Below are positions 1-64,000 of a DNA stretch of 64,000 nucleotides, piece by piece. The stretch comes from Microbacterium invictum (GTDB taxonomy: Bacteria; Actinomycetota; Actinomycetes; Actinomycetales; Microbacteriaceae). Made by a program: the position numbers and the translations under genes. How positions within the stretch are numbered: position 1 is the stretch's first letter; each line of letters starts with the position of its first letter. Where the stretch lies: positions 2,108,001 through 2,172,000 of the forward strand of contig NZ_JACIFH010000001.1 of assembly GCF_014197265.1 (NCBI RefSeq), given 5' to 3'. The notes beneath the pieces are model-generated. The model made no database searches and was not told the origin of the DNA. It worked only from the letters and a program-made list of their open reading frames with translations.

Positions 1-710
<710 letters not shown>

Positions 711-737
711 TCAAAAATTCTGTCGCGTCGGCCGGGT

Positions 738-4235
<3,498 letters not shown>

Positions 4236-4396
4236 GGGGATTACCTCCATGAGCCCGGGCGTGGGCCGGTTCCTTGTCGTCAGGTGGAGTGCTCCCCTAT
4301 CCGATTGCCTGCATCACGCGCCGTCGGAGTGCGACGGGGGCGCAGGCACAAGCCGACCACCATATGAAGGCAAGGGGGAAGGGAGCGCAACTACCC

Positions 4397-4425
4397 ACTA
4401 TAGACCGCGCGACGCGCCATGGCAA
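4397..4425 (-). promoter_or_regulatory. Probable rpoB-rpoC promoter
   Basis: Read on the minus strand, TTGCCA (4425-4420) is followed 17 bases later by TATAGT (4402-4397). This matches the vegetative sigma consensus at 5 of 6 positions in each box, with ideal spacing. Transcription would start near 4390, leaving a leader of about 155 bases before the TTG start at 4235. The leader holds a small stem, CCGTCG pairing with CGACGG at 4321-4337. No other promoter of similar quality is seen between here and rpoB. Confidence 0.7.
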
Positions 4426-4434
4426 GCCGGATCC

Positions 4435-4463
4435 TTGACGAGTTTCGGATGCTGCGGTATAAC
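4435..4463 (+). promoter_or_regulatory. Strong divergent promoter facing the DUF4062 remnant
   Basis: TTGACG (4435-4440), a 17-base spacer and TATAAC (4458-4463) form one of the best vegetative-type promoters in the window. It points right, away from rpoB, and its -35 box lies only 10 bases from the rpoB -35 box, so the two promoters are back to back. The expected start is near 4470, just ahead of the degraded DUF4062 frame. Its preservation next to a dead gene could mean recent inactivation or a remaining RNA output. Confidence 0.65.
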
Positions 4464-4487
4464 CCCGCACGGAGCACGTGATCCGCG

Positions 4488-4862
4488 GTGCCGGATGCCG
4501 CGGCATCCATGCCCCCGGTCCGGGTCGGCGGATCGACTCCCGATCAGCGGACCCTGCGTGAGCTGGCCGACGAGCGCGCCGCGGCGCGGGCGGCACGGCG
4601 CGGGCGGCACGGCGCGGGCGGCACGGCGGGGGGGCGGGGGGCACGGCGCGGGCGGCTGCAGCCGGCACCGGTGATGTTCGGACTCGGCGCGCGCCTGCAC
4701 CCGCCGCGCGACCTGTACCGTTCCTACCGAGCAGAGCGACGTGTTCGTGGGCATCTAGTGGGAGAGCTACGGCTGGGTCGCGCCCGACGAGGCGATCTCG
4801 GGCCTGGAGGACGAGTACCGGCTGGCGCCGCGCGAGATGCCGAAGCTCGCCTGCATCAAGGC
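4488..4862 (+). pseudogene. Degraded DUF4062 N-terminal domain gene
   Basis: The first frame (4488-4727) reads STPDQR, RELADERAAARAA, then PAPVMFGLGARLHPPRDLYR and SY. At 4728 the frame must shift (2 bases lost) to continue EQSDVFVGI, stop, WESYGWVAP, EAISGLEDEYRLAP, MPKLACIK. From memory of the family this matches the DUF4062 domain of large NTPase/TPR proteins, where the stop (TAG 4756-4758) is normally a tyrosine codon (VFVGIYWE). The expected VRVFVSST strand is missing and a 14-base GC repeat interrupts the helix after ADERAAARAA. Homology ends near 4862, just before the neighbouring gene ends at 4893. The gene therefore carries a frameshift, a nonsense codon, an internal expansion and a 3' truncation. 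Confidence 0.75.
4584..4655. repeat. 14-base tandem repeat inside the DUF4062 remnant
   Basis: The unit GCGCGGGCGGCACG is repeated three times exactly (4584-4625), followed by a G-rich degenerate stretch and a further partial copy to about 4655. The unit is not a multiple of three, so copy-number change alters the reading frame. It looks like a slippage expansion within the remnant. Confidence 0.85.
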
Positions 4863-4892
4863 GGGGCCTGTGCCTCACTCGGTTCGGCGGGG

Positions 4893-6560
4893 TCACGCGT
4901 AACGCGCGTGCCGAAAGCGCAGCCGCGTGCCGGGGCGGGCCTGCGCGAGGGCGTCGCGCGCGGCATCCATGACCACAGCGATCACGGGGTACCCGCCGGT
5001 CACCGGTCCATCGGGACCGAGGATCACGGGGCGGCCGCTCGGCGGCACCTGCAGCGCGCCCGGGACCATGCCCTCGCTGGGGAGCTCGCGGGTGTCGATG
5101 CGCTCGAGGGCGGGACCGTCGAGGCGGATCCCGACGCGGTCGGACTCGTTCGACACCGTCCAGACCGACTCGAACAGCGTGGCCTGGGAGGCGGGTGCGA
5201 ACCACCCAGCCCGCGGGCCGGGTGCGAGTTCGAGTTCGATGGCGCCGTCGTCGGGCGGGCTCCACGGGTGGAGGTGTTCGGCCGGGATCGCCACGATGGC
5301 GTCGTCGGCGAGGTGCACCCGGTCGCCGGCGCGCAGTGGTGGCGGCCCGAGCCCGGACAGCGTGTCGGTGGCGCGGGAGCCGATGGATGCCGGTGCGGCG
5401 ATGCCGCCTCGGATGGCGAGGCAGGCGCGGATGCCGTGAGCGAACCAGTCCAGGTGCAGTTCGGTGCCGGCGGGCCACGCATGCGCCTCGTACGGATCGA
5501 CCTCGCGATCATCGAGCCGGACCGGCCCCCACGCGCCGGTCGCCACGAACCACAGGTCGGTCTCGGCGACGGCACGGAAGCCGCCCATGGTGACCTCGAT
5601 GCCCGCCGCCGTCTCGACGTTGCCGACGAGGCGGTTGGCGGTGCGCAAGGCGGCGCGGTCGGCGGCGCCCGACACGGCGACGCCAGCGGACGCGTGACCC
5701 CGGCGGCCCTGGTCCTGGATCGTGGTGAGCAGGCCGGGCTCGAGGACCCGGAACGCGGGACGCGCGGCGGCGCGGGCAGGATCGGCGGCGGGGCGCGCGG
5801 CGGCGGCGGGGCGCGCGGCGGCGGGGGCAGGGCCGGCGGGATGTGCGGCGGCGCGGGCAGGATCGGCGGCGGCTTCGGGCTCGCTGAGGGCGCCTGTCGC
5901 GCGAAACGCAGGCGCGGCGGCGAGCGCGGAAGCGCGGCTTCGAACGAAGCGGACGCGGGTGCCCGGCGTGAGCAGCGCGGGCCGGTCGCTGAACGGGTCG
6001 AACAGCGGGGCGGTCGTCGTGCCGATCAGCTGCCAGCCGCCCGGAGTGTCGCGCGGGTACGCGCCGCTGAACTCGCCGGCGAGGCCGACGGCGCCGGCCG
6101 GCACACGCGTGCGCGGGTTCGCGCGCCGGGGGACGTCGAACTCCCAGTCCGGGCCGACCAGGTAGCCGAAGCCGGGCGCGAAGCCGGTGAATGCGACCGT
6201 CCACTCGGTGGCGGCGTGCCGGGCCACCAGGGTGTCAGCCGTGAGTCCGAGCAGCGCCGCGACCTCGGTCAGATCGGCGCCGTCGTACATCACGGGCAGT
6301 TCGACCACGGGGGCGGCGTCCGTGGCATCCATCACCGACGACAGCTGTGCGGACGCGGCGATCCACGCGCGTGCGGCCGCGAGGGGCAGCGCCGATGGGT
6401 CGAGGTGGACCAGCACGGTGCGCGCAGCGGGCACGAGGTCGACCACTCCGGCCGGCGGAGATGCCGCGAGCCGCGCATGGAGGTCGAGCACCTCGGCGAG
6501 GGTCCCCACCTCGACCAGGAGTGCCCGATCGCCGAACGGCAGCACGCGCGGGGTCACCAT
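4893..6560 (-). CDS. pxpBC: 5-oxoprolinase subunits B and C fused in one protein
   Basis: PxpABC hydrolyses 5-oxoproline (pyroglutamate) to glutamate using ATP. Residues 1 to about 205 match PxpB (KipI family: FGDRALLVEVG, FTGFAPGFGYL, PRRANPRTRVPAGAVG). Residues from about 270 match PxpC (KipA family: VLEPGLLTTIQDQGRRGHA, SGAADRAALRTANRLVGN). The two halves are joined by about 60 residues of nearly pure Ala, Pro and Arg, encoded by a GC-rich repeat-like stretch (5750-5880). In most bacteria B and C are separate genes, though fusions are known. The ATG at 6560 overlaps the pxpA stop by seven bases, so the two genes are translationally coupled. Confidence 0.93.
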   Translation of the reverse strand: MVTPRVLPFGDRALLVEVGTLAEVLDLHARLAASPPAGVVDLVPAARTVLVHLDPSALPLAAARAWIAASAQLSSVMDATDAAPVVELPVMYDGADLTEVAALLGLTADTLVARHAATEWTVAFTGFAPGFGYLVGPDWEFDVPRRANPRTRVPAGAVGLAGEFSGAYPRDTPGGWQLIGTTTAPLFDPFSDRPALLTPGTRVRFVRSRASALAAAPAFRATGALSEPEAAADPARAAAHPAGPAPAAARPAAAARPAADPARAAARPAFRVLEPGLLTTIQDQGRRGHASAGVAVSGAADRAALRTANRLVGNVETAAGIEVTMGGFRAVAETDLWFVATGAWGPVRLDDREVDPYEAHAWPAGTELHLDWFAHGIRACLAIRGGIAAPASIGSRATDTLSGLGPPPLRAGDRVHLADDAIVAIPAEHLHPWSPPDDGAIELELAPGPRAGWFAPASQATLFESVWTVSNESDRVGIRLDGPALERIDTRELPSEGMVPGALQVPPSGRPVILGPDGPVTGGYPVIAVVMDAARDALAQARPGTRLRFRHARYA

Positions 6561-7309
6561 GGCGCGCGGACCTCGATGCCGGCGGCATCCAGCGCGGCGC
6601 GGACGGCGCGGGCCATCGAGACCGCACCGGGTGAGTCGCCATGCACGCAGAGCGAGATGGCTTCGGTGCGCACTTCGACGCCATCGACCGTCGTGACCAT
6701 GCCCTCCGTCGCCAGGCGCACGGCACGGACCGCCACCTCGTCCGGGTCGTCGAGCAGCGCGCCGGGCTCGGCGCGCGGGACGAGCGATCCGTCGGCGCGG
6801 TAGCCCCGATCGAGGAACGCCTCGCTGCGGAACGGCAGGCCGCGTGTCTGCGCCGCCCGCGCGATCGCCCCGCCCAGGCCGAGTACAGGAAGTGCGCGTC
6901 CCAGCTGCGCCGAGAGGTCGGCGATGGCCGTGGCCACGGCATCCGCCACCTGATCATCGCCGGTCACCGCGTGATAGAGCGCGCCGTGCGGCTTGACGTA
7001 GCGGAGGTCGGCACCGGCGGTCACGAGCGCCGCGAGCTGCTCGCGCACCTGGGCGCGCAGCAGGTCGGGGTCGACACGCCGGGTCATCCGGCCGAACCCG
7101 GCCGGGTCGACGAACGAGGGGTGCGCGCCGATCGCGACCCCGAACCGCTGCGCGCGGGCCACCGCCTCGCGCATCGATGCGGCGTCGCCGGCATGGCCGC
7201 CCGCCGCCACCGACGCGCTGGAGATGACCGCGAACATCGCCTCGTCGTCCGCCGTCGGGACGCCGTCGACGGTCTCGCCGAGGTCCGCGTTGAGGTCGAT
7301 CGTGGCCAT
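6554..7309 (-). CDS. pxpA: 5-oxoprolinase subunit A (LamB/YcsF family)
   Basis: This 251-residue protein is the third component of the ATP-dependent 5-oxoprolinase. The start is the ATG at 7309, giving MATIDLNADLGET. The family signatures DLNADLGE, SVAAGGHAGD, GAHPSFVDPAGFGRM and VKPHGALYHAV are all present. An upstream in-frame start adds ten residues that do not resemble the family. It is first in a two-gene unit with pxpBC, which it overlaps. It is divergent from a peptide transporter ATPase gene at 7534, which may supply peptides that release 5-oxoproline; that link is inference from position. Confidence 0.94.
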   Translation of the reverse strand: MATIDLNADLGETVDGVPTADDEAMFAVISSASVAAGGHAGDAASMREAVARAQRFGVAIGAHPSFVDPAGFGRMTRRVDPDLLRAQVREQLAALVTAGADLRYVKPHGALYHAVTGDDQVADAVATAIADLSAQLGRALPVLGLGGAIARAAQTRGLPFRSEAFLDRGYRADGSLVPRAEPGALLDDPDEVAVRAVRLATEGMVTTVDGVEVRTEAISLCVHGDSPGAVSMARAVRAALDAAGIEVRAPW

Positions 7310-7338
7310 ACCGCCACGGTACTCGGGCGCGCGGTGCA

Positions 7339-7430
7339 CGTAACTCCTCCAATCCGAGGGGTGCCGCGCGCATGACGCGCGTAATTCCGGGGCTCACCTT
7401 CGCCGACGCGCCCGAATCGAAGGAGTTACG
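7339..7430. repeat. Long imperfect inverted repeat between pxpA and the ABC ATPase gene
   Basis: The left arm 7339-7356 and right arm 7413-7430 pair at 15 of 18 positions (CGTAACTCCTCCAATCCG against the complement of CGAATCGAAGGAGTTACG). Inside lies a perfect small hairpin, CGCGCG, CATGA, CGCGCG (7365-7381). The element sits between two divergent genes. It could be a palindromic intergenic element or a large operator; nothing in the sequence decides between these. Confidence 0.75.
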
Positions 7431-7533
7431 CGACGGGCCGACCCGGCACGCGCCGACCGCGCACTCCGCACCGCGTCACGACTGCATAAAGACCGGGCGC
7501 GCGACGATGCACCATTCGCACTGAGGAGGCAGG

Positions 7534-9201
7534 ATGGAACCCATGCCGCTCGAGACCCGTCCCGCCGCCGCGACCCCGCTCCTGCAGGTCCGCGACATGG
7601 CCGTCGACTTCCGCACGCTCGAGGGCCCCGTGCACGCGGTCGAGGGCGTCGACCTCGAGATCGCCCCGGGCGAGACCGTCGCGATCGTGGGTGAATCCGG
7701 CTCGGGCAAGTCGACCACCGCGATGGCGATCATCGGCCTGCTGCCCGGCAACGGCAAGATCGTGCGCGGCAGCGTCACCCTCGACGGCCAGGAATTGGTC
7801 GGGGCGGCTGAGCCGGCGATGCGCAAGATCCGCGGCCGCATGATCGGGCTCGTCCCGCAGGACCCGATGTCGAACCTGAACCCGGTCTCGAAGATCGGCA
7901 CCCAGGTCGCCGAGACCCTGCTCGCCCACGGCCTGGCCACCCGGAAGGACGTCGACCGCAAGGTCGTCGAGACCCTCGCCGCCGCCGGGCTCCCCGATGC
8001 CGCCGAGCGCGCCAAGCAGTACCCGCACGAGTTCTCCGGCGGCATGCGCCAGCGCGCGCTCATCGCGATCGGTCTGGCCTGCAACCCGCGCCTGCTCATC
8101 GCCGACGAGCCCACCAGCGCCCTCGACGTCACGGTGCAGAAGACGATCCTCGACCAGCTCGGCCGCATGACGACCGACACCGGCACCTCGGTCCTGCTGA
8201 TCACGCACGACCTGGGCCTGGCCGCCGAGCGCGCGGCGCGCGTCATCGTGATGCATCGCGGCCGCATCGTCGAGCAGGGACCCGCACGCCAGATCCTCGA
8301 GGATCCCCAGCACGCGTACACGCAGTCCCTCGTCAAGGCGGCCCCGTCGGTGGCGGCGGCGCGCCTGCGACCCGAAGCATTCGAGAAGGTGGATGCCGCG
8401 GCATCCACCCCCACCGACAACATCGTCGAGGTCGAGAACCTCACCAAGATCTACAAGATCCGGGGCAAGAAGGAGGACTTCGCGGCCGTCAAGGACGTGT
8501 CCTTCGCGATCCCGCGCGGGAAGACCGTCGCGATCGTCGGCGAGTCGGGCTCGGGCAAGACCACCACCGCCCGGATGCTGCTGAAGGTCATCGAGCCGAC
8601 CGAGGGCGCGATGCGCTTCGAGGGCCAGGACGTCGCGGGGCTGAAGGGCAAGGCGCTGCGCGATTTCCGCCAGAAGGTGCAGCCGATCTTCCAGGACCCG
8701 TACTCGTCGCTGAACCCGATGTTCACGATCGAGCGGCTCATCGCCGAGCCCCTCGACTTCTACAGCCGCGGGTCGTCCAAGGAGCGCGCGGCGCGCGTGC
8801 GCAAGCTGCTCGACGACGTCGCCCTGCCGCAGACGATGCTGCGTCGCTACCCCGCCGAACTGTCGGGCGGTCAGCGTCAGCGCGTCGCGATCGCCCGCGC
8901 CCTCGCTCTGAACCCCGACCTGATCGTGTGCGACGAGCCGGTCTCGGCGCTGGACGTGCTGGTGCAGGACCAGATCCTCACGCTGCTGCGCGACCTGCAG
9001 AGCGAATACGGGCTGAGCTACCTGTTCATCTCGCACGACCTCGCCGTCGTCCGCCTGATCTCGGACTACGTGTGCGTCATGAAGGACGGCGCCCTCGTGG
9101 AGGCGGCGACCAGCGAGGAGATCTTCACCAACCCGCGCGACCCGTACACGCGCAAGCTCCTGGCCTCGATTCCGGGCAACGAACTGGATATCGCCGTCTG
9201 A
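7534..9201 (+). CDS. Dipeptide/oligopeptide ABC transporter, two fused ATPase domains (DppD-DppF type)
   Basis: This 555-residue cytoplasmic protein powers an oligopeptide-family importer. The first nucleotide-binding domain has Walker A GESGSGKS (about 53-60), signature FSGGMRQR (about 167) and Walker B LLIADEPTSALD. The second has GESGSGKT (about 335), LSGGQRQR (about 443) and DLIVCDEPVSALD. Each half carries the C-terminal extension typical of DppD and DppF. The linker codons 8390-8409 contain a 20-base palindrome seen again at 25384. The ATG at 7534 follows GAGGAGGCAG. The matching permeases and binding protein lie downstream on the opposite strand, so the transporter is split into two convergent units. 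Confidence 0.93.
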   Translation: MEPMPLETRPAAATPLLQVRDMAVDFRTLEGPVHAVEGVDLEIAPGETVAIVGESGSGKSTTAMAIIGLLPGNGKIVRGSVTLDGQELVGAAEPAMRKIRGRMIGLVPQDPMSNLNPVSKIGTQVAETLLAHGLATRKDVDRKVVETLAAAGLPDAAERAKQYPHEFSGGMRQRALIAIGLACNPRLLIADEPTSALDVTVQKTILDQLGRMTTDTGTSVLLITHDLGLAAERAARVIVMHRGRIVEQGPARQILEDPQHAYTQSLVKAAPSVAAARLRPEAFEKVDAAASTPTDNIVEVENLTKIYKIRGKKEDFAAVKDVSFAIPRGKTVAIVGESGSGKTTTARMLLKVIEPTEGAMRFEGQDVAGLKGKALRDFRQKVQPIFQDPYSSLNPMFTIERLIAEPLDFYSRGSSKERAARVRKLLDDVALPQTMLRRYPAELSGGQRQRVAIARALALNPDLIVCDEPVSALDVLVQDQILTLLRDLQSEYGLSYLFISHDLAVVRLISDYVCVMKDGALVEAATSEEIFTNPRDPYTRKLLASIPGNELDIAV

Positions 9202-9241
9202 GGATGGATGCCGGGTTCTCCCCCGCCCAACACACGTCGCC

Positions 9242-9411
9242 CGAGATGGCCACTTGTGTCACGAGATGGCCACACGCGCGCCGAGATGGCCACTCGTGTC
9301 ACGAGATGGCCACACGCCCGTCGAGATGGCCACTCGTGTCACGAGATGGTGGGCCACCTCGGCGCGGGAACGGCCACCTCGGCGCGGGAACGGCCACCTC
9401 GGCGCGGGGCG
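9242..9411. repeat. 20-base-period inverted repeat array between convergent transporter genes
   Basis: From 9242, five units beginning CGAGATGGCCAC recur every 20 bases, alternating two tails (near TCGTGTCA and ACGCGCGC). A sixth, partial unit runs into three units of GGCCACCTCGGCGCGGGAAC (9352-9411). The second set is close to the reverse complement of the first (CGAGGTGGCC against CGAGATGGCC), so the whole array can fold on itself. It lies between two converging gene ends, as expected for a bidirectional terminator, but it is far longer than a terminator needs. The GGCCACCTCGGCG core recurs at 16121-16240. Confidence 0.9.
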
Positions 9412-9427
9412 CGGGGCGCGGCGCGGC

Positions 9428-10387
9428 TCAGCGGGCGCGGGTGCGCGGGTCCATAGCCTCGCGCAGTGCCTCGCCGAACAGGGTGAAGCCGAGCGCGGTG
9501 ACGGAGATGCAGATACCCGGCAGGAACGCGAGCCACGGGGCGATCGCCAGGTCGGCCTGCGCGTAGGTGAGCATGCGGCCCCACTCGGCCGTCTCGGGGC
9601 GTCCGCCGCCGAGGCCGAGGAACGACAGCGCGGCCGCGTCGATGACGGCCGTCGCCAGCGACAAGGTGCCCTGCACGATGACGGGGCCGATGGCGTTGGG
9701 CAGCACGTGGCTCATCGTGATCTTGCCGCGACCGAGCCCGAGTGTCTGCGCCGACAGGACGTAGTCGGCCGAGCGCTGCTGGAGCATCGAGGCGCGCAGC
9801 AGCCGCGCGAAGATCGGCACCTGCGCGACACCGACGGCGATCATGATGGCCATAGGCGACTGACCGAGGATCGCGGCGATCGACACGGCCAGCAGCAGGC
9901 TCGGCACCGACAGCAGGATGTCGACGACGCGCATCACGAAGTTGTCGACCGCACCGCCGAAAGCCCCGGCGATCAGGCCGAGCAGCATGCCGCCGGCCAG
10001 TCCGAATGCGGTCGAGACCACACCGATCATGAGGGAGGCCCGCGCACCCCAGATCAGTTTGGAGAGCACGTCGCCGCCGAAGCGGTCGAGGCCCAGCGGG
10101 AACTGCGGCAGCTCGCCCGGACCGGGGATGTGTGTCGGGGTGATGTACTTCGCGCCGGGCAGCGCCAGTTCGGGGTACGGGGCCAGCCAGGGAGCGAACA
10201 CGGCGACGAAGACGAACACCGCCACGATCGCGGCACCGATCCATGCGGTGGGATTGCGCCGCAGACGCCGGAACGTGTCGCGCCAGAAGCCGCCGCCCGA
10301 CCCCGCGGACAGCATCTCCTTGTCGATGATCGCGGTGTCGTCGACCGGGCCGCCGCTGGGGGCAGGAGGAAGAACGGAAGAGCTCAC
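9428..10387 (-). CDS. Dipeptide-type ABC transporter permease (DppC-like)
   Basis: This 319-residue membrane protein has about six transmembrane segments. The N-terminal region holds FWRDTFRRLRRNPTAWIGAAIV, and the cytoplasmic coupling loop near SADYVLSAQTLGLGRGKITMSHVLPN is the EAA-type motif of DppC permeases. The GTG/ATG region overlaps the end of the upstream permease by four bases, indicating translational coupling. It is the last gene of a binding protein, DppB, DppC unit. The ATPase lies across the repeat array on the other strand. Substrate is not readable from sequence; small peptides are the family default. Confidence 0.92.
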   Translation of the reverse strand: MSSSVLPPAPSGGPVDDTAIIDKEMLSAGSGGGFWRDTFRRLRRNPTAWIGAAIVAVFVFVAVFAPWLAPYPELALPGAKYITPTHIPGPGELPQFPLGLDRFGGDVLSKLIWGARASLMIGVVSTAFGLAGGMLLGLIAGAFGGAVDNFVMRVVDILLSVPSLLLAVSIAAILGQSPMAIMIAVGVAQVPIFARLLRASMLQQRSADYVLSAQTLGLGRGKITMSHVLPNAIGPVIVQGTLSLATAVIDAAALSFLGLGGGRPETAEWGRMLTYAQADLAIAPWLAFLPGICISVTALGFTLFGEALREAMDPRTRAR

Positions 10388-11388
10388 GACACCCTCACTC
10401 TCGGGTCGATGAAGCTGTATGAGACGTCCACCAGCAGGTTGATCAGCGCGTAGGTGACGGCGATCAAGAGGATGAACCCCTGCAGCACGGGGTAGTCACG
10501 CGAGAAGATCGCGCGGTACAGGAACGATCCGATGCCGGGGAAGGCGAAGACCGTCTCGGTGAGGATCGCCCCCGACAGCAGCAGGCCGGCCTGCAGGCCG
10601 ATCGTCGTGACGACCGGCAGCAGGGCGTTGCGGAGGATGAAGCGGCCGCGCAGCGTCTGCTGCCCGATGCCCTTCGCCTTGCCCGTGCGCACGTAGTCGG
10701 CGTTCTGCACCTCGAGCACCGAGGCCCGGGTGATGCGCACGATGATCGCCAGGGGGATGGTGGCCAGCGCCACCGCGGGAAGTATGAGGTGCAGGATCGC
10801 GTCCCACGCGGCATCCCATTCGCCGGTCAATATGCCGTCGAGCACGTAGAAGTTCGTGTAGTGCGTGGCGTCGAGGCGCGGGTCCTGGCGACCGTCCGAC
10901 GGCAGCCAGCCCAGCTGCACGGCGAACACGTACTTCAGGATGAACGCGAGGAAGAACACCGGGATCGTGATGCCGACGAGGCTGAGCACGACCGCGGTGT
11001 GGTCGCTGAACTTTCCCTGTCGCCGGGCGGCCCAGTAGCCGAGGGGCACGCCGATGCCGACGGCGATGATCAACGCGGCGATCGACAGTTCGATCGTCGC
11101 CGGGAAGCGGCGGAAGAACTCCTCCAGCACCGGGCGGCTGGTCATCAGCGATGTGCCGAAGTCGCCCGACAGCAGGCGCCCGAGCCAGGTGAAGTACTGC
11201 TGGATGATGGGCTCGTTGAACCCGTACAGCTCGTTGATGCGCTCGATCGCCTCGGGGGTCGCCTTCTCGCCCAGCAGGGCGACGGCGGGACCGCCGGGCA
11301 GGGCGCGCACCCACAGGAACAGCAGGACGCTCAACCCGAACAGGGTCGGAATGAGCAGCAGGAGCCTCTTGCCGATGGTTCGCAGCAC
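10384..11388 (-). CDS. Dipeptide-type ABC transporter permease (DppB-like)
   Basis: This 334-residue integral membrane permease starts MLRTIGKRLLLLIPTLFGL, the usual DppB opening with a first transmembrane helix. It shows GGPAVALLGEKATPEAIERIN in the periplasmic part and the coupling motif NADYVRTGKAKGIGQQTLRGR. The length is normal for the family. It sits 81 bases downstream of the binding-protein gene and overlaps the second permease by four bases. It would form a heterodimer with the DppC-like protein. Confidence 0.93.
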   Translation of the reverse strand: MLRTIGKRLLLLIPTLFGLSVLLFLWVRALPGGPAVALLGEKATPEAIERINELYGFNEPIIQQYFTWLGRLLSGDFGTSLMTSRPVLEEFFRRFPATIELSIAALIIAVGIGVPLGYWAARRQGKFSDHTAVVLSLVGITIPVFFLAFILKYVFAVQLGWLPSDGRQDPRLDATHYTNFYVLDGILTGEWDAAWDAILHLILPAVALATIPLAIIVRITRASVLEVQNADYVRTGKAKGIGQQTLRGRFILRNALLPVVTTIGLQAGLLLSGAILTETVFAFPGIGSFLYRAIFSRDYPVLQGFILLIAVTYALINLLVDVSYSFIDPRVRVS

Positions 11389-11469
11389 AGGAAGGTTCTC
11401 TCGACGTCGGGTGCGGTGCGGGACGAAGGGTCTCCTCGTCCCGCACCGCCGGTCACGGCCTGAGCCGGA

Positions 11470-13143
11470 TTACTCGGTCAGGACGATCTCGTTGAATACC
11501 TCGTCGTTGACGGGGCTCGCCGGGAAGCTCTCCACGCGCGGCGCGAACGCGAGCGTCGGCGCGGGGTGGGCCAGCGGCACACCCGGGATGAACTCGGCGA
11601 CCTGCTCGTTGATGTCCTCGTACAGCGCGGTCTGCTCGTCCAGGCTCGAGACGCCGCGTGCCTGCGACAGCGCGGCGAACAGCTCAGGGTTGTTGAAGCC
11701 CCACTCCGCCGACTCGCCGCCGAAGAACACACCCACGAAGTTGTCGGTGTCGTTGTAGTCACCCGTCCATCCGAGAAGGTGGATGCCGTGGTTGGCCGTT
11801 CCCGTGATCTTGTCGAGGTAGTCGGGGTTCCACGCGTCGGTGATCGGGTTCGTGACGACTCCGACCTCGTTGAGCTGGCTCGAGAGGACCGTGAAGATCT
11901 GCTCGGGGTCCGGCATGTACGGACGCGAGACGTTCACCGGGTAGTTGAAGTCGAGCGTCAGCGGGTTCGACTCGTCGTAACCGGCCTCGGCCAGCAGGTC
12001 CTTGGCCTTCTGCGGGTCGTACTCGTAGGTGGTGACGTCCGCGTTCCAGCCGTTGACCGAGTCGGGCATGAACTGCGTCGCCTTCTGGGTGCCCTCCGGC
12101 AGGACCTGTGAGATGAGCGCGTCCTTGTCGATCGCGTATGACAGGGCCTCGCGGACCTTGATGTCCTGGAGCTCGGCGACCGCCTGGTTGAAGGCGAGGT
12201 AGAGGATCGTGAACGGCGGGCGCGAGACCATGTTGTAACCGGCCTCTTCGAGGGCGGCGCTGTCGGCCGGGCCAACGAGGTCGTACCCGTCGATCGAGCC
12301 GGACTCGAGTGCCTGACGACGCGCGGTCGGGTCGTCGATCACGCGGAAGATGATCTCGTCGATCTGACCCTTGTCGCCCCAGTAGTCCTCGTTGTAGGTC
12401 AGGGTGAGCTGCTCACCCGGCGACCACTCCTCGAACGCGAAGGGGCCGGTGCCGGTGGGGTGGCCCTGACCGTACTCCGACAGTGCGGGCGCCTCGGCGG
12501 TGCCGCCGATCTCGTCGGCCGCGTACTCCTCGAGCGCGGACGGGCTCTGCATCGCGAAGGCGGGCAGCGACAGCGCCGGGATGAAGCCGGCGAACGGCTG
12601 GTTCAGCTCGATCGTGACCGAGTAGTCGCCGTCCGGCGTGCAGGACTTGTAGACCGCCGTGTCGGGGGTCTCGACGTATCCGCGGAACAGCTTGCCGTAG
12701 TAGTACGACAGCGCCTCGGTGGCGGCGAGGCCGGTCCAGTTGTACCAGCGCTCGAAGTTGAAGCAGACCGCCTCGGCGTTGAACGGGGTGCCGTCGTGGA
12801 AGGTGACACCCTCCTTCAGCGTGAACGTGTGGCTCATGCCGTCGGGCGCCGACTCCCAGTCCTCCGCGAGGAGGGGGGCGGGGTCCGCTGTGCCGGGCAC
12901 GGTGCCGACGAGGCCTTCGAAGATCTGACGCGAGACGCGGAACGTCTCGCCGTCCTGGGCGAACGCCGGGTCGAGGTTCGCCGGGTCGCTCGACGCGGCG
13001 AACACGAACGTCGAGTCGACGTCGGTGGCTGCATCGGTCTCGTCATCGCCACCGCGCTGGCTGCTGCAGGCGGTGAGGGCGAGGGCGCTGATGGCGACCG
13101 CCGCGATGCCCGCGAGCACGCGCTTTCTCGAACTGGGGAGCAT
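11470..13143 (-). CDS. Peptide-binding lipoprotein of an ABC importer (SBP family 5)
   Basis: This 557-residue extracytoplasmic solute-binding lipoprotein delivers peptides or related substrates to the DppB/DppC-like permeases. The ATG at 13143 is preceded at good spacing by GGAAGG. It gives a signal peptide with a positively charged start (SSRKRVLAG) and a lipobox ALTAC with the modified cysteine near residue 26. Family 5 features include FVFAASSDPANLDPAF, TFTLKEGVTFHDGTPFNAE and YEYDPQKAKDLLAEAGYD. An upstream in-frame start would add 12 poorly hydrophobic residues and is rejected. It is first in the minus-strand transporter unit and divergent from the gene at 13302. Confidence 0.94.
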   Translation of the reverse strand: MLPSSRKRVLAGIAAVAISALALTACSSQRGGDDETDAATDVDSTFVFAASSDPANLDPAFAQDGETFRVSRQIFEGLVGTVPGTADPAPLLAEDWESAPDGMSHTFTLKEGVTFHDGTPFNAEAVCFNFERWYNWTGLAATEALSYYYGKLFRGYVETPDTAVYKSCTPDGDYSVTIELNQPFAGFIPALSLPAFAMQSPSALEEYAADEIGGTAEAPALSEYGQGHPTGTGPFAFEEWSPGEQLTLTYNEDYWGDKGQIDEIIFRVIDDPTARRQALESGSIDGYDLVGPADSAALEEAGYNMVSRPPFTILYLAFNQAVAELQDIKVREALSYAIDKDALISQVLPEGTQKATQFMPDSVNGWNADVTTYEYDPQKAKDLLAEAGYDESNPLTLDFNYPVNVSRPYMPDPEQIFTVLSSQLNEVGVVTNPITDAWNPDYLDKITGTANHGIHLLGWTGDYNDTDNFVGVFFGGESAEWGFNNPELFAALSQARGVSSLDEQTALYEDINEQVAEFIPGVPLAHPAPTLAFAPRVESFPASPVNDEVFNEIVLTE

Positions 13144-13301
13144 TGCTGTGCACCTTCCGTTGTAGATGCCCCGCATCACGCGTAGTGCTGCGCGCGCAGG
13201 GGGATTCCTAAGACGCTACCTTTGAGGAAGCCGTATACACGGTTCGAGAAGGTATCGATCCTGTTTCAGTTCGGCCCCGGCCCTGCCGTAGCGTGGATGG
13301 C

Positions 13302-14162
13302 ATGGCGCGCGCAAAGGTCGAGGAACCCCCACCCTCGGCACGCCTGACCGACGGAACCCGGGCATACATCGTGCCCAGCCGGTTCACGACCGGACACGAG
13401 CTCATCGTCGACCGCACCCCGCAGTCGCATGTCGATCTGGACGATCCCGGTCACCTCCACTTCGAGTACGTCACGCGCATGGGGGCGGTGATCGACAGGC
13501 TCCGGATGCCGGGGCAGCCACTGACTGCGGTCCACCTGGGAGCCGGTGCCCTGACCTTGCCCCGGTACATCGAACACACCCGGCCCGGGTCACGACAGCA
13601 GGTCGTCGAGATCGAACAGGCGCTGGTCGATCTCGTCCGCGAGCACCTCCCCCTGCCGCGCGGTGCGCAGATCCGGATGCGCATCGGCGACGCCCGCACC
13701 GTCGCGGCGAAGCTGCCCGCGGGCCTGGTCGGCACCGCCGACCTCGTCGTCTCGGATGTGTTCGCGGGCGCTCAGACCCCCGCGCATCTGACCACCGTCG
13801 AGTACTACGAGACCCTCGCACGTCTGCTGGCCGCGGACGGCGTGCTGCTGGTCAACATCGCCGACGGCACGGGCCTGGCCTACGCGCGCCGGCAGGTCGC
13901 GACGATCCGCACGGTGCTGCCGCAGGTCATCATCCTCGCCGAAGTGCAGACCCTGAAGGGGCGCCGGTTCGGCAACCTCGTCATCGCGGCGTCGGCCGCG
14001 CCGCTGCCCACCGAGTGGCTGCCGCGGCTCATGGCCGCAGGACCCCACCCCGCGAAGGTCACGCAGGGGGCCGAAATCGACGAATTCGTCCGGGGCGCGC
14101 GCATCGCCACCGACGGTGACGCGGTGGACTCGCCCAAGCCCGCGGCATCCATCTTCGACTGA
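13302..14162 (+). CDS. Spermidine-synthase-like SAM-fold protein
   Basis: This protein of about 286 residues has a class I SAM-binding-like core: VHLGAGALTLPRYIEH (glycine loop), then VVEIEQALVDLVREHLPLP (acidic residue ending strand 2) and MRIGDAR. It resembles the soluble spermidine-synthase-like proteins that are common in actinobacteria, whose real substrate is often unknown. The key aspartates of true spermidine synthase are not clearly conserved. A TAGCGT box at 13289-13294 lies 7 bases before the ATG at 13302, fitting leaderless transcription. An in-frame GTG at 13293 is the alternative start. It stands alone, divergent from the peptide-binding lipoprotein gene. Confidence 0.75.
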   Translation: MARAKVEEPPPSARLTDGTRAYIVPSRFTTGHELIVDRTPQSHVDLDDPGHLHFEYVTRMGAVIDRLRMPGQPLTAVHLGAGALTLPRYIEHTRPGSRQQVVEIEQALVDLVREHLPLPRGAQIRMRIGDARTVAAKLPAGLVGTADLVVSDVFAGAQTPAHLTTVEYYETLARLLAADGVLLVNIADGTGLAYARRQVATIRTVLPQVIILAEVQTLKGRRFGNLVIAASAAPLPTEWLPRLMAAGPHPAKVTQGAEIDEFVRGARIATDGDAVDSPKPAASIFD

Positions 14163-14268
14163 TTCGACACACGCGCCGTCGGGTCGACGGCACTCGGCGT
14201 GGCCTCGGCGTTCTGTCGAGACCCCGGGGGACACTGGAGACGCGAGTCGTGGCGGAAGGAGTCGCAGA

Positions 14269-14796
14269 GTGAGCTACATCAAGGGTTATGATCCGGAGAC
14301 TTTGCGCGAGATCGTCGACGCGCGCGAGTGCAAGGACCGTCTGCTGGAGATCGGCGAGCAGCGTTCGCTGCAGGCCCTGCTCGAGCGGGTGTGGCTGCTG
14401 AAGGTGCTCGACAAGCTCGACGACGCGCTGACCGTCTCGGAGCAGGCGGTGCGCCTGGCTCGCATGGCCGGCACCCGCAAGGATCTGCTGCGCGCCCGGA
14501 TCCTGCACGCCTCGGTGATGCAGTTCCGCGGGGCCTACGCGGCGGCGATCCACGAGCTCAACATGTGCACCGAAGAGGCCGAGGGCAAGGAGTGGACGGC
14601 GCTGGCGGCGTTCGCCTACCAGCACCGCGGCAAGGTCCACTACGACGCCGAGAACTACGCCGCCGCACGCAGCGATTTCAAGCGCGCGCTGTTCCTGCGC
14701 CAGGAGAGCGGTGCCGCCGAAGACCAGCTCGAGACCACACTCCAGGCGATCGACGCCGCCGACCGTCGGCGCAGTGCGGCATCCGTCGCCAGCTGA
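14269..14796 (+). CDS. Small TPR-like helical protein of unknown role
   Basis: This 175-residue, all-helical protein starts at the GTG at 14269 behind GGAAGGAG. Repeating pairs such as ALTVSEQAVRLARMAG, ARILHASVMQFRGAYAAAIHELN and AYQHRGKVHYDAENYAAARSDFKRAL look like three or four tetratricopeptide-type helices, implying a protein-binding scaffold. There is no signal peptide, membrane segment or catalytic motif. It is followed after 29 bases by an SprT-like metalloprotease-type gene on the same strand. Similar proteins seem common in Microbacteriaceae, but I know no function. Confidence 0.7.
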   Translation: MSYIKGYDPETLREIVDARECKDRLLEIGEQRSLQALLERVWLLKVLDKLDDALTVSEQAVRLARMAGTRKDLLRARILHASVMQFRGAYAAAIHELNMCTEEAEGKEWTALAAFAYQHRGKVHYDAENYAAARSDFKRALFLRQESGAAEDQLETTLQAIDAADRRRSAASVAS

Positions 14797-14825
14797 GTGT
14801 CGTACATCCGTTCTAGCATGCCGGC

Positions 14826-15314
14826 ATGACTGATCTGCATGTTGTCCGCCGCGAGGCGGAGTCTCTCATCGCCGCTCATCTGGATGCCGGGTGGTCGTTC
14901 GCGTTCGACAACGCGAAGCGCCGCGCCGGGGCCTGTCACTTCACGACGCAGCGCATCACGGTGTCGCGGTACCTGGCGGCGCGGTTCTCGGACGACGAGA
15001 ACCGTCAGGTGCTGCTGCACGAGATCGCGCACGCGCTGGCCGGGCCGCGGGCCGCGCACGGCGCGAGCTGGAAGCGCATCGCCCGCAGCATCGGCTACAC
15101 CGGCGGCGTCACCCATCACGGCGAGACGGCCGTCGAGCTGGCGCCGTGGGTCGGCACGTGCCCGGCAGGCCATGTCGCCTACCGGCATCGACGGGCGACG
15201 AAGGCGATGTCGTGCGCGAAGTGCTCGCGCACGTTCGACCGCCGCCACCTGTTCACGTGGCGGCGCCGCGAGATCACGCCGGCCGTGCGCCTGGCGGCGA
15301 TGACACCGCGGTAG
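14826..15314 (+). CDS. SprT-like zinc metallopeptidase-fold protein
   Basis: This 162-residue protein has the zinc-binding HEIAH motif (about residues 65-69) within VLLHEIAHALAGP. A C-terminal zinc-ribbon-like stretch follows (CPAGH, then SCAKC). This matches the SprT-like domain, related to SPRTN proteases that act on DNA-protein crosslinks; bacterial members are poorly characterised. TAGCAT at 14814-14819 lies exactly six bases before the ATG, so the transcript is probably leaderless. A hairpin terminator follows at 15373. Confidence 0.85.
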   Translation: MTDLHVVRREAESLIAAHLDAGWSFAFDNAKRRAGACHFTTQRITVSRYLAARFSDDENRQVLLHEIAHALAGPRAAHGASWKRIARSIGYTGGVTHHGETAVELAPWVGTCPAGHVAYRHRRATKAMSCAKCSRTFDRRHLFTWRRREITPAVRLAAMTPR

Positions 15315-15372
15315 GGGTGCGGGCGGGCGGCTTGCTCGTCGCCGCGTGCACCGTCAGCCGACCGCCGGGGTT

Positions 15373-15391
15373 GCGTCCTCAGTGAGGACGC
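15373..15391. terminator. Hairpin between converging SprT-like and ComB-like genes
   Basis: GCGTCCTC, the loop AGT, and GAGGACGC form a perfect 8-base-pair stem centred between two gene ends (15314 on plus, 15399 on minus). There is no following T-run, which is common for actinobacterial terminators. It would serve both strands. Confidence 0.65.
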
Positions 15392-15398
15392 CGCGAGC

Positions 15399-16037
15399 TC
15401 AGAGCGCGGTGAAGAGCCCGTCACGCAGGACGGGGACGGATGCCACGGAGTCGACCGCGCCGGCAGCGAGCACCTCGTCGCGCTGATCCCGGTCGAGCAG
15501 CTCCTGCCCGGAGCCGCTCGCGGTGAGCAGGTGCCGCACGGCCCCGCGAAGGCTGCGGAACGACTCGCATGCGGCGGCCGCTTCGGGCGACGAGTAGTCG
15601 AGCCCGATGGCGGCGAGTGCGTCGATGACCGCGCCGGCGCCGAAGAGGTCTTCGACCGCGAAGCGCAGCGGTGCCGACGGTTCGCGTGAGGTGAGCTCGC
15701 CGGCGGCGATCACGTTGATGCTCGTGCGGGCACCGCGGCGACGCTGCTCGTCGAGGATGCCGGCGGCGACGGCGGTGGCGTTGGTCAGTCCGCCCAGCAG
15801 AACGACCGTGCCGGACTGGGCCGCGTGCGCGGCGACGGCGGCTCCGTTGAGCGAGACCGCGTGCGCCGACTCGTCCAGGGCGACAGTGTCGCCGGCTGCC
15901 AGGCGGGTGGCGACCGTCGACGAGAACCGCAGCACGTCGACCACGACCGTCACGTCGGCGGGGTCGAGCCGGTCGAGCCCTGCGCTGCCCCATTCGAAGC
16001 GGATCTGGTAGCGGGCCTGGTCGAACGGGGTCGTCAT
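15399..16037 (-). CDS. ComB-like 2-phosphosulfolactate phosphatase family protein
   Basis: This 212-residue protein shows ComB-family features: RFEWGSAGLDRLDPADVTVVVDVLRFSSTVAT near the N-terminus, then VVLLGGLTNATAVA and INVIAAGE. The named archaeal enzyme removes phosphate from 2-phospho-3-sulfolactate in coenzyme M synthesis. Actinobacteria make no coenzyme M, so the substrate here is probably different and unknown. The ATG is at 16037. Downstream it converges on the SprT-like gene; upstream lies the 20-base repeat array that abuts the beta-glucosidase stop codon. Confidence 0.82.
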   Translation of the reverse strand: MTTPFDQARYQIRFEWGSAGLDRLDPADVTVVVDVLRFSSTVATRLAAGDTVALDESAHAVSLNGAAVAAHAAQSGTVVLLGGLTNATAVAAGILDEQRRRGARTSINVIAAGELTSREPSAPLRFAVEDLFGAGAVIDALAAIGLDYSSPEAAAACESFRSLRGAVRHLLTASGSGQELLDRDQRDEVLAAGAVDSVASVPVLRDGLFTAL

Positions 16038-16120
16038 GGTTCCAGGGTAGGGCGCGCCGGCTCGGCGTCCGTGTGTGTGACGGTGTGGGTCAGCGGGCGT
16101 CGACTACTTCGGTACGAAGG

Positions 16121-16240
16121 CGGCCACGTCGGCGAGAGAGTGGCCAGCTCGGCGCGAGAGTGGCCACCTCGGCGGGAGAGTGGCCAGCTCGGCGCGAGAG
16201 TGGCCACCTCGGCGGGAGAGTGGCCAGCTCGGCGAGAGCG
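16121..16240. repeat. 20-base tandem array abutting the beta-glucosidase stop codon
   Basis: Six 20-base units run without spacing: one near CGGCCACGTCGGCGAGAGAG (16121-16140), then alternating TGGCCAGCTCGGCGCGAGAG and TGGCCACCTCGGCGGGAGAG, ending at 16240. The next base begins the stop codon of the beta-glucosidase gene (read on minus). The core GGCCACCTCGGCG and the 20-base period are shared with the array at 9352-9411, about 7 kb away. Both flanking genes are on the minus strand, so a simple convergent-terminator role does not fit. Confidence 0.92.
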
Positions 16241-18919
16241 TCAGGGGGTGGCGCGGGCGTCGATCACGGGGGCGAGGGCGAGCACGAGGCCGAGCACGTT
16301 GCGCGCGGTGCGCTGCAGTTCCGCGAGCGTCACGCCATCCGGGCGGCGAAGCGACGCGAGGATCGTGTCGTCCGCGTAGTCGCCGGGGCCGGCCTCGGTC
16401 TTCACTCCCCCGGGCATGAGGACGTCGACCTGGGCGCGGACGCGGTACGCGTTGTTCTCGAGTGCCGGGAAGTCGGGGTCGACGGCATCCTCCATCCACC
16501 AGTCGGTGACGACGCATCCGGTGTACCCCCACTCGCCGCGCAGGATCGTCGTCGCGAGGTCGTGGTGGTAGTGCGCCCAGACGCCGTTGATCTGGTTGTA
16601 CGAGGTCATGATGGTGCGCGGCTGCGCTTCGCGCACGCAGATCTCGAACCCGCGCAGGTAAATCTCGCGCAGTGCCCGCTCGGATACCCGCGAGTCGTTG
16701 CGCGTGCGGTTGGTCTCCTGGTTGTTCGCCGCGAAGTGCTTCGGGCACGCCGAGACCCCGGTCGACTGGATGCCCGCGACGACCGCGGCGCCGAAGCGAC
16801 CGGTGACGAGGGGGTCTTCGGAGAAGTACTCGAAGTTGCGCCCGCACAGCGGGTCGCGGTGGATGTTCATGCCGGGGCTGAGCAGCACGTCCGAGCCCTT
16901 GCGGGTCATCTCCTGCCCGTGCAGCGTCGCGAGTTCGCGCACGAGTTCGGGGTTCCAGGTCGACGCGAGCGCGGTGCCGGAGGGCAGCAGCGAGGCGTAT
17001 GCCGACAGCCGCAGGCCGCTGGGCCCGTCGGTGGTCGTGACCGGCCGCACGCCCTTCGCGCGCAGCGACGCGGAGACCCCGCCGAGCACGCCCGCGTTGC
17101 CGGGTGCACCGAGGGCGCTGTGCATCGTGATGTCACCGCGGGCCAGCTCGGCGAGCTCCTCGTCGGTGAGCTGCGCGATGAACTCGTCCAGGGTCGCGGT
17201 ACCGGTGGCGACCGCGTCGAGGGTCAGCCCGGTGGCGGGGGCGTCGTCGACGGCGGGCGCGTCGTCAGTAGCGGATGCGGGATCGGCAGCGGGGGCGGAC
17301 GAGCCGCCGTTCCCGGCCGGGGCGGACGAGCCGCCGTTCCCGGCGGGGGCGGACGAGCCGCCGTTCCCGGCCGGGGCGGACGAGCCGCCGTTCCCGGCGG
17401 GGGCGGACGAGCCGCCGTTCCCGGCGGGGGCGATCTCGTCCGGCAGCTCGGCGAGGACGCGCGTGCGGCGCTCGACGGTCGCGGTCGGCACGACCTCCCA
17501 GTCGAGCGCGACTGCGCCGTCGGCGTCGCGGACGACGGTGCCGCTCGCGGTGCGGGCGACGGTCATCCGCTGGAACGCGGAGTCCGGTGAGACGGCGGCC
17601 GCCTCGGAGACCTGGCGCACGACGCGCAGCTCGTCGACTGAGACGACGGTGGCCTCGGATGCGCTGCGCACATCGGTACCGGCGAAGAAGCGGTAGTCGC
17701 CCGGCTCGAGCACCCACGCGCTGCGGTGACCGGTGACTCCGGAGTCGTCGTACGAAGCCAGGTCGTCGAGGGCGACCTCGAGCTCCAGACGCTCGGTGGC
17801 GTCCGGAGCGAGCAGGCTGGTCTTGGCGAAGGCCACGAGACGGCGGGCCGGCTGGGCGAGCGCACCGTCGGGCGCGGCGACGTACAGCTGCACAGTCTCT
17901 TTGCCGGCGTGCGTGTCACCCGCGTTGCGGACGTCGATCGCGAGGCGCAGGGTTCCGGCATCCACGTGCCCTTCGACGACGGTCATGTCGAACGAGGTGT
18001 AGCCGAGGCCGAAACCGAACGGGAACTGCACGCGGCCGGGCGCGAACGTCTCGAAGTAGCGGTAGCCGACGAAGATGTCCTCGACGTACTCGTTGTGGGT
18101 CTCGCCGCCGAAGTTGCCCGCGCTCGGGTAGTCCTCATACGACCACGCGATGGTGCTCGTGAGCTTGCCGCTGGGGGCGACTTCGCCGGCCAGGAGCGCG
18201 GCGACGGCGCGCGCCCCCTCCATCCCGCCCTGCCATGCGTAGAGGACCGCGGCGATGCGGTCACCGTACTCGGCGATCCATGACAGGTCCATGACGTTGC
18301 CGGCGTCGAGGATGACGACGGTGCGGGCGAAGGATGCCGTGACCCGGTCGAGCATGTCGTGCTCGGCCTCGGTGAGGTAGAAGCTGCCCGGGTCGAGTTC
18401 GCTCTCGCGCGCCTCGCCCGCGGCGCGTCCGACGACGACGATCGCGGTCTGCGCGCGGCCGGCCGCGGCGATGACCGTGGCCGGGTCGAGCGGCATCTCG
18501 GCGAAGTGGTGCGGCCACTGGCCCCAGGTGCCGTCGAGGGCCGGACGGTTCTGGGCCGTCCAGTCGGTGTAGATCTGCGCGAGCTCTTCATCGACGTGGA
18601 TGCCGGTGTCGCGCAGCCCCGCGAGCAGGTTCCACACGTAGGGGACCTTGACGTCGCCGCCCGACCCGTAGCCGACGGCGAACCAATCGATCTGCACGCG
18701 CCCGAACACCGCGACGGTGTGCTCGGGGTTCAGGGGCAGCGCCCCGTCGTTGCGCAGGAGCACCGCGCCCTCAGCGGCCGCCGCGCGTGCTTTCGCGGCC
18801 AGCGCCGGGTCGAGAGTCGGATCGGTGTCGAGCAGCAGCGTCGAGATCTGCGCGACGGATTCGATCGGCGCGCTCGTGTGCGAGCGGTCGCCGGACTCGA
18901 TGGCGGGGGAAGTGGGCAT
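16241..18919 (-). CDS. Glycoside hydrolase family 3 beta-glucosidase with reversed domain order
   Basis: This 892-residue enzyme is predicted to hydrolyse beta-glucosides such as cellobiose. The order is unusual: the GH3 C-terminal alpha/beta domain comes first (AVLLRNDGALPLNPEHTVAVFG, YAWQGGMEGARAVAALLAG), then a fibronectin-III-like part. After a repeat linker comes the GH3 N-terminal barrel (TTDGPSGLR, SPGMNIHRDPLCGRNFEY, CPKHFAANNQE). The likely nucleophile is the Asp in VVTDWW (about residue 806). This order is known from Ruminococcus-type beta-glucosidases. No signal peptide is seen, so it is cytoplasmic. The ATG at 18919 follows an AGGA. A CebR-type operator lies 85 bases upstream. Confidence 0.92.
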   Translation of the reverse strand: MPTSPAIESGDRSHTSAPIESVAQISTLLLDTDPTLDPALAAKARAAAAEGAVLLRNDGALPLNPEHTVAVFGRVQIDWFAVGYGSGGDVKVPYVWNLLAGLRDTGIHVDEELAQIYTDWTAQNRPALDGTWGQWPHHFAEMPLDPATVIAAAGRAQTAIVVVGRAAGEARESELDPGSFYLTEAEHDMLDRVTASFARTVVILDAGNVMDLSWIAEYGDRIAAVLYAWQGGMEGARAVAALLAGEVAPSGKLTSTIAWSYEDYPSAGNFGGETHNEYVEDIFVGYRYFETFAPGRVQFPFGFGLGYTSFDMTVVEGHVDAGTLRLAIDVRNAGDTHAGKETVQLYVAAPDGALAQPARRLVAFAKTSLLAPDATERLELEVALDDLASYDDSGVTGHRSAWVLEPGDYRFFAGTDVRSASEATVVSVDELRVVRQVSEAAAVSPDSAFQRMTVARTASGTVVRDADGAVALDWEVVPTATVERRTRVLAELPDEIAPAGNGGSSAPAGNGGSSAPAGNGGSSAPAGNGGSSAPAGNGGSSAPAADPASATDDAPAVDDAPATGLTLDAVATGTATLDEFIAQLTDEELAELARGDITMHSALGAPGNAGVLGGVSASLRAKGVRPVTTTDGPSGLRLSAYASLLPSGTALASTWNPELVRELATLHGQEMTRKGSDVLLSPGMNIHRDPLCGRNFEYFSEDPLVTGRFGAAVVAGIQSTGVSACPKHFAANNQETNRTRNDSRVSERALREIYLRGFEICVREAQPRTIMTSYNQINGVWAHYHHDLATTILRGEWGYTGCVVTDWWMEDAVDPDFPALENNAYRVRAQVDVLMPGGVKTEAGPGDYADDTILASLRRPDGVTLAELQRTARNVLGLVLALAPVIDARATP
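17295..17429 (-). repeat. 27-base coding repeat linking the two GH3 halves
   Basis: Five near-identical 27-base units encode AGNGGSSAP repeated five times (about residues 497-541). They sit exactly between the fibronectin-like part and the catalytic barrel. It is a flexible Gly/Ser/Ala/Pro linker built by in-frame tandem duplication. Copy number is likely to vary between strains. Confidence 0.9.
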
Positions 18920-19003
18920 CAATGCGTCCTGGGGTGTGCGGTGGGTGGTTCGCGTCTTCGGGCCTGCTCCTCCGGCCCGTGCCGAGCGTTCCGGGTCGGT
19001 CCG

Positions 19004-19017
19004 TGGGAGCGCTCCCA
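19004..19017. promoter_or_regulatory. CebR/LacI-type operator upstream of the beta-glucosidase gene
   Basis: TGGGAGCGCTCCCA is a perfect 14-base palindrome identical to the CebR box known from Streptomyces cellobiose and cellulose genes. It lies 85 bases before the beta-glucosidase start. This predicts repression by a CebR homologue, lifted by cello-oligosaccharides. No LacI-family regulator gene is in the window, so the regulator acts in trans. Confidence 0.85.
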
Positions 19018-19138
19018 AGCATAGGGCGTTTTCCACGGTGACGGGAATCCCCGTGCGCCTGAACACCGCTCCCGCCGCCGCGTGGCGGGAGCGGCCAGCT
19101 GGCCCGCGGCCGGGCCGGGCGGGTGGAAGACTGTGCGC

Positions 19139-19795
19139 ATGCGGATTCTGCTCAAGCTCGTGCTCGACTGCGACGCCGACGCGGCGTGGCGCGCCCTGCA
19201 CTCACCGCGCGCGATCGCCGAGCTGTATGGCCCGCTCGTCGACATGACGCCCCTCGCCACGCCGCCGACCGCCCTGGAACCGGGTGCCGATCTCCCCGTG
19301 CAGCTGCGCCTGGCCGGGATGATGTCGCTCGGCCGCCAGCTGATCCACATCAGCGAGCGCTACGTCGAGGACTGGCGCGGCCCGGTACGGATTCTGCGCG
19401 ACAGCGGCATCCCGCTGACCGGCCCCCTCGCCTCGCTGGAGGTCTGGGATCACCAGATGGCCGTCTCGCCGGCACCCGGTGATCCCTCGAAGACGCTGTG
19501 GCGCGACCGGCTGGTCATCGGCGGCGGCGCGGCGCTGCCGCTGTGGCCCGTGCTGTGGGCGACCTGGCAGTGGCGCGCTGCGCGCCTGCGCATGCTCGCC
19601 CCGTCGTGGGCGTTCGACCCCGAGTTCGCCCGCGACCTGGAGGACGTGGCGAACGTCGCTGCGGGAGATGCCGAGGCAGGGGATGCCGGTGCCGCCGGGA
19701 TCGTCGACGACACGGGCTCCCGTGGAGGCGACACCGGCGACGGCGGCCACGACACGGGCTCGCGTGGGGGCGACACCGGCGACGGCGGCGCCTGA
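19139..19795 (+). CDS. SRPBCC-fold protein with repetitive Gly/Asp tail
   Basis: This is a protein of about 218 residues. The first 165 resemble START/SRPBCC ligand-binding proteins: LKLVLDCDADAAWRALHSPRAIAELYGPLVDM, with a conserved Trp-rich end (WPVLWATWQWRAARLRML). The last 35 residues are a tandem repeat of TGSRGGDTGDGGHD from a 42-base DNA duplication (19709-19790). The start is the ATG at 19139, with a GTG two codons upstream as the alternative. It ends TGATG, overlapping the next start by one base, so it is coupled to the acetyltransferase gene. Ligand and role are unknown. Confidence 0.68.
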   Translation: MRILLKLVLDCDADAAWRALHSPRAIAELYGPLVDMTPLATPPTALEPGADLPVQLRLAGMMSLGRQLIHISERYVEDWRGPVRILRDSGIPLTGPLASLEVWDHQMAVSPAPGDPSKTLWRDRLVIGGGAALPLWPVLWATWQWRAARLRMLAPSWAFDPEFARDLEDVANVAAGDAEAGDAGAAGIVDDTGSRGGDTGDGGHDTGSRGGDTGDGGA

Positions 19796-20283
19796 TGGCG
19801 AGCGTGTCGGTGCGTCCGGCGACCGAGGCGGACGCGGCGGAGATCGCCCGCGTGCAGGTGCAGGGCTGGCACGAGGCGTACACCGGGCGGATGCCGCAGT
19901 CCGTCCTCGACGACCTCGACGTGACGCAGCGGACGGGGGTCTGGGCGCGGATCATCGCGTCGGGTCGCAGCGGGGTCTGGGTCGCGGAATCGGACGATCA
20001 CACGATCGGGTTCGCCAGCGCGGGCCCGAGCATGGATGACGACGACGTGCCCGGCCGCCTCCAGCTCTACGCGATCTACGTGCTCGCCACGCACTACGGC
20101 TCGGGTGCCGGCACGGCGCTGCTCGATGCCGCGATCGGCGCCGAACCCGCGTCGCTCTGGGTGCTGGAGGACAATCCGCGGGCCCGCGCGTTCTACGCGA
20201 AGCACGGGTTCGCCCCCGACGGCACCGCCAAGGAGGACCTCGCCTGGGGCGCGCCCATCCATGAGGTCCGCCTCACCCGCTGA
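19795..20283 (+). CDS. GNAT-family N-acetyltransferase
   Basis: This 162-residue protein has a full GNAT fold: VSVRPATEADAAEIARVQVQGWHEAY at the start, LQLYAIYVLATHYGSGAGTALLDAAI (acetyl-CoA binding strand 4 and the pyrophosphate loop, with GSGAG for the usual R/Q-x-x-G-x-G/A) and LEDNPRARAFYAKHGF at the end. It would move acetyl from acetyl-CoA to an amine; the acceptor cannot be told. Its ATG overlaps the stop of the upstream SRPBCC gene (TGATG), so the two are co-translated. Confidence 0.88.
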   Translation: MASVSVRPATEADAAEIARVQVQGWHEAYTGRMPQSVLDDLDVTQRTGVWARIIASGRSGVWVAESDDHTIGFASAGPSMDDDDVPGRLQLYAIYVLATHYGSGAGTALLDAAIGAEPASLWVLEDNPRARAFYAKHGFAPDGTAKEDLAWGAPIHEVRLTR

Positions 20284-20388
20284 CGCGGAGCCGGCCGTCG
20301 CGGCGCGACCCGCACTCCCCTGGCCCGAGTCGCGGCCCGGCGACACCGGCATCCACAAGTCGCGACAGGCGAAGGTGCCGCACGCGCA

Positions 20389-21849
20389 TCACTCGGCGAG
20401 AGCCTCGACCGGCGCCACGCGGGTGGCCAGGCGCGTGGGCACCACGGCGGCCACGACGGTCAGCACGGCGGTCGCGGCGACGACGACGAGCACCGGCAGC
20501 CACGGCACGGCCGGGGCGATGAACGTCGGACTCTGCCACAGCGGCGGCATCGGCACCGCACCGAGCAGCGACTGCGCGGCGATCCAGCCGTAGGCGATGC
20601 CGAGCAGCAGCCCGAACACCAGCGCCGTGATCGTCACGTGCACCGCCTCGAGCAGCACCATCCGGCGCACCTGCTCCGAGCTCAGCCCGAGCGCGCGCAG
20701 CAGCCCGAGCTCGCGGCGACGCTGCACGACGCCGATCGTCAGCAGATTCACGAGCCCGACGGCCGCGATGACGGCACTGACGGCCACGAGCGCCATCATG
20801 ACCCCCGAGAACATGTCCATCATCTGGTTGAACGCCTCGTCGGGCTCTCCCCCGCTGGATGCCGTGATCAGCGCCTTGGCCGACTCGGCCGCCACCGCGA
20901 ACATGGTCACCAGCGCCACGCCCATCACAACGCCGATGGCCATGCGGCTGGACCGCTCGGGATAGCGCAGCGCATTCTCGGCGGCGAGACGAGCGGGGGC
21001 CGACCGGCCGAACAGGCGCCCGGTGGCACGCAGCAGCGGCGGCATGACGACCACGGCACCCAGCGTGAGTGCGGTGAACGAGAACAGTCCGCCGAAGAAC
21101 GCGACGATCACCCCGAGCGGGCTGACCAGCCCGATCAGCACACCGCCGACCAGCAGCACGATGCCGATCGCGCCGAGCACGAGTGACCCCGCGTTGCGGC
21201 CCCGCCGGCGCGCGACGTCGCCGTGGGTCTGCTCGACCGACCCGCCCAGGGCCTGCAGCGGCGTCACGGACAGCACCCGTCGCGACCCCGCCCATGCGGC
21301 CGCCCACGTCGTCAGTGCCACCGCGACCGCCGGCAGCACCAGTGCGGGGTGGAGCAGCACGAAGTCGCCGTCACTGCCGGTCAGCCTGTCGAGCAGCGGC
21401 ACCGCGACGGCGACGGCGGCCGTGCCGAGCACGAGCCCGGCCACCGCGCCCAGCGCCCCCACGATCAGCCCCTGCCGCGCGATCTCGCCGCGCTGCGAGC
21501 GCGCCGACGCGCCGATGAGACGGAACAGCGCGATGCGCCGCGTGCGGCCGGCCACGATCGTGGCGAAGGTGTTCGCCGTGACGATCGCGGCGACGTAGAC
21601 CGCGACGGCGAGCAGCAGCACGCCGAGCATCGCGACCACGAGCGCGAGGGTCTCCGACGCACCGTAGCCCGGCGTCGCCAGCAGAGCCGCGCCGATGTAG
21701 TTGGTCGCCGAGACGAGGAACACGCCGAAAGCGGTGGAGATACCGGCGACGAGCATCGTCGCACCCATTCCGCGTTCGCGGAGCCAGTCGAAGCGGGCGA
21801 GGGATGCCGGCCTGACCACGGCAGGCTCAGCGAGCGTCGCGGCGGTCAT
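20389..21849 (-). CDS. ABC exporter permease of the MacB/FtsX family
   Basis: This 486-residue membrane protein has two FtsX-type blocks, each with long hydrophobic segments (MLGVLLLAVAVYVAAIVTAN and MMALVAVSAVIAAVGLVNLL). Each is followed by an RRR-type cytoplasmic segment (ARSQRGEIARQG; GVVQRRRELGLLRALGLSS). It overlaps its ATPase gene by ATGA and would pair with it. Such transporters export lipids, peptides or antimicrobials, or act mechanically. The nearby two-component system (23437-25364) has the arrangement often linked to peptide-stress exporters, but a hemerythrin-like gene on the other strand separates them. Confidence 0.88.
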   Translation of the reverse strand: MTAATLAEPAVVRPASLARFDWLRERGMGATMLVAGISTAFGVFLVSATNYIGAALLATPGYGASETLALVVAMLGVLLLAVAVYVAAIVTANTFATIVAGRTRRIALFRLIGASARSQRGEIARQGLIVGALGAVAGLVLGTAAVAVAVPLLDRLTGSDGDFVLLHPALVLPAVAVALTTWAAAWAGSRRVLSVTPLQALGGSVEQTHGDVARRRGRNAGSLVLGAIGIVLLVGGVLIGLVSPLGVIVAFFGGLFSFTALTLGAVVVMPPLLRATGRLFGRSAPARLAAENALRYPERSSRMAIGVVMGVALVTMFAVAAESAKALITASSGGEPDEAFNQMMDMFSGVMMALVAVSAVIAAVGLVNLLTIGVVQRRRELGLLRALGLSSEQVRRMVLLEAVHVTITALVFGLLLGIAYGWIAAQSLLGAVPMPPLWQSPTFIAPAVPWLPVLVVVAATAVLTVVAAVVPTRLATRVAPVEALAE

Positions 21850-22607
21850 GCCGGCACCTCCGCGGCGAGCATGTGCGCGGAGATCTGCTCGGCCGTCTGC
21901 TGCGGTTTGTCGGCCACGATGCGGCCGTCGCCGAGGTAGACCACACGGTCGGCGTAGGCCGCGGCGACCGGGTCGTGGGTGACCATCGCGATCGACTGGC
22001 CGTGATCGCGACCGGCGGCGGCCAGCAGGGCGAGCACCTCGCGGCCCGAGCGGGAGTCGAGGTTTCCGGTCGGCTCGTCCGCGAACACCAGGTCGGGCGC
22101 GGTGGCGAGCGCCCGCGCGATCGCGACGCGCTGCTGCTGACCGCCCGACAGCTGGTGCGGCCGGTGACGCAGGCGCGGCCCGAGCCCCAGCGTCTCGACG
22201 AGGCCGTCGATCCGCGACCGCTCCAGGGCGGTGGGCGTGCGCCCGTCGAGATCGAAGGGCAGCAGGATGTTGCCGATGGCATCCAGGGTCGGAACGAGGT
22301 TGAACGACTGGAACACGAACCCGACGCGGCGGCGCCGCAGGATGGTGAGGTCGAGGTCGCTGAGCCCGGTGATGTCGGTGTCGCCGATCCACGCGCGCCC
22401 GCCGGTCGGCGCGTCGAGACCGGCCATGATGTGCATGAGCGTCGACTTGCCCGACCCGGACGGCCCCATGATCGCGGTGAACTCGCCGCGGCGGATGCCG
22501 ACGGTCACGCCGTCGAGCGCCGGCACGGCCGATTCGCCGGTGCCGTAGGTCTTGGTGAGGTTCTGGACGCGAGCCGCGAGGCCCAGGTCGGTGGAGGAGA
22601 TCTGCAT
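21846..22607 (-). CDS. ABC exporter ATPase (MacB/LolD type)
   Basis: This 253-residue ATPase has Walker A GPSGSGKS, the Q-loop FVFQSFNLVPTLDAIGN, signature LSGGQQQRVAIARAL and Walker B LVFADEPTGNLDSRSG, all typical of the LolD/MacB class (note TGNLD). The chosen ATG at 22607 gives MQISSTDLGLAARVQNLTKTYG; longer in-frame starts extend into a non-conserved region. It overlaps the permease gene by four bases. There is nothing to show the exported substrate. Confidence 0.92.
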   Translation of the reverse strand: MQISSTDLGLAARVQNLTKTYGTGESAVPALDGVTVGIRRGEFTAIMGPSGSGKSTLMHIMAGLDAPTGGRAWIGDTDITGLSDLDLTILRRRRVGFVFQSFNLVPTLDAIGNILLPFDLDGRTPTALERSRIDGLVETLGLGPRLRHRPHQLSGGQQQRVAIARALATAPDLVFADEPTGNLDSRSGREVLALLAAAGRDHGQSIAMVTHDPVAAAYADRVVYLGDGRIVADKPQQTAEQISAHMLAAEVPA

Positions 22608-22741
22608 GTCTCCGACGCTACGGATCCGGATGCCGGCGTCGCGTCGGCCTGCGGTCTGCTGCGCGTACATCTCGAGGATGATCTTCCCCTCGGCGGCGCG
22701 GGGGTCTATCGTCTGCTCAGAACCTTTTGGGGGGAGTTCTC

Positions 22742-23431
22742 ATGGCCGCAACCGCGCTGCCGCCCAGCGGCGACCAGCCTGCCGCACCGAAGACCTGCGA
22801 CGCGAGCGGGATGGCGCGGATCCATCGCCTGTACAAGGCCGGGTTCGGCGAAGCGCCGGGCCTCGTGGCCGGCGTCCGCGACGGCGACGCCGCGCACGCC
22901 GCGGCCGTCGCCACGCAGCTGAACATGCTGTCGGTCGCACTGCACGCGCACCACGAGGGCGAGGACGAGCGACTGTGGGATCCGCTGGCCGAGCGCGCGC
23001 CGGGCTGCGCCGCCCACGTCGAGCGCATGAAGGCGCATCACGCCGAGATGCTTGTGCACGTGACGGCGCTCGATGCCGCTCTGCCCGCGTGGCGGGCGTC
23101 GGCATCGACGGCGGATGCCGGGGCGGTGCTGGCCGCGCTCGACGGCGTGAATGCCGCACTGGCGGTGCACCTGCCCGACGAAGAGGCGAACATCGTGCCG
23201 GTGATGGAGACCGTGCTGACTGAGGACGAGGTGGAGTGGTTCTCGGAGCATGGGCGCAAGGCCACCCCGAAGGGCCAGATGTGGAACATGCTGGGAGCGA
23301 TCCTGGCATCGCAGCCCGACGGCGGCGGCGAATTCCTGCGCACGAGCGTGCCCGCGCCCGCGCGCGTGCTGTGGAGGTGGGTGGGCCGCCGCAGATACGC
23401 GCAGACCCGCGTCGCCCTCGAAGGACGCTGA
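22742..23431 (+). CDS. Hemerythrin-like (HHE) domain protein
   Basis: This 229-residue helical protein has iron-ligand motifs of a hemerythrin-like domain: HAHHEGEDERLWDPL (about residues 68-82), MKAHHAEML and HLPDEEANIVPVM. The spacing fits a four-helix di-iron bundle that binds oxygen, nitric oxide or redox signals. The ATG at 22742 follows GGGGGGAG. It is alone on the plus strand between the ABC exporter and the two-component system, and ends five bases before the response-regulator gene. No direct partner is evident. Confidence 0.82.
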   Translation: MAATALPPSGDQPAAPKTCDASGMARIHRLYKAGFGEAPGLVAGVRDGDAAHAAAVATQLNMLSVALHAHHEGEDERLWDPLAERAPGCAAHVERMKAHHAEMLVHVTALDAALPAWRASASTADAGAVLAALDGVNAALAVHLPDEEANIVPVMETVLTEDEVEWFSEHGRKATPKGQMWNMLGAILASQPDGGGEFLRTSVPAPARVLWRWVGRRRYAQTRVALEGR

Positions 23432-23436
23432 ACCCG

Positions 23437-24078
23437 TCAGGCCAGACCGTGGGTGAAGGCGAAGACCACCAGCTGCACGCGGTCGCGCAGACCGAGCTTG
23501 GCCAGGATGCGGCTGATGTGCGTCTTGACGGTCGCCTCGGACAGGAATTCGCGCTGTGCGATCTCGGCGTTGGACAGCCCGCGCGCCGCGAGCGCGAAGA
23601 TCTCCCGCTCACGCTCGGTGAGGTCGCGATACGAGTCCGGCACCGCCGCGACCGGCTCGGCGAACTGCGCGAACAGCTCGCGCGTCGCTGACGCGGCGAT
23701 CACCGCCGACCCGGAATGCACGGTGCGGATCGCGGCGAGCAGGAACTCGGGGTCGGCGTCCTTCAGCAGGAACCCGCTCGCCCCCTGCCGGATCGCCCGC
23801 GCGGCGGCCTCGTCGAGGTCGAACGTCGTGAGCATCACGATCCGCGGCGGGTCGGGGTCGGCCAGCAGCTCGGCGGTCGCGGCCAGGCCGTCCATCACCG
23901 GCATCCGGATGTCCATCAGCACGACATCGGGCCGGGTCTGCCGGACGACGGCGAGGGCCTCTGCGCCGTCGCCGGCCTCGCCCACGACCTCGAGGTCGGG
24001 CTGCGAGTCGACGACCATGCGGATGCCGGCGCGGAACAGCGACTGGTCGTCGACCAGCACGACGCGAATCGGGGTCAC
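23437..24078 (-). CDS. NarL/FixJ-family response regulator
   Basis: This 213-residue regulator has a receiver domain (VVLVDDQSLFRAGIRM; phospho-acceptor Asp in PDVVLMDIRMPVMDG; MLTTFD; switch Lys in FLLKDA). A LuxR-type helix-turn-helix follows at about 145-205 (LTEREREIFALAARGLSNAEIAQ, SEATVKTHISRILAKLGLRDRVQ). The GTG start overlaps the kinase stop as GTGA, so the pair is coupled. It probably controls nearby genes; the ABC exporter at 20389-22607 is the best candidate. Confidence 0.95.
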   Translation of the reverse strand: MTPIRVVLVDDQSLFRAGIRMVVDSQPDLEVVGEAGDGAEALAVVRQTRPDVVLMDIRMPVMDGLAATAELLADPDPPRIVMLTTFDLDEAAARAIRQGASGFLLKDADPEFLLAAIRTVHSGSAVIAASATRELFAQFAEPVAAVPDSYRDLTEREREIFALAARGLSNAEIAQREFLSEATVKTHISRILAKLGLRDRVQLVVFAFTHGLA

Positions 24079-25364
24079 GGGCGGCTCTCCCCGGCGTCGG
24101 GCAGCGCGGCGTCGAGCGCGGTGGATGCCGGGGCGGCGGCCGCGGCGGCACCGGCCGAACCGGGCGCCGCGGCGCCGCTCGGAATGACGACGCGCACCGT
24201 GAACCGGCCGCCGTCGGCACCGGCATCCATCGACCCTCCGACCAGCTGCGCGCGTTCGCGCATGCCGATCAGGCCATGACCCGAGCCGCCCGCGACGGCC
24301 GGATCGGCGACGAGGTTGTGCACGGTCAGCTCCACCCGATCAGGATGCCACGCCAGCGTGACGTCGACCGGGCCGCCGGTGCCGTGGCGCAGCGCATTGG
24401 TGAGTGCCTCCTGCAGGATCCGGTAGACGGCCAGCTGCACGGCGGCCGGCGGTTCGACCGGCGACGCCGGATCGACGTCGACGCGCAGATCCACGCCGGC
24501 GGCGCGCACCTGCGCGTACAGCTCCTCGAGGTCGGCGAGGGTCGGCTGCGGCCCCTCGGCCTGGCTGTGCCGCAGCTGGGTAAGCAGCATCCGCACGTCT
24601 GACAGGGCCGAGCGCGCGGTCGATGAGATCGTCGCCAGCGCCGCGGTGGCCGCTTCGGGGTCGGCCGCGGCCGCATAGCGCGCGCCGTCGGCCTGCGCGA
24701 TGACGACCGCGAGCGAGTGCGCGACGACGTCGTGCATGTCGCGGGCGATGCGGGTGCGCTCCTGCTCGGTGGCGGTCTCGGCCTCGGCGCGCTCCTGCGC
24801 CGCACGGTTCTCGCGCGCCCGGACGGCGGTGCGCACCAGGGCGCCGATGGTCCACGACAGCAGCAGACCGAGCGTCGCGGCGGTGAACAGCATGATGGCG
24901 GCGAACGCGTAGGTCGTCACCTGCCCGAACCCGCCGTCGACCGCGATGGAGGGCGCCAGCAGGTAGACGGTGATGAACGCAGCACCGATCAGCGACGACG
25001 CGAACCCGGACCAGTACAGCCGGCGGCCGCCATACGCGGCAGTCACGTAGAGGATGCCGAAGATCGCGAAGTTCGCCGGCAGCGGCGGCAGCCCGCCGGC
25101 CATCTGCACGATCGCGGCCACCCACGCGACCCCGAGCGCGATCGGCGGCGACAGCCGGCGCACCGCGAGCGCGGCCGAGAACACGGCCGTCAGTGCCAGC
25201 GCGACGTACAGCGCGGTGCGTGAATTCAGGATGTAGCTGCCCCACACCCCGGACCCCACCGGCAGCAGCGTGAACGCGGCAGCGACGGCGAACAGCAGCA
25301 CGCCGATGACCACGTCGGCGACGAGCTGGTACCGCTTCAGCGGGCGGATGAGCGAGGCGGGCAC
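24075..25364 (-). CDS. Membrane histidine kinase (HisKA_3 type)
   Basis: This 429-residue kinase has five to six transmembrane segments in the first 170 residues. A dimerisation/phospho-acceptor helix follows (RIARDMHDVVAHSLAVVIAQADG, His near 215), then a HATPase with LQEALTNALRHGTGGPVDVTL and GSGHGLIGMRERAQLVGG. The membrane part is compact with no large outer loop, like intramembrane-sensing kinases. TAGCGT (25376-25371) lies six bases before the GTG start, so transcription is probably leaderless. It is coupled to the response regulator downstream. The signal is unknown. Confidence 0.93.
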   Translation of the reverse strand: MPASLIRPLKRYQLVADVVIGVLLFAVAAAFTLLPVGSGVWGSYILNSRTALYVALALTAVFSAALAVRRLSPPIALGVAWVAAIVQMAGGLPPLPANFAIFGILYVTAAYGGRRLYWSGFASSLIGAAFITVYLLAPSIAVDGGFGQVTTYAFAAIMLFTAATLGLLLSWTIGALVRTAVRARENRAAQERAEAETATEQERTRIARDMHDVVAHSLAVVIAQADGARYAAAADPEAATAALATISSTARSALSDVRMLLTQLRHSQAEGPQPTLADLEELYAQVRAAGVDLRVDVDPASPVEPPAAVQLAVYRILQEALTNALRHGTGGPVDVTLAWHPDRVELTVHNLVADPAVAGGSGHGLIGMRERAQLVGGSMDAGADGGRFTVRVVIPSGAAAPGSAGAAAAAAPASTALDAALPDAGESRP

Positions 25365-25383
25365 GCTGTCACGCTACGCGAGG

Positions 25384-25403
25384 GGTGGATGCCGCGGCAT
25401 CCA
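25384..25403. repeat. 20-base perfect palindrome also found inside the ABC ATPase gene
   Basis: GTGGATGCCGCGGCATCCAC is its own reverse complement. It lies here in intergenic DNA upstream of the kinase gene. The identical sequence occurs at 8390-8409, where it encodes the linker between two ATPase domains. It combines the two octamers GGATGCCG and CGGCATCC that are abundant across the window. Confidence 0.85.
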
Positions 25404-25470
25404 CCCGCAGATGTATCCCCCGAGTGCGCAACCCCCGGCGTCCAGCCACCGCCGGGCCGGCGCCCCCACT

Positions 25471-25552
25471 GTCAGCCCGCCGCCGGGCGAGCACCCCGGC
25501 TGTCAGCCCGCCGCCGGGCGAGCACCCCGGCTGTCAGCCCGCCGCCGGGCGA
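25471..25552. repeat. 31-base tandem repeat upstream of the kinase gene
   Basis: A 31-base unit beginning GTCAGCCCGCCGCCGGGCGA is present at 25471-25501 and 25502-25532, with a partial third copy from 25533. The unit contains CCCGCCGCCGGGC, which folds. The third copy runs directly into the 80-base inverted element at 25544. Confidence 0.9.
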
Positions 25553-25623
25553 AGGCAGTTCGGCGGAGGAAGGCCGGATGCCGGGGTGAACAGCCTTCCT
25601 CGGCCGAATCGCCTTCCTTCGGC
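25544..25623. repeat. 80-base double inverted repeat element, copy 1
   Basis: The geometry is 13-5-13-18-13-5-13. Left arms are 25544-25556 (degenerate) and 25562-25574 (GGCGGAGGAAGGC); right arms are 25593-25605 (GCCTTCCTCGGCC) and 25611-25623 (GCCTTCCTTCGGC). The 18-base centre reads CGGATGCCGGGGTGAACA. It lies between the kinase start and the MocR-type regulator stop. A second copy with the same geometry is at 37411-37490. Confidence 0.88.
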
Positions 25624-25654
25624 GACGCCGGGCGGCCATGACGCGCCGGAGGTG

Positions 25655-26986
25655 TCACCGCCGGACGGCCCGGGAGGCGGCCGCCAGCTCGCGAGCGACG
25701 TCGACCGCGTCGGCGGCCACGACCCCCGAGGTCACCCGCACGTGCGGCGTGTCGTCGTGAACCACGAACGGCGCACCCCCGGCCACGGCGATCCCGGCTG
25801 CCGCAAGGTGCACGATGGCCGCGCGGTCGTCGGCGACCGGGAGCCACAGGTTGATACCGTCCGGGTGCGGCATCGAGACCCCCTCGCGCCGCAGCGCTGT
25901 GACGAGGGCCTCTTCGCGGTCGCGGTACGCGAGGCGTGCGGCGCGCACCGCTGCGACCGCGCCCGGGTCGGTGAGCATGTCGAGCAGCACGGTCTGGATC
26001 AGGCGCGAGGTCCAGCCCGGGCCGAGCATGCGGCGGGCGACGATGCGCTCGACCAGACGCGCCGGACCGCCGAGCGCGGCGATGCGCAGGTCGGGACCGT
26101 GGGACTTCGAGAAGCTGCGCACGTGCACCACTTGGCCCGGCAGCCAGCGGCCGAGCGTCACATCGGGGGCCATCGAGATGAGGCCCGAGTGGTCGTCCTC
26201 GATCACGACGACCCGATGGCCGTCGCGGGACGCGCGTACGACGGCGGCGAGCAGCCGGGCGCGCTCTTCCGACATGGACGCGCCCGTGGGATTCTGTGCC
26301 CGCGGCTGGAGGATGACGGCGGTCGGCCGCTGGGTGAGCGCGTGTGCGAGCGATGCCGGCTCGACCCCCTCGTCGTCGAGCGAGAGCGGGACGGCTTCGG
26401 CACCGAGCGCATCGAGCAGATCGAGGAAGTACGGGAAGCCCGGTGATTCGACGGCGACGCGGTCACCGAGGCGCACCACCTGGCCGAGCGTGCGCGAGAT
26501 GCCGTCGACGGCGCCGTTGACGACGGTGATGGCCTCTGCGTGCGCGGGCCAGGCGCGCTCGAGCAGCGCCGCGAGCTCGGGCAGCACCGGCAGATCGTGG
26601 TACCGGCCGGTGTCCGCCCGCAGCGTCACGTGCGAGAACGCGTCGGCGAGGGAAGGCAGCAGGGCCGGGTCGGGGGTGCCCAACGACAGGTCGAGCCGCC
26701 AATCGCCGTCGGCGGACGAGAGGCCCTTCACCCGCCGGGTGAGCCACTCCCGCGGCATGCCCCGCACGAAGGTTCCGGCGCGTCCCCGGGACTGGATCAT
26801 CCCCGACCGCGCCAGTGCCTGCCAGGCGGCACTCACCGTCGCCGGGCTCACCAGCAGTTCCGCCGCGAGGTCGCGCACCGTGGGCAGCCGGTCGCCGGGC
26901 GCGAGCTCGCCCGCGGTGATCAGACGCGCGATGACACTCGCGATGCCCTGGGGCGAGCGGTCGGGAAAATCGACTCCCATGCCCAC
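25655..26986 (-). CDS. MocR/PdxR-type regulator (GntR helix-turn-helix plus aminotransferase-like domain)
   Basis: In this 443-residue regulator, residues 10-75 form a GntR winged helix (LPTVRDLAAELLVSPATVSAAWQALARSGMIQSRGRAGTFV). Residues 100-440 form a fold-type I aminotransferase-like domain with the PLP-binding Lys in FSKSHGPDLRIA (about 295). MocR proteins sense PLP adducts of amino acids and usually control an adjacent divergent operon. Here that operon makes beta-alanine, so beta-alanine-PLP is a plausible signal (inference). The GTG at 26986 is placed six bases after GGAGG; an ATG two codons in is the alternative. Confidence 0.9.
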   Translation of the reverse strand: MGMGVDFPDRSPQGIASVIARLITAGELAPGDRLPTVRDLAAELLVSPATVSAAWQALARSGMIQSRGRAGTFVRGMPREWLTRRVKGLSSADGDWRLDLSLGTPDPALLPSLADAFSHVTLRADTGRYHDLPVLPELAALLERAWPAHAEAITVVNGAVDGISRTLGQVVRLGDRVAVESPGFPYFLDLLDALGAEAVPLSLDDEGVEPASLAHALTQRPTAVILQPRAQNPTGASMSEERARLLAAVVRASRDGHRVVVIEDDHSGLISMAPDVTLGRWLPGQVVHVRSFSKSHGPDLRIAALGGPARLVERIVARRMLGPGWTSRLIQTVLLDMLTDPGAVAAVRAARLAYRDREEALVTALRREGVSMPHPDGINLWLPVADDRAAIVHLAAAGIAVAGGAPFVVHDDTPHVRVTSGVVAADAVDVARELAAASRAVRR

Positions 26987-27010
26987 GTGAGACCTCCGAC
27001 CCTCTTCCCC

Positions 27011-27046
27011 CAGGACCGCTGAGCATTTACGCTCACGTCACAGGAC
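27011..27046. promoter_or_regulatory. Candidate MocR operator in the divergent promoter region
   Basis: In the 170 bases between the regulator and the catabolic genes, TGAGC and GCTCA (27020-27024, 27031-27035) form an inverted repeat across ATTTAC. CAGGAC is repeated directly at 27011 and 27041, 30 bases apart. MocR regulators often bind spaced direct repeats. The region is AT-richer than its surroundings. No clear -35/-10 pair was identified. Confidence 0.4.
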
Positions 27047-27156
27047 GAAACCGAAGAGAAATGTTCAACCCGAAAGATAACAGAACGAGGTCGGACCGCC
27101 GACCCACTCGATAGTCGCCGGCGGCGCACGACCCCGTTTCCGATCAGGAGGCGAAG

Positions 27157-28005
27157 ATGACAACGGTGCGCGCAGCGATCACGCAGACCACGTGGACGGG
27201 CGACAAGGCTTCGATGCTCGACAAGCACGAAGGATTCGCGAGGGATGCCGCGGCGCAGGGCGCGCAGGTGCTCTCCTTCCAGGAGCTGTTCTACGGCCCC
27301 TACTTCGGCATCACCCAGGACAAGAAGTACTATCGCTACGCGGAGCCGGTCGACGGGCCGATCGTCCAGCGCTTCGCGGCCCTCGCGAAGGAGCTCGGCA
27401 CCGTCATGGTGCTGCCGATCTACGAAGAGCAGCAGACCGGCGTCTACTACAACACCTCGGTGCTCGTCGATGCCGACGGCTCGGTACTCGGGATCTACCG
27501 CAAGAACCACCTGCCGCATCTCGACAAGTTCTGGGAGAAGTTCTACTTCCGCCCCGGCAACCTCGGCTACCCGGTCTTCGACACCGCCGTCGGCAAGATC
27601 GGCATGTACATCTGCTACGACCGGCACTTCCCCGAAGGATGGCGCGAACTCGGCCTGAACGGCGCCCACATGGTCTTCAACCCGAACGCCACCAAGCCCG
27701 GCCTGTCGAACCGGCTGTGGGAGGTCGAGGGCCCTGCGGCCGCCGTCGCGAACGGCTACTTCGTCCTGCAGCCCAACCGCGTCGGCCGCGAAGACAACGA
27801 GTACGGCGACGAGGCGGTGACCTTCTACGGCACCAGCCAGGTGATCGACCCGCGAGGCAACCACGTCGGGGCGCTGGGCAGCAGCGAGCACGAGGAGCTG
27901 CTGGTGCGCGACCTCGACCTCGACCTCGTGCAGCAGATGCGCGACGACTGGCAGTTCTACCGTGACCGTCGCCCCGACTCCTACGGCGACATCGTCGCGC
28001 CCTGA
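27157..28005 (+). CDS. Beta-ureidopropionase-type nitrilase-superfamily amidase
   Basis: This 282-residue enzyme is predicted to cleave N-carbamoyl-beta-alanine to beta-alanine, CO2 and ammonia. The nitrilase triad is visible: Glu in SFQELFYGPYFG (about 43), Lys in YRKNHLPH (about 116) and Cys in YICYDRHFPEGWR (about 153). The close match of FYFRPGNLGYPVFDT and NPNATKPGLSNRLWE is typical of carbamoyl-beta-alanine amidases. The ATG follows CAGGAGGCGAAG. It is the first gene of the run and lies 12 bases before dihydropyrimidinase, the preceding pathway step. Confidence 0.9.
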   Translation: MTTVRAAITQTTWTGDKASMLDKHEGFARDAAAQGAQVLSFQELFYGPYFGITQDKKYYRYAEPVDGPIVQRFAALAKELGTVMVLPIYEEQQTGVYYNTSVLVDADGSVLGIYRKNHLPHLDKFWEKFYFRPGNLGYPVFDTAVGKIGMYICYDRHFPEGWRELGLNGAHMVFNPNATKPGLSNRLWEVEGPAAAVANGYFVLQPNRVGREDNEYGDEAVTFYGTSQVIDPRGNHVGALGSSEHEELLVRDLDLDLVQQMRDDWQFYRDRRPDSYGDIVAP

Positions 28006-28017
28006 ACGGAGGATGAC

Positions 28018-29454
28018 ATGACCACGACACTCATCACCGGCGGCACCGTCGTCTCGGCCACGGGGCGCACGCCCGCAGATGTGCTGATCGACGGCGAGAG
28101 AATCGTCGCCGTCCTCACGCCCGGCTCACAGCTACTCGGAACCGACCTCGCGGCATCCGTCGACACCGTCGTCGACGCCACCGGCAAGTACGTCATCCCC
28201 GGCGGAATCGACGCCCACACGCACATGCAGCTGCCGTTCGGCGGCACCAACGCGAGCGACACGTTCGAGACCGGCACCCGGGCGGCCGCCTGGGGTGGCA
28301 CCACGACGATCGTCGACTTCGCGGTGCAGCGCTACGGCGAGCGCGTCGAAGACGGCCTGGCCCGCTGGCACGACCTGGCCGCCGGACAGTGCGCCGTCGA
28401 CTACGGATTCCACCAGATCGTCGGCGGCGTGGACGAGCACTCGCTGAAGACCCTGCCCACCCTCGTCGATGAGGGCATCACGAGCTTCAAACTGTTCATG
28501 GCCTACCCGGGCGTCTTCTACTCCGACGACGCGCAGGTGCTGAAGGCGATGCAGGTCTCCGCCGACACCGGCATGCTGACGATGATGCACGCCGAGAACG
28601 GGCCGGTCATCGACGTGCTCGCCGAGCAGCTCGTGGCCCAGTGCAAGACCGACCCGTACTACCACGGCATCGCCCGGGTGTGGCAGGCCGAAGAAGAGGC
28701 CACCCACCGCGCGATCATGCTCAGCGACATCACCGGCGCCCCGCTGTACGTGGTGCACGTGAGCGCCAAGCAGGCCGTCGAGCAGCTGGCCTGGGCGCGC
28801 GACAAGGGCAAGAACGTGTTCGGCGAGACGTGTCCGCAGTATCTCTACCTATCGCTCGAGGAGCAGCTGGGCGCGTCGAGCGACGAGTGGGGCCGGTTCG
28901 AGGGCGCCAAGTGGGTGTGCTCGACGCCGCTGCGCTCACGCGCCGAAGGCCACCAGGATCACATGTGGCGGGCGCTGCGCACCAACGACCTGCAGATGGT
29001 CTCGACCGACCACTGCCCGTTCTGCATGAAGGACCAGAAGGAGCTGGGCCGCGGCGACTTCCGTGCCATCCCCAACGGGATCGGCTCGATCGAGCACCGC
29101 TTGGACCTCATGTACCAGGGGGTGGTCACCGGCGAGATCTCGCTCGAACGCTGGGTCGAGCTGACCAGCACCACCCCGGCGCGCATGTTCGGCATGTACG
29201 GCCGCAAGGGTGTGATCCAGCCAGGGGCGGATGCCGACGTCGTCGTCTACGACCCGAACGGCCACACATCGATCGGGATCGACAAGACCCACCACATGAA
29301 CATGGACCACTCCGCCTGGGAGGGCTTCGAAATCGACGGCCACGTCGACACGGTGCTCTCGCGCGGCAAGGTCATCGTCGACGACGGCCGGTATCTGGGC
29401 GCGAAGGGCGACGGCCGGTTCGTCAAGCGCGGCCTGAGCCAGTACCTCCTGTGA
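28018..29454 (+). CDS. hydA: Dihydropyrimidinase / D-hydantoinase
   Basis: This 478-residue amidohydrolase opens dihydrouracil, dihydrothymine or 5-substituted hydantoins. The metal ligands are in DAHTHM (about 64-68), the carbamylated Lys is in TSFKLFMAYPG (about 157), and further His and Asp ligands are in VHVSAKQA and STDHCPF. The length is normal. The ATG follows GGAGGATGAC. The product N-carbamoyl-beta-alanine is the substrate of the upstream amidase, and the substrate could come through the ABC transporter encoded downstream. Confidence 0.94.
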   Translation: MTTTLITGGTVVSATGRTPADVLIDGERIVAVLTPGSQLLGTDLAASVDTVVDATGKYVIPGGIDAHTHMQLPFGGTNASDTFETGTRAAAWGGTTTIVDFAVQRYGERVEDGLARWHDLAAGQCAVDYGFHQIVGGVDEHSLKTLPTLVDEGITSFKLFMAYPGVFYSDDAQVLKAMQVSADTGMLTMMHAENGPVIDVLAEQLVAQCKTDPYYHGIARVWQAEEEATHRAIMLSDITGAPLYVVHVSAKQAVEQLAWARDKGKNVFGETCPQYLYLSLEEQLGASSDEWGRFEGAKWVCSTPLRSRAEGHQDHMWRALRTNDLQMVSTDHCPFCMKDQKELGRGDFRAIPNGIGSIEHRLDLMYQGVVTGEISLERWVELTSTTPARMFGMYGRKGVIQPGADADVVVYDPNGHTSIGIDKTHHMNMDHSAWEGFEIDGHVDTVLSRGKVIVDDGRYLGAKGDGRFVKRGLSQYLL

Positions 29455-29512
29455 TGGGGGTCTCGCTGCCCCCGTTGCGCGGGCCACTGGACCACCGAGA
29501 GGAGAGGTGACC

Positions 29513-30550
29513 ATGGATTTCGGTGTCGTTCTGCAGACCAACCCGCCGGCGGCGCGCACGGTGCAACTCGCCAAGCTCGCCGAGGCGCACGGGTTCAGTC
29601 ACGTCTGGACCTTCGACTCGCACCTGCTGTGGCAGGAGCCGTACGTCATCCACTCGGCGATCCTCGCCGAGACCAACCGGGTCATGGTGGGGCCGTTCGT
29701 CACGAACCCCGCCACGCGGGACTGGACGGTCACGGCATCGGTCTTCGCCACCCTCAACGAGATGTACGGCAACCGCACCGTCTGCGGCATCGGCCGCGGC
29801 GACTCGGCGGTTCGCGTGACCAACGGCAAGCCGGTGACGATGGCCGAGCTGCGCGCCTCGATCCACGTCATCCGGGAACTCGCGAACTCCCGCCCGGTCG
29901 AGCACCACGGTGCGACGCTGCAGTTCCCGTGGAGCCGCGGGTCGAAGCTGGACATGTGGGTAGCCGCCTACGGCCCGATGGCGCTGAAGCTGACCGGCGA
30001 GGTCGGCGACGGGTTCATCCTGCAGCTGGCCGACCTCGACATCGCGGAGTGGATGATCGCCACGGTGAAAGAGGCCGCCGCGGCGGCCGGGCGCGACCCC
30101 GACTCTCTCGCATTCTGCGTCGCGGCCCCGATGTACATCGGCACCGACGTGGCGCACATGCGCGACCAGTGCCGCTGGTTCGGCGGCATGGTCGGCAACC
30201 ACGTCGCCGACATCGTGACCAAGTACGGCCATCGTGCCGGGTTGGCCGGCGCGGGCGCGGTGCCCGAAGCGCTCACCGACTACATCGCCGGCCGCACCGG
30301 GTACGACTACAACACCCACGGCAAGGCCGACAACGACCACGTCGACTTCGTGCCCGACGAGATCGTCGACCGGTTCTGCATCCTCGGCACCGCCGACCAG
30401 CACATCGCCAAGCTCGAACGGCTGCGCGAGATCGGCGTCACCCAGTTCGCCGGCTATCTCCAGCACGACAACAAGGAAGAGACGATGCGGGTATACGGCG
30501 AGACCGTCATCCCGGCCCTCCAGACCCATATCGCGGCCAAGACGGACTGA
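29513..30550 (+). CDS. Luciferase-like (LLM) F420-type oxidoreductase of the pyrimidine/hydantoin locus
   Basis: This protein of about 345 residues has the TIM-barrel pattern of F420-dependent LLM enzymes: DFGVVLQTNPPAARTVQLAKLAEAHGFSHVWTFDS, FVTNPATRDWTV, NRTVCGIGRGDSAVRV and AAYGPMALKLTGEVGDGFI. It fits the subfamily I know as TIGR03842, which often accompanies hydantoinase genes. The ATG at 29513 has GGAGAG at good spacing; a GTG two codons upstream is the alternative. A redox enzyme here, with no dihydropyrimidine dehydrogenase in the window, could supply the uracil/dihydrouracil step. That role is inference. TGATG couples it to the next gene. Confidence 0.85.
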   Translation: MDFGVVLQTNPPAARTVQLAKLAEAHGFSHVWTFDSHLLWQEPYVIHSAILAETNRVMVGPFVTNPATRDWTVTASVFATLNEMYGNRTVCGIGRGDSAVRVTNGKPVTMAELRASIHVIRELANSRPVEHHGATLQFPWSRGSKLDMWVAAYGPMALKLTGEVGDGFILQLADLDIAEWMIATVKEAAAAAGRDPDSLAFCVAAPMYIGTDVAHMRDQCRWFGGMVGNHVADIVTKYGHRAGLAGAGAVPEALTDYIAGRTGYDYNTHGKADNDHVDFVPDEIVDRFCILGTADQHIAKLERLREIGVTQFAGYLQHDNKEETMRVYGETVIPALQTHIAAKTD

Positions 30551-31500
30551 TGACCGCCCCCGTCGCCGCTCCCCCCGCCGCCGCGCCGATGGCGGAGGCG
30601 CTCGTGCCGCCGCGGCGCCGGCGCTCCGGCGCCCGGCGCTGGGCAGCTTTCCCGTGGGGCCTGGCCGGTGTCATGGCGGTGGCCGCGCTGTGGGAGCTCT
30701 ACAAGTGGCTCGCCCCCGCGGACGGCGTGCTGATCGGCGACACGCGCATCCTGCCGCGCACGACCGATCTGGCCATGCCCCACATCGGCGACATGCTCAC
30801 GCGGCTGCTCGAACCGGTCACCGCGGCGCCCCACGCCAACCCGCTCTGGCTCGACGTCACCCTCGCGGCGCTGCTCACGCTGGGCATCGCCGCGGTCGGA
30901 TGGCTCGTGGGCGTGGTCGTGGGGATCGGTCTCGCGCTGGTCATGCAGCACTGGCGGATCGCAGAGTGGGGCCTTCTTCCCTGGATCGTGCTCAGCCAGA
31001 CGGTTCCGCTCATCGCATTCGCCCCCATCGTGAAGAGCTGGGGCTCGCGTGTGGAGATCGGCGCCTTCGAGTGGGAGGACTGGATGAGCGTCGCGCTCAT
31101 CGCGAGCTATCTCGCCTTCTTCCCGATCGCCATCGGTGCGCTGCGCGGCCTGCAGTCCCCCGACCGCATCCATCTCGAACTCATGCACACCTATGCCGCC
31201 GGCTCGCTGGCGACGCTGACCAAGCTGCGCTTTCCCGCGGCCGTGCCGTACCTGATCCCCGCCCTGCGCCTCGGCGCCGCGAACGCCGTCGTCGGAGCGG
31301 TCGTCGCCGAGGTTTCGACGGGCCTGCAGGGCGGGATCGGCCGCATCCTCATCCAGTACGCCGGACAGGCGTCGGGCGACCCGGCCAAGGCCTGGGGGCC
31401 GATCTTCGGCGCGATCGCGCTCGGCCTGGTCGCCGCCGGTTCGGTCGCCCTGCTGGGCGTGATCCTCAAGAACTACCGTCGAGTGGAGGATGGCTCATGA
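30550..31500 (+). CDS. ABC transporter permease 1 (SsuC/ThiX-like)
   Basis: This 316-residue membrane protein has about six transmembrane helices and the BPD_transp_1 coupling loop (ELMHTYAAGSLATLTKLRFPAAVPYLIPALRLGAANAVVGAVVAE). The first 30 residues are Ala/Pro/Arg-rich. The ATG overlaps the upstream stop by one base, and the end overlaps the ATPase start by four. It is the longer of two different permeases in this transporter, so the membrane channel is probably a heterodimer. Family members move nitrate, taurine, sulfonates or thiamine precursors. Confidence 0.9.
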   Translation: MTAPVAAPPAAAPMAEALVPPRRRRSGARRWAAFPWGLAGVMAVAALWELYKWLAPADGVLIGDTRILPRTTDLAMPHIGDMLTRLLEPVTAAPHANPLWLDVTLAALLTLGIAAVGWLVGVVVGIGLALVMQHWRIAEWGLLPWIVLSQTVPLIAFAPIVKSWGSRVEIGAFEWEDWMSVALIASYLAFFPIAIGALRGLQSPDRIHLELMHTYAAGSLATLTKLRFPAAVPYLIPALRLGAANAVVGAVVAEVSTGLQGGIGRILIQYAGQASGDPAKAWGPIFGAIALGLVAAGSVALLGVILKNYRRVEDGS

Positions 31501-32330
31501 TGAGTCCGGCATCGGTCGTCCCCGTCCCGGCCGCAGTGGCCGTCGAAGTGACAGGGGTCGACAAGACGTTCGACACCCGGTCGGGGCAGGTGCACGCGCT
31601 GACCGGCATCGAGTTGACCGTGGCGGCCGGAGAGTTCGTCTCGCTGATCGGTCCGTCCGGGTGCGGCAAGTCCACGCTCATGCGCCTGATCGCCGATCTC
31701 GACCAGCCCACGACCGGGTCGATCAGCGTGTTCGGCAAACCGACGCCGCAGGCCCGCAAAGACCAGGACTACGGCATCGCGTTCCAGTCCGCCGGGCTGC
31801 TGCCGTGGCGCACCGTCGCGGCGAACGTCGCGATTCCGCTCGAGCTGCACGGCTGGGCAGCGGCCGCCCGGCGCGACCGCGTGGCCGAACTGCTCGACAT
31901 GGTCGGCCTGAGCGACTTCGCCGACCGGTATCCGGATCAGCTTTCCGGTGGCATGCAGCAGCGAGTCGCTATCGCGCGGTCGCTCGCCGAACGACCGAGC
32001 CTGCTGCTGATGGATGAGCCGTTCGGCGCCCTCGACGAGATGACGCGGGAGCGCATGCAGACCGAACTCGCGCGGATCCGCGCCGAGACCGGCGCTGCGG
32101 TCGTCTTCGTGACCCACTCCATCCCCGAAGCCGTCTACCTCTCCGACCGGGTCGTCGTCATGTCGCCGCGGCCGGGACGCATCCAGGACATCGTGCCGAT
32201 GCGTCTGGAGCGGACCGCCGAGCCCGCCGAAGACCTGCGCGAGGACGCCTCGTTCTTCGCGATGGTGACGGCGGTGCGCGAAGCACTGCACCAGGGGACG
32301 CCGACCGCACGCGGAGTGGAGACCCGCTGA
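31497..32330 (+). CDS. ABC transporter ATPase (SsuB/TauB/ThiZ-like)
   Basis: This 277-residue ATPase has Walker A GPSGCGKST, a Q-loop YGIAFQSAGLLPWRTVAANV, signature LSGGMQQRVAIARSL, Walker B LLLMDEPFGALD and the switch His in VFVTHSIPEAV. This is the classic nitrate/taurine/HMP importer class. The start has tandem ATGs (31497, 31500) overlapping the permease stop, behind GGAGGA. Its stop overlaps the second permease start (TGATG), giving tight coupling across the three genes. Confidence 0.95.
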   Translation: MMSPASVVPVPAAVAVEVTGVDKTFDTRSGQVHALTGIELTVAAGEFVSLIGPSGCGKSTLMRLIADLDQPTTGSISVFGKPTPQARKDQDYGIAFQSAGLLPWRTVAANVAIPLELHGWAAAARRDRVAELLDMVGLSDFADRYPDQLSGGMQQRVAIARSLAERPSLLLMDEPFGALDEMTRERMQTELARIRAETGAAVVFVTHSIPEAVYLSDRVVVMSPRPGRIQDIVPMRLERTAEPAEDLREDASFFAMVTAVREALHQGTPTARGVETR

Positions 32331-33142
32331 TGACCGGCGCCGCCGCGACCGCGCCGCGCCGCACCCGGCTGCCCGGCGAGACGCGCGACGCGTGGCTGCG
32401 CATCATCGCGCCGATCGCGGTCGGCGTCATCGTCCTGGGCGGCTGGCAGTTCCTGGTCAGCGTGGTCGGGGTCAGCGACTACCTGCTGCCGAGCCCCGCC
32501 GCGATCGCCGAGCAGTTCGTGGAGTTCGGCCCCGCGATCTGGAATGCCACCGTCATCACCGGCACGAACGCGCTACTGGGATTGATCGTGGGATCAATCC
32601 TGGGAATCGTGCTGGCAGCCCTCGCGTCGCGCTGGCGCGTGCTCGACATGATGAGCGCGCCCATCGTGGCGAGCCTGGCCGTCATCCCGATCGTGGCGCT
32701 GGCCCCCGTGCTCAACTCGATGTTCGGGGCGGACAGCCAATTCGGCCGGCAGGCCATCGCCGCACTCGCCTCGTTCGTGCCGGTCTTCCTCAACACGCTG
32801 CGCGGCTTCCGGCAGGTGATCCCGGTGCACCGCGACCTCATGACGTCGTACGCGGCATCCGGAACCCAGATCCTGCGCACCGTGACCCTGCCCACCGCCG
32901 TCCCGTTCGTGTTCACCGGCATCCGCATCGCCTCGTCGCTCGCCGTCATCTCGGCGCTCGTGGCCGAGTACTTCGGGGGCCCGCGCGGCGGCCTGGGCGG
33001 CATGATCTCGACGTCGGCGGCCACGAGCGCCTACGCGCGGGCCTGGGCGTACGTGTTCGCCGGCATCCTGCTCGGACTGCTCTTCTACGTGGTGACTCTG
33101 CTGCTCGAACGACTGGCGACTCGAAGACGAGGCGCGGCGTGA
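32330..33142 (+). CDS. ABC transporter permease 2 (SsuC-like)
   Basis: This 270-residue permease has about six membrane segments and the coupling loop (LMTSYAASGTQILRTVTLPTAVPFVFTGIRIASSLAVISALVAEYFGG). It differs clearly from permease 1, so the two probably form a heterodimeric channel driven by one ATPase and fed by one binding protein. The ATG shares bases with the ATPase stop. The binding-protein gene starts 82 bases downstream. Confidence 0.9.
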   Translation: MTGAAATAPRRTRLPGETRDAWLRIIAPIAVGVIVLGGWQFLVSVVGVSDYLLPSPAAIAEQFVEFGPAIWNATVITGTNALLGLIVGSILGIVLAALASRWRVLDMMSAPIVASLAVIPIVALAPVLNSMFGADSQFGRQAIAALASFVPVFLNTLRGFRQVIPVHRDLMTSYAASGTQILRTVTLPTAVPFVFTGIRIASSLAVISALVAEYFGGPRGGLGGMISTSAATSAYARAWAYVFAGILLGLLFYVVTLLLERLATRRRGAA

Positions 33143-33224
33143 GAGCCGAGGCGTCCTCGCGCCCGCCCGGGGCGACGAGGCCGATCTGCACCGAGATGAA
33201 CTGAGATGAAATGAAAGGACTGAC

Positions 33225-34382
33225 ATGAGACACAGCACTCGCCGCGTCACCGCCGCCGGAGCACTCGCCGTCACCGGGGCGCTCGTCCTTGCCGCCTGCT
33301 CGGGCGGTTCGGCCGATCCCGACGCATCAGGAGGAGCCGAGGCCCCCGACGACCTCACCCCCGTCACCCTGCAGCTGCAGTGGCTGCCGCAGGGCCAGTT
33401 CGCCGGCTACTTCGCCGCCGCCGACCAGGGCTTCTTCGAGGAGGAGGGCCTGGACGTCGAGATCATCCCGTCCGGCGGCGACATCGTGCCGCAGGACGCG
33501 CTCGCAAACGGCGACGTCGACTATGCGATCGCCTGGGTGCCGAAGGTGCTCGGCTCGATCGAGGCCGGCGCGAACGTGACCGAGATCGCGCAGATCTTCC
33601 AGCGCTCCGGCACGCTCCAGGTGTCGTGGGCCGACGCGGGCATCGAGTCCGTCGCCGACTTCGAGGGCAAGAAGATCGGGTCGTGGGGCTTCGGCAACGA
33701 GTGGGAGATCTTCGCGGCCATGGCCGAGGAGGGCCTCGACGCGTCGACGGTCGAGATCATCACGCAGGACTTCAACATGAACGCCTTCCTGCAGGGCGAC
33801 ATCGACGCCGCGCAGGCGATGACGTACAACGAGTACGCCCAGCTGCTCGAGTCGGCGAACCCCGACACCGGCGAGCTGTACACGCCCGAGGACTTCTCGG
33901 TCATCAGCTACGAAGACACCGCCGGGGCGATGCTGCAGGACGCGATCTGGGCCGACACGGCACGCCTCGCCGACGACGCGGAGTACCAGGAGACGACGGT
34001 CAAGTTCCTCAAGGCCGTCATCAAGGGCTGGGTCTACGCGGCCGAGAACCCCGAAGAGGCCGCGGAGATCACGATCGCGGCCGGTTCGGGCTGGGGCGCG
34101 AGCCACGAGCTGTGGATGGTCAACGAGACCAACAAGCTCATCTGGCCGTCGCAGGGCGGCATCGGCGTCATCGACGAGGCGGCCTGGGACAAGACCGTCG
34201 CCGGCGCGCTCGCCGCTGTCAACGAGACCGGTGCTCACCTGATCACCGAAGAGCCGCCGGCCACGGCCTGGACCAACGAGTACATCGAGCAGGCGCTCGA
34301 CGAGCTCGCCGATGCCGGGCTCGACCTGACCGGGGAGAGCTTCGCGCCGATCGAGGTCGCCCTCGCCGAAGGCGGCCAGTAG
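33225..34382 (+). CDS. NMT1/ThiY-like substrate-binding lipoprotein
   Basis: This 385-residue extracytoplasmic lipoprotein has a twin-arginine-like start (RHSTRRVTAAGALAVTG) and lipobox LAAC with Cys at residue 25. The mature part matches NMT1/ThiY proteins that bind pyrimidine-type ligands: VTLQLQWLPQGQFAGYFAAADQGFFEEEGLDVEI, GDVDYAIAWVPKVLGSIEAG and GKKIGSWGFGNEWE. The family and the operon both point to a pyrimidine, dihydropyrimidine or hydantoin ligand. AAAGGA precedes the ATG. Confidence 0.92.
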   Translation: MRHSTRRVTAAGALAVTGALVLAACSGGSADPDASGGAEAPDDLTPVTLQLQWLPQGQFAGYFAAADQGFFEEEGLDVEIIPSGGDIVPQDALANGDVDYAIAWVPKVLGSIEAGANVTEIAQIFQRSGTLQVSWADAGIESVADFEGKKIGSWGFGNEWEIFAAMAEEGLDASTVEIITQDFNMNAFLQGDIDAAQAMTYNEYAQLLESANPDTGELYTPEDFSVISYEDTAGAMLQDAIWADTARLADDAEYQETTVKFLKAVIKGWVYAAENPEEAAEITIAAGSGWGASHELWMVNETNKLIWPSQGGIGVIDEAAWDKTVAGALAAVNETGAHLITEEPPATAWTNEYIEQALDELADAGLDLTGESFAPIEVALAEGGQ

Positions 34383-34455
34383 CACCTCTGGTCGCCGGGT
34401 GGGCGGGCACTGTGCTCGCCCACCCGGCGGCAGAATCCTCCGAAGGGATAACAGC

Positions 34456-35772
34456 ATGACCGAAGATCTCGACGCCCTCGCCGTCCAGCTCGACCGCGAG
34501 CACGTCTTCCACTCCTGGTCGGCGCAGGCCCACCTCAATCTCCCCGTCATCGCGGGCGGCTCCGGCACGGTGGTGTGGGATCACGCTGGCAACCGGATGC
34601 TGGATTTCTCGAGCCAGATGGTCAACATCAACATCGGGCACCAGCATCCGGCCGTCATCGCGGGCATTCAGGCGCAGGCCGCCGAGCTGGCCACCATCGG
34701 CCCGCCGACGTCGAACCTCGCCCGCGGCCGCGCCGCGCAGCGCATCCTGTCGAAGGCGCCGGAGGGCTTCCGCAAGGTGTTCTTCACGAACGGCGGCGCC
34801 GACGCCATCGAGAACGCCATCCGCATGGCGCGGCTGCACACCGGCCGCGACACCGTGCTGTCGACCTACCGCTCGTACCACGGCAACACCGGCGCAGCGA
34901 TCGTCGCGACCGGCGACTGGCGGCGGATGCCGAACCAATACGCCCGCGGGCACGTCCATTTCTTCGGCCCCTACCTGTACCGCTCCGAGTTCTGGGCGGC
35001 CACGCCCGAGGAGGAGTCCGAGCGCGCCCTGCACCACCTCGAGCGGGTCATCCAGGCCGAGGGCCCGGGCACCATCGCGGCGCTGCTGCTGGAGTCGGTG
35101 CCGGGCACGGCCGGCATCCTGCTGCCGCCGCCGGGCTACCTCGCGGGCGTGCGCGCGCTGGCCGACAAGTACGGCATCGTGCTGATCCTCGACGAGGTGA
35201 TGGCCGGGTTCGGCCGCACCGGGTACTGGTTCGCCTTCCAGGGCTACGACGTCGTGCCCGACCTCATCACCTTCGCGAAGGGCGTCAACTCGGGGTACGT
35301 GCCGGTGGGCGGCGTCATCATCTCCGCCGACATCGCGGCCACGTTCGACGAGCGGGTCTTCCCCGGCGGGCTGACCTACTCCGGGCATCCGCTCGCCGCG
35401 GCATCCATCGTCGCCTCGATCGACGCGATGACCGACGAGGGCATCGTCGAGAACGCCGCCCGCGTGGGCGCCGAGGCGATCGGGCCGGGACTGCGCGAAC
35501 TGGCCGAGAAGCACCCGCTCATCGGAGAGGTGCGCGGTGAAGGCGTGTTCTGGGCCATGGAGCTCGTCGCCGATCGCGATACCCGCGAACCGGTCGGCGC
35601 CGACGTCATCGCGCGACTGAAGCGCGATCTGATCTCGCGCGGCCTGCTGCCGTTCACGGCCGAGAACCGCATCCACGTCGTGCCGCCCTGCGTCGTGACC
35701 GACGCCGAGGTGGCGCAGGCGATGGCCATCTATGACGAAGCGCTCACCGCCGTCGAATCAGGCGTCCGGTGA
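34456..35772 (+). CDS. Class III aminotransferase, likely beta-alanine transaminase
   Basis: This 438-residue PLP enzyme has FFTNGGADAIENAIRMARLHTGR (cofactor phosphate), ILDEVMAGFGRTG (Asp to pyridine nitrogen) and the Schiff-base Lys in ITFAKGVNSGY (about 275). In this context it would convert beta-alanine plus a keto acid (pyruvate or 2-oxoglutarate) to malonic semialdehyde, linking the hydrolases to the dehydrogenase downstream. The specific amino acceptor cannot be read. Its stop overlaps a GTG that is an alternative start for the next gene. Confidence 0.9.
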   Translation: MTEDLDALAVQLDREHVFHSWSAQAHLNLPVIAGGSGTVVWDHAGNRMLDFSSQMVNINIGHQHPAVIAGIQAQAAELATIGPPTSNLARGRAAQRILSKAPEGFRKVFFTNGGADAIENAIRMARLHTGRDTVLSTYRSYHGNTGAAIVATGDWRRMPNQYARGHVHFFGPYLYRSEFWAATPEEESERALHHLERVIQAEGPGTIAALLLESVPGTAGILLPPPGYLAGVRALADKYGIVLILDEVMAGFGRTGYWFAFQGYDVVPDLITFAKGVNSGYVPVGGVIISADIAATFDERVFPGGLTYSGHPLAAASIVASIDAMTDEGIVENAARVGAEAIGPGLRELAEKHPLIGEVRGEGVFWAMELVADRDTREPVGADVIARLKRDLISRGLLPFTAENRIHVVPPCVVTDAEVAQAMAIYDEALTAVESGVR

Positions 35773-35789
35773 GGGCGGACGGGAACATC

Positions 35790-37286
35790 ATGACCACCAC
35801 GATCCTCGACCATTGGGTCGGCGGCGCCCCCTGGCCGGGCGCGTCCGACCGCACCTCACCGGTGTACAACCCGGCGCTGGGGCGCGTGCAGAAGGAGGTG
35901 CGCCTGGCATCGGCCGGCGACGTCGACGCCGTCGTCGGCGTCGCGCATGAGGCGCTGACGCAATGGCGGGGCGCCTCGATCTCGAAGAGACAGGGCGTGA
36001 TGTTCGCCTTCCGTGAGCTGCTGAACGCCCGCAAGCAGGAGCTCGCCGAGATCCTGACCGCCGAGCACGGCAAGGTGCTCTCCGATGCGCTGGGCGAGAT
36101 CGCCCGCGGCATGGAGGTCGTCGAGTTCGCGTGCGGCGTCGGCCACCTGACCAAGGGCGCGTACTCCGAGAACGTATCGACCGACGTCGACGTGTACACG
36201 CTGCGCCAGCCGCTGGGCGTGGTCGGCATCATCAGCCCGTTCAACTTTCCGGCGATGGTGCCGCTGTGGTTCTTCTCGATCGCCCTCGCGGCCGGCAACG
36301 CCGTCGTGCTGAAGCCGTCGGAGAAGGATCCGTCGGCGGCCAACTGGATGGCCGCGCTGCTGAGGGAAGCCGGCCTGCCCGACGGCGTGTTCAACGTGGT
36401 GCACGGCGACAAGCAAGCCGTCGACGCACTGCTGGAGCACCCCGGCATCGCGGCGATCTCGTTCGTCGGTTCGACCCCGATCGCGAAGTACGTCTACGAG
36501 ACGGCGACCGGGCACGGCAAGCGGGTGCAGGCGCTGGGCGGGGCGAAGAACCACATGCTCGTGCTGCCCGATGCCGACCTCGACCTCGCCGCCGATGCGG
36601 CCGTCAACGCGGGCTTCGGGTCAGCCGGCGAACGCTGCATGGCCGTCTCGGTGGTGCTGGCCGTCGATGCGGTCGCCGACCAGCTGGTGGCCAAGGTCGC
36701 CGAGCGGATGGCGACGCTGCGCACCGGTGATGGCACCCGCGGCTGCGATATGGGACCTCTCATCACCGGCCCGCACCGCGACAAAGTCGCCTCGTACATC
36801 GATGTGGCCGCCGCCGACGGGGCGACCGTGGTCGTCGACGGGCGCGGGGTGACCGTCGACGGCGACCCGAACGGGTTCTGGCTCGGCCCGACCCTCATCG
36901 ACCGGGTGCCCACGTCGTCATCGGTGTACAGCGACGAGATCTTCGGGCCGGTGCTGTCGATCGTGCGGGTCGATGGCTACGAGCACGGCGTCGAGATGAT
37001 CAATGCCTCACCGTACGGCAATGGCACCGCGATCTTCACGAACGACGGCGGCGCCGCGCGGCGATTCCAACGCGAAGTGACTGTCGGCATGATCGGCATA
37101 AACGTGCCGATCCCGGTGCCGGTCGCCTATCACTCGTTCGGCGGCTGGAAGGCCTCATTGTTCGGCGACGCCAAGGCCTACGGCCCGCACGGGTTCGACT
37201 TCTACACCGCGGAGAAGGCGATCACCTCGCGGTGGCTCGACCCCTCGCACGGCGGCCTGAACCTGGGCTTCCCGCAGCACACCTGA
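35790..37286 (+). CDS. mmsA: CoA-acylating malonate/methylmalonate-semialdehyde dehydrogenase
   Basis: This 498-residue aldehyde dehydrogenase is of the MmsA class: NPALGRVQKEVRLASAGDVDAVV, the NAD fold with GVVGIISPFNFPAMVPLWF, the catalytic Cys in GSAGERCMAVS (about 283) and SLFGDAKAYGPHGFDFYT at the end. It oxidises malonic semialdehyde with CoA and NAD+ to acetyl-CoA and CO2, the last step of the pathway. The ATG at 35790 gives the usual family length. A GTG at 35769 overlapping the aminotransferase stop is possible and would add seven residues. It ends the run of co-directional genes. Confidence 0.93.
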   Translation: MTTTILDHWVGGAPWPGASDRTSPVYNPALGRVQKEVRLASAGDVDAVVGVAHEALTQWRGASISKRQGVMFAFRELLNARKQELAEILTAEHGKVLSDALGEIARGMEVVEFACGVGHLTKGAYSENVSTDVDVYTLRQPLGVVGIISPFNFPAMVPLWFFSIALAAGNAVVLKPSEKDPSAANWMAALLREAGLPDGVFNVVHGDKQAVDALLEHPGIAAISFVGSTPIAKYVYETATGHGKRVQALGGAKNHMLVLPDADLDLAADAAVNAGFGSAGERCMAVSVVLAVDAVADQLVAKVAERMATLRTGDGTRGCDMGPLITGPHRDKVASYIDVAAADGATVVVDGRGVTVDGDPNGFWLGPTLIDRVPTSSSVYSDEIFGPVLSIVRVDGYEHGVEMINASPYGNGTAIFTNDGGAARRFQREVTVGMIGINVPIPVPVAYHSFGGWKASLFGDAKAYGPHGFDFYTAEKAITSRWLDPSHGGLNLGFPQHT

Positions 37287-37410
37287 CAAGCGGCCGGGCT
37301 GAGCCGTGTGGGGATGCGGCAGGCGCCCGGGCGGGTCGGCCGCGGCGGCGGGCGGCGGGGTGCGGCCGCGGCGGCGGGCGGCGTGGGCGGCGTGGGCGGC
37401 GGCGGGCTTC

Positions 37411-37490
37411 GCCCGAGGAAGGCAAATAGCCCGAGGAAGGCGGGATGCCGGTGGGAACTGCCTTCCTCGGGCTGGTCGCCTTCCTCGGGT
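37411..37490. repeat. 80-base double inverted repeat element, copy 2
   Basis: Two direct arms GCCCGAGGAAGGC (37411-37423, 37429-37441) face two complementary arms GCCTTCCTCGGGC and GCCTTCCTCGGGT (37460-37472, 37478-37490). Spacers are 5, 18 and 5 bases, so the geometry is 13-5-13-18-13-5-13, exactly as in the copy at 25544. The centre GGGATGCCGGTGGGAACT resembles the centre of copy 1. The element lies between the converging mmsA and Lrp-type genes. The upstream part of this gap (37310-37405) is G-rich simple sequence. Confidence 0.92.
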
Positions 37491-37544
37491 GACGAGGTGA
37501 TGGCATCGAGTTGTCATGGCGGTCGCGTCGCGGCGCTCGCCTAC

Positions 37545-37991
37545 TCAGGCGGGGATGATCGGGCGGGCCTCGTAGAAGGTCTGCAGCACGACCGTCGTGC
37601 GCGTGTTCACCGAGGCCGCGAGCCGGATGTCGCGGATCAGCTCTTCCAGCGCTCGCGGGGTCGCGACCCGCACGAACAGGATGTAGCTGGCGTCGCCGGC
37701 GATCGAATGGCACGCCTCGATCGCGTCGAGGTGCGCGAGCGCCTCGGGGGCGGTGTCGGGCTGCGCCGGGTCGAGCGGCGTGATCTCGATGAAGGCCGAC
37801 AGCGGCCGGCCGATCGCCTCGGGGTCGACGACGGCGCGGTATCCGCTGATCACTCCGCGGGCTTCGAGCCGCTTCAACCGTGACTGCGTCGCCGACACCG
37901 ACAGCCCCACCGCCTCGGCGAGGTGCGCGAGCGTGGCCCGCCCGTCACGGGTGAGCTCGGTGATGATCCGTCGGTCGACAGCGTCTTCCAT
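37545..37991 (-). CDS. Lrp/AsnC-family transcriptional regulator
   Basis: This 148-residue regulator has an N-terminal helix-turn-helix (DRRIITELTRDGRATLAHLAEAVGLSVSATQSRLKRLEARGVI). It is followed by the RAM effector domain (GRPLSAFIEI, ACHSIAGDASYILFVRVATPRALEELI). The ATG at 37991 is within MEDAVDRR; longer frames upstream are not conserved. It is divergent from the DUF6421 gene, with an AT-rich palindromic stretch between, and likely controls that unit in response to an amino acid. Confidence 0.95.
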   Translation of the reverse strand: MEDAVDRRIITELTRDGRATLAHLAEAVGLSVSATQSRLKRLEARGVISGYRAVVDPEAIGRPLSAFIEITPLDPAQPDTAPEALAHLDAIEACHSIAGDASYILFVRVATPRALEELIRDIRLAASVNTRTTVVLQTFYEARPIIPA

Positions 37992-38040
37992 GAATGGAAT
38001 AATACCTGTAAGCACCGGCATCCACCGGAATATTTCCGAG
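37992..38040. promoter_or_regulatory. Candidate Lrp operator between divergent genes
   Basis: This is the most AT-rich stretch of the area. It holds GGAATAATACC and the near palindrome CCGGAATATTTCCG (38025-38038). Lrp/AsnC proteins favour AT-rich dyads of this kind and usually bind beside their own gene. The site lies 35-80 bases from both divergent starts. Confidence 0.5.
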
Positions 38041-38073
38041 GCGCACCCGCGCGACCCCCGAACGGAGGTTCCC

Positions 38074-39483
38074 ATGTCCCACACCCTGACCCGCTCCGCG
38101 CAGGCCATCGTCGGCGAGCCCGAGGTCGTCGAGGACATCGTGGCCCACCCCGCCTGGCTGTCGCTCAAGGCTGCCGCGACCGCCCTGCAAGGACTGCAGG
38201 CGCAGGACGGTTCGGTCCCGGAGGCCGGCGACCACGCCTCCGCACACGCCCACGTCGAGCAGATCGTGGCGGCGATCGAGCAGCTGGCTCCCCTGTTCCC
38301 TCACGACGCGGAGTACCTCGCGGCATCCATCGCCGACTTCGATCGCTGGGCGGGCACCGCGTTCGGCGTGCCCGACTTCCTCGATTCACTCGTGGCCTTC
38401 CAGCCGCAGCTGCAGCGCGTCGATGGGCTGCGGCATCTGGTCGTCTTCCCGATGTACACGCAGAACGGGTCGCGCGACCGGCACGTGGAGGCGCTGCTCG
38501 TGGAAGTCATCTGGCCCGAGTTCATCGCCCAGCTCGAGCTCGAGTACACCAACCGGCTGTTCGTGTCGCTGCGGCTGATGGACTTCACGCCCGGGTACGA
38601 CACGAACTCGGCGGTGCTGTTTCCCGAGACGGTCGCGATGCGCGAGATCCCGACGTTCACGTGGGGCGCGATCTTCCAGGACCGTGAGGCGGCGCGGTAC
38701 CGGCGGGTGGTGCGCGCGGCAGCCGAGATCACCAAGCTCGATCTCCCGGCGCCCGCCGCGCGTCTTCTCGACGACCAGGCGCTCGCCGAGAAGACGTTCG
38801 TGATGTGGGACATGATCCACGACCGTTCGCACATGCGCGGTGATCTGCCGTTCGATCCGTTCATGATCAAGCAGCGGATGCCGTACTTCCTGTACTCGCT
38901 CGAAGAACTGCGCTGCGACCTGACCGCGTTCCGCGAGTGCGTGGCGATCGCCGCGCGGGCGGAAGCGCGCCCCGGCGATCTCGACGTCGTCCAAGCCGAG
39001 ATGCTCGAACACGCGCAGCTCGTCCAGTACGCCGTGATCTTCGACCGGATCTTCCGCTTCGCGATCACGGGTTCGCGGGTGCGCAATTACGACGGGCTCG
39101 GCGGCCAGCTGCTGTTCGCGTGGTTGCACCAGCGGGGCGTGCTGCACTGGACCGACACCGCGCTCGCCCTCGACTGGGACGAGGTGCCCGCCGCCGTGAT
39201 CGCGCTCAGCGATGCGATCGACCGCCTGTACTGGGAGTCCATCGACCGGCCCAAGACCGCGCACTGGCTCGCCGCATACGATCTGGTGCGCGGGGTGCTC
39301 ACGCCGAATCCGGCGTCGCAGTGGGCGCGGGGGCTGCCCGATGAGGTGCTCGCCGGGCCGCCGAAGGGCTATACCGATGCCGTGCTCGACGACGAATTCC
39401 CGCTGTCGATGTTCTACGAGGCGCTGGAGAAGAAGATGCGCGACGTGATCGCCTCGACCTCGGGAATCACCGGCCGTGACTGA
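38074..39483 (+). CDS. DUF6421-family protein of unknown function
   Basis: This 469-residue protein starts at the ATG at 38074 behind GGAGG. I recognise the motif LRHLVVFPMYTQNGSRDRHVEALLVEVIWPEFI and the histidine-rich segment FVMWDMIHDRSHMRGDLPFDPFMIKQRMPYF as belonging to a conserved actinobacterial family I know as DUF6421. There is no signal peptide or membrane span. His and Asp in HDRSHMRGD could bind metal, but that is inference. Its last bases overlap the GTG of an SDR gene, so they act together. The divergent Lrp regulator suggests a link to amino-acid metabolism. Confidence 0.75.
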   Translation: MSHTLTRSAQAIVGEPEVVEDIVAHPAWLSLKAAATALQGLQAQDGSVPEAGDHASAHAHVEQIVAAIEQLAPLFPHDAEYLAASIADFDRWAGTAFGVPDFLDSLVAFQPQLQRVDGLRHLVVFPMYTQNGSRDRHVEALLVEVIWPEFIAQLELEYTNRLFVSLRLMDFTPGYDTNSAVLFPETVAMREIPTFTWGAIFQDREAARYRRVVRAAAEITKLDLPAPAARLLDDQALAEKTFVMWDMIHDRSHMRGDLPFDPFMIKQRMPYFLYSLEELRCDLTAFRECVAIAARAEARPGDLDVVQAEMLEHAQLVQYAVIFDRIFRFAITGSRVRNYDGLGGQLLFAWLHQRGVLHWTDTALALDWDEVPAAVIALSDAIDRLYWESIDRPKTAHWLAAYDLVRGVLTPNPASQWARGLPDEVLAGPPKGYTDAVLDDEFPLSMFYEALEKKMRDVIASTSGITGRD

Positions 39484-40177
39484 CATCGGCAGGGCGGAGC
39501 GCGGTGGCGCTGCAGGCCCGCGCGATGTCGCCGGGCGCACGGTGCTGATCGCGGGGGCGACGAGCGCCAGCGGTGCGGCGGCTGTGCGCGTGCTGCTGGA
39601 TGCCGGGGCTGAGCCGATCGCCGTGGGGCGGGATGCCGGGAAGCTCGCGCCCCTGGCAACGCTCGGTGCCAGGGTCGAGGCCTGCGACCTGGCCTCGGCG
39701 GCCGAAATCGGCGCGCTCGCGGCACGGCTGCGCGCGGACGACGTCCGCGTCGACGGCGTCCTGCATCTGGTCGGCGGTTGGCGCGGAGGGGGCGGCCTGG
39801 CCGGGCAGACCGACACGGACTACCGATTCCTCGAGACCGGGCTGACCGCACTGCGGCACGTGACGCGGGCATTCGACGCCGACCTGCGGGCCGCTGCTTC
39901 GGCGCGGCTCGCGATCGTGTCGTCGACCGCTGTCGCGCGGCCGCTCGCCGGCGGAGCGAACTACGCGACCGTGAAGGCGGCCGAAGAAGCTTGGGCGCGC
40001 GCGGTTGCGCAGGGCTTCGCGAAGGCGGCCCGGGATGCCGGTGACCCGCTGCGCGCGGCATCGGTCATCTTCCGGGTGAAGGCGCTCGCAGGGCTCGAGG
40101 ACCGCCTCGCCGAGGCGTATGCGGGCCTCTGGGAGCGCGATGCCGCCGAGATCAACGACACCGTGGTGGAACTCTGA
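39476..40177 (+). CDS. Short-chain dehydrogenase coupled to the DUF6421 gene
   Basis: This 233-residue protein has a Rossmann opening VLIAGATSASGAAAVRVLLDAGA and the SDR catalytic residues: Ser in LAIVSSTAV and Tyr-Lys in ANYATVKAAEEAW. The glycine loop is slightly atypical (GATSASG), so cofactor preference is unclear. The GTG start lies inside the DUF6421 coding end (eight-base overlap), showing translational coupling. Its substrate is unknown and could be a product of the DUF6421 protein. Confidence 0.82.
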   Translation: MTDIGRAERGGAAGPRDVAGRTVLIAGATSASGAAAVRVLLDAGAEPIAVGRDAGKLAPLATLGARVEACDLASAAEIGALAARLRADDVRVDGVLHLVGGWRGGGGLAGQTDTDYRFLETGLTALRHVTRAFDADLRAAASARLAIVSSTAVARPLAGGANYATVKAAEEAWARAVAQGFAKAARDAGDPLRAASVIFRVKALAGLEDRLAEAYAGLWERDAAEINDTVVEL

Positions 40178-40279
40178 TCTGCGCAGGCTCCTCTTGACCG
40201 GCCGCTCCAGACCGGTTCTCCACACTCTTCTGCCCGCTGAACCATTCGCGGGGTCCGCTGGACCGTGCGGGCCCGCCGG

Positions 40280-41716
40280 TCACCGCGGCTCGGCGCCGTC
40301 GCGCAGAGCCTCAGCCGGCGATGCCGGCGCGGCCCCCGACGCGGCCGGCACTGACTCGGTCTCGCCGGCGTACTGGGCCGACAGCGTGCGGTAGGCGCGC
40401 GTCGTGAACGCGAGCAGGCCGAAGACGACCATGATCAGCCCGGCGAACAGGAACACCAGGGCGATGCCGCGGGCGTCGCCCTCGCCGAGCAGCCATCCCC
40501 AGGTCGCCGCTCCGGCATCCGTCTTCATGAACGGGATGATCCAGAACTCCGCGATCGGAGCGATCATGAACGCGGTGATGGGCGCGGCCGACACCTCCAT
40601 CGCGGTCGCGGCGCCGAACACGCGTCCCTGCTTCGCGAACGGCACGACCTTCTGGATGACCGTCTGCTCGGCCGCCTCGATCGCGGGCACCAGGAGCATG
40701 TACAGCCAGATCCCGACGAGGTAGAGCCACCACCACTCGCGGATCGTGAAGACGGCGCCGAGCAGCCCCATGACGATCACGGCGAGCAGCAGCGTGCGGA
40801 TCGGATTGCGGCCCAGCCCCTTCGCCGCGATGAGCGCGCCGCCGACGATGAAGCCCGTGGAGGAGATCGCGAGGACCACGCCCCACACCTCGACGTCGAA
40901 CAGGGTCAGGCCGTACGGATCCATGAGCGCCATGTAGACGCCGCCGATGAGGTTGTTGAACGTGGAGAACACGATCAGCGCGAACAGTCCCGGCACCGCG
41001 CGGATCGCCTGCACCGCACCGTGGAAGTCGATCGCCTTGGCGGTGCTGTCGCGCACCGGCTGCTCCTCGGGGACGCGGAGCGTCAACAGGTGCACGAGCG
41101 GCAGCGCGGTGAGGGCGATCGCGATGACGAGGGTCCACCCCATCCCGGCCAGGCCGATCGCGAGACCCGACAGGACGCTGGTCACGATGAACGCCAGCCC
41201 CTGCACGGTGCCGACCAGACCGTTCGCGTTGGCGTGCCGCTCCACCGGCACGAGCAGGGTGACGGTGGTCGACAGCGCGATGTTGCGCAGGTTCTCGACG
41301 ACCGCGCCGGCGAGGATGACGGCAGCGAACAGCCAGAACCACGGCCGGCCGAGATCGAGCAGCGCCGACTCGGGCTGCGACAGATACAGGGCACCGGCGG
41401 CAAGGAAGGCGACCAGCGTGATCGCGGCCGAGACGACCATGACGGTCTTCTTGCGGTAGCGGTCGACGACGGTGCCGAACACCATGCCGAACACCGCCAG
41501 CAGCAGCATGTACGCGCCGCCGATGATGCCGGTGGCCAGCACCGACTGCGTCTCGATGTAGACCCAGAACGTCAATGCGAACCAGAGGAAGCTCGTCGTG
41601 ATGTTCGCGACGGCGGTGTTGACCAGGACATGCAGGAAGGTGCGCTCGCCGCCGGGTGGGGCGAGGGCGGTGACCGGCGCCGGCTCGGCGTCGCGGGGAT
41701 CGCGCGGATCGGCCAT
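40280..41716 (-). CDS. Major facilitator superfamily transporter
   Basis: This 478-residue membrane protein has about twelve predicted helices. The loop motif GTVVDRYRKKTVMVVSAAI after helix 2 is the standard MFS signature. The general shape (NLRNIALSTTVTLLVPVERHANANGL; FAKQGRVFGAATAMEVSAAPI) resembles EntS or macrolide-efflux type exporters. The ATG at 41716 is preferred to an upstream start at 41809, which would add 31 residues of low-complexity sequence. Substrate is unknown. It is divergent from threonine aldolase and convergent with the SDR gene. Confidence 0.88.
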   Translation of the reverse strand: MADPRDPRDAEPAPVTALAPPGGERTFLHVLVNTAVANITTSFLWFALTFWVYIETQSVLATGIIGGAYMLLLAVFGMVFGTVVDRYRKKTVMVVSAAITLVAFLAAGALYLSQPESALLDLGRPWFWLFAAVILAGAVVENLRNIALSTTVTLLVPVERHANANGLVGTVQGLAFIVTSVLSGLAIGLAGMGWTLVIAIALTALPLVHLLTLRVPEEQPVRDSTAKAIDFHGAVQAIRAVPGLFALIVFSTFNNLIGGVYMALMDPYGLTLFDVEVWGVVLAISSTGFIVGGALIAAKGLGRNPIRTLLLAVIVMGLLGAVFTIREWWWLYLVGIWLYMLLVPAIEAAEQTVIQKVVPFAKQGRVFGAATAMEVSAAPITAFMIAPIAEFWIIPFMKTDAGAATWGWLLGEGDARGIALVFLFAGLIMVVFGLLAFTTRAYRTLSAQYAGETESVPAASGAAPASPAEALRDGAEPR

Positions 41717-41799
41717 GGGGCGACGATAGCCCCCGCCCCCGACATGCGGAACCCGGTCCGTCGCCGGCGCCGCGTCACCCGGGTGGGAGGATGGATGCC

Positions 41800-42870
41800 G
41801 TGACTCCACTCCACGACACCGATGTCCGCGGCTTCGCGTCCGACAACTACTCCGGCGTGCACCCCGAGGTGCTCGCCGCGATCGCCGCAGCCAACGACGG
41901 CCACCAGGTCGCCTACGGCGAGGACGCGTACACCGAGCGCCTGCAGCAGGTGTTCGCCCACCACTTCGGCGAGGGCGTCGAGGCGTTCCCGGTGTTCAAC
42001 GGCACCGGCGCGAACGTGACCGGACTCCAGTCGATGCTCCCCCGCTGGGGCGCCGTCATCGCGGCATCCACCGCTCACATCAACGTCGACGAAGGCGGGG
42101 CGCCCGAGCGGGTCGCGGGCATCAAGATCCTGAACGTGCCCACCGACGACGGCAAGCTGACCCCCGACCTCATCGACCGTGAGGCGTGGGGCTGGGGCGA
42201 CGAGCACCGCGCGCAGCCGCTGGTCGTCTCGATCACCCAGTCCACCGAGCTGGGCACCCTGTACACACCCGACGAGATCCGCGCGATCGCCGACCACATC
42301 CGGCCGCTGGGCATGCGCCTGCACATGGATGGCGCGCGCATCGCCAATGCCGCCGCGGCGCTCGACCTGCCGCTGCGCGCGTTCACCCGCGACGCCGGCG
42401 TCGACGTGCTGAGCTTCGGTGGGACCAAGAACGGGGCTCTGGGCGCCGAGGCGATCGTGGTGCTGGACCCCGCGGCATCCGAGGGCCTGCGGTTCTTGCG
42501 CAAGCTCAACATGCAGCTGTCGAGCAAGATGCGGTTCGTGTCGGCGCAGCTGATCGCGCTGCTCGACGACGACCTGTACCTGCGCAACGCGCGGCACGCG
42601 AACGCGATGGCGCAGCGGCTGCGCGGCGCGGTCGAGGCCGGAGTGGCGGACGGCTCGATCCGCGGCGTCGGGTTCTCGCAGTCGACGCAGTCCAACGGCG
42701 TGTTCGCGACACTGCCCGCCGGCGTGGCCGATGAGCTGCGCGCGGCCTTCCGCTTCTACGACTGGGATGCCGCTCGCGGCGAGGTCCGCTGGATGTGCTC
42801 GTTCGACACGACCGAGGCCGACGTCGACGCGTTCGTCGCCGAGCTCGCGCGGCTGACCTCCGCGGGCTGA
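41800..42870 (+). CDS. ltaE: Low-specificity L-threonine aldolase
   Basis: This PLP enzyme of about 356 residues splits threonine or allo-threonine to glycine and acetaldehyde. Family features are FASDNYSGVHPEVLAAI, GTGANVTGLQSM, HMDGARIANAAAAL and the cofactor Lys in SFGGTKNGALGAEAIV (about 209). GGGAGG at 41785-41790 abuts an ATG at 41791 but is ideally spaced for the GTG at 41800, which I prefer. The stop at 42870 runs straight into a 13-base repeat array. Confidence 0.92.
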   Translation: MTPLHDTDVRGFASDNYSGVHPEVLAAIAAANDGHQVAYGEDAYTERLQQVFAHHFGEGVEAFPVFNGTGANVTGLQSMLPRWGAVIAASTAHINVDEGGAPERVAGIKILNVPTDDGKLTPDLIDREAWGWGDEHRAQPLVVSITQSTELGTLYTPDEIRAIADHIRPLGMRLHMDGARIANAAAALDLPLRAFTRDAGVDVLSFGGTKNGALGAEAIVVLDPAASEGLRFLRKLNMQLSSKMRFVSAQLIALLDDDLYLRNARHANAMAQRLRGAVEAGVADGSIRGVGFSQSTQSNGVFATLPAGVADELRAAFRFYDWDAARGEVRWMCSFDTTEADVDAFVAELARLTSAG

Positions 42871-42881
42871 CCTCCTCGGGG

Positions 42882-42959
42882 TGAGTCCTCGGGGTGAGTC
42901 CTCGGGCTGAGTCCTCGGGCTGAGTCCTCGGGGTGAGTCCTCGCGCTGAGTCCTCGGGC
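42882..42959. repeat. 13-base tandem array upstream of an SDR gene
   Basis: Six consecutive units of TGAGTCCTCGGGC or close variants (third-last base G or C) start at 42882, 42895, 42908, 42921, 42934 and 42947. A degenerate seventh precedes them. The array fills most of the gap between threonine aldolase and the promoter region of the SDR gene at 43052. After it comes the AT-rich CTTTATTCATCGGAATATAG. It might hold factor-binding sites or be simple slippage. Confidence 0.92.
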
Positions 42960-43051
42960 GCTTTATTCATCGGAATATAGGCGTCGCAGTCCGTGCTGTA
43001 CCGTATGTGCGTCGAAACGCTCGGCGCAGCAGACGGAGAGAGGTGGGAACC

Positions 43052-43789
43052 ATGGCACGATTCGACGGACGCGTCGCGCTGATCACCGGCGGTGCAAGCG
43101 GAATCGGCAAGGCGACGGCGAAGCGCATCGCTGCAGAGGGCGGCACTGTCGTCATCGCAGACCTTCAGGAAGAGGCCGGTGCGGCGGTGGTCGCCGATAT
43201 CGTGACGGACGGCGGCCGGGCCGGGTTCGTCCGCCTCGACGTGACCAGCGAGTCGGGCTGGGCCGAGGCTGTCGACGCGACGGTCTCGAAGTACGGGCGC
43301 CTCGACATCCTCGTGAACAACGCCGGCATCGGCGACAACGAGCCGATCGAAGTCACCACGACCGACACGTGGAACAAGGTCGTCGCGGTCACGCAGACGA
43401 GCGTGTTCCTGGGCATGAAGGCCGCCGCCGAGGCGCTGAAGGCCAGCGGCAACGGCGCCGTGGTCAACATCAGCTCGATGTACGGCATCGTGGGCTCGGG
43501 CGTGAGCCCGGCCTATCACGCGGCCAAGGGCGCCGTGCGGCTGCTCACCAAGACGACCGCGCTCGGCTGGGCCAAGGAGGGCGTGCGCGTCAACTCGGTG
43601 CACCCGGGCTTCATCGACACGCCGATCCTGGGCGACACCGACCGTGACATGCTCATCGCCGGTACGCCGATGGGTCGTCTCGGCAAGCCCGAGGAGATGG
43701 CCGCGCTGATCGCATTCGTCGCGAGCGACGACGCGAGCTTCGCGACCGGCGCGGAGTTCGTCGCCGACGGCGGCGTCACCGCGGGCTGA
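43052..43789 (+). CDS. Classical short-chain dehydrogenase/reductase
   Basis: This 245-residue NAD(P)-dependent enzyme has TGGASGIGKATAKRIA (cofactor loop), ADLQEE (acidic residue favouring NAD), NNAGIGDN, the catalytic Ser in NISSMYGIV and Tyr-x-x-x-Lys in YHAAKGAV. It also has HPGFIDTPI and the C-terminal GAEFVADGGVTAG. It resembles hydroxysteroid- or glucose-dehydrogenase-like SDRs; the real substrate is not readable. The ATG follows GAGAGGTGGG. It is alone, with the 13-base array upstream and a long hairpin plus repeats downstream. Confidence 0.93.
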   Translation: MARFDGRVALITGGASGIGKATAKRIAAEGGTVVIADLQEEAGAAVVADIVTDGGRAGFVRLDVTSESGWAEAVDATVSKYGRLDILVNNAGIGDNEPIEVTTTDTWNKVVAVTQTSVFLGMKAAAEALKASGNGAVVNISSMYGIVGSGVSPAYHAAKGAVRLLTKTTALGWAKEGVRVNSVHPGFIDTPILGDTDRDMLIAGTPMGRLGKPEEMAALIAFVASDDASFATGAEFVADGGVTAG

Positions 43790-43868
43790 GTCCCTCGTCG
43801 AAGCGCCGGGTGCCCGTGCCGGCGCCTCGTCGTGTGTGAGGGCCCGCCAGTGCTCATGCGGCCCCAAG

Positions 43869-43937
43869 TGCGCAGTTTCGCGCCATCTTCGTAGTCATCG
43901 GGCCGATCCGATGCGAAGTTGGCGCGAAACTGCGCAG
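43869..43937. terminator. Long palindromic hairpin after the SDR gene
   Basis: GTGCGCAGTTTCGCGCCATC (from 43869) pairs with the complement of GGCGCGAAACTGCGCAG (ending 43937). The arms are about 24 bases with few mismatches, and the loop contains ATCGGGCCGAT, itself a palindrome. It lies 80 bases past the SDR stop, before the converging DivIVA-like gene. It can end transcription from both sides, but it is longer than ordinary terminators and may be a dispersed palindromic element. Confidence 0.75.
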
Positions 43938-43940
43938 TTC

Positions 43941-44111
43941 GCGAGGGTGGATGCCGGGCGGCGGTGCCTCGCGAGGGTGGATGCCGGGCCTCGGCGCCGT
44001 TTGCGAGGGTAACCGCCGGGCGGCGGTTCGCGAGGGTAAACGCCGGGCGGCGGTTCGCGAGGGTAAACGCCGGGCGGCGGTGCCTCGCGAGGGTGCCGGG
44101 CGGCGGCGCCG
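43941..44111. repeat. 27-32-base tandem array between SDR and DivIVA-like genes
   Basis: Six units start with GCGAGGGT at 43941, 43971, 44003, 44030, 44057 and 44087, each followed by GGATGCCGGGCGGCGG or AAACGCCGGGCGGCGG. Two adjacent units (44003, 44030) differ by one base. Together with the preceding hairpin it fills the 330-base gap 43790-44119, in which I see no gene. Confidence 0.9.
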
Positions 44112-44119
44112 TGGCGCGT

Positions 44120-45532
44120 TCAGACGGTCGCGGGCGCGGCCTCGCCGTGCGCGGCAGCATCGTCCTCGGCCTGGGCGGACTCGTCCTGGGCGGACTCGTC
44201 CGGCTCGTCCTGCTCGCGCTGTGCAGCGACATCATCGGACGACTCGGCCTCGACGGCGCGCTCGGCTGCGGCGGCATCGGCACGCTCGGCCGACACGGCA
44301 TCCGCGACCTCGACGTCGAAGGTCTTCGCGTCGACATCCAGGTCGTCTGCCGGGGCGCCGTCGGCCAGCCGTGCCGCATCGCCGCGCATGAGTTCGGTGA
44401 CCTCGGCCATGAAGCTCGTGAGCTGGTGCTGCTGCCAGCGCAGCTGGCGGGTGCGGTCCTCGGCGTCACGGAGGACGGACTGCGAGTGGTTCGTGACCGT
44501 GTCGATGATCTTCTGCGCCTTCACCCGCGCACGCTCGAGGGTCTCGCGGGAGCGGGCCGCGGCATCCGCCTCGATCTGCTGCGCCTGCGCGCGCATGAGC
44601 CGGTCGAAATCGTCCGCTTTGGCCGACACGCGCTGCGCGTGCTCGAGCGACGCGGCCACCTGGTCGTTGGCGTCCTGGGTGATGCGCTCGGCGTGCGCGA
44701 CGGCCTGGTTGTGCAGCACCAGGAACTCCTGCTGCGCGTCGTCCTGCCGGCGGGTGAGCGACTCCTCGAACTCGAGGGCGCGTACGCGCAGCTGACGCAC
44801 GGCCTCCTCCGCCTCGCCGCGGGTGTGCTCGCTTTCGCGCGTGGTCATCGCGCGCAGGGCGGCGGCGCCCTTCTCAGCCTCGGTGCGGATCGCGGCCGCC
44901 TCCTGCTCGGCCTGCTGTACCTTCTCGGCCGCGTGCGTCTTCTCGCGCTCGAGCTGCGCCTCGTGCGCGGTGATCTCGGTGTCGATGCGCAGCCGCGCCT
45001 GCTGGGCGTCGTGCTCGGCGCGGGCGATGATCGCATCCGCGTCGGCCTGCGCCTCGGCGCGGCGGCTCTGGATCTCTTCGTGCGCGGCGGCGAGCAGCCG
45101 GTCGGCCTGGATGCTCGCGTTCTTGATCAGCACGCTGGCCTGCTCTTCGGCGACGTGGAGCACCTCTTCGAAGCGCTGACGGTTCACCGACTCGCCGCCG
45201 GCGCCCAGCAACTCGTCGCTCAGCGTCTGCACGCGATCCTCGGCAGTGGCCGCCTGCGCGGTCAGCAGCGCGACCTGGTCCTCGAGGTCGGTGACCTTCT
45301 TCGCGCTCGCCTTGGCGTCGGCGGTGACACGGTGGTGCCTGTCCTTGAGCTGGGCGACCTCGTCCGCCAGCGACTTCTGCCGGGACTTCAGCTGCGCGAC
45401 AGCGGCATCCACCTCTTCCTTGTCGTACCCGCGGAACGCGGTGGCGAACGACGTGCCCGGGGCGGCAGGCGCTGCGCTGATCAACTGGTCGAAGGGCGAG
45501 GGATCACCGGTGGGCTGGTGCTGATCGGACAC
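44120..45532 (-). CDS. DivIVA-like coiled-coil protein
   Basis: This 470-residue protein has the DivIVA-type N-terminal motif FATAFRGYDKEEVDAAVAQLK at about 29-49. About 330 residues of almost continuous coiled coil follow (heptads rich in Ala, Glu, Gln, Arg). It ends in an acidic Ala/Glu/Asp/Ser tail of about 90 residues. DivIVA-like (Wag31-related) proteins sit at curved membranes and organise polar growth or septation in actinobacteria. It is longer than true Wag31, so it is a paralogue. The GTG at 45532 follows GCGGAGAGA. Its neighbours do not form an obvious operon with it. Confidence 0.82.
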   Translation of the reverse strand: MSDQHQPTGDPSPFDQLISAAPAAPGTSFATAFRGYDKEEVDAAVAQLKSRQKSLADEVAQLKDRHHRVTADAKASAKKVTDLEDQVALLTAQAATAEDRVQTLSDELLGAGGESVNRQRFEEVLHVAEEQASVLIKNASIQADRLLAAAHEEIQSRRAEAQADADAIIARAEHDAQQARLRIDTEITAHEAQLEREKTHAAEKVQQAEQEAAAIRTEAEKGAAALRAMTTRESEHTRGEAEEAVRQLRVRALEFEESLTRRQDDAQQEFLVLHNQAVAHAERITQDANDQVAASLEHAQRVSAKADDFDRLMRAQAQQIEADAAARSRETLERARVKAQKIIDTVTNHSQSVLRDAEDRTRQLRWQQHQLTSFMAEVTELMRGDAARLADGAPADDLDVDAKTFDVEVADAVSAERADAAAAERAVEAESSDDVAAQREQDEPDESAQDESAQAEDDAAAHGEAAPATV

Positions 45533-45697
45533 GCGTCTCTCCGCTTCGTCGCATGGTCGCAGGGCGGTTCAGCACGAGAGGAGCCTGGCCGTCGCCGGAG
45601 CGACCGAAGGATGCCGGCAAGGGAACGGCCGGCAACACGAGCGTACCGGGTGCAACGGTGCCGAACTACCCGGAATGCTGGGAGAACCGCGGCAGAA

Positions 45698-46369
45698 TCA
45701 GCGCAGCGCGCCGACCGAGGCGAGGGCCATGCGGATGAGCGTGAAGCGTCCGCCTTCCATCTCGGCGGCGAGGGAGTCGGACGCCGCTTCCTCCGGCGTC
45801 ATCCACGTGACCTCGAGAGCGTCCTGGCGCGGTTCGCACGTGCCGGTCACCGGGACGACGAAGGCGAGCGAGACGGCGTGCTGCCGGTCGTCGTGGAACG
45901 CGCTGATACCGGGGATCGGGAAGTACTCGGCCACCGTGAAAGGGGTCGGCGCCGGCGGCAGCAGCGGGAACGCCATCGGACCGAGGTCGTTCTCGAGGTG
46001 ACGGAACAGGGCGTCGCGCACGGTCTCGCCGTAGCGCACGCGCCCCGAGACGATCGAGCGCACCATCTCGCCGAGCGGCGTCGCACGCAGCAGGATGCCG
46101 ATCTCGGTCACCTGCCCCATGCCGTCGGTGCGCACCGGAATCGCCTCGACGTAGAGCATCGGCAGCCGGCGGCGGGCCTCGGCGAGCTCGATGTCGCTCA
46201 GCCACGCAGGGCCTGCGGCGTTGCCGGGCGCGGGCGATCCGAACGTGCCGTCGCCGATCGGGCGGCCGGCGTTCGATCCGAACGACGCGCCGATGCCGCC
46301 GAGCGGATCGCGCGGCGTTCCGTCGTCATCGCGCTCGTTCGGATCGGGGTCGGGGGTGCGGACGGCCAT
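45698..46369 (-). CDS. Nudix-family hydrolase-like protein (DUF4916 type)
   Basis: This 223-residue protein has a disordered Gly/Asp/Pro-rich N-terminal part (about 55 residues). A Nudix-like domain follows: LPMLYVEAIPVRTDGMGQVTEIGILLRATPLGEM, RVRYGETVRDALFRHLENDLGP and HAVSLAFVVPVTGTCEPRQDALEVTWM. The classic Nudix box (GX5EX7REUXEEXGU) is not intact, so hydrolase activity is doubtful. TATACA (46381-46376, minus strand) lies exactly six bases before the ATG, suggesting leaderless transcription. It is divergent from the esterase gene. Confidence 0.82.
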   Translation of the reverse strand: MAVRTPDPDPNERDDDGTPRDPLGGIGASFGSNAGRPIGDGTFGSPAPGNAAGPAWLSDIELAEARRRLPMLYVEAIPVRTDGMGQVTEIGILLRATPLGEMVRSIVSGRVRYGETVRDALFRHLENDLGPMAFPLLPPAPTPFTVAEYFPIPGISAFHDDRQHAVSLAFVVPVTGTCEPRQDALEVTWMTPEEAASDSLAAEMEGGRFTLIRMALASVGALR

Positions 46370-46462
46370 GATCCATGTATACCCCTCGCCGCGGTGCAGG
46401 GTGTGGGGGCTGTGGAGAGGGCGACCCGGGACGACGTCGGAGATGGATGCCAGGATGGAGCC

Positions 46463-47116
46463 ATGGCGTCCGACCTCGATCCTGCGGTGGTGCTGTGGTC
46501 CTCCCCCGTGGCAGACCGCGCCGGCCGGCCCCTGCTCGTCCTGCTGCACGGCTACGGCGCCGACGAGCGCGACCTGTTCGGCCTCGTGCCCTACCTGCCC
46601 GACCAGTTCGTCATCGCCGCCGTGCGTGCGCCGCTGGCACCGCCGTTCCCCTCGCCGGGCTACTCCTGGTACCCGATCGAAGGACTCGAGGGACGCGACC
46701 CGGCGCACCTGACCGCCGCTGCCGAGAGCCTTCTGCGCTGGCTCGACGCCGAAGCCGGCGAAGGACCGGTGGGTCTGCTGGGCTTCTCGCAGGGCGCCGC
46801 GATCGCGCTGCAGGCGCTGCGACTGCGCCCCGGCGACTTCGCGTTCGTCGTCAACCTCTCGGGCTACGCGGCACCGGGCGACCTGTCCACCGACGCTGCG
46901 CTCGCCGAGCGGCGCCCGCCGGTGTTCTGGGGGCGCGGTGCGCGCGACGAGGTGATTCCGGCGCCGCTGGTCGAGCATTCCGTGCAGTGGCTGCCGGGCC
47001 ACGTCGAACTCAGCGGGCGCGTGTACCCGGGGCTCACCCACAGCGTCTCCGAGGACGAACTGCACGACGTGCGGGTGTTCCTCGACAAGCAGCTCCAGGC
47101 GCTCACCGGCGCGTGA
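46463..47116 (+). CDS. Alpha/beta-hydrolase, phospholipase/carboxylesterase family
   Basis: This 217-residue serine hydrolase has LLVLLHGYGADERDLFGL (oxyanion region), the nucleophile Ser in GLLGFSQGAAIALQAL, Asp in FWGRGARDEVIPAPLVEH and the catalytic His in GLTHSVSEDEL. These are standard features of the small esterase/thioesterase family (YpfH-like). It is cytoplasmic, with no signal peptide. The ATG at 46463 gives MASDLDPAVVLW. The natural ester is unknown. Confidence 0.9.
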   Translation: MASDLDPAVVLWSSPVADRAGRPLLVLLHGYGADERDLFGLVPYLPDQFVIAAVRAPLAPPFPSPGYSWYPIEGLEGRDPAHLTAAAESLLRWLDAEAGEGPVGLLGFSQGAAIALQALRLRPGDFAFVVNLSGYAAPGDLSTDAALAERRPPVFWGRGARDEVIPAPLVEHSVQWLPGHVELSGRVYPGLTHSVSEDELHDVRVFLDKQLQALTGA

Positions 47117-47471
47117 CCGGCACAGCCCACCACCATGGGAATCACACGGCGACGGGGCGCGGGATTCCGGCATCCACCCAGCGGACAGAACGCGCCCTCC
47201 GCTACACTGGGGAGGTCCTTGTCCCGAGTGTGAGGAAGACCGTTGAAGGAAATCGACACGATCGCGCTGTGATCTCGCGCTGAGTCGTCGACCTTCGATG
47301 CGCGGCCACGAACCTCTGTCTGAGGCGGCCGCCCTCCCCGAAAGGGATGTCTGCGACGTGTCCGCGCGGTGATCCGTTCCACCGTTCCGCGCTGACCGTC
47401 GACCCTGCCGGCCTCCCCGAGGCGTCCGGTGTTCGGCGTGCCCGCGCACCCCGACACTGCAGGAGGCACAT
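47117..47471 (+). promoter_or_regulatory. Long leader of the ABC-F gene with candidate short reading frames
   Basis: The 355 bases between the esterase stop and the ABC-F start hold no ordinary gene. TACACT at 47203-47208 is a good -10 box (the -35 is weak). Transcription from about 47215 would leave a leader of about 250 bases. Inside, GGGGAGG at 47209-47215 precedes a GTG at 47230 that opens a 17-codon frame ending at 47283 (RKTVEGNRHDRAVISR). A second frame of 24 codons starts with the ATG at 47299. Antibiotic-resistance ABC-F genes are commonly induced by ribosome stalling on such leaders. Whether these are translated is inference. Confidence 0.45.
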
Positions 47472-49184
47472 ATGCCCACCATCACCACCGCGGTCACACT
47501 CGACCGCCTCTCCTTCACCTGGCCCGATGGCACCGTCGCGCTGCGCGACGTGTCCGGCGCTTTCCCCGCGGGCCGCACGGGCCTCGTCGGCCGCAACGGC
47601 TCGGGCAAGACGACGCTACTCCGGCTCATCGCCGGCACGCTGACGCCCACGTCGGGCACCATCGGCACGACGGGCACCGTCGACCTGCTGCCCCAGCGGC
47701 TCACCCTCGACGTCGATCGCCCGGTCGCCGACGTGCTTGGCATCGGCAAGGCGATGGATGCCGTGCGCGCGATCGCCGAGGGCGATGTCGACCCCCGGCA
47801 CTTCGACGCGGTCGGCGACGACTGGGACGTCGAGGCCCGGGCCACTGCGGCCCTGGCCGACGCGGGGCTGCCCCCGGACGCCCTGGATCGCCGCATCGGC
47901 GAGTTGTCGGGCGGCGAGGCCGTGCTGACCGCGCTGGTCGGCGTGCGCCTGCGCGGCGCCGACATCGCGCTGCTCGACGAGCCGACGAACAACCTCGACC
48001 GCGAGGCGCGCACCCGCGTCTACGACCTCGTCCGGTCGTGGCGCGGCACGCTGATCGTGGTGAGCCACGACACGGCGCTGCTCGAGGTCATGGACGACAC
48101 CGCCGAGCTCTACGGCAGCGAGCTGTCGGTGTTCGGAGGTCCGTACTCGGCGTGGCGCGAATGGCTCGATACCGAGCAGGCCGCGGCGCGGCAGGCCGAG
48201 TCGGCCGCCCGCCAGGCCGTGCGACGCGAGAAGCGCGACCGCATCGAGACCGAGTCCAAGCTCGCACAGCGCAAGGCGGTGGGTCAGAAGGCCCAGGCCG
48301 AGAAGCGGGTGCCCGGCATCATCATCGGCGGCCGCAAGCGTGCCGCGCAGGTGTCGGCCGGCAAGCTGCGGACCGAAGCCGCCGGCAAGGAGGCCACCGC
48401 ACGCGCCGTGCTGGATGCCGCCGAGCGGCGTGTGCGCGATGACAGCGGCGTGCGCATCGACCTGCCCGACCCCGGGGTCGCCGCAGGCCGGCGCATCGCG
48501 ACGCTGGCTTCGGCCGACCCCGATACCGGCGAGCATGCGTGGATCATCCAGGGACCCGAGCGGGTGGCGCTGATCGGGCCGAACGGCGCCGGCAAGACCA
48601 CCCTGTTGCAGCGGCTGGTCCGGCCGGTGGACCGCTCATCGGCCGCAGCGGTTCACACGTCAGTCCCGATCGACCCGATCCCCGCCTCGGAGGCCCAGTC
48701 GGTGACGTTCAGACTGAACAGTGCACGCGCCGTGTCGCACACCGACCGGATCGGCTATCTCTCGCAGCGCGTCGACGGGCTCGACGACTCCGGCTCGGTG
48801 CTGGGGAACATGCGGGAGGCCGCGCCGGGCGTGGGCGATGTCGAGCTGCGGAACCGGCTGGCCCGCTTCCTCATCCGCGGCGACGCGGCGCTTCGACCGG
48901 TCGCGGCCCTCTCGGGCGGCGAGCGCTTCCGCGTCGCGCTGGCACGGGTGCTGCTGGCCGACCCGCCGCCGCAGCTGCTGCTGCTCGACGAGCCGACCAA
49001 CAACCTCGACCTCGACACCGTGGATGAACTGGTTGACGCGCTGGCTGCCTACCGCGGCGCGGTGCTGGTGGTCAGCCACGATGACGGATTCTTGGCGCGG
49101 CTGGGCGTCGATCTGACGCTCGAGCTGTCGCGCGACGGCATCCTGCGGGAGGTGACGGACGCATCGGTGCTCGCGCCGGAGTGA
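47472..49184 (+). CDS. ABC-F family ATPase (ribosome-associated)
   Basis: This 570-residue protein has two ATPase domains and no membrane part. Domain 1 has [11 protein letters not shown] (about 40), [11 protein letters not shown] and [12 protein letters not shown]. Domain 2 has [11 protein letters not shown] (about 370), [11 protein letters not shown] and [12 protein letters not shown]. The linker between them (about 200-320) is Arg/Lys/Ala-rich helix, as in ABC-F proteins that enter the ribosomal E site. Some ABC-F proteins give resistance to macrolides, lincosamides or pleuromutilins; others only tune translation. The leader upstream favours an inducible role. The ATG at 47472 follows CAGGAGGCACAT. 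Confidence 0.93.
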
Positions 49185-49201
49185 GGTGCGACGCGCTGGA
49201 C

Positions 49202-50155
49202 TCAGACCGCCTCGGTCCGCTCCAGCGCGTCCTCCAGCCGGGCGACGTCGTCCGCGCGGCACAGGGCGGTCGCCGGCAGCGCTGCGGTGGCGGACCCGGC
49301 GGCCACGGCGGTACGGAACGCCTCGCGCAGCGGGCGGCCCTGTGCGAGCCGCAGCACGAGCGCGCCGAGGAAGCTGTCCCCCGCACCGACGGTGCTGAGT
49401 ACCTTCACGCGCGGGGTCGGCAGGCGCAGCACTTCGCCGGCGCTGACGATCACGGCACCGTCGCCGCCGAGGGTCAGAGCGACGGTCTCGCACGCGCCGC
49501 GACCGACCATCTCGCGCGACGCCTCGATCAGGCTGTCGAGGTCTCCCAGCTCCGCTCCGACGAGCTCGCCCAGCTCACGCTTGCTCGGCTTGATGAGGTG
49601 CACACCCTCGTCGAGCGCCGCACGCAGGGCCTCACCCGAGGTGTCGACGATCATGCGCGCGTCGTGCTCGCGGGCGATGCGCGTGAGTTGCGCGTACAGG
49701 TCGACGGGCGCTCCGGGCGGCAGGCTTCCGCTGCCCACCAGGAATCCCCCGACCGGCAGGTCGTCGGCCACGGCGGACACGAGCGAGCGCCACTCCGGCT
49801 CGGACAGCTCAGGCCCCTGCAGGACGAAGCGGAACTGCTCTGCGCTCGAGGTCTCATCGACCGTGAAACTCTCCCGCGTGCTCTGCGCGATGCGCACCAT
49901 GCGGCTCGCGATCCCTTCGCGATCGAGCAGCTCGCGATACGCCTGCCCGGTCGGACCGCCCGCCGCGTACACCGCGAGCGAGGCACCGCCGAGGTTGCGG
50001 ACGACGCGCGACACGTTGACGCCGCCGCCGCCCGGATCGAGCCGTGTCGGCCCGCATCGCAGCTTGTGCTCGGCGATCACCCGCTCCGTCGAGGTCGAGA
50101 CGTCGAGCGCGGGGTTCGGCGTGACGGTGAGAATCGGCGCGTGCGGGGTCACCAT
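49202..50155 (-). CDS. PfkB-family hexose kinase (1-phosphofructokinase-like)
   Basis: This 317-residue ribokinase-fold kinase has ILTVTPNPALDVS (typical 1-phosphofructokinase opening), LDPGGGGVNVSRVVRNLGG, LVGSGSLPPGAP, LIKPSKRELGELVG and the catalytic GAGDSFLGALV. It phosphorylates fructose-1-phosphate, fructose-6-phosphate or tagatose-6-phosphate; sequence does not separate these. No PTS or fructose operon genes are adjacent, unlike classical fruK. It converges on the ABC-F gene 18 bases away. Confidence 0.9.
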   Translation of the reverse strand: MVTPHAPILTVTPNPALDVSTSTERVIAEHKLRCGPTRLDPGGGGVNVSRVVRNLGGASLAVYAAGGPTGQAYRELLDREGIASRMVRIAQSTRESFTVDETSSAEQFRFVLQGPELSEPEWRSLVSAVADDLPVGGFLVGSGSLPPGAPVDLYAQLTRIAREHDARMIVDTSGEALRAALDEGVHLIKPSKRELGELVGAELGDLDSLIEASREMVGRGACETVALTLGGDGAVIVSAGEVLRLPTPRVKVLSTVGAGDSFLGALVLRLAQGRPLREAFRTAVAAGSATAALPATALCRADDVARLEDALERTEAV

Positions 50156-50216
50156 TCCGTCAGTGTAGGTGCGCCGCAGGGGATGCCGACAGGACCGGCA
50201 TCACTCCGGCATCCAC

Positions 50217-50624
50217 TCAGGCGAAAGGCGCAGCCCCGACGATGGCGACCCGGATCTCGGCGCCGCTCGGCGCACGGTAGGTCACGCTGTCGCCCACGTA
50301 GTGGCCGGTGATCGCCACGCCCAGCGGCGACTCGGGAGAGTACACGTCGAGGGCGACATCGTGGTCCTGACGGACCAGCTCGCGGCTGCCCAGCAGGAAG
50401 CTCTCGACCTCGGCGTCGTCGCCGAAGCGCACGGTCACCTTCATGCCCGCCTCGACGAGGCCGTCGTCGGGCTTGGCCGAGGTCTCGGCGCGGCGGATCA
50501 GATCGCGCAGTTCGATCAGGCGCACCGGATCGGCGGCCTCGCGCTGCTCGAGTTCGTGCAGCTCGGCCTCGAGGGCGGCCAATGCCGCGGCGGTCATCCA
50601 CACGGTCCCGGTGGTGTTCGACAT
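50217..50624 (-). CDS. Rnk/GreA-like RNA polymerase-binding protein
   Basis: This 135-residue protein has a short N-terminal helical pair (MTAAALAALEAELHELEQRE and RLIELRDLIRRAETS). A GreA/GreB C-terminal FKBP-like domain follows (VRFGDDAEVESFLLG, VYSPESPLGVAITGHYVGDSVTYRAPSGAEIRVAIVG). True GreA has about 158 residues with a long coiled coil and acidic tip; both are shortened here, so cleavage-factor activity is unlikely. The length fits Rnk-type regulators, which bind polymerase without stimulating cleavage. The ATG at 50624 follows GGAAGGGGAAG. Confidence 0.85.
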   Translation of the reverse strand: MSNTTGTVWMTAAALAALEAELHELEQREAADPVRLIELRDLIRRAETSAKPDDGLVEAGMKVTVRFGDDAEVESFLLGSRELVRQDHDVALDVYSPESPLGVAITGHYVGDSVTYRAPSGAEIRVAIVGAAPFA

Positions 50625-50782
50625 GGTCTTCCCCTTCCTGCCTGTGGCAGCCAAAGATCTTCCAGTTTACCGAGACGGCCTGGTAAAAGGCTAATGGCCG
50701 GTGATATCGGACCGTTGGGCTGACATCCCATGACCGTGCCGCAGCCCTGTTGCCCGACGGCGAGATCGGCCATGATGTGGAT

Positions 50783-50965
50783 ATGAGCAGGCTGATCCGC
50801 CCCCGGGATGGGCGCATGATCGCCGGCGCGTGCCTCGCGGTCGCGAACCGGTTCGGAGTGAGCCCCGTCGCGGTGCGGATCCTCACCGTTCTCGCGACCG
50901 TCTTCTTCGGAGTGTCGATCTGGGTGTACGTCTTCCTCTGGGTCCTGATCCCCGGCGAGGACTGA
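50783..50965 (+). CDS. Small PspC-domain membrane protein
   Basis: This 60-residue protein reads RLIRPRDGRMIAGACLAVANRFGVSPVAVRILTVLATVFFGVSIWVYVFLWVLIP, nearly a complete PspC domain with one amphipathic segment and one or two membrane helices. In actinobacteria such stand-alone PspC proteins are linked to envelope-stress signalling. CATGAT at 50771-50776 lies six bases before the ATG and may be a leaderless -10 box. It is followed by the Lhr helicase gene 52 bases later on the same strand. Confidence 0.87.
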   Translation: MSRLIRPRDGRMIAGACLAVANRFGVSPVAVRILTVLATVFFGVSIWVYVFLWVLIPGED

Positions 50966-51017
50966 AGCCGCGAACCTCCGACGCCCCGATGTCGCCGCCG
51001 GCGACGAAGATAGGGGG

Positions 51018-54000
51018 ATGGTCGATGTGCTCGAGCGGTTCGGTCCTGCCACGCAGGACTGGTTCCGGTCGGCGTTCCCGGCCCCCACCCCGGCACAGAC
51101 CGGCGCGTGGGACGCGATATCGGCCGGCAAGCACGCCCTCGTGGTCGCACCGACCGGTTCGGGCAAGACCCTGTCGGCATTCCTGTGGGCGATCGACCGC
51201 ATCTTCCACGACCGCGAGGCACCGCCCGCCGGCCGGGCGGCAGGAAGCGGGCGGGCGTCGCAGAAAGCCGCGCCCGAGCGCACCCGTGTCCTCTACATCT
51301 CGCCGCTGAAGGCGCTCGGCGTCGACGTCGAGCGCAACCTGCGGTCTCCCCTGGTGGGCATCGGGCAGTCGGCCCGGCGCTTGGGTGTGACCGTCCCCGA
51401 TGTGACCGTCGGCGTGCGGTCGGGCGATACGCCGTCCTCCGACCGGCGAAAGCTCGTCACGCACCCGCCCGACATCCTCATCACCACGCCCGAGTCGCTG
51501 TACCTGATGCTCACGTCGCAGGCGGCCGAGACCCTGCGCGGGGTGCACACGGTCATCGTGGACGAGGTGCACGCGGTGGCCGCGACCAAGCGCGGCGCCC
51601 ACCTGGCGGTGAGCCTCGAGCGACTCGATGCCCTGCTCGACACACCGGCGCAGCGCATCGGGCTGTCGGCCACCGTCCGGCCGATCGACGAGGTGGCGCG
51701 GTTCCTCGGCGGTGCCGCCCCGGTCGAGATCGTCGCGCCGCGCGCGAGCAAGACCTTCGAGCTGAGCGTCGTCGTGCCCATGGCCGACATGCTCAATCCG
51801 CCGCCGCCCCCCGGGGCTGCCCAAGAGGTTCCGGATGCCGGTGACGAGAACGGCGAGGACTGGTATACGCCGCCCACCGAGGTGACCGGTTCAGTGTGGC
51901 CGCATGTCGAGGAGGCGATCGTCGATCGGATCCTCGCGCACCGCTCGACGATCGTGTTCGCGAACGCGCGGCGCCTCGCCGAACGTCTCACGGCACGGCT
52001 GAACGAGATCTACTCCGAGCGGATCGGCGTCGACCTTCCGAGTCCCGCGGTCCCCGCCGCCATGATGGCGCAGGCGGGGGCGACTGCGGGCGCCGACCCG
52101 GTGCTGGCCAAGGCGCACCACGGTTCGGTGTCGAAGGAGCAGCGAGCCCAGGTCGAGGACGAGCTGAAGTCCGGCGTGCTGCGCTGCGTCGTGGCCACCA
52201 GCAGCCTCGAGCTCGGCATCGACATGGGTGCTGTCGACCTCGTCATCCAGGTCGAGTCGCCGCCTTCGGCCGCGTCGGGGCTGCAGCGCGTCGGCCGCGC
52301 CGGGCACCAGGTCGGCGAGATCAGCAAGGCGGCGCTGTTTCCGAAGCACCGGGGCGACGTGCTGCACACGGCGGTGGTCACCGAGCGCATGCTGGGCGGC
52401 AAGATCGAGGCCATCGCAGTGCCGCAGAACCCGCTCGACATCCTCGCGCAGCAGACCGTCGCCGCCTGCGCGCTCGGCCCCGTCGACGTCGAGGGCTGGT
52501 TCGAGACCGTCAAGAGATCCGCGCCGTTCCGTTCGCTGCCGCGCTCGGCCTACGAGGCGACACTCGATCTGCTCGCGGGCCGGTTTCCGTCCGACGCGTT
52601 CGCCGAGCTGCGACCCCGCGTGGTGTGGGACCGCGATCACGGCACCCTCACCGGGCGGCCGGGTGCGCAGCGCATCGCGGTCACGAGCGGCGGCACGATC
52701 CCCGACCGCGGCCTGTTCGGCGTCTTCGTCGCCGGAGAGACGACCGGTGCGCGGGTCGGCGAGCTCGACGAGGAGATGGTCTACGAGTCGCGCGTGGGCG
52801 ACGTGTTCACGCTCGGCACGACCAGCTGGCGGATCGTCGAGATCACCCACGACCGGGTCAACGTCCTGCCCGCGTACGGGCAGCCGGGCAAGCTCCCGTT
52901 CTGGCACGGCGACGGCCTGGGGCGTCCGGCCGAGCTCGGCGAGGCGCTCGGCAGGTTCTCGCGCGAGATAGCGGCATCCACCCCCGACACAGCCCGCGAC
53001 CGCTTGCGCGAGTCGGGGCTCGACGACAACGCGATCGAGAATCTGCTCGCGTACCTCGCCGAGCAGCGCGAGGCGACCGGCAGCCTGCCGACCGACAAGA
53101 CCCTCACCGTCGAGCGGTCGCGCGACGAGGTCGGCGACTGGCGCGTCATCCTGCATTCCCCGTACGGCATGCACGTGCATGCGCCGTGGGCGCTGGCCGT
53201 GAACGCCCGGGTGCGCGAGCGCCTCGGGGTCGAGGGATCGGCGGTGGCCAGCGACGACGGGATCATCGTGCGGGTACCGGATGCCGAGGCTGAGCCCCCC
53301 GGCGCCGAGCTGTTCGTGTTCGACCCCGACGAGATCGACCAGCTCGTCACGAGCGAGGTCGGCGGCTCAGCGCTGTTCGCCTCGCGGTTCCGCGAATGCG
53401 CGGCGCGGGCGCTGCTGCTGCCCCGCCTCAACCCCAACAAGCGGTCGCCGCTGTGGCAGCAGCGGCAGAAGTCGGCGCAGCTGCTCGAGGTGGCACGCGA
53501 GCACCCGACGTTCCCGATCATCCTCGAGACGCTGCGCGAAGTGCTGCAGGACGTCTACGACCTTCCCGCGCTGCTGCGCATCACCCGGGCGATCGGCGAC
53601 CGGCGGATCCGCCTCGTCGAGACGACCACGAGCCAGCCGTCGCCGTTCGCCCGCGACCTGCTGTTCGGATATGTCGGCGCATTCATGTACGAGGGCGACT
53701 CGCCGCTCGCGGAGCGCCGGGCGGCCGCGCTGTCGGTCGATCCGGCTCTGCTGAGCGAGCTGCTCGGCAAGGTCGAGATGCGCGAGCTGCTCGACGCCGA
53801 TGTGATCGCCCAGCTCGAGCGCGAGGTGCAGCGCCTCGACCCCACCCGCAAGGTGAAGGGCGTCGAAGGCGTCGCCGACCTGCTGCGTCTGCTCGGGCCG
53901 CTCAGCATCGAGGAGGTCGCGGAGCGGCTGGCGGAGGACCGTGCCACGGACGTTGCCGCCGAGACGCGGAGCGAGGCGGCCGGCGCAGGAGCGCGGAGCG

Positions 54001-55775
54001 ACGCCGCCGGCGACGAGGCGTCGAAGGGTGACGCCGGAGCGCGGAACCACGCCGCCGCGACGCTGCTCGGCGAACTGGTCGAGACCCGCCGGGCCGTGCG
54101 CGTCACGATCGCAGGGGCCGAACGGGTCGCGGCGATCGAAGACGCCGGACGCCTGCGTGACGCGCTGGGCATCGCGCTGCCGGTGGGCATTCCGACGGCG
54201 TTCCTCGAGCCGCTCGCCGATCCGCTCGGCGACCTCGTCGCCCGCTACGCACGCACGCACGGGCCGTTCCGGACGACCGCGGTCGCCGAGCGACTGGGCA
54301 TCGGCGCGGCCGTCGCACGCCAGACCCTGCAGCGGCTCGAGGCGACCGGACGCCTGGCCAGCGGCTACTTCCTTCCCGACGCCCTGCCCGGTCCGATCGG
54401 TGGCGACGACCTCGAATGGTGCGACAGCGAGGTGCTGCGCCGCATCCGGCTGCGGTCCCTCGCGGCTATCCGCGGCAGCGTCGAGCCGGTCTCGCCCGAG
54501 GCGTTCGCCCGGTTCCTACCGGTCTGGCAGCATCTCGAGCGTCCGCTGGAGGGCATCGACGGGGTGCTCGCGGTCATCGAGCAGTTGGCCGGTGTGCCGC
54601 TGCCGGCCAGCGCGTGGGAGTCGTTGATCCTGCCGAGCCGCGTCGCCGGCTATACGCCCGCGCTGCTGGACGAGCTGACCTCCAGCGGCGAAGTGGTCTG
54701 GTCGGGCCACGGATCGCTGCCGGGTCGCGATGGGTGGATCGCCCTGCACCCTGCCGATGCGGCATCCCTCACCCTTGCCTTCCCCGAAGATGACGCCGAC
54801 GAGCCCCAGAGCCCGCTGGAGCAGCGCATCCTCGATGCACTCGCGGGAGGCGGCGCGTTCTTCGCCGCCCAGCTGGTGCCGATGGCCGGGGCTGAGAACG
54901 AGCAGTCCGTCGTCGAGGCGCTGTGGAACCTGACGTGGACCGGACGGGTCACCAACGACACGTTCGCGCCCGTGCGTACGCTCCTGACCGGCGGCTCCCA
55001 GGCGCACCGCGTGGCGCGCCGGACTCCGCGGACACGGATGTTCCGGGGAATGCCGCTGGCCACGACCCCGCGTGCCGCCCCGCCCCGCCCGCCGATGGTC
55101 GGCGGTCGCTGGTCGCTGCTGCCCGCCCGCGACCCCGATGCGCTGGTGCGCGCCGCGGCCGCGGCGAGCCTGCTGCTCGAGAGGTACGGCGTCGTCACCC
55201 GCGGGTCGGTGCAATCCGAGGGGCTGCCGGGCGGCTTCGCGCAGGCCTACCGGGTGCTCGCCGGGTTCGAAGACGCCGGGCACTGCCGCCGCGGCTACTT
55301 CATCGAGAAGCTCGGCGCCGCCCAGTTCGCGACCTCCGCCACCGTCGACCGGCTCCGCGGGTTCGCCGGCCTGTCCGACCCCGTGCCGTTGAAGGCCATC
55401 ACCCTCGCGGCCACCGACCCCGCCAACCCCTACGGGGCAGCACTGGGGTGGCCCGCGCTCGAAGGGGTCTCGCACCGGCCGGGGCGCAAGGCGGGAGGCC
55501 TCGTCGTGCTCGTCGACGGCACCCTCGTGCTGTACCTCGAGCGCGGCGGTCGGTCGGCACTCGCGTTCACCGAGAACGAGGAGATGCTCGCCGCCGCCGC
55601 CCGCAGCCTCGTCGACACCGCCCGTGCGCGACGCCTCGACACCCTCACGATCGAGAAGGTCGGCGGCGAGTTCGTCTACAACACCACCGTCGGACGAGCG
55701 CTGCGCACGGCGGGCTTCGTCGAGTCCACGCGGGGACTCACCCTGCGCAAGGTGACGGCCGGGTCGCGTGCCTGA
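51018..55775 (+). CDS. lhr: Lhr-type large ATP-dependent DNA helicase
   Basis: This 1585-residue superfamily 2 helicase has motif I VAPTGSGKT (about 43-51), motif II VDEVHAV (about 180), motif III SATVRP and motif VI QRVGRAGHQ (about 424). It unwinds DNA or RNA:DNA in 3'-5' direction and belongs to the Lhr family known from mycobacteria. The long C-terminal region includes a winged-helix and Lhr-CTD parts. A low-complexity Ala/Gly/Glu insert (about 977-1012) interrupts the C-terminal part. Its stop overlaps the nei gene start by eight bases, matching the lhr-nei order in Mycobacterium, which points to base-damage repair. Confidence 0.95.
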   Translation: MVDVLERFGPATQDWFRSAFPAPTPAQTGAWDAISAGKHALVVAPTGSGKTLSAFLWAIDRIFHDREAPPAGRAAGSGRASQKAAPERTRVLYISPLKALGVDVERNLRSPLVGIGQSARRLGVTVPDVTVGVRSGDTPSSDRRKLVTHPPDILITTPESLYLMLTSQAAETLRGVHTVIVDEVHAVAATKRGAHLAVSLERLDALLDTPAQRIGLSATVRPIDEVARFLGGAAPVEIVAPRASKTFELSVVVPMADMLNPPPPPGAAQEVPDAGDENGEDWYTPPTEVTGSVWPHVEEAIVDRILAHRSTIVFANARRLAERLTARLNEIYSERIGVDLPSPAVPAAMMAQAGATAGADPVLAKAHHGSVSKEQRAQVEDELKSGVLRCVVATSSLELGIDMGAVDLVIQVESPPSAASGLQRVGRAGHQVGEISKAALFPKHRGDVLHTAVVTERMLGGKIEAIAVPQNPLDILAQQTVAACALGPVDVEGWFETVKRSAPFRSLPRSAYEATLDLLAGRFPSDAFAELRPRVVWDRDHGTLTGRPGAQRIAVTSGGTIPDRGLFGVFVAGETTGARVGELDEEMVYESRVGDVFTLGTTSWRIVEITHDRVNVLPAYGQPGKLPFWHGDGLGRPAELGEALGRFSREIAASTPDTARDRLRESGLDDNAIENLLAYLAEQREATGSLPTDKTLTVERSRDEVGDWRVILHSPYGMHVHAPWALAVNARVRERLGVEGSAVASDDGIIVRVPDAEAEPPGAELFVFDPDEIDQLVTSEVGGSALFASRFRECAARALLLPRLNPNKRSPLWQQRQKSAQLLEVAREHPTFPIILETLREVLQDVYDLPALLRITRAIGDRRIRLVETTTSQPSPFARDLLFGYVGAFMYEGDSPLAERRAAALSVDPALLSELLGKVEMRELLDADVIAQLEREVQRLDPTRKVKGVEGVADLLRLLGPLSIEEVAERLAEDRATDVAAETRSEAAGAGARSDAAGDEASKGDAGARNHAAATLLGELVETRRAVRVTIAGAERVAAIEDAGRLRDALGIALPVGIPTAFLEPLADPLGDLVARYARTHGPFRTTAVAERLGIGAAVARQTLQRLEATGRLASGYFLPDALPGPIGGDDLEWCDSEVLRRIRLRSLAAIRGSVEPVSPEAFARFLPVWQHLERPLEGIDGVLAVIEQLAGVPLPASAWESLILPSRVAGYTPALLDELTSSGEVVWSGHGSLPGRDGWIALHPADAASLTLAFPEDDADEPQSPLEQRILDALAGGGAFFAAQLVPMAGAENEQSVVEALWNLTWTGRVTNDTFAPVRTLLTGGSQAHRVARRTPRTRMFRGMPLATTPRAAPPRPPMVGGRWSLLPARDPDALVRAAAAASLLLERYGVVTRGSVQSEGLPGGFAQAYRVLAGFEDAGHCRRGYFIEKLGAAQFATSATVDRLRGFAGLSDPVPLKAITLAATDPANPYGAALGWPALEGVSHRPGRKAGGLVVLVDGTLVLYLERGGRSALAFTENEEMLAAAARSLVDTARARRLDTLTIEKVGGEFVYNTTVGRALRTAGFVESTRGLTLRKVTAGSRA

Positions 55776-56541
55776 GGGCGACACCGTCTTCCGCACCGCG
55801 CAGCGGCTGCACGCGGCACTGGCCGGCGACGAGGTCACCCGGTTCGACATCCGGGTGCCCGGCAGTGCCACCGCCGACCTCACCGGCATCCACGTGCGTG
55901 AGGTCGTCGCGCGCGGCAAGCACCTGCTGATGCGCATCGGCGAGAGCACCCTGCACTCGCACCTGAAGATGGAGGGCGAGTGGCACGTCTATCGCGCGGA
56001 CCAGCGGTGGCGCAAGCCCGGGTTCGCCGCGCGCGCGATCGTAGGCACGCGCCGAGTGGATGCCGTGGGCTTCGACCTCGCGCTGGTCGAGGTCTTGCCG
56101 ACAGGCGACGAAGAGCGCGTCGTCGGGCACCTCGGCCCTGACCTGCTCGGACCGGACTGGGACGCCGCCGAAGCCGCGCGCCGGCTGGGCGCCGACGACC
56201 GGGCGATCCACGTCGCGGTGCAGGACCAGCGCAACCTCGCCGGCCTCGGCAACGAGTACGCGAACGAACTGCTCTTCGTCCGCGGCATCCTGCCGACCAC
56301 TCCCGCGTCGGAGGTCGATGCCGTCGCGCTCGTGGACACTGCGTCGCGGATGATCGGGGCGAACCGCGATCGCCCGCAGCGGACCTTCACCGGTGACACC
56401 CGCCGGGGCCGGCAGAACTGGGTGTACCGTCGCGCCGGCAAGCCGTGCCTGCGGTGCGGCACGCTCATCGAGGGGTCGCAGCTCGGCGCGAGCCCGACCG
56501 CCGAGCGCATCGTGTTCTGGTGCCCGACCTGCCAGCGCTGA
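55768..56541 (+). CDS. nei: DNA glycosylase/AP lyase of the Fpg/Nei family
   Basis: This 257-residue base-excision repair enzyme starts GTG-PEGDTVFRTAQRLHAAL; Pro2 and Glu3 are the catalytic residues of the family. It has the H2TH helix-turn-helix (QDQRNLAGLGNEYANELLFVRGI) and a C-terminal zinc finger with four Cys (CLRCGTLIEG, CPTC). Nei-type enzymes remove oxidised pyrimidines. The gene overlaps the end of the Lhr helicase gene by eight bases, so the two are co-translated. Confidence 0.95.
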   Translation: MPEGDTVFRTAQRLHAALAGDEVTRFDIRVPGSATADLTGIHVREVVARGKHLLMRIGESTLHSHLKMEGEWHVYRADQRWRKPGFAARAIVGTRRVDAVGFDLALVEVLPTGDEERVVGHLGPDLLGPDWDAAEAARRLGADDRAIHVAVQDQRNLAGLGNEYANELLFVRGILPTTPASEVDAVALVDTASRMIGANRDRPQRTFTGDTRRGRQNWVYRRAGKPCLRCGTLIEGSQLGASPTAERIVFWCPTCQR

Positions 56542-56607
56542 GGTCTTCTGCGCTGGGGCCCCGTAACCGAGCGCGCTGGATGCCGCGTCCCGAGACGCGA
56601 GACCTCC

Positions 56608-56670
56608 GACACAGTTGGCGCTCCGGCCTGGAATGACGCGGACGTTCCCGGCGTACGCGCCAAGTGTGTG
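56608..56670. repeat. Large imperfect hairpin between converging nei and YitT-like genes
   Basis: GACACAGTTGGCGC (56608-56621) pairs with GCGCCAAGTGTGTG (56657-56670) at 12 of 13 core positions. Inside, GGAA and TTCC pair again around TGACGCGGACG. It may terminate both genes. Its inner part TGACGCG...TTCC resembles the centre of the inverted repeat at 7339-7430. Confidence 0.65.
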
Positions 56671-56726
56671 CTGATCAGATCGGTAAAACGCGTGTCAGAC
56701 AGGGGTGGGCAACTCCCACGCGCGCG

Positions 56727-57407
56727 TCAGCGCCCGATGTAGCGCCCCGGGCGGTGGTTGAGTGCCAGCACGAGGTTCAGCAGCACCGCGCCGGCGGCGC
56801 TCATCAGCACGTTCGGCCACGGGACGACCAGCAGGGCGAGCAGGATGATCACGACGTCGAACATCATCAGCGTCCACCCGGCGCGGAACCCTGTGCGCTC
56901 CTGGATCACGAGCCCCACCACGTGGATGCCGCCCACGCTCGAGCGGTGCCGGAACAGGATCAGCATGCCGATTCCGGCGAGTAGGTTGCCGGCCAGCGTG
57001 CCGTACAGCGGCTGCAGCTCGGCGATCACGAAGTACTGCTCGTGCAGGACCGAGAATCCCGAGACCAGCGCGATCGAGATGACCGTGCGAATCGTGAAGT
57101 TCCAGCCCTTCTTCCACACCGCCAGCACCGCGAACGGGATGTTGATCACCGCGAACAGCACCCAGAACGGCCACCCGGTCGCGTAGCCGAGCAGCAGCGA
57201 GAGTCCGGCCGTGCCGCCGGTGACCGCCTCCGAGGCGTTCAGCAGATGAAGGCCGAGGGATGCCGCGAAGGTGCCGGTCAGGATCCCGAGCACATCATCG
57301 GCGAGCGTGTGCGGCGCCGCCCGCTCTTCGAAGACGAGTGATGACGACGCCTCGGATCCGCTCTCGGACTCGGGTTCGGGCTCGGGGTCGGGCTCGGGTG
57401 AAGACAC
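56727..57407 (-). CDS. YitT-family membrane protein
   Basis: This protein of about 226 residues has a disordered acidic N-terminus (SSPEPDPEPEPESESGSE), then five membrane helices typical of YitT/DUF161: GGTAGLSLLLGYATGWPFWVLFAVINIPFAVLA, FTIRTVISIALVSGF and GNLLAGIGMLILFRHRSSVGGIHVVGL. Usual YitT proteins carry an extra C-terminal cytoplasmic domain (DUF2179), which is absent here. The GTG at 57407 is the most economical start; an ATG at 57449 or 57485 would extend it with unlikely sequence. Function is unknown. Confidence 0.82.
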   Translation of the reverse strand: MSSPEPDPEPEPESESGSEASSSLVFEERAAPHTLADDVLGILTGTFAASLGLHLLNASEAVTGGTAGLSLLLGYATGWPFWVLFAVINIPFAVLAVWKKGWNFTIRTVISIALVSGFSVLHEQYFVIAELQPLYGTLAGNLLAGIGMLILFRHRSSVGGIHVVGLVIQERTGFRAGWTLMMFDVVIILLALLVVPWPNVLMSAAGAVLLNLVLALNHRPGRYIGR

Positions 57408-57502
57408 CGCGCCATCTTCGCAGAACGACCCGCACCGGGCCACGTCCATGCCGGGGAATGAATGACGAGGAAGCCGCGTTGTCACTGTTTCAGGGAGGAA
57501 AA

Positions 57503-57910
57503 GTGGGCAAGAACTACATCGACATCGAAGACGACCACGGCGACGTGCTGCGCTACCGCAAGCACGCCAATGGCCGCGGCCTGATCGCGCACGGAGCCAA
57601 GGTGCATGCCACCGCGCTCGTCGAGCAAGGTGCGTATGTCGAACCCGGCGTACAGGTCGCCGCGGGAGCCCACATCGGCCGCGGCGTCTGGATCGAGCCG
57701 GATGCCGTGATCGGACCCAACGCCGAGATCGCCCCTCACGCCCACATCGGCCCGGGTGCCGCGATCGGACCGAAGGCCAAGATCGGCGTCCGCGCGTACA
57801 TCGGCGCCCACGCGAAGGTCGCCGGCGGGTCGCTCATCGGCGACGATGTGAGTGTTCCCGAGGGCGAGCGCATCGCGACCGACCGCCGCGGGCTGCGCCT
57901 GGCCGCCTGA
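57503..57910 (+). CDS. Hexapeptide-repeat (left-handed beta-helix) protein
   Basis: This 135-residue protein starts at the GTG at 57503 behind AGGGAGGAAAA. A short N-terminal segment is followed by about ten hexapeptide turns (GAYVEPGVQVAAGAHIGRGVWIEPDAVIGPNAEIAPHAHIGPGAAIGPKAKIGVRAYIGAHAKV), the left-handed beta-helix of acyltransferases and carbonic-anhydrase-like proteins. No catalytic His pattern is clear and it is short, so it may be structural or need trimerisation. It is divergent from the YitT-like gene. Confidence 0.83.
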   Translation: MGKNYIDIEDDHGDVLRYRKHANGRGLIAHGAKVHATALVEQGAYVEPGVQVAAGAHIGRGVWIEPDAVIGPNAEIAPHAHIGPGAAIGPKAKIGVRAYIGAHAKVAGGSLIGDDVSVPEGERIATDRRGLRLAA

Positions 57911-57950
57911 CCCGCCCGAGTGATGCGCAACGCGCTCACGTAGGGTGCCT

Positions 57951-58024
57951 CGGTGAGTATGCACGGAGCGCCGGTGACCGCGAACCGAGCGCCGGTGAGT
58001 ATGCACGGAGCGCCGGTGACCGCG
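57951..58024. repeat. 32-base direct repeat between two plus-strand genes
   Basis: An identical 32-base sequence beginning CGGTGAGTATGCACGGAGCG occurs at 57951-57982 and 57993-58024, separated by AACCGAGCGC. Each copy contains GAGCGCCGGTGA. The repeat occupies the gap upstream of the gene at 58071, whose own -10 box (TACGCT, 58059-58064) lies after it. Confidence 0.9.
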
Positions 58025-58070
58025 CGGGCGGGGGCCGGAGCGCGCGGACGACCCCGGCTACGCTGAACCC

Positions 58071-58880
58071 ATGGCGGGCCGAGCGAAGCAGGGAAAGTCG
58101 CGCGACGCGCACGGCGGCCGTGGCGCGGGGAGCAGGTCGGCACCTGGCGCAGCCAAGAAGCCGGCCCCCGGCACCGCCGGCAAGGGAAAGAAACCGGCAT
58201 CCGCCGCCGCCAAGAAGACGTCCGACGCGAAGGCACCGGCATCCACGCACCGGACGAAGAACGCTCCGGTGCCACCCGCGCCGCCGGCCGGACCCTTTCG
58301 CCTCGGGGCGATCGCCGGCGCGACGCCGGGCAAGTGGATCGACACGTGGCATGAGCGGATGCCGGGTGTGGAGCTGCGGCTGATCCCCCTGGCCGGCCAC
58401 GAGCAGGCCGATGCCCTCATCGCCGACGAGGTGGATGCCGCTCTCGTGCGCCTGCCCGTCGACCCGGACGGGCTGCACACGATCGTGCTGTACGACGAGG
58501 TGCCGGTCGTGGTGTGTTCCGCGGACTCCCATCTGACGGCCGCCGATGAACTCGTGCTCGCAGACCTCGCGGGCGAGATCGTGATCACCCCCCGCGACGA
58601 CGTGCTGCACACCGACGTTGCGGGGGCGCTGGCGCCGAAGTTCGACGCCCCCGAGACGACCGAGGACGCCGTGGCGACGGTTGCGGCGGGTGTCGGCGTC
58701 GTGATCGTGCCCATGTCGCTCGCCCGCCTGCATCACCGCAAGGATGTCGCGCACCGTCCGCTCACCGATGGTCCCCTGTCGACGGTCGCGCTGGCGTGGC
58801 CGAGCGCACGGTCGAACGCACACGTGGAGGCGTTCATCGGCATCGTGCGCGGACGCACGGCGAACTCGTCGCGGGCCTGA
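58071..58880 (+). CDS. Solo LysR-type effector-binding domain with a basic N-terminal tail
   Basis: In this 269-residue protein, residues 1-75 are Lys/Ala/Pro/Gly-rich and probably disordered (KKPAPGTAGKGKKPASAAAKK), like a histone-H1-type nucleic-acid-binding tail. Residues 77-265 match a LysR substrate-binding domain (FRLGAIAGATPGKWIDTWHERMPGVELRL, DAALVRLPVD, VVVCSADSHL, VAAGVGVVIVPMSLARL). The LysR helix-turn-helix is missing. TACGCT lies six bases before the ATG, so it is probably leaderless. It could bind a small ligand and DNA or another protein; the role is unknown. Confidence 0.8.
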   Translation: MAGRAKQGKSRDAHGGRGAGSRSAPGAAKKPAPGTAGKGKKPASAAAKKTSDAKAPASTHRTKNAPVPPAPPAGPFRLGAIAGATPGKWIDTWHERMPGVELRLIPLAGHEQADALIADEVDAALVRLPVDPDGLHTIVLYDEVPVVVCSADSHLTAADELVLADLAGEIVITPRDDVLHTDVAGALAPKFDAPETTEDAVATVAAGVGVVIVPMSLARLHHRKDVAHRPLTDGPLSTVALAWPSARSNAHVEAFIGIVRGRTANSSRA

Positions 58881-59189
58881 CGACCACGGCGCGGGCGTGA
58901 TGCCGGCCTGACACGGTCCGGCCGGTCCCCGGGCTCCTCCCCAGAAGCCCGGGACCGTGACCCCTCCCCAGAGGTCCGGACCGGGGCCGGTGGCGTCCCC
59001 ACGATCCACCGACCCCTTCGGACCGGCCTGCACCCCCCGGTGGCCGTCCGCAGTAGAACAGCGGCCACACTGCCCCAGCCAGGCGACCCCCAATAACGTG
59101 ACCTCCCACCCGATCTTCCGAGTGGAGTGCCGTTCTATGTGTCAAGAGCGCACCCCGGGCAGGGTGATACATGCCAGATGAAGAACTTC
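58881..59189. other. Gap between converging genes with hairpins; no gene seen
   Basis: This 309-base stretch separates the LysR-like gene (plus) and the CHAT gene (minus). It holds a terminator-like hairpin at 58923, then an imperfect direct repeat of CCTCCCCAGAAGCCCGGGACCG as CCTCCCCAGAGGTCCGGACCGG, then GGTCCGGACC. On the minus strand a TTGACA box occurs near 59147, without a good -10. A frame opening at 59093 on minus is Gly/Trp-rich and lacks family resemblance; I do not call it a gene. Confidence 0.6.
58923..58957. terminator. Strong GC hairpin after the LysR-like gene
   Basis: CGGTCCCCGGGCT (58923-58935) pairs with AGCCCGGGACCG (58946-58957) with one bulged C, across a 10-base loop. 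It lies 43 bases past the stop codon at 58880 and could terminate transcription from either side of this convergent gap. Confidence 0.7.
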
Positions 59190-61673
59190 TCAGAATCCGG
59201 CGCCGTGCACCTGGAACGGGGCGACGATCCCGGTGCGCTCGGTCGCGTCGGCGAGCGCCTCGGCGGGAGATGTTCCCGCGGCAAGGCCTTCGTGCATCGC
59301 CCCCAGCAGCTCGCAGGCATCGTCGTCGGCGACGACAACGGGCGCGGCGATGACGCAGCGCGCGCCGGCGTGCAACCACGCCCGTGTCATGCCGATCGCC
59401 TCTTCACCCCACCGCACCGCGGATCGGCCGACCTCGCACGCCGACAGCACGACGGTGGTGGGCACGCGCGGCATGCGATCGATGTCGTAGCCGAACAGCA
59501 CGCCGTCGGCCAGTTCGAGACCCGAGAAGAGCGGGTTGTCGGCGGTGTGGCGACCGTGGGCTGAGATGTGCAGGACATCGACCGCGCCGACCATGCCGGT
59601 GACGCCGTCGATCGTCGAGTCGGCTCCGTGCCGGATCTCCGGCTGGGTCCTCTGCCAGGCGGATGCTGCGGTCGTGACTTCCTCGATGCCGCGGGCTACG
59701 CGCGGGCCGACCGCGAAGCCTGCTGTGCGGAGCGTGAGAGGTGTGCGCCGGCGCGCCCAGCGCGACGCCGAGACAGCGTGGGTGGTGACTCGGCCCCGCA
59801 GATCCGGCAGCATGCTCCATGGCACGCCGGCGAGGACGCCGGGGGTCGTGATCAGCAGCCGCCGGGCGGCCGTGCGAGCGGTGACCGGCTCGAGGAGGAG
59901 ACGCGACAGCGACGCGAGGCGGGCGTCGAGCGAGCGGCGGATGACGTCGGCCATCGGTCCGGAGCGCACCGATGCCGAGAGGTCGAGGTCCGAGCGGAGC
60001 CCGGGCAGGAGCGTGTGCGCCTCGGACCAGCCCGGCAGGTCCACCACCTCGGCGCACCCCGCGCCGGCGACCACGCATCGCATTCCGTGCGGACTGAACA
60101 CGAACGACAGGGCGGCCGTGTCGGCGTCGAGCAGCCGCTGCAGCCCGGACAGGTCGACGCGGTCTCCCCCGTCGGGAGCGTCGGTCGCCGCGACGCTCGC
60201 CCACTGCCGCTCGCGCACGAGTTCGCCCAGCTCGGCAGCGCGCGGATCGCTGAGCCATGAGTCGGCGGGCAGTTCGGCGCGCAGCGTGCGCAGCTCGGCG
60301 AGCCGCCGGGCGAGCTCGGGGTCGGGCGGTGGGCGCAGCGGCACCACCTGCTGGCTGAGCAGACGCGCCCGCTCGGACCACTCGAACATCGCGGCGGGAT
60401 CGCCGGTGTCGACCGCGGCGGCCAGTCCCGCGCCGAGCAGGCCGTTGCCGTGCATCGCGAGAGAGGTCTGCAGGTCGAGACTGCCGAACGAATGCGACCA
60501 CGTGGTGAGTTCATCGAGGCCGCGGGCGGCGGCACGGCGCGCCTGGGTGGGGGTCGCGGCACGTGCGGCGCGGACCTCGTAAGCCAGCAGACGCACCTCG
60601 AGCGGGGCAGATCGCCGCAGCCGTGGGAGCGGTGTGCCATCGTCGCGGCCGTGGCGCACCCGCCACAGGATGTGGGTCAGGCGCAGTGCCATCGCATCGC
60701 CCCAGAGTCCGTGGCCATCGAGCTCGGCGGCCAGGCCCCCGACGGTGTCGGCGTCGGGCACGCGTCGCGCGGCGGGGGTCACGCGACCCGAGCGGTCGAC
60801 TGTCCCTCCCGCCAGCAGCGCCCGGGCCCGGATGCCGGCGGCGCGTGCGCGCCACAACGCGCCTTCCAGCTGCGAGAACCGCCGTTCGGCCGCCGCAGCG
60901 ACCTTCGCGGCACGTGCAGGGTCGTGACGCAGCAGGGACCGGGCCAAGTTGAGCTCGGACTCGGCCTGGGCCTGCCGCATCCGCCGCGCGCCGAAGACGT
61001 GGATGGCCGCCTCCAGCAGGCGCTCGGCCTCGGTGGTGAGCCCGGCGTCGCGCAGCACCTCGGCACGGTCGACGTCGCCTATCGCGGTGTGGACGTCGGA
61101 CTCGCCGGCCATGACCTTGCGCGCGCTGACCATGTGCCCGAGTGCCCCGACCAGGTCGCCCTCGAGCAGCAGGATGTAGCCGAGATTGTGCTCGGCGACC
61201 GCGGCGGAGTCGGGGTCGGCATCTTCCTCGTAGTCGGCGATCGCGCGGTCGAGATCGCCGCGGGCGGCCGCGAGCTCGCCCAGCTGCATGTGGGCGACGC
61301 TGCGGTTCAGGTACATGCGGGCCCGACGACCCGAGGACTCGGGCATGGCGTCGATGCCACTGGTGAGGCTGCTGACCGCCCCGGAGGGATTGCCTCGGTT
61401 CAGTGCGATCAGTCCCAGCTGGCCTTGGAGGATGGCCGTCGTCTGAGCGGAGATGCCGTCGAGTGCGAGTGCGTCGCGGCACAGCGATTCGGCGCTGTCG
61501 GGTGCGCCGTCGTGTGAGGCGAGGAAGGCCCGCGTTCCCGCGATGCGCGCCCGGAGGTCAGGGTCGACGGCCCGCGCAGCGCCGGACGTGAGCGCACGCC
61601 GGGCGGCGCCGAAGCGTCCGGCGTTGACGTGCTCGAGGCCACGAGTGTAGAGCTCCTCGGCCGATAGGGTCAC
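59190..61673 (-). CDS. TPR-repeat protein with C-terminal CHAT (caspase-like) protease domain
   Basis: In this 827-residue protein, the first 400 or so residues are helical repeats of TPR type (YTRGLEHVNAGRFGAARRAL, ILQGQLGLIALNRGNPSGAVSSL, AEHNLGYILLLEGDLVGALGHM). The last 270 form a CHAT peptidase domain with LLITTPGVLAGVPWSMLPD, catalytic His 706 in LHISAHGRH and Cys 746 in VVLSACEVG, so it looks active. CHAT proteases are caspase relatives used in bacterial immunity and programmed death, with the TPR part receiving the signal. The GTG at 61673 begins TLSAEELYTRGL. It lies 104 bases after an S8 protease gene on the same strand. Confidence 0.92.
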   Translation of the reverse strand: MTLSAEELYTRGLEHVNAGRFGAARRALTSGAARAVDPDLRARIAGTRAFLASHDGAPDSAESLCRDALALDGISAQTTAILQGQLGLIALNRGNPSGAVSSLTSGIDAMPESSGRRARMYLNRSVAHMQLGELAAARGDLDRAIADYEEDADPDSAAVAEHNLGYILLLEGDLVGALGHMVSARKVMAGESDVHTAIGDVDRAEVLRDAGLTTEAERLLEAAIHVFGARRMRQAQAESELNLARSLLRHDPARAAKVAAAAERRFSQLEGALWRARAAGIRARALLAGGTVDRSGRVTPAARRVPDADTVGGLAAELDGHGLWGDAMALRLTHILWRVRHGRDDGTPLPRLRRSAPLEVRLLAYEVRAARAATPTQARRAAARGLDELTTWSHSFGSLDLQTSLAMHGNGLLGAGLAAAVDTGDPAAMFEWSERARLLSQQVVPLRPPPDPELARRLAELRTLRAELPADSWLSDPRAAELGELVRERQWASVAATDAPDGGDRVDLSGLQRLLDADTAALSFVFSPHGMRCVVAGAGCAEVVDLPGWSEAHTLLPGLRSDLDLSASVRSGPMADVIRRSLDARLASLSRLLLEPVTARTAARRLLITTPGVLAGVPWSMLPDLRGRVTTHAVSASRWARRRTPLTLRTAGFAVGPRVARGIEEVTTAASAWQRTQPEIRHGADSTIDGVTGMVGAVDVLHISAHGRHTADNPLFSGLELADGVLFGYDIDRMPRVPTTVVLSACEVGRSAVRWGEEAIGMTRAWLHAGARCVIAAPVVVADDDACELLGAMHEGLAAGTSPAEALADATERTGIVAPFQVHGAGF

Positions 61674-61726
61674 CCATACAGCATGCCGTGCCGCGCGACC
61701 CGATGGGCGCATCACTGCTCACCGGT

Positions 61727-61755
61727 TCTCCGCGGTGCCTTCGTGGCCGCGGAGA
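61727..61755. terminator. Perfect hairpin between the S8 protease and CHAT genes
   Basis: TCTCCGCGG (61727-61735) pairs perfectly with CCGCGGAGA (61747-61755) across TGCCTTCGTGG. It sits in the only sizeable gap inside this operon. It may partly terminate or process the transcript, lowering or uncoupling CHAT expression relative to the S8 protease. Confidence 0.6.
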
Positions 61756-61777
61756 CCGCTGCAGCGGACTGGTCGAC

Positions 61778-63475
61778 TCAGACGGCCGGGAGCACCTCCT
61801 CCGCCACCGCCGCCGTCACCGCGGCGTCGACCTCGTCGACGTTCGAGATGATCGCGCGGCCCTCTTCGACGTGCGGGCGCAGGCGCGCGGCGACCCGTCC
61901 GGCGACCAGCGGCGCGGCGAACGAGGTGCCGCTCCACACCGCGAACCCGCCGCGGTAGTCGTCGGGGTCGATCGTCTGCCGCAGCAGGCCGTATTCATCG
62001 TGCCGGGCTGTGGCCTGCACGCCGCCCAGGAAGTCGGGCATCGTGCTGACGATCCCCGCCCCGGTCGCGTAAGTCCCCACCCACGGGCCGACGTTCGAGA
62101 ACAGCGCCGTCGAGCGGCGACTCGGATTGAGTGCGCCGACCGACAGGTGCCGCGCGTAGTCGTCGGGTTCGATGCCGTTCCCGGAGTCGGGCCATGCCCA
62201 CAGCGAAGCCGGGAACGCGGGCCGGTCGATGGCGTCGTTTCCGGCCGAAGCGACCACGACGGTGCCCAGCGCACGCAGCGCCGTGAGCAGGTCGTGCAGA
62301 TGCTTGCTGTAAAGGCCGTCCTCGGGCGTCTCGTGGTAGTAGCTGAGCGACAGACTCAGCACATCCACGGCCCGGCCGTCGTCCCGTCCCGAGCGGTAGC
62401 GGAAGACGAGGATCGCGAGGTCCTCGAGAATCTGCAGCAGGGAGGACTCGGTGACGATGCCGAGGCCATCGGCCACCCGGATCGCGAGCAGATCGGCATC
62501 CGGTGCCACCTGACGCACGATGCCGGCGATGAACGTGCCGTGCCCGGCCACCGGATCGATCTCACCGTCGAGCGGACCGTACAAGTCGGGGTAGAGCTCC
62601 GGGTTGGCGTCGTCGGTGAGCCCCAGTGGCCGGCCGTCGAGTTCGACGTGACGATCGACGATGTCGTCGGGCAGCCAGTCATGCACACCCGCACCGGTGT
62701 CGAGGATCGCCACCACCGGACGACGCTCGCCCTTGCGCAGCGGTGTGCGCAGGGGCGCGGGCCCCACCCACGCCACCGGCTGCCGTCCGCCGCACCCGGC
62801 CTGGCCGTACTCGCTGACCGGGTTCGACTTCGTGTAGGGATTGGACTTCGTATACGGGTTGGACTTCGTATACGGGTTGCTCTGGGTGAAGGGGTTCGTC
62901 TGCGTGAACGGGTTCACCCCGATCGGGTCGATCGACACGATGTGGTCGAGCCCGATGCGGTCGACGCCGGCCTTGCGGAGTGCGGTGCCCACATCTTCTC
63001 GGCGCAGACCACGGATGTCGGATCCGAGCGCTTCGCGCCGTATGCGCTGCAGGACCCGCCACGCGTCGGGCAGTGCCGGCGACTCCGTCGACGCCGAGTC
63101 CTCGGGGATCAGCTCGACGCGCAGCACGGGAGCGGCGCCGGGCACGATGTCCTGGTCGAGCTCGGACTCGTCCTTGGGGTCGAGTCGGGCGCCGCTCAGC
63201 CGCTCACGTTCGATGCCCCAGCCGAACGACCGCGCCGCCTCCTTGATGCGCTCGACGTTGTCGTGCAGGCGCACGGCGCTGTGCGTGCCGTCCTCGCCCG
63301 CTCCCGAGACGAGCAGCCGGTTCGGCACATAGGCCGTCGGGAACACCCGCATCGGGCCGAGCGGATCGGTATCGGGATCGAGCACCACCCCGGTGGTGAC
63401 CGAGCCACGTGCCCGGTCCTTCCACGACCATCCCTCCGGCTGCGGCATCGCCTTCCCGCCACCCACTACGGCCAT
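61778..63475 (-). CDS. Intracellular S8 (subtilisin-family) serine protease with repeat linker
   Basis: This 565-residue protease has a complete triad: Asp 259 in VAILDTGAG, His 312 in AGHGTFIAGI and Ser 518 in WSGTSFAAP. There is no signal peptide or membrane segment, so it should act inside the cell. Residues 1-185 form a separate N-terminal region (MRVFPTAYVPNRLLVSGAG, ALRKAGVDRIGLDHIVSIDP), perhaps an inhibitory or sensing domain. It is joined to the catalytic domain by five six-residue repeats (NPYTKS). GGGGAG precedes the ATG at 63475. It lies between a beta-rich protein gene and the CHAT gene, all on one strand. Confidence 0.93.
   Translation of the reverse strand: MAVVGGGKAMPQPEGWSWKDRARGSVTTGVVLDPDTDPLGPMRVFPTAYVPNRLLVSGAGEDGTHSAVRLHDNVERIKEAARSFGWGIERERLSGARLDPKDESELDQDIVPGAAPVLRVELIPEDSASTESPALPDAWRVLQRIRREALGSDIRGLRREDVGTALRKAGVDRIGLDHIVSIDPIGVNPFTQTNPFTQSNPYTKSNPYTKSNPYTKSNPVSEYGQAGCGGRQPVAWVGPAPLRTPLRKGERRPVVAILDTGAGVHDWLPDDIVDRHVELDGRPLGLTDDANPELYPDLYGPLDGEIDPVAGHGTFIAGIVRQVAPDADLLAIRVADGLGIVTESSLLQILEDLAILVFRYRSGRDDGRAVDVLSLSLSYYHETPEDGLYSKHLHDLLTALRALGTVVVASAGNDAIDRPAFPASLWAWPDSGNGIEPDDYARHLSVGALNPSRRSTALFSNVGPWVGTYATGAGIVSTMPDFLGGVQATARHDEYGLLRQTIDPDDYRGGFAVWSGTSFAAPLVAGRVAARLRPHVEEGRAIISNVDEVDAAVTAAVAEEVLPAV
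62829..62925 (-). repeat. 18-base coding repeat giving an NPYTKS hexapeptide linker
   Basis: Five 18-base units encode NPFTQT, NPFTQS and three times NPYTKS (about residues 185-215), between the N-terminal region and the protease domain. The Asn-Pro/Lys-Ser pattern is exposed and regular, as expected for a flexible or cleavable linker. Confidence 0.9.
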
Positions 63476-63542
63476 CGTCTTCTCCCCTTTCGGCCGCGCG
63501 GTGCGGCCTGTCCGTCATCGCGCGCCCGTCAGGGCGTCGGCG

Positions 63543-64000
63543 TCACACTTCGAAGTGCGGTGTCACCAGATCGCCGGCGGCACCGGCATCCGTCGTCGCA
63601 TCGAGCACGACACGCAACCGCACGAGCCCCTTGGCGACATCCTCGAACGCGAACCGTCCACCGTCGCAGACCACCGTCTGCTCGCCGTCTTCGCGGATGA
63701 GCACGACCGACGTCGCCGGTCCGTCCACCCAGCCGTCGATGCGATGGCCCCCGGCCTCGCTCTCGGTGAGATGGATCAGCACGTTCGTGGTGCCGTCGCT
63801 GAACTGCAGCGTGAGCGTGTCGGCATCGCCGCGGACGGCGGCACCGGCATCCACCTCGACCAGCGTCAGCAGGGCGTACTCCTGGGCGAGATCGTCCGCG
63901 GCGACGGCGGCGACCATGCGGTCGACCAGGTCGACGGGCAGCGGATCGACCGTCTCCCAGGTGTGCCGCAGGGCACGGAACAGTGCGGCGTCCGATGCCG
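63543..64000 (-). CDS. Beta-rich protein of the CHAT/S8 operon, cut by window edge
   Basis: The frame runs off the window end; 152 or so C-terminal residues are visible. A helical part (ALFRALRHTWETVDPLPVDLVDRMVAAV) is followed by beta strands (LTLQFSDGTTNVLIHLTESEAGGHRIDGWVDGP, VVLIREDGEQTVVCDGGRFAFEDVAKGLVRLRVVL) like a small immunoglobulin- or carboxypeptidase-regulatory-type sandwich. I recognise no named family. It ends 67 bases before the S8 protease start and is certainly in the same unit. An internal ATG at 63917 is probably not the true start, since the open frame and helical region continue upstream. Confidence 0.72.
   Translation of the reverse strand, partial: ASDAALFRALRHTWETVDPLPVDLVDRMVAAVAADDLAQEYALLTLVEVDAGAAVRGDADTLTLQFSDGTTNVLIHLTESEAGGHRIDGWVDGPATSVVLIREDGEQTVVCDGGRFAFEDVAKGLVRLRVVLDATTDAGAAGDLVTPHFEV

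Follow-up and report, generated by a model that had tools for sequence, protein, structure and literature searches.

A candidate proteolytic sigma switch with a repeat-bearing subtilisin, a TPR-CHAT protease and a putative RNA output in Microbacterium invictum

The conserved context of ECF54 sigma factors comprises a carboxypeptidase, a subtilase and CHAT proteins (Huang 2015 and Casas-Pastor 2021, as cited in PMC8999054), and section 3.3 of PMC8999054 proposes that these factors are regulated by proteolysis, without an anti-sigma factor. In PMC10028731 a TPR-CHAT protease, Csx29, works in a type III-E CRISPR immune system. Subtilisins that stay inside the cell have controls of their own: in PMC6220982, LIPY/F enzymes carry a pro-peptide of 16-20 residues with the motif [LVI]-[IFLV]-P-[YFH], whose inhibitory Pro-[Tyr/Phe/His] element spans the active site, and PMC3901451 describes Bacillus IPI, an Ig-like protein, as a reported inhibitor of the intracellular subtilisin Isp1.

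The window, by which we mean the whole stretch of 64,000 nucleotides of M. invictum DNA that was analysed, ends inside a locus of this kind. Three co-directional genes were predicted there and all were found, on the minus strand; they encode a protein that we call X, an S8 protease and a TPR-CHAT protease, and form the 3′ part of an operon. Its first gene lies just beyond the window end (window-equivalent 64653-64006, minus strand), where an upstream sigma factor had been guessed; extension showed an ECF sigma gene, matching Pfam Sigma70_r2 (E 1.4e-8) and NCBIfam sigma70-ECF (61 bits; cut-off 42.9). Comparison across relatives shows that sigma, X, S8 and TPR-CHAT are a co-inherited operon: the neighbourhood is conserved, with the order sigma, X, S8, CHAT kept in 69/80 relatives, and each of 23 genomes of the genus has all of the system or none, the single exception being one X at a contig end. 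Catalytic residues are likewise retained in S8 and CHAT homologues. With its ECF-type sigma domains and its subtilase, CHAT and carboxypeptidase-annotated neighbours, the locus resembles ECF54 as PMC8999054 describes it, an assignment by domains and neighbourhood. The original prediction had taken the mechanism to be undescribed, which must be narrowed: the neighbourhood was already in print as ECF54 context, with regulation by proteolysis proposed.

X (63543..64000, minus strand, with its start at window-equivalent 64016) is 157 aa long and is predicted to be a CarboxypepD_reg-like beta-sandwich with two N-terminal helices. The beta-rich protein seen at first is a real gene, truncated by the window end. 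Pfam CarboxypepD_reg is matched weakly by 11 of 28 X members (best E 9.6e-4). Searches of Pfam and NCBIfam for an anti-sigma domain gave nothing above chance (FecR in 2/28 members, best E 0.073); a structure search was informative chiefly for residues 65-157. The start of X overlaps the 3′ end of the sigma gene, and our comparison makes sigma-X the closest pairing among the operon's genes: partial correlations of distances, calculated without species-tree control, are 0.51 for sigma-X vs -0.10 and -0.07 for X-S8. Overlapping genes that stay together are a habit of sigma/anti-sigma pairs.

Our leading reading, held tentatively and at a little under an even chance, makes the locus a cytoplasmic, self-contained sigma switch run by proteolysis, which works in the manner of Csx29/Csx30/CASP-sigma and, apart from its own operon, has an RNA as output. 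Sigma would drive its own operon and the RNA, and X, translationally coupled to sigma, would restrain it as a soluble anti-sigma factor or holding partner. Two other readings of X are each unlikely, though they deserve weight. The first, proposed for ECF54 from the same neighbourhood in section 3.3 of PMC8999054, is that sigma is the direct target of the proteases, which hold the system off, and that X is no anti-sigma factor. Against this, sigma and X overlap and remain paired even where the proteases are not adjacent; a sigma factor that expresses its own destroyers would produce a self-limiting pulse, which is possible. The second, to which we give the same low weight, makes X an inhibitor or chaperone of S8, in the manner of IPI and Isp1, with its link to sigma reflecting co-expression only. 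It would suit a predicted beta-sandwich that adjoins an S8 protease without an evident signal peptide, and IPI is Ig-like (PMC3901451). X may indeed serve the proteases, because in two genomes (L120, L121) copies of X adjoin S8-CHAT without a sigma gene of their own. However, four loci (L150, L151, L152, L156) have sigma-X without S8 within 5.5-8 kb, the X-S8 correlations are those given above, and no inhibitor family is among the Pfam matches of X.

The first reading of this DNA had omitted the hexapeptide array in S8, two promoter-like sites and a candidate RNA after CHAT. The promoter-like motif, TGTATCA-N16/17-CTC, precedes sigma (window-equivalent 64697-64671, past the window end, minus strand) and reappears downstream of CHAT as TGTATCA-N16-CTC (59146..59171, minus strand), starting 19 nt downstream of the final base of the stop codon of CHAT. 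The second site lies 5-74 nt past the CHAT stop in 62 of the 69 relatives with room for it, and at <=600 nt in 64. An exact search of the host genome gives two plausible sites only, before the operon and before the RNA. Counts per genome are often not above a reversed-pattern control (host: 2 vs 5), and the support for this putative promoter is its position, not its per-genome count.

Directly behind the second site lies the candidate non-coding RNA (58983..59145, minus strand), which is G-rich and ends in a terminator-like hairpin without a T run (59016-58983). Covariation was counted in one related clade, whose helices covary: four are drawn ahead of the terminator, and two-sided changes occur in three of these (1, 2 and 5 pairs). 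One of the five measures used there, further pair types, has no excess (28 vs 28.3). The GGGG runs are left unpaired to a greater extent than in shuffles (mean 0.49 vs 0.33), and the host RNA has a modest folding advantage over its shuffles (z -2.05; 7/200 equally good). R1 did not recover the host RNA at E <= 1, and no Rfam family was matched at gathering score by the candidate RNA at seven loci. At six loci that keep the four genes (L043, L053, L070, L072, L076, L084) there is no such RNA behind CHAT.

One could take this RNA for no more than the 3′ end of the operon, or its terminator region, with a stray promoter as the second site. Its adjacency to CHAT, its terminator-like last hairpin and the weak support for the host copy, from R1 and from the z score, all fit such a view, but we consider it improbable: the RNA has a promoter-like site of its own immediately before it, it has helices with two-sided changes ahead of the terminator and exposed GGGG runs, and it is found about 3.8 kb past CHAT at one locus (L086) and about 7.7 kb past it in one genome (G001).

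S8 is a 565-aa subtilisin-type protease (61778..63475, minus strand; Pfam Peptidase_S8 E 3.6e-18). Its catalytic triad was predicted to be intact, and D259, H312 and S518 are present; like the oxyanion N413, they do not vary among 32 aligned sequences, the host's included. The chain consists of a predicted prodomain (about residues 45-182), a hexapeptide array and a catalytic domain (Pfam 252-530). The prodomain has no Pfam family match. From about residue 45-51 onward the predicted structure aligns with those of proproteins, with low pLDDT in the array and in parts of the catalytic domain, and on this model S8 looks like a zymogen. Judged by eye, neither S8 nor CHAT has an evident secretion signal.

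The array (62819..62914, minus strand; residues 188-219) lies between predicted prodomain and catalytic domain and consists of tandem hexapeptides, of which the S8 proteins compared have 3-9. In the host it reads NPFTQT NPFTQS, then NPYTKS three times, then NP. Units are NP[FY] in the 80 Microbacterium-type loci, and in other relatives NPVGGK, NPHGMT, MTPFG or sequences without Pro such as GYGDGV; two paralogous modules within one genome hold distinct units (HPMYDG or HPLYDG vs PFTSGG, in both L120 and L121). Units thus vary between proteins, yet 85 of 92 arrays repeat a single peptide throughout; the 92 come mostly from close relatives and so are not 92 independent cases. Neutral replication slippage within a linker could account for a copy number that ranges from 3 to 9, for a unit that changes from protein to protein and for the 76/655 unit pairs with identical DNA. 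Such an unselected product would accumulate amino-acid changes too, whereas the codons have diverged with 1278 silent vs 42 changing differences, and we regard slippage as a poor explanation. With equal peptide and diverged codons, the array is a clear example of repeats kept alike by selection.

The TPR-CHAT cysteine protease occupies an 841-aa frame (59190..61715, minus strand; Pfam CHAT E 2.4e-26 plus TPR repeats), with an alternative GTG start at 61673. The dyad first given as His706/Cys746 is intact and corresponds to H720/C760 in the longer frame, each conserved in all 71 rows that reach those columns (78 rows in the alignment). A link to immunity or cell death had been suggested, but PADLOC models run against the host's four proteins matched only S8, through a general resemblance to subtilases and IetS (best E 7.6e-7). 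A cascade in which CHAT and S8 activate each other to bring about cell death or arrest, with sigma serving only for their expression, would draw on the role of a TPR-CHAT protease in CRISPR immunity (PMC10028731) and on the zymogen-like predicted fold of S8, but it is very doubtful given an ordered operon of four genes alone with no effector in the operon itself, no PADLOC system model past generic S8 similarity, and an exact motif that in the host leads to operon and RNA only.

Returning to the switch that we tentatively favour, S8 would be produced in latent, zymogen form, with the tandem hexapeptides at its prodomain junction serving as pseudo-substrates or processing sites. The TPR part of CHAT would sense a signal that leads to cleavage of X, either directly or via S8 opened at the array, and the freed sigma would amplify the operon and make the RNA, which would be output or feedback element. 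One of the two proteases may activate the other, as was first proposed. A broader and more speculative extension, possible although we would not expect it to hold, is that ECF54 loci in general are five-part switches, in which a relay of TPR-CHAT and latent subtilisin frees sigma and the dedicated extra-operon output is a CUGGGG-loop hairpin RNA. This RNA could titrate a C-rich RNA (e.g. 6C RNA) or bind TPR-CHAT, as target RNA does in Craspase, and the array would be an evolvable private recognition code. The host carries one 6C RNA (Rfam RF01066), with C runs, by eye, at would-be hairpin loops. The candidate RNA resembles the 6C RNA of Actinobacteria in being small and structured; unlike it, it is G-rich and, at the seven loci compared with Rfam, without a match at gathering score.

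How, then, does the locus stand beside the systems described? S8 shares with the LIPY/F subtilisins of PMC6220982 the lack of an evident signal peptide and, in the 80 Microbacterium-type loci, NP[FY] units. It differs in having a predicted full prodomain too and an element repeated 3-9 times; the LIPY/F motif itself is absent from S8, whose N-P-[FY] units follow a longer N-terminal domain, with no Leu-Ile ahead of Pro and, in some relatives, no Pro in the units. X is like IPI (PMC3901451) in being a small predicted all-beta protein alongside an intracellular subtilisin, and unlike it in its predicted N-terminal helices, its pairing with a sigma gene and its Pfam matches, free of inhibitors. 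Compared with the account of ECF54 in PMC8999054, X resembles a CarboxypepD_reg-type beta-sandwich rather than a peptidase and overlaps sigma, and three further features appear here: the array, the pair of promoter-like sites and the candidate RNA. None of these three is described in the literature searched, although the primary ECF54 papers (Huang 2015, Casas-Pastor 2021) may cover some. The ECF54 neighbourhood, apparently without published tests, becomes a testable circuit, with a promoter and a very small regulon that are both predicted, a candidate RNA and an array. From Csx29-Csx30-CASP-sigma the locus is set apart by an operon of four genes, none of them a CRISPR effector (Cas7-11), by its second protease, S8, by an X much smaller than Csx30 (157 aa against 565 residues), and by a CHAT protein whose match to the Csx29 model is at chance level (E 0.34; 9.7 bits vs a cut-off of 300). 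In common with that system (PMC10028731), it has a TPR-CHAT protein with a His/Cys dyad, a locus with an ECF-type sigma factor and a sigma inhibitor, here putatively X, and a sigma-binding motif located inside the locus, here a putative one; if our reading holds, sigma release by a TPR-CHAT protease extends beyond CRISPR and can have an RNA as its output.

Four genes on one strand make up the operon: sigma factor, beta-rich protein X, subtilisin-type protease S8 and TPR-CHAT protease. The original prediction had described the last three as co-directional neighbours; they lie on the minus strand, and both they and their stated catalytic residues were borne out by Pfam matches and alignments. 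The sigma factor it had guessed upstream, past position 64000, proved to be an ECF sigma, the operon's first gene, once the contig was extended (host locus L004); its 3' end overlaps the start of X. Repetitive host DNA at L004:9270-9660 can be read as the peptide ..GGHSYREVAALTARWPLLP... The window corresponds to G000:C1:2108001-2172000 of the 3.58 Mb host genome, and the host's close relatives are mostly Microbacterium.

We scanned one genome per species and found 323 stretches encoding an S8 relative; because the best 80 of 323 were retained, the 80 loci represent the closest relatives, mostly Microbacterium. The expected conserved neighbourhood is present: sigma, X, S8 and CHAT lie in this order, on one strand and with gaps <600 nt, in 69/80 loci, 4 of which have CHAT cut by a contig end. 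With start codons chosen by script, the sigma-X gap is -4 nt in 35/69 loci and -11 nt in 15/69. Five loci are order variants, with wide gaps between genes (L050, L087), sigma-X on the opposite strand (L053), an extra S8 copy in the gap (L101) or CHAT ahead of S8 (L102). The remaining six miss a gene, a contig end being there in 5 of 6, and L066 is the sole locus with room yet no CHAT adjoining S8. At L050:4094-5542, CHAT is matched by its C-terminal part only (host residues 359-841) in a 461-aa frame, and is shortened or broken.

Among 23 genus genomes including the host, 15 carry both S8 and CHAT, 14 of these carry X as well, and the other 8 have none of the three; a contig end adjoins where the one X is missing. 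A further 15 genomes of the order gave matches, some of them weak: 4 genomes for S8, 3 for X and 6 for CHAT. Across 396 phylum genomes, genus relatives among them, the counts are lower bounds: at least 9 S8 profile matches (E <= 1e-30; 3 candidates scored per genome) and at least 18 for X (9 candidates scored). Among 20 non-genus loci, each selected because S8 or X matched there, 12 contain the four families together in one stretch, with the gene order shuffled; others have sigma-X only (L150, L151, L152, L156), X only (L154) or S8 and CHAT only (L126), or are without S8 (L157) or X (L125). The modules are duplicated in L120 and L121, which have 2 or 3 X copies, 2 S8, 2 CHAT and one sigma.

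From about residue 45-51 onward, the predicted S8 fold aligns with those of unprocessed pro-subtilisins and PCSK9, which makes a prodomain the most likely identity of the N-terminal part. A tandem array separates this part from the catalytic domain; it was first noticed in the S8 alignment and later also in the 80 loci, where the units are NPFTRT, NPFSRT, NPYTKS, NPYGST and others. Other families carry HPFWVG, HPFWGG, GYGDGV, PFTSGG, HPMYDG, NPGYQG and NPAYQG; the S8 alignment also has the five-residue units NPFTG, NPFKG and MTPFG, plus NPVGGK, and the array is degenerate or absent in 6/17 distant S8 frames. We compared codons in 92 arrays, namely the host's, 80 from the loci and 11 distant ones; the period is 6 in every case. 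Their 655 unit pairs differ by 1278 silent vs 42 changing differences, and 76/655 are identical at the DNA level. The 42 changing differences are confined to 7 arrays (the host array alone gives 16), so full units are identical in 85/92. Judged from these codons, the array peptide is kept constant while codons drift. In both L120 and L121, the two paralogous S8 genes differ in their array unit, and the same two unrelated units persist in each genome. Two tandem S8 paralogues also share one operon at L101:6292-7938 and 7935-9584, with units NPFTRT and NPFGKT. Pro-subtilisins are processed at the position corresponding to the array.

Of 95 sigma-upstream regions (the host's, 76 from the loci and 18 distant ones), 79 contain a promoter-like motif,.GTATCA-N15-18-CT[CA], whose spacer is 16 in 65 and 17 in 14. 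Where S8 comes first (L117, L118, L119, L123), the motif stands ahead of that gene, with a divergent copy as its partner. S8 genes standing apart from sigma are likewise preceded by it in L102, L120, L127 and L155. A second site follows the CHAT stop by 5-74 nt in 62/69 loci with room and by <=600 nt in 64/69, the farther ones being at 241 nt (L084) and, after a shortened CHAT frame, at 458 nt (L094). Distant L153, L157 and L158 have a copy after the last gene of the unit. Elsewhere in the 80 loci, 2.54 Mb on both strands gave just 11 matches. The exact TGTATCA form has two N16 matches in the host genome, one within a coding gene, and one N17 match, against 5 and 1 in reversed-pattern controls. 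An N16 match is present in 73/99 genus genomes, many counts being no higher than control; among the matches listed, two sites on one strand are separated by 5.1-7.0 kb in at least 26 of 99, approximately the operon length. Behind a divergent promoter-like site, the gene at L118:8375-9952 (+) resembles a trypsin by eye and carries PVTRDP..CW repeats at its C-terminus; it is possibly a further sigma regulon member in that family.

Directly behind the second site we found a candidate RNA. No small ORF recurs among 9 sequences listed, and an Rfam search of 7 loci at gathering score matched no family. In 65 sequences (host and 64 loci, L043 and L084 set aside), GGGG runs number 3.75 per sequence vs 2.73 in shuffles and are more exposed (mean unpaired 0.49 vs 0.33); the fold is better than the mean of 4 shuffles in 62/65, by 10 kcal/mol on average. 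Five helices drawn for a clade of 18 have 43 compensated cells vs 16.5 in shuffles and 6-9 in slid versions, concentrated in the CUGGGGAG hairpin and terminator. Counting further pair types in these helices gave no excess. R1, the covariance model trained on this clade, matches 43/92 sources (E <= 0.01, expected strand), 18 of these being the training set, and gave 3 short opposite-strand rows. Five matches in another clade (L092, L098, L100, L104, L160; E 3.5e-5 to 0.009) start <=2 nt from the expected base. Among 99 genus genomes, some of those matched possibly the same species as training loci, 15 matched at E <= 2.6e-14 and one more weakly; the motif ends one base before the match in at least 14/15 (G487 is the remaining genome). 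The host's own copy gave no R1 match and is supported by where it lies, by the promoter-like site in front of it, by its G-runs and by folding modestly better than shuffles (z -2.05).

The RNA is absent behind CHAT in L043, L053, L070, L072, L076 and L084, and lies ~3.8 kb from CHAT in L086. A second X-like gene (by eye) takes its place behind the post-CHAT site at L043:12312-12640, as does another gene in L084. L043, L072, L076 and L084 also have no standard-form motif upstream of sigma, whose specificity may have changed there. Convergent to the host RNA, window 58071-58880 (+) encodes, by eye, a LysR-type ligand-binding domain in which a Lys/Ala/Pro-rich N-terminus replaces the DNA-binding domain. 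A host 6C RNA (G000:C1:244169-244249, 51.7 bits) has a stretch, CCCCCCAAT, complementary by eye to ATTGGGGG in the candidate RNA, which could be chance between G-rich and C-rich loops.

In the predicted structure of X (mean pLDDT 82.5), helices at residues 6-23 and 30-48 form the N-terminal part, followed by a beta-sandwich whose strands span 67 to 151. CarboxypepD_reg matched weakly in 11/28 X members, which probably explains the 'carboxypeptidase' in the description of ECF54, a published sigma group with the same gene neighbourhood (PMC8999054). In the TPR-CHAT/Csx30/CASP-sigma system, a protease of this kind is able to release an ECF-type sigma through cleavage of the sigma's inhibitor (PMC10028731). 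By the same logic X would be the sigma inhibitor, and S8 a second, latent protease beside CHAT. Alternatively, X may act as an inhibitor of S8, or the published ECF54 proposal, regulation by proteolysis, may hold.

The component parts are of known kinds, and the ECF54 neighbourhood is itself already known. Neither the array nor the paired sites nor the RNA is mentioned in the literature searched, which excludes two primary ECF54 papers, and the RNA may be a new family. For the array, intracellular subtilisins have an inhibitory Pro-[Tyr/Phe/His] motif at the corresponding place (PMC6220982); this shared position is a lead.
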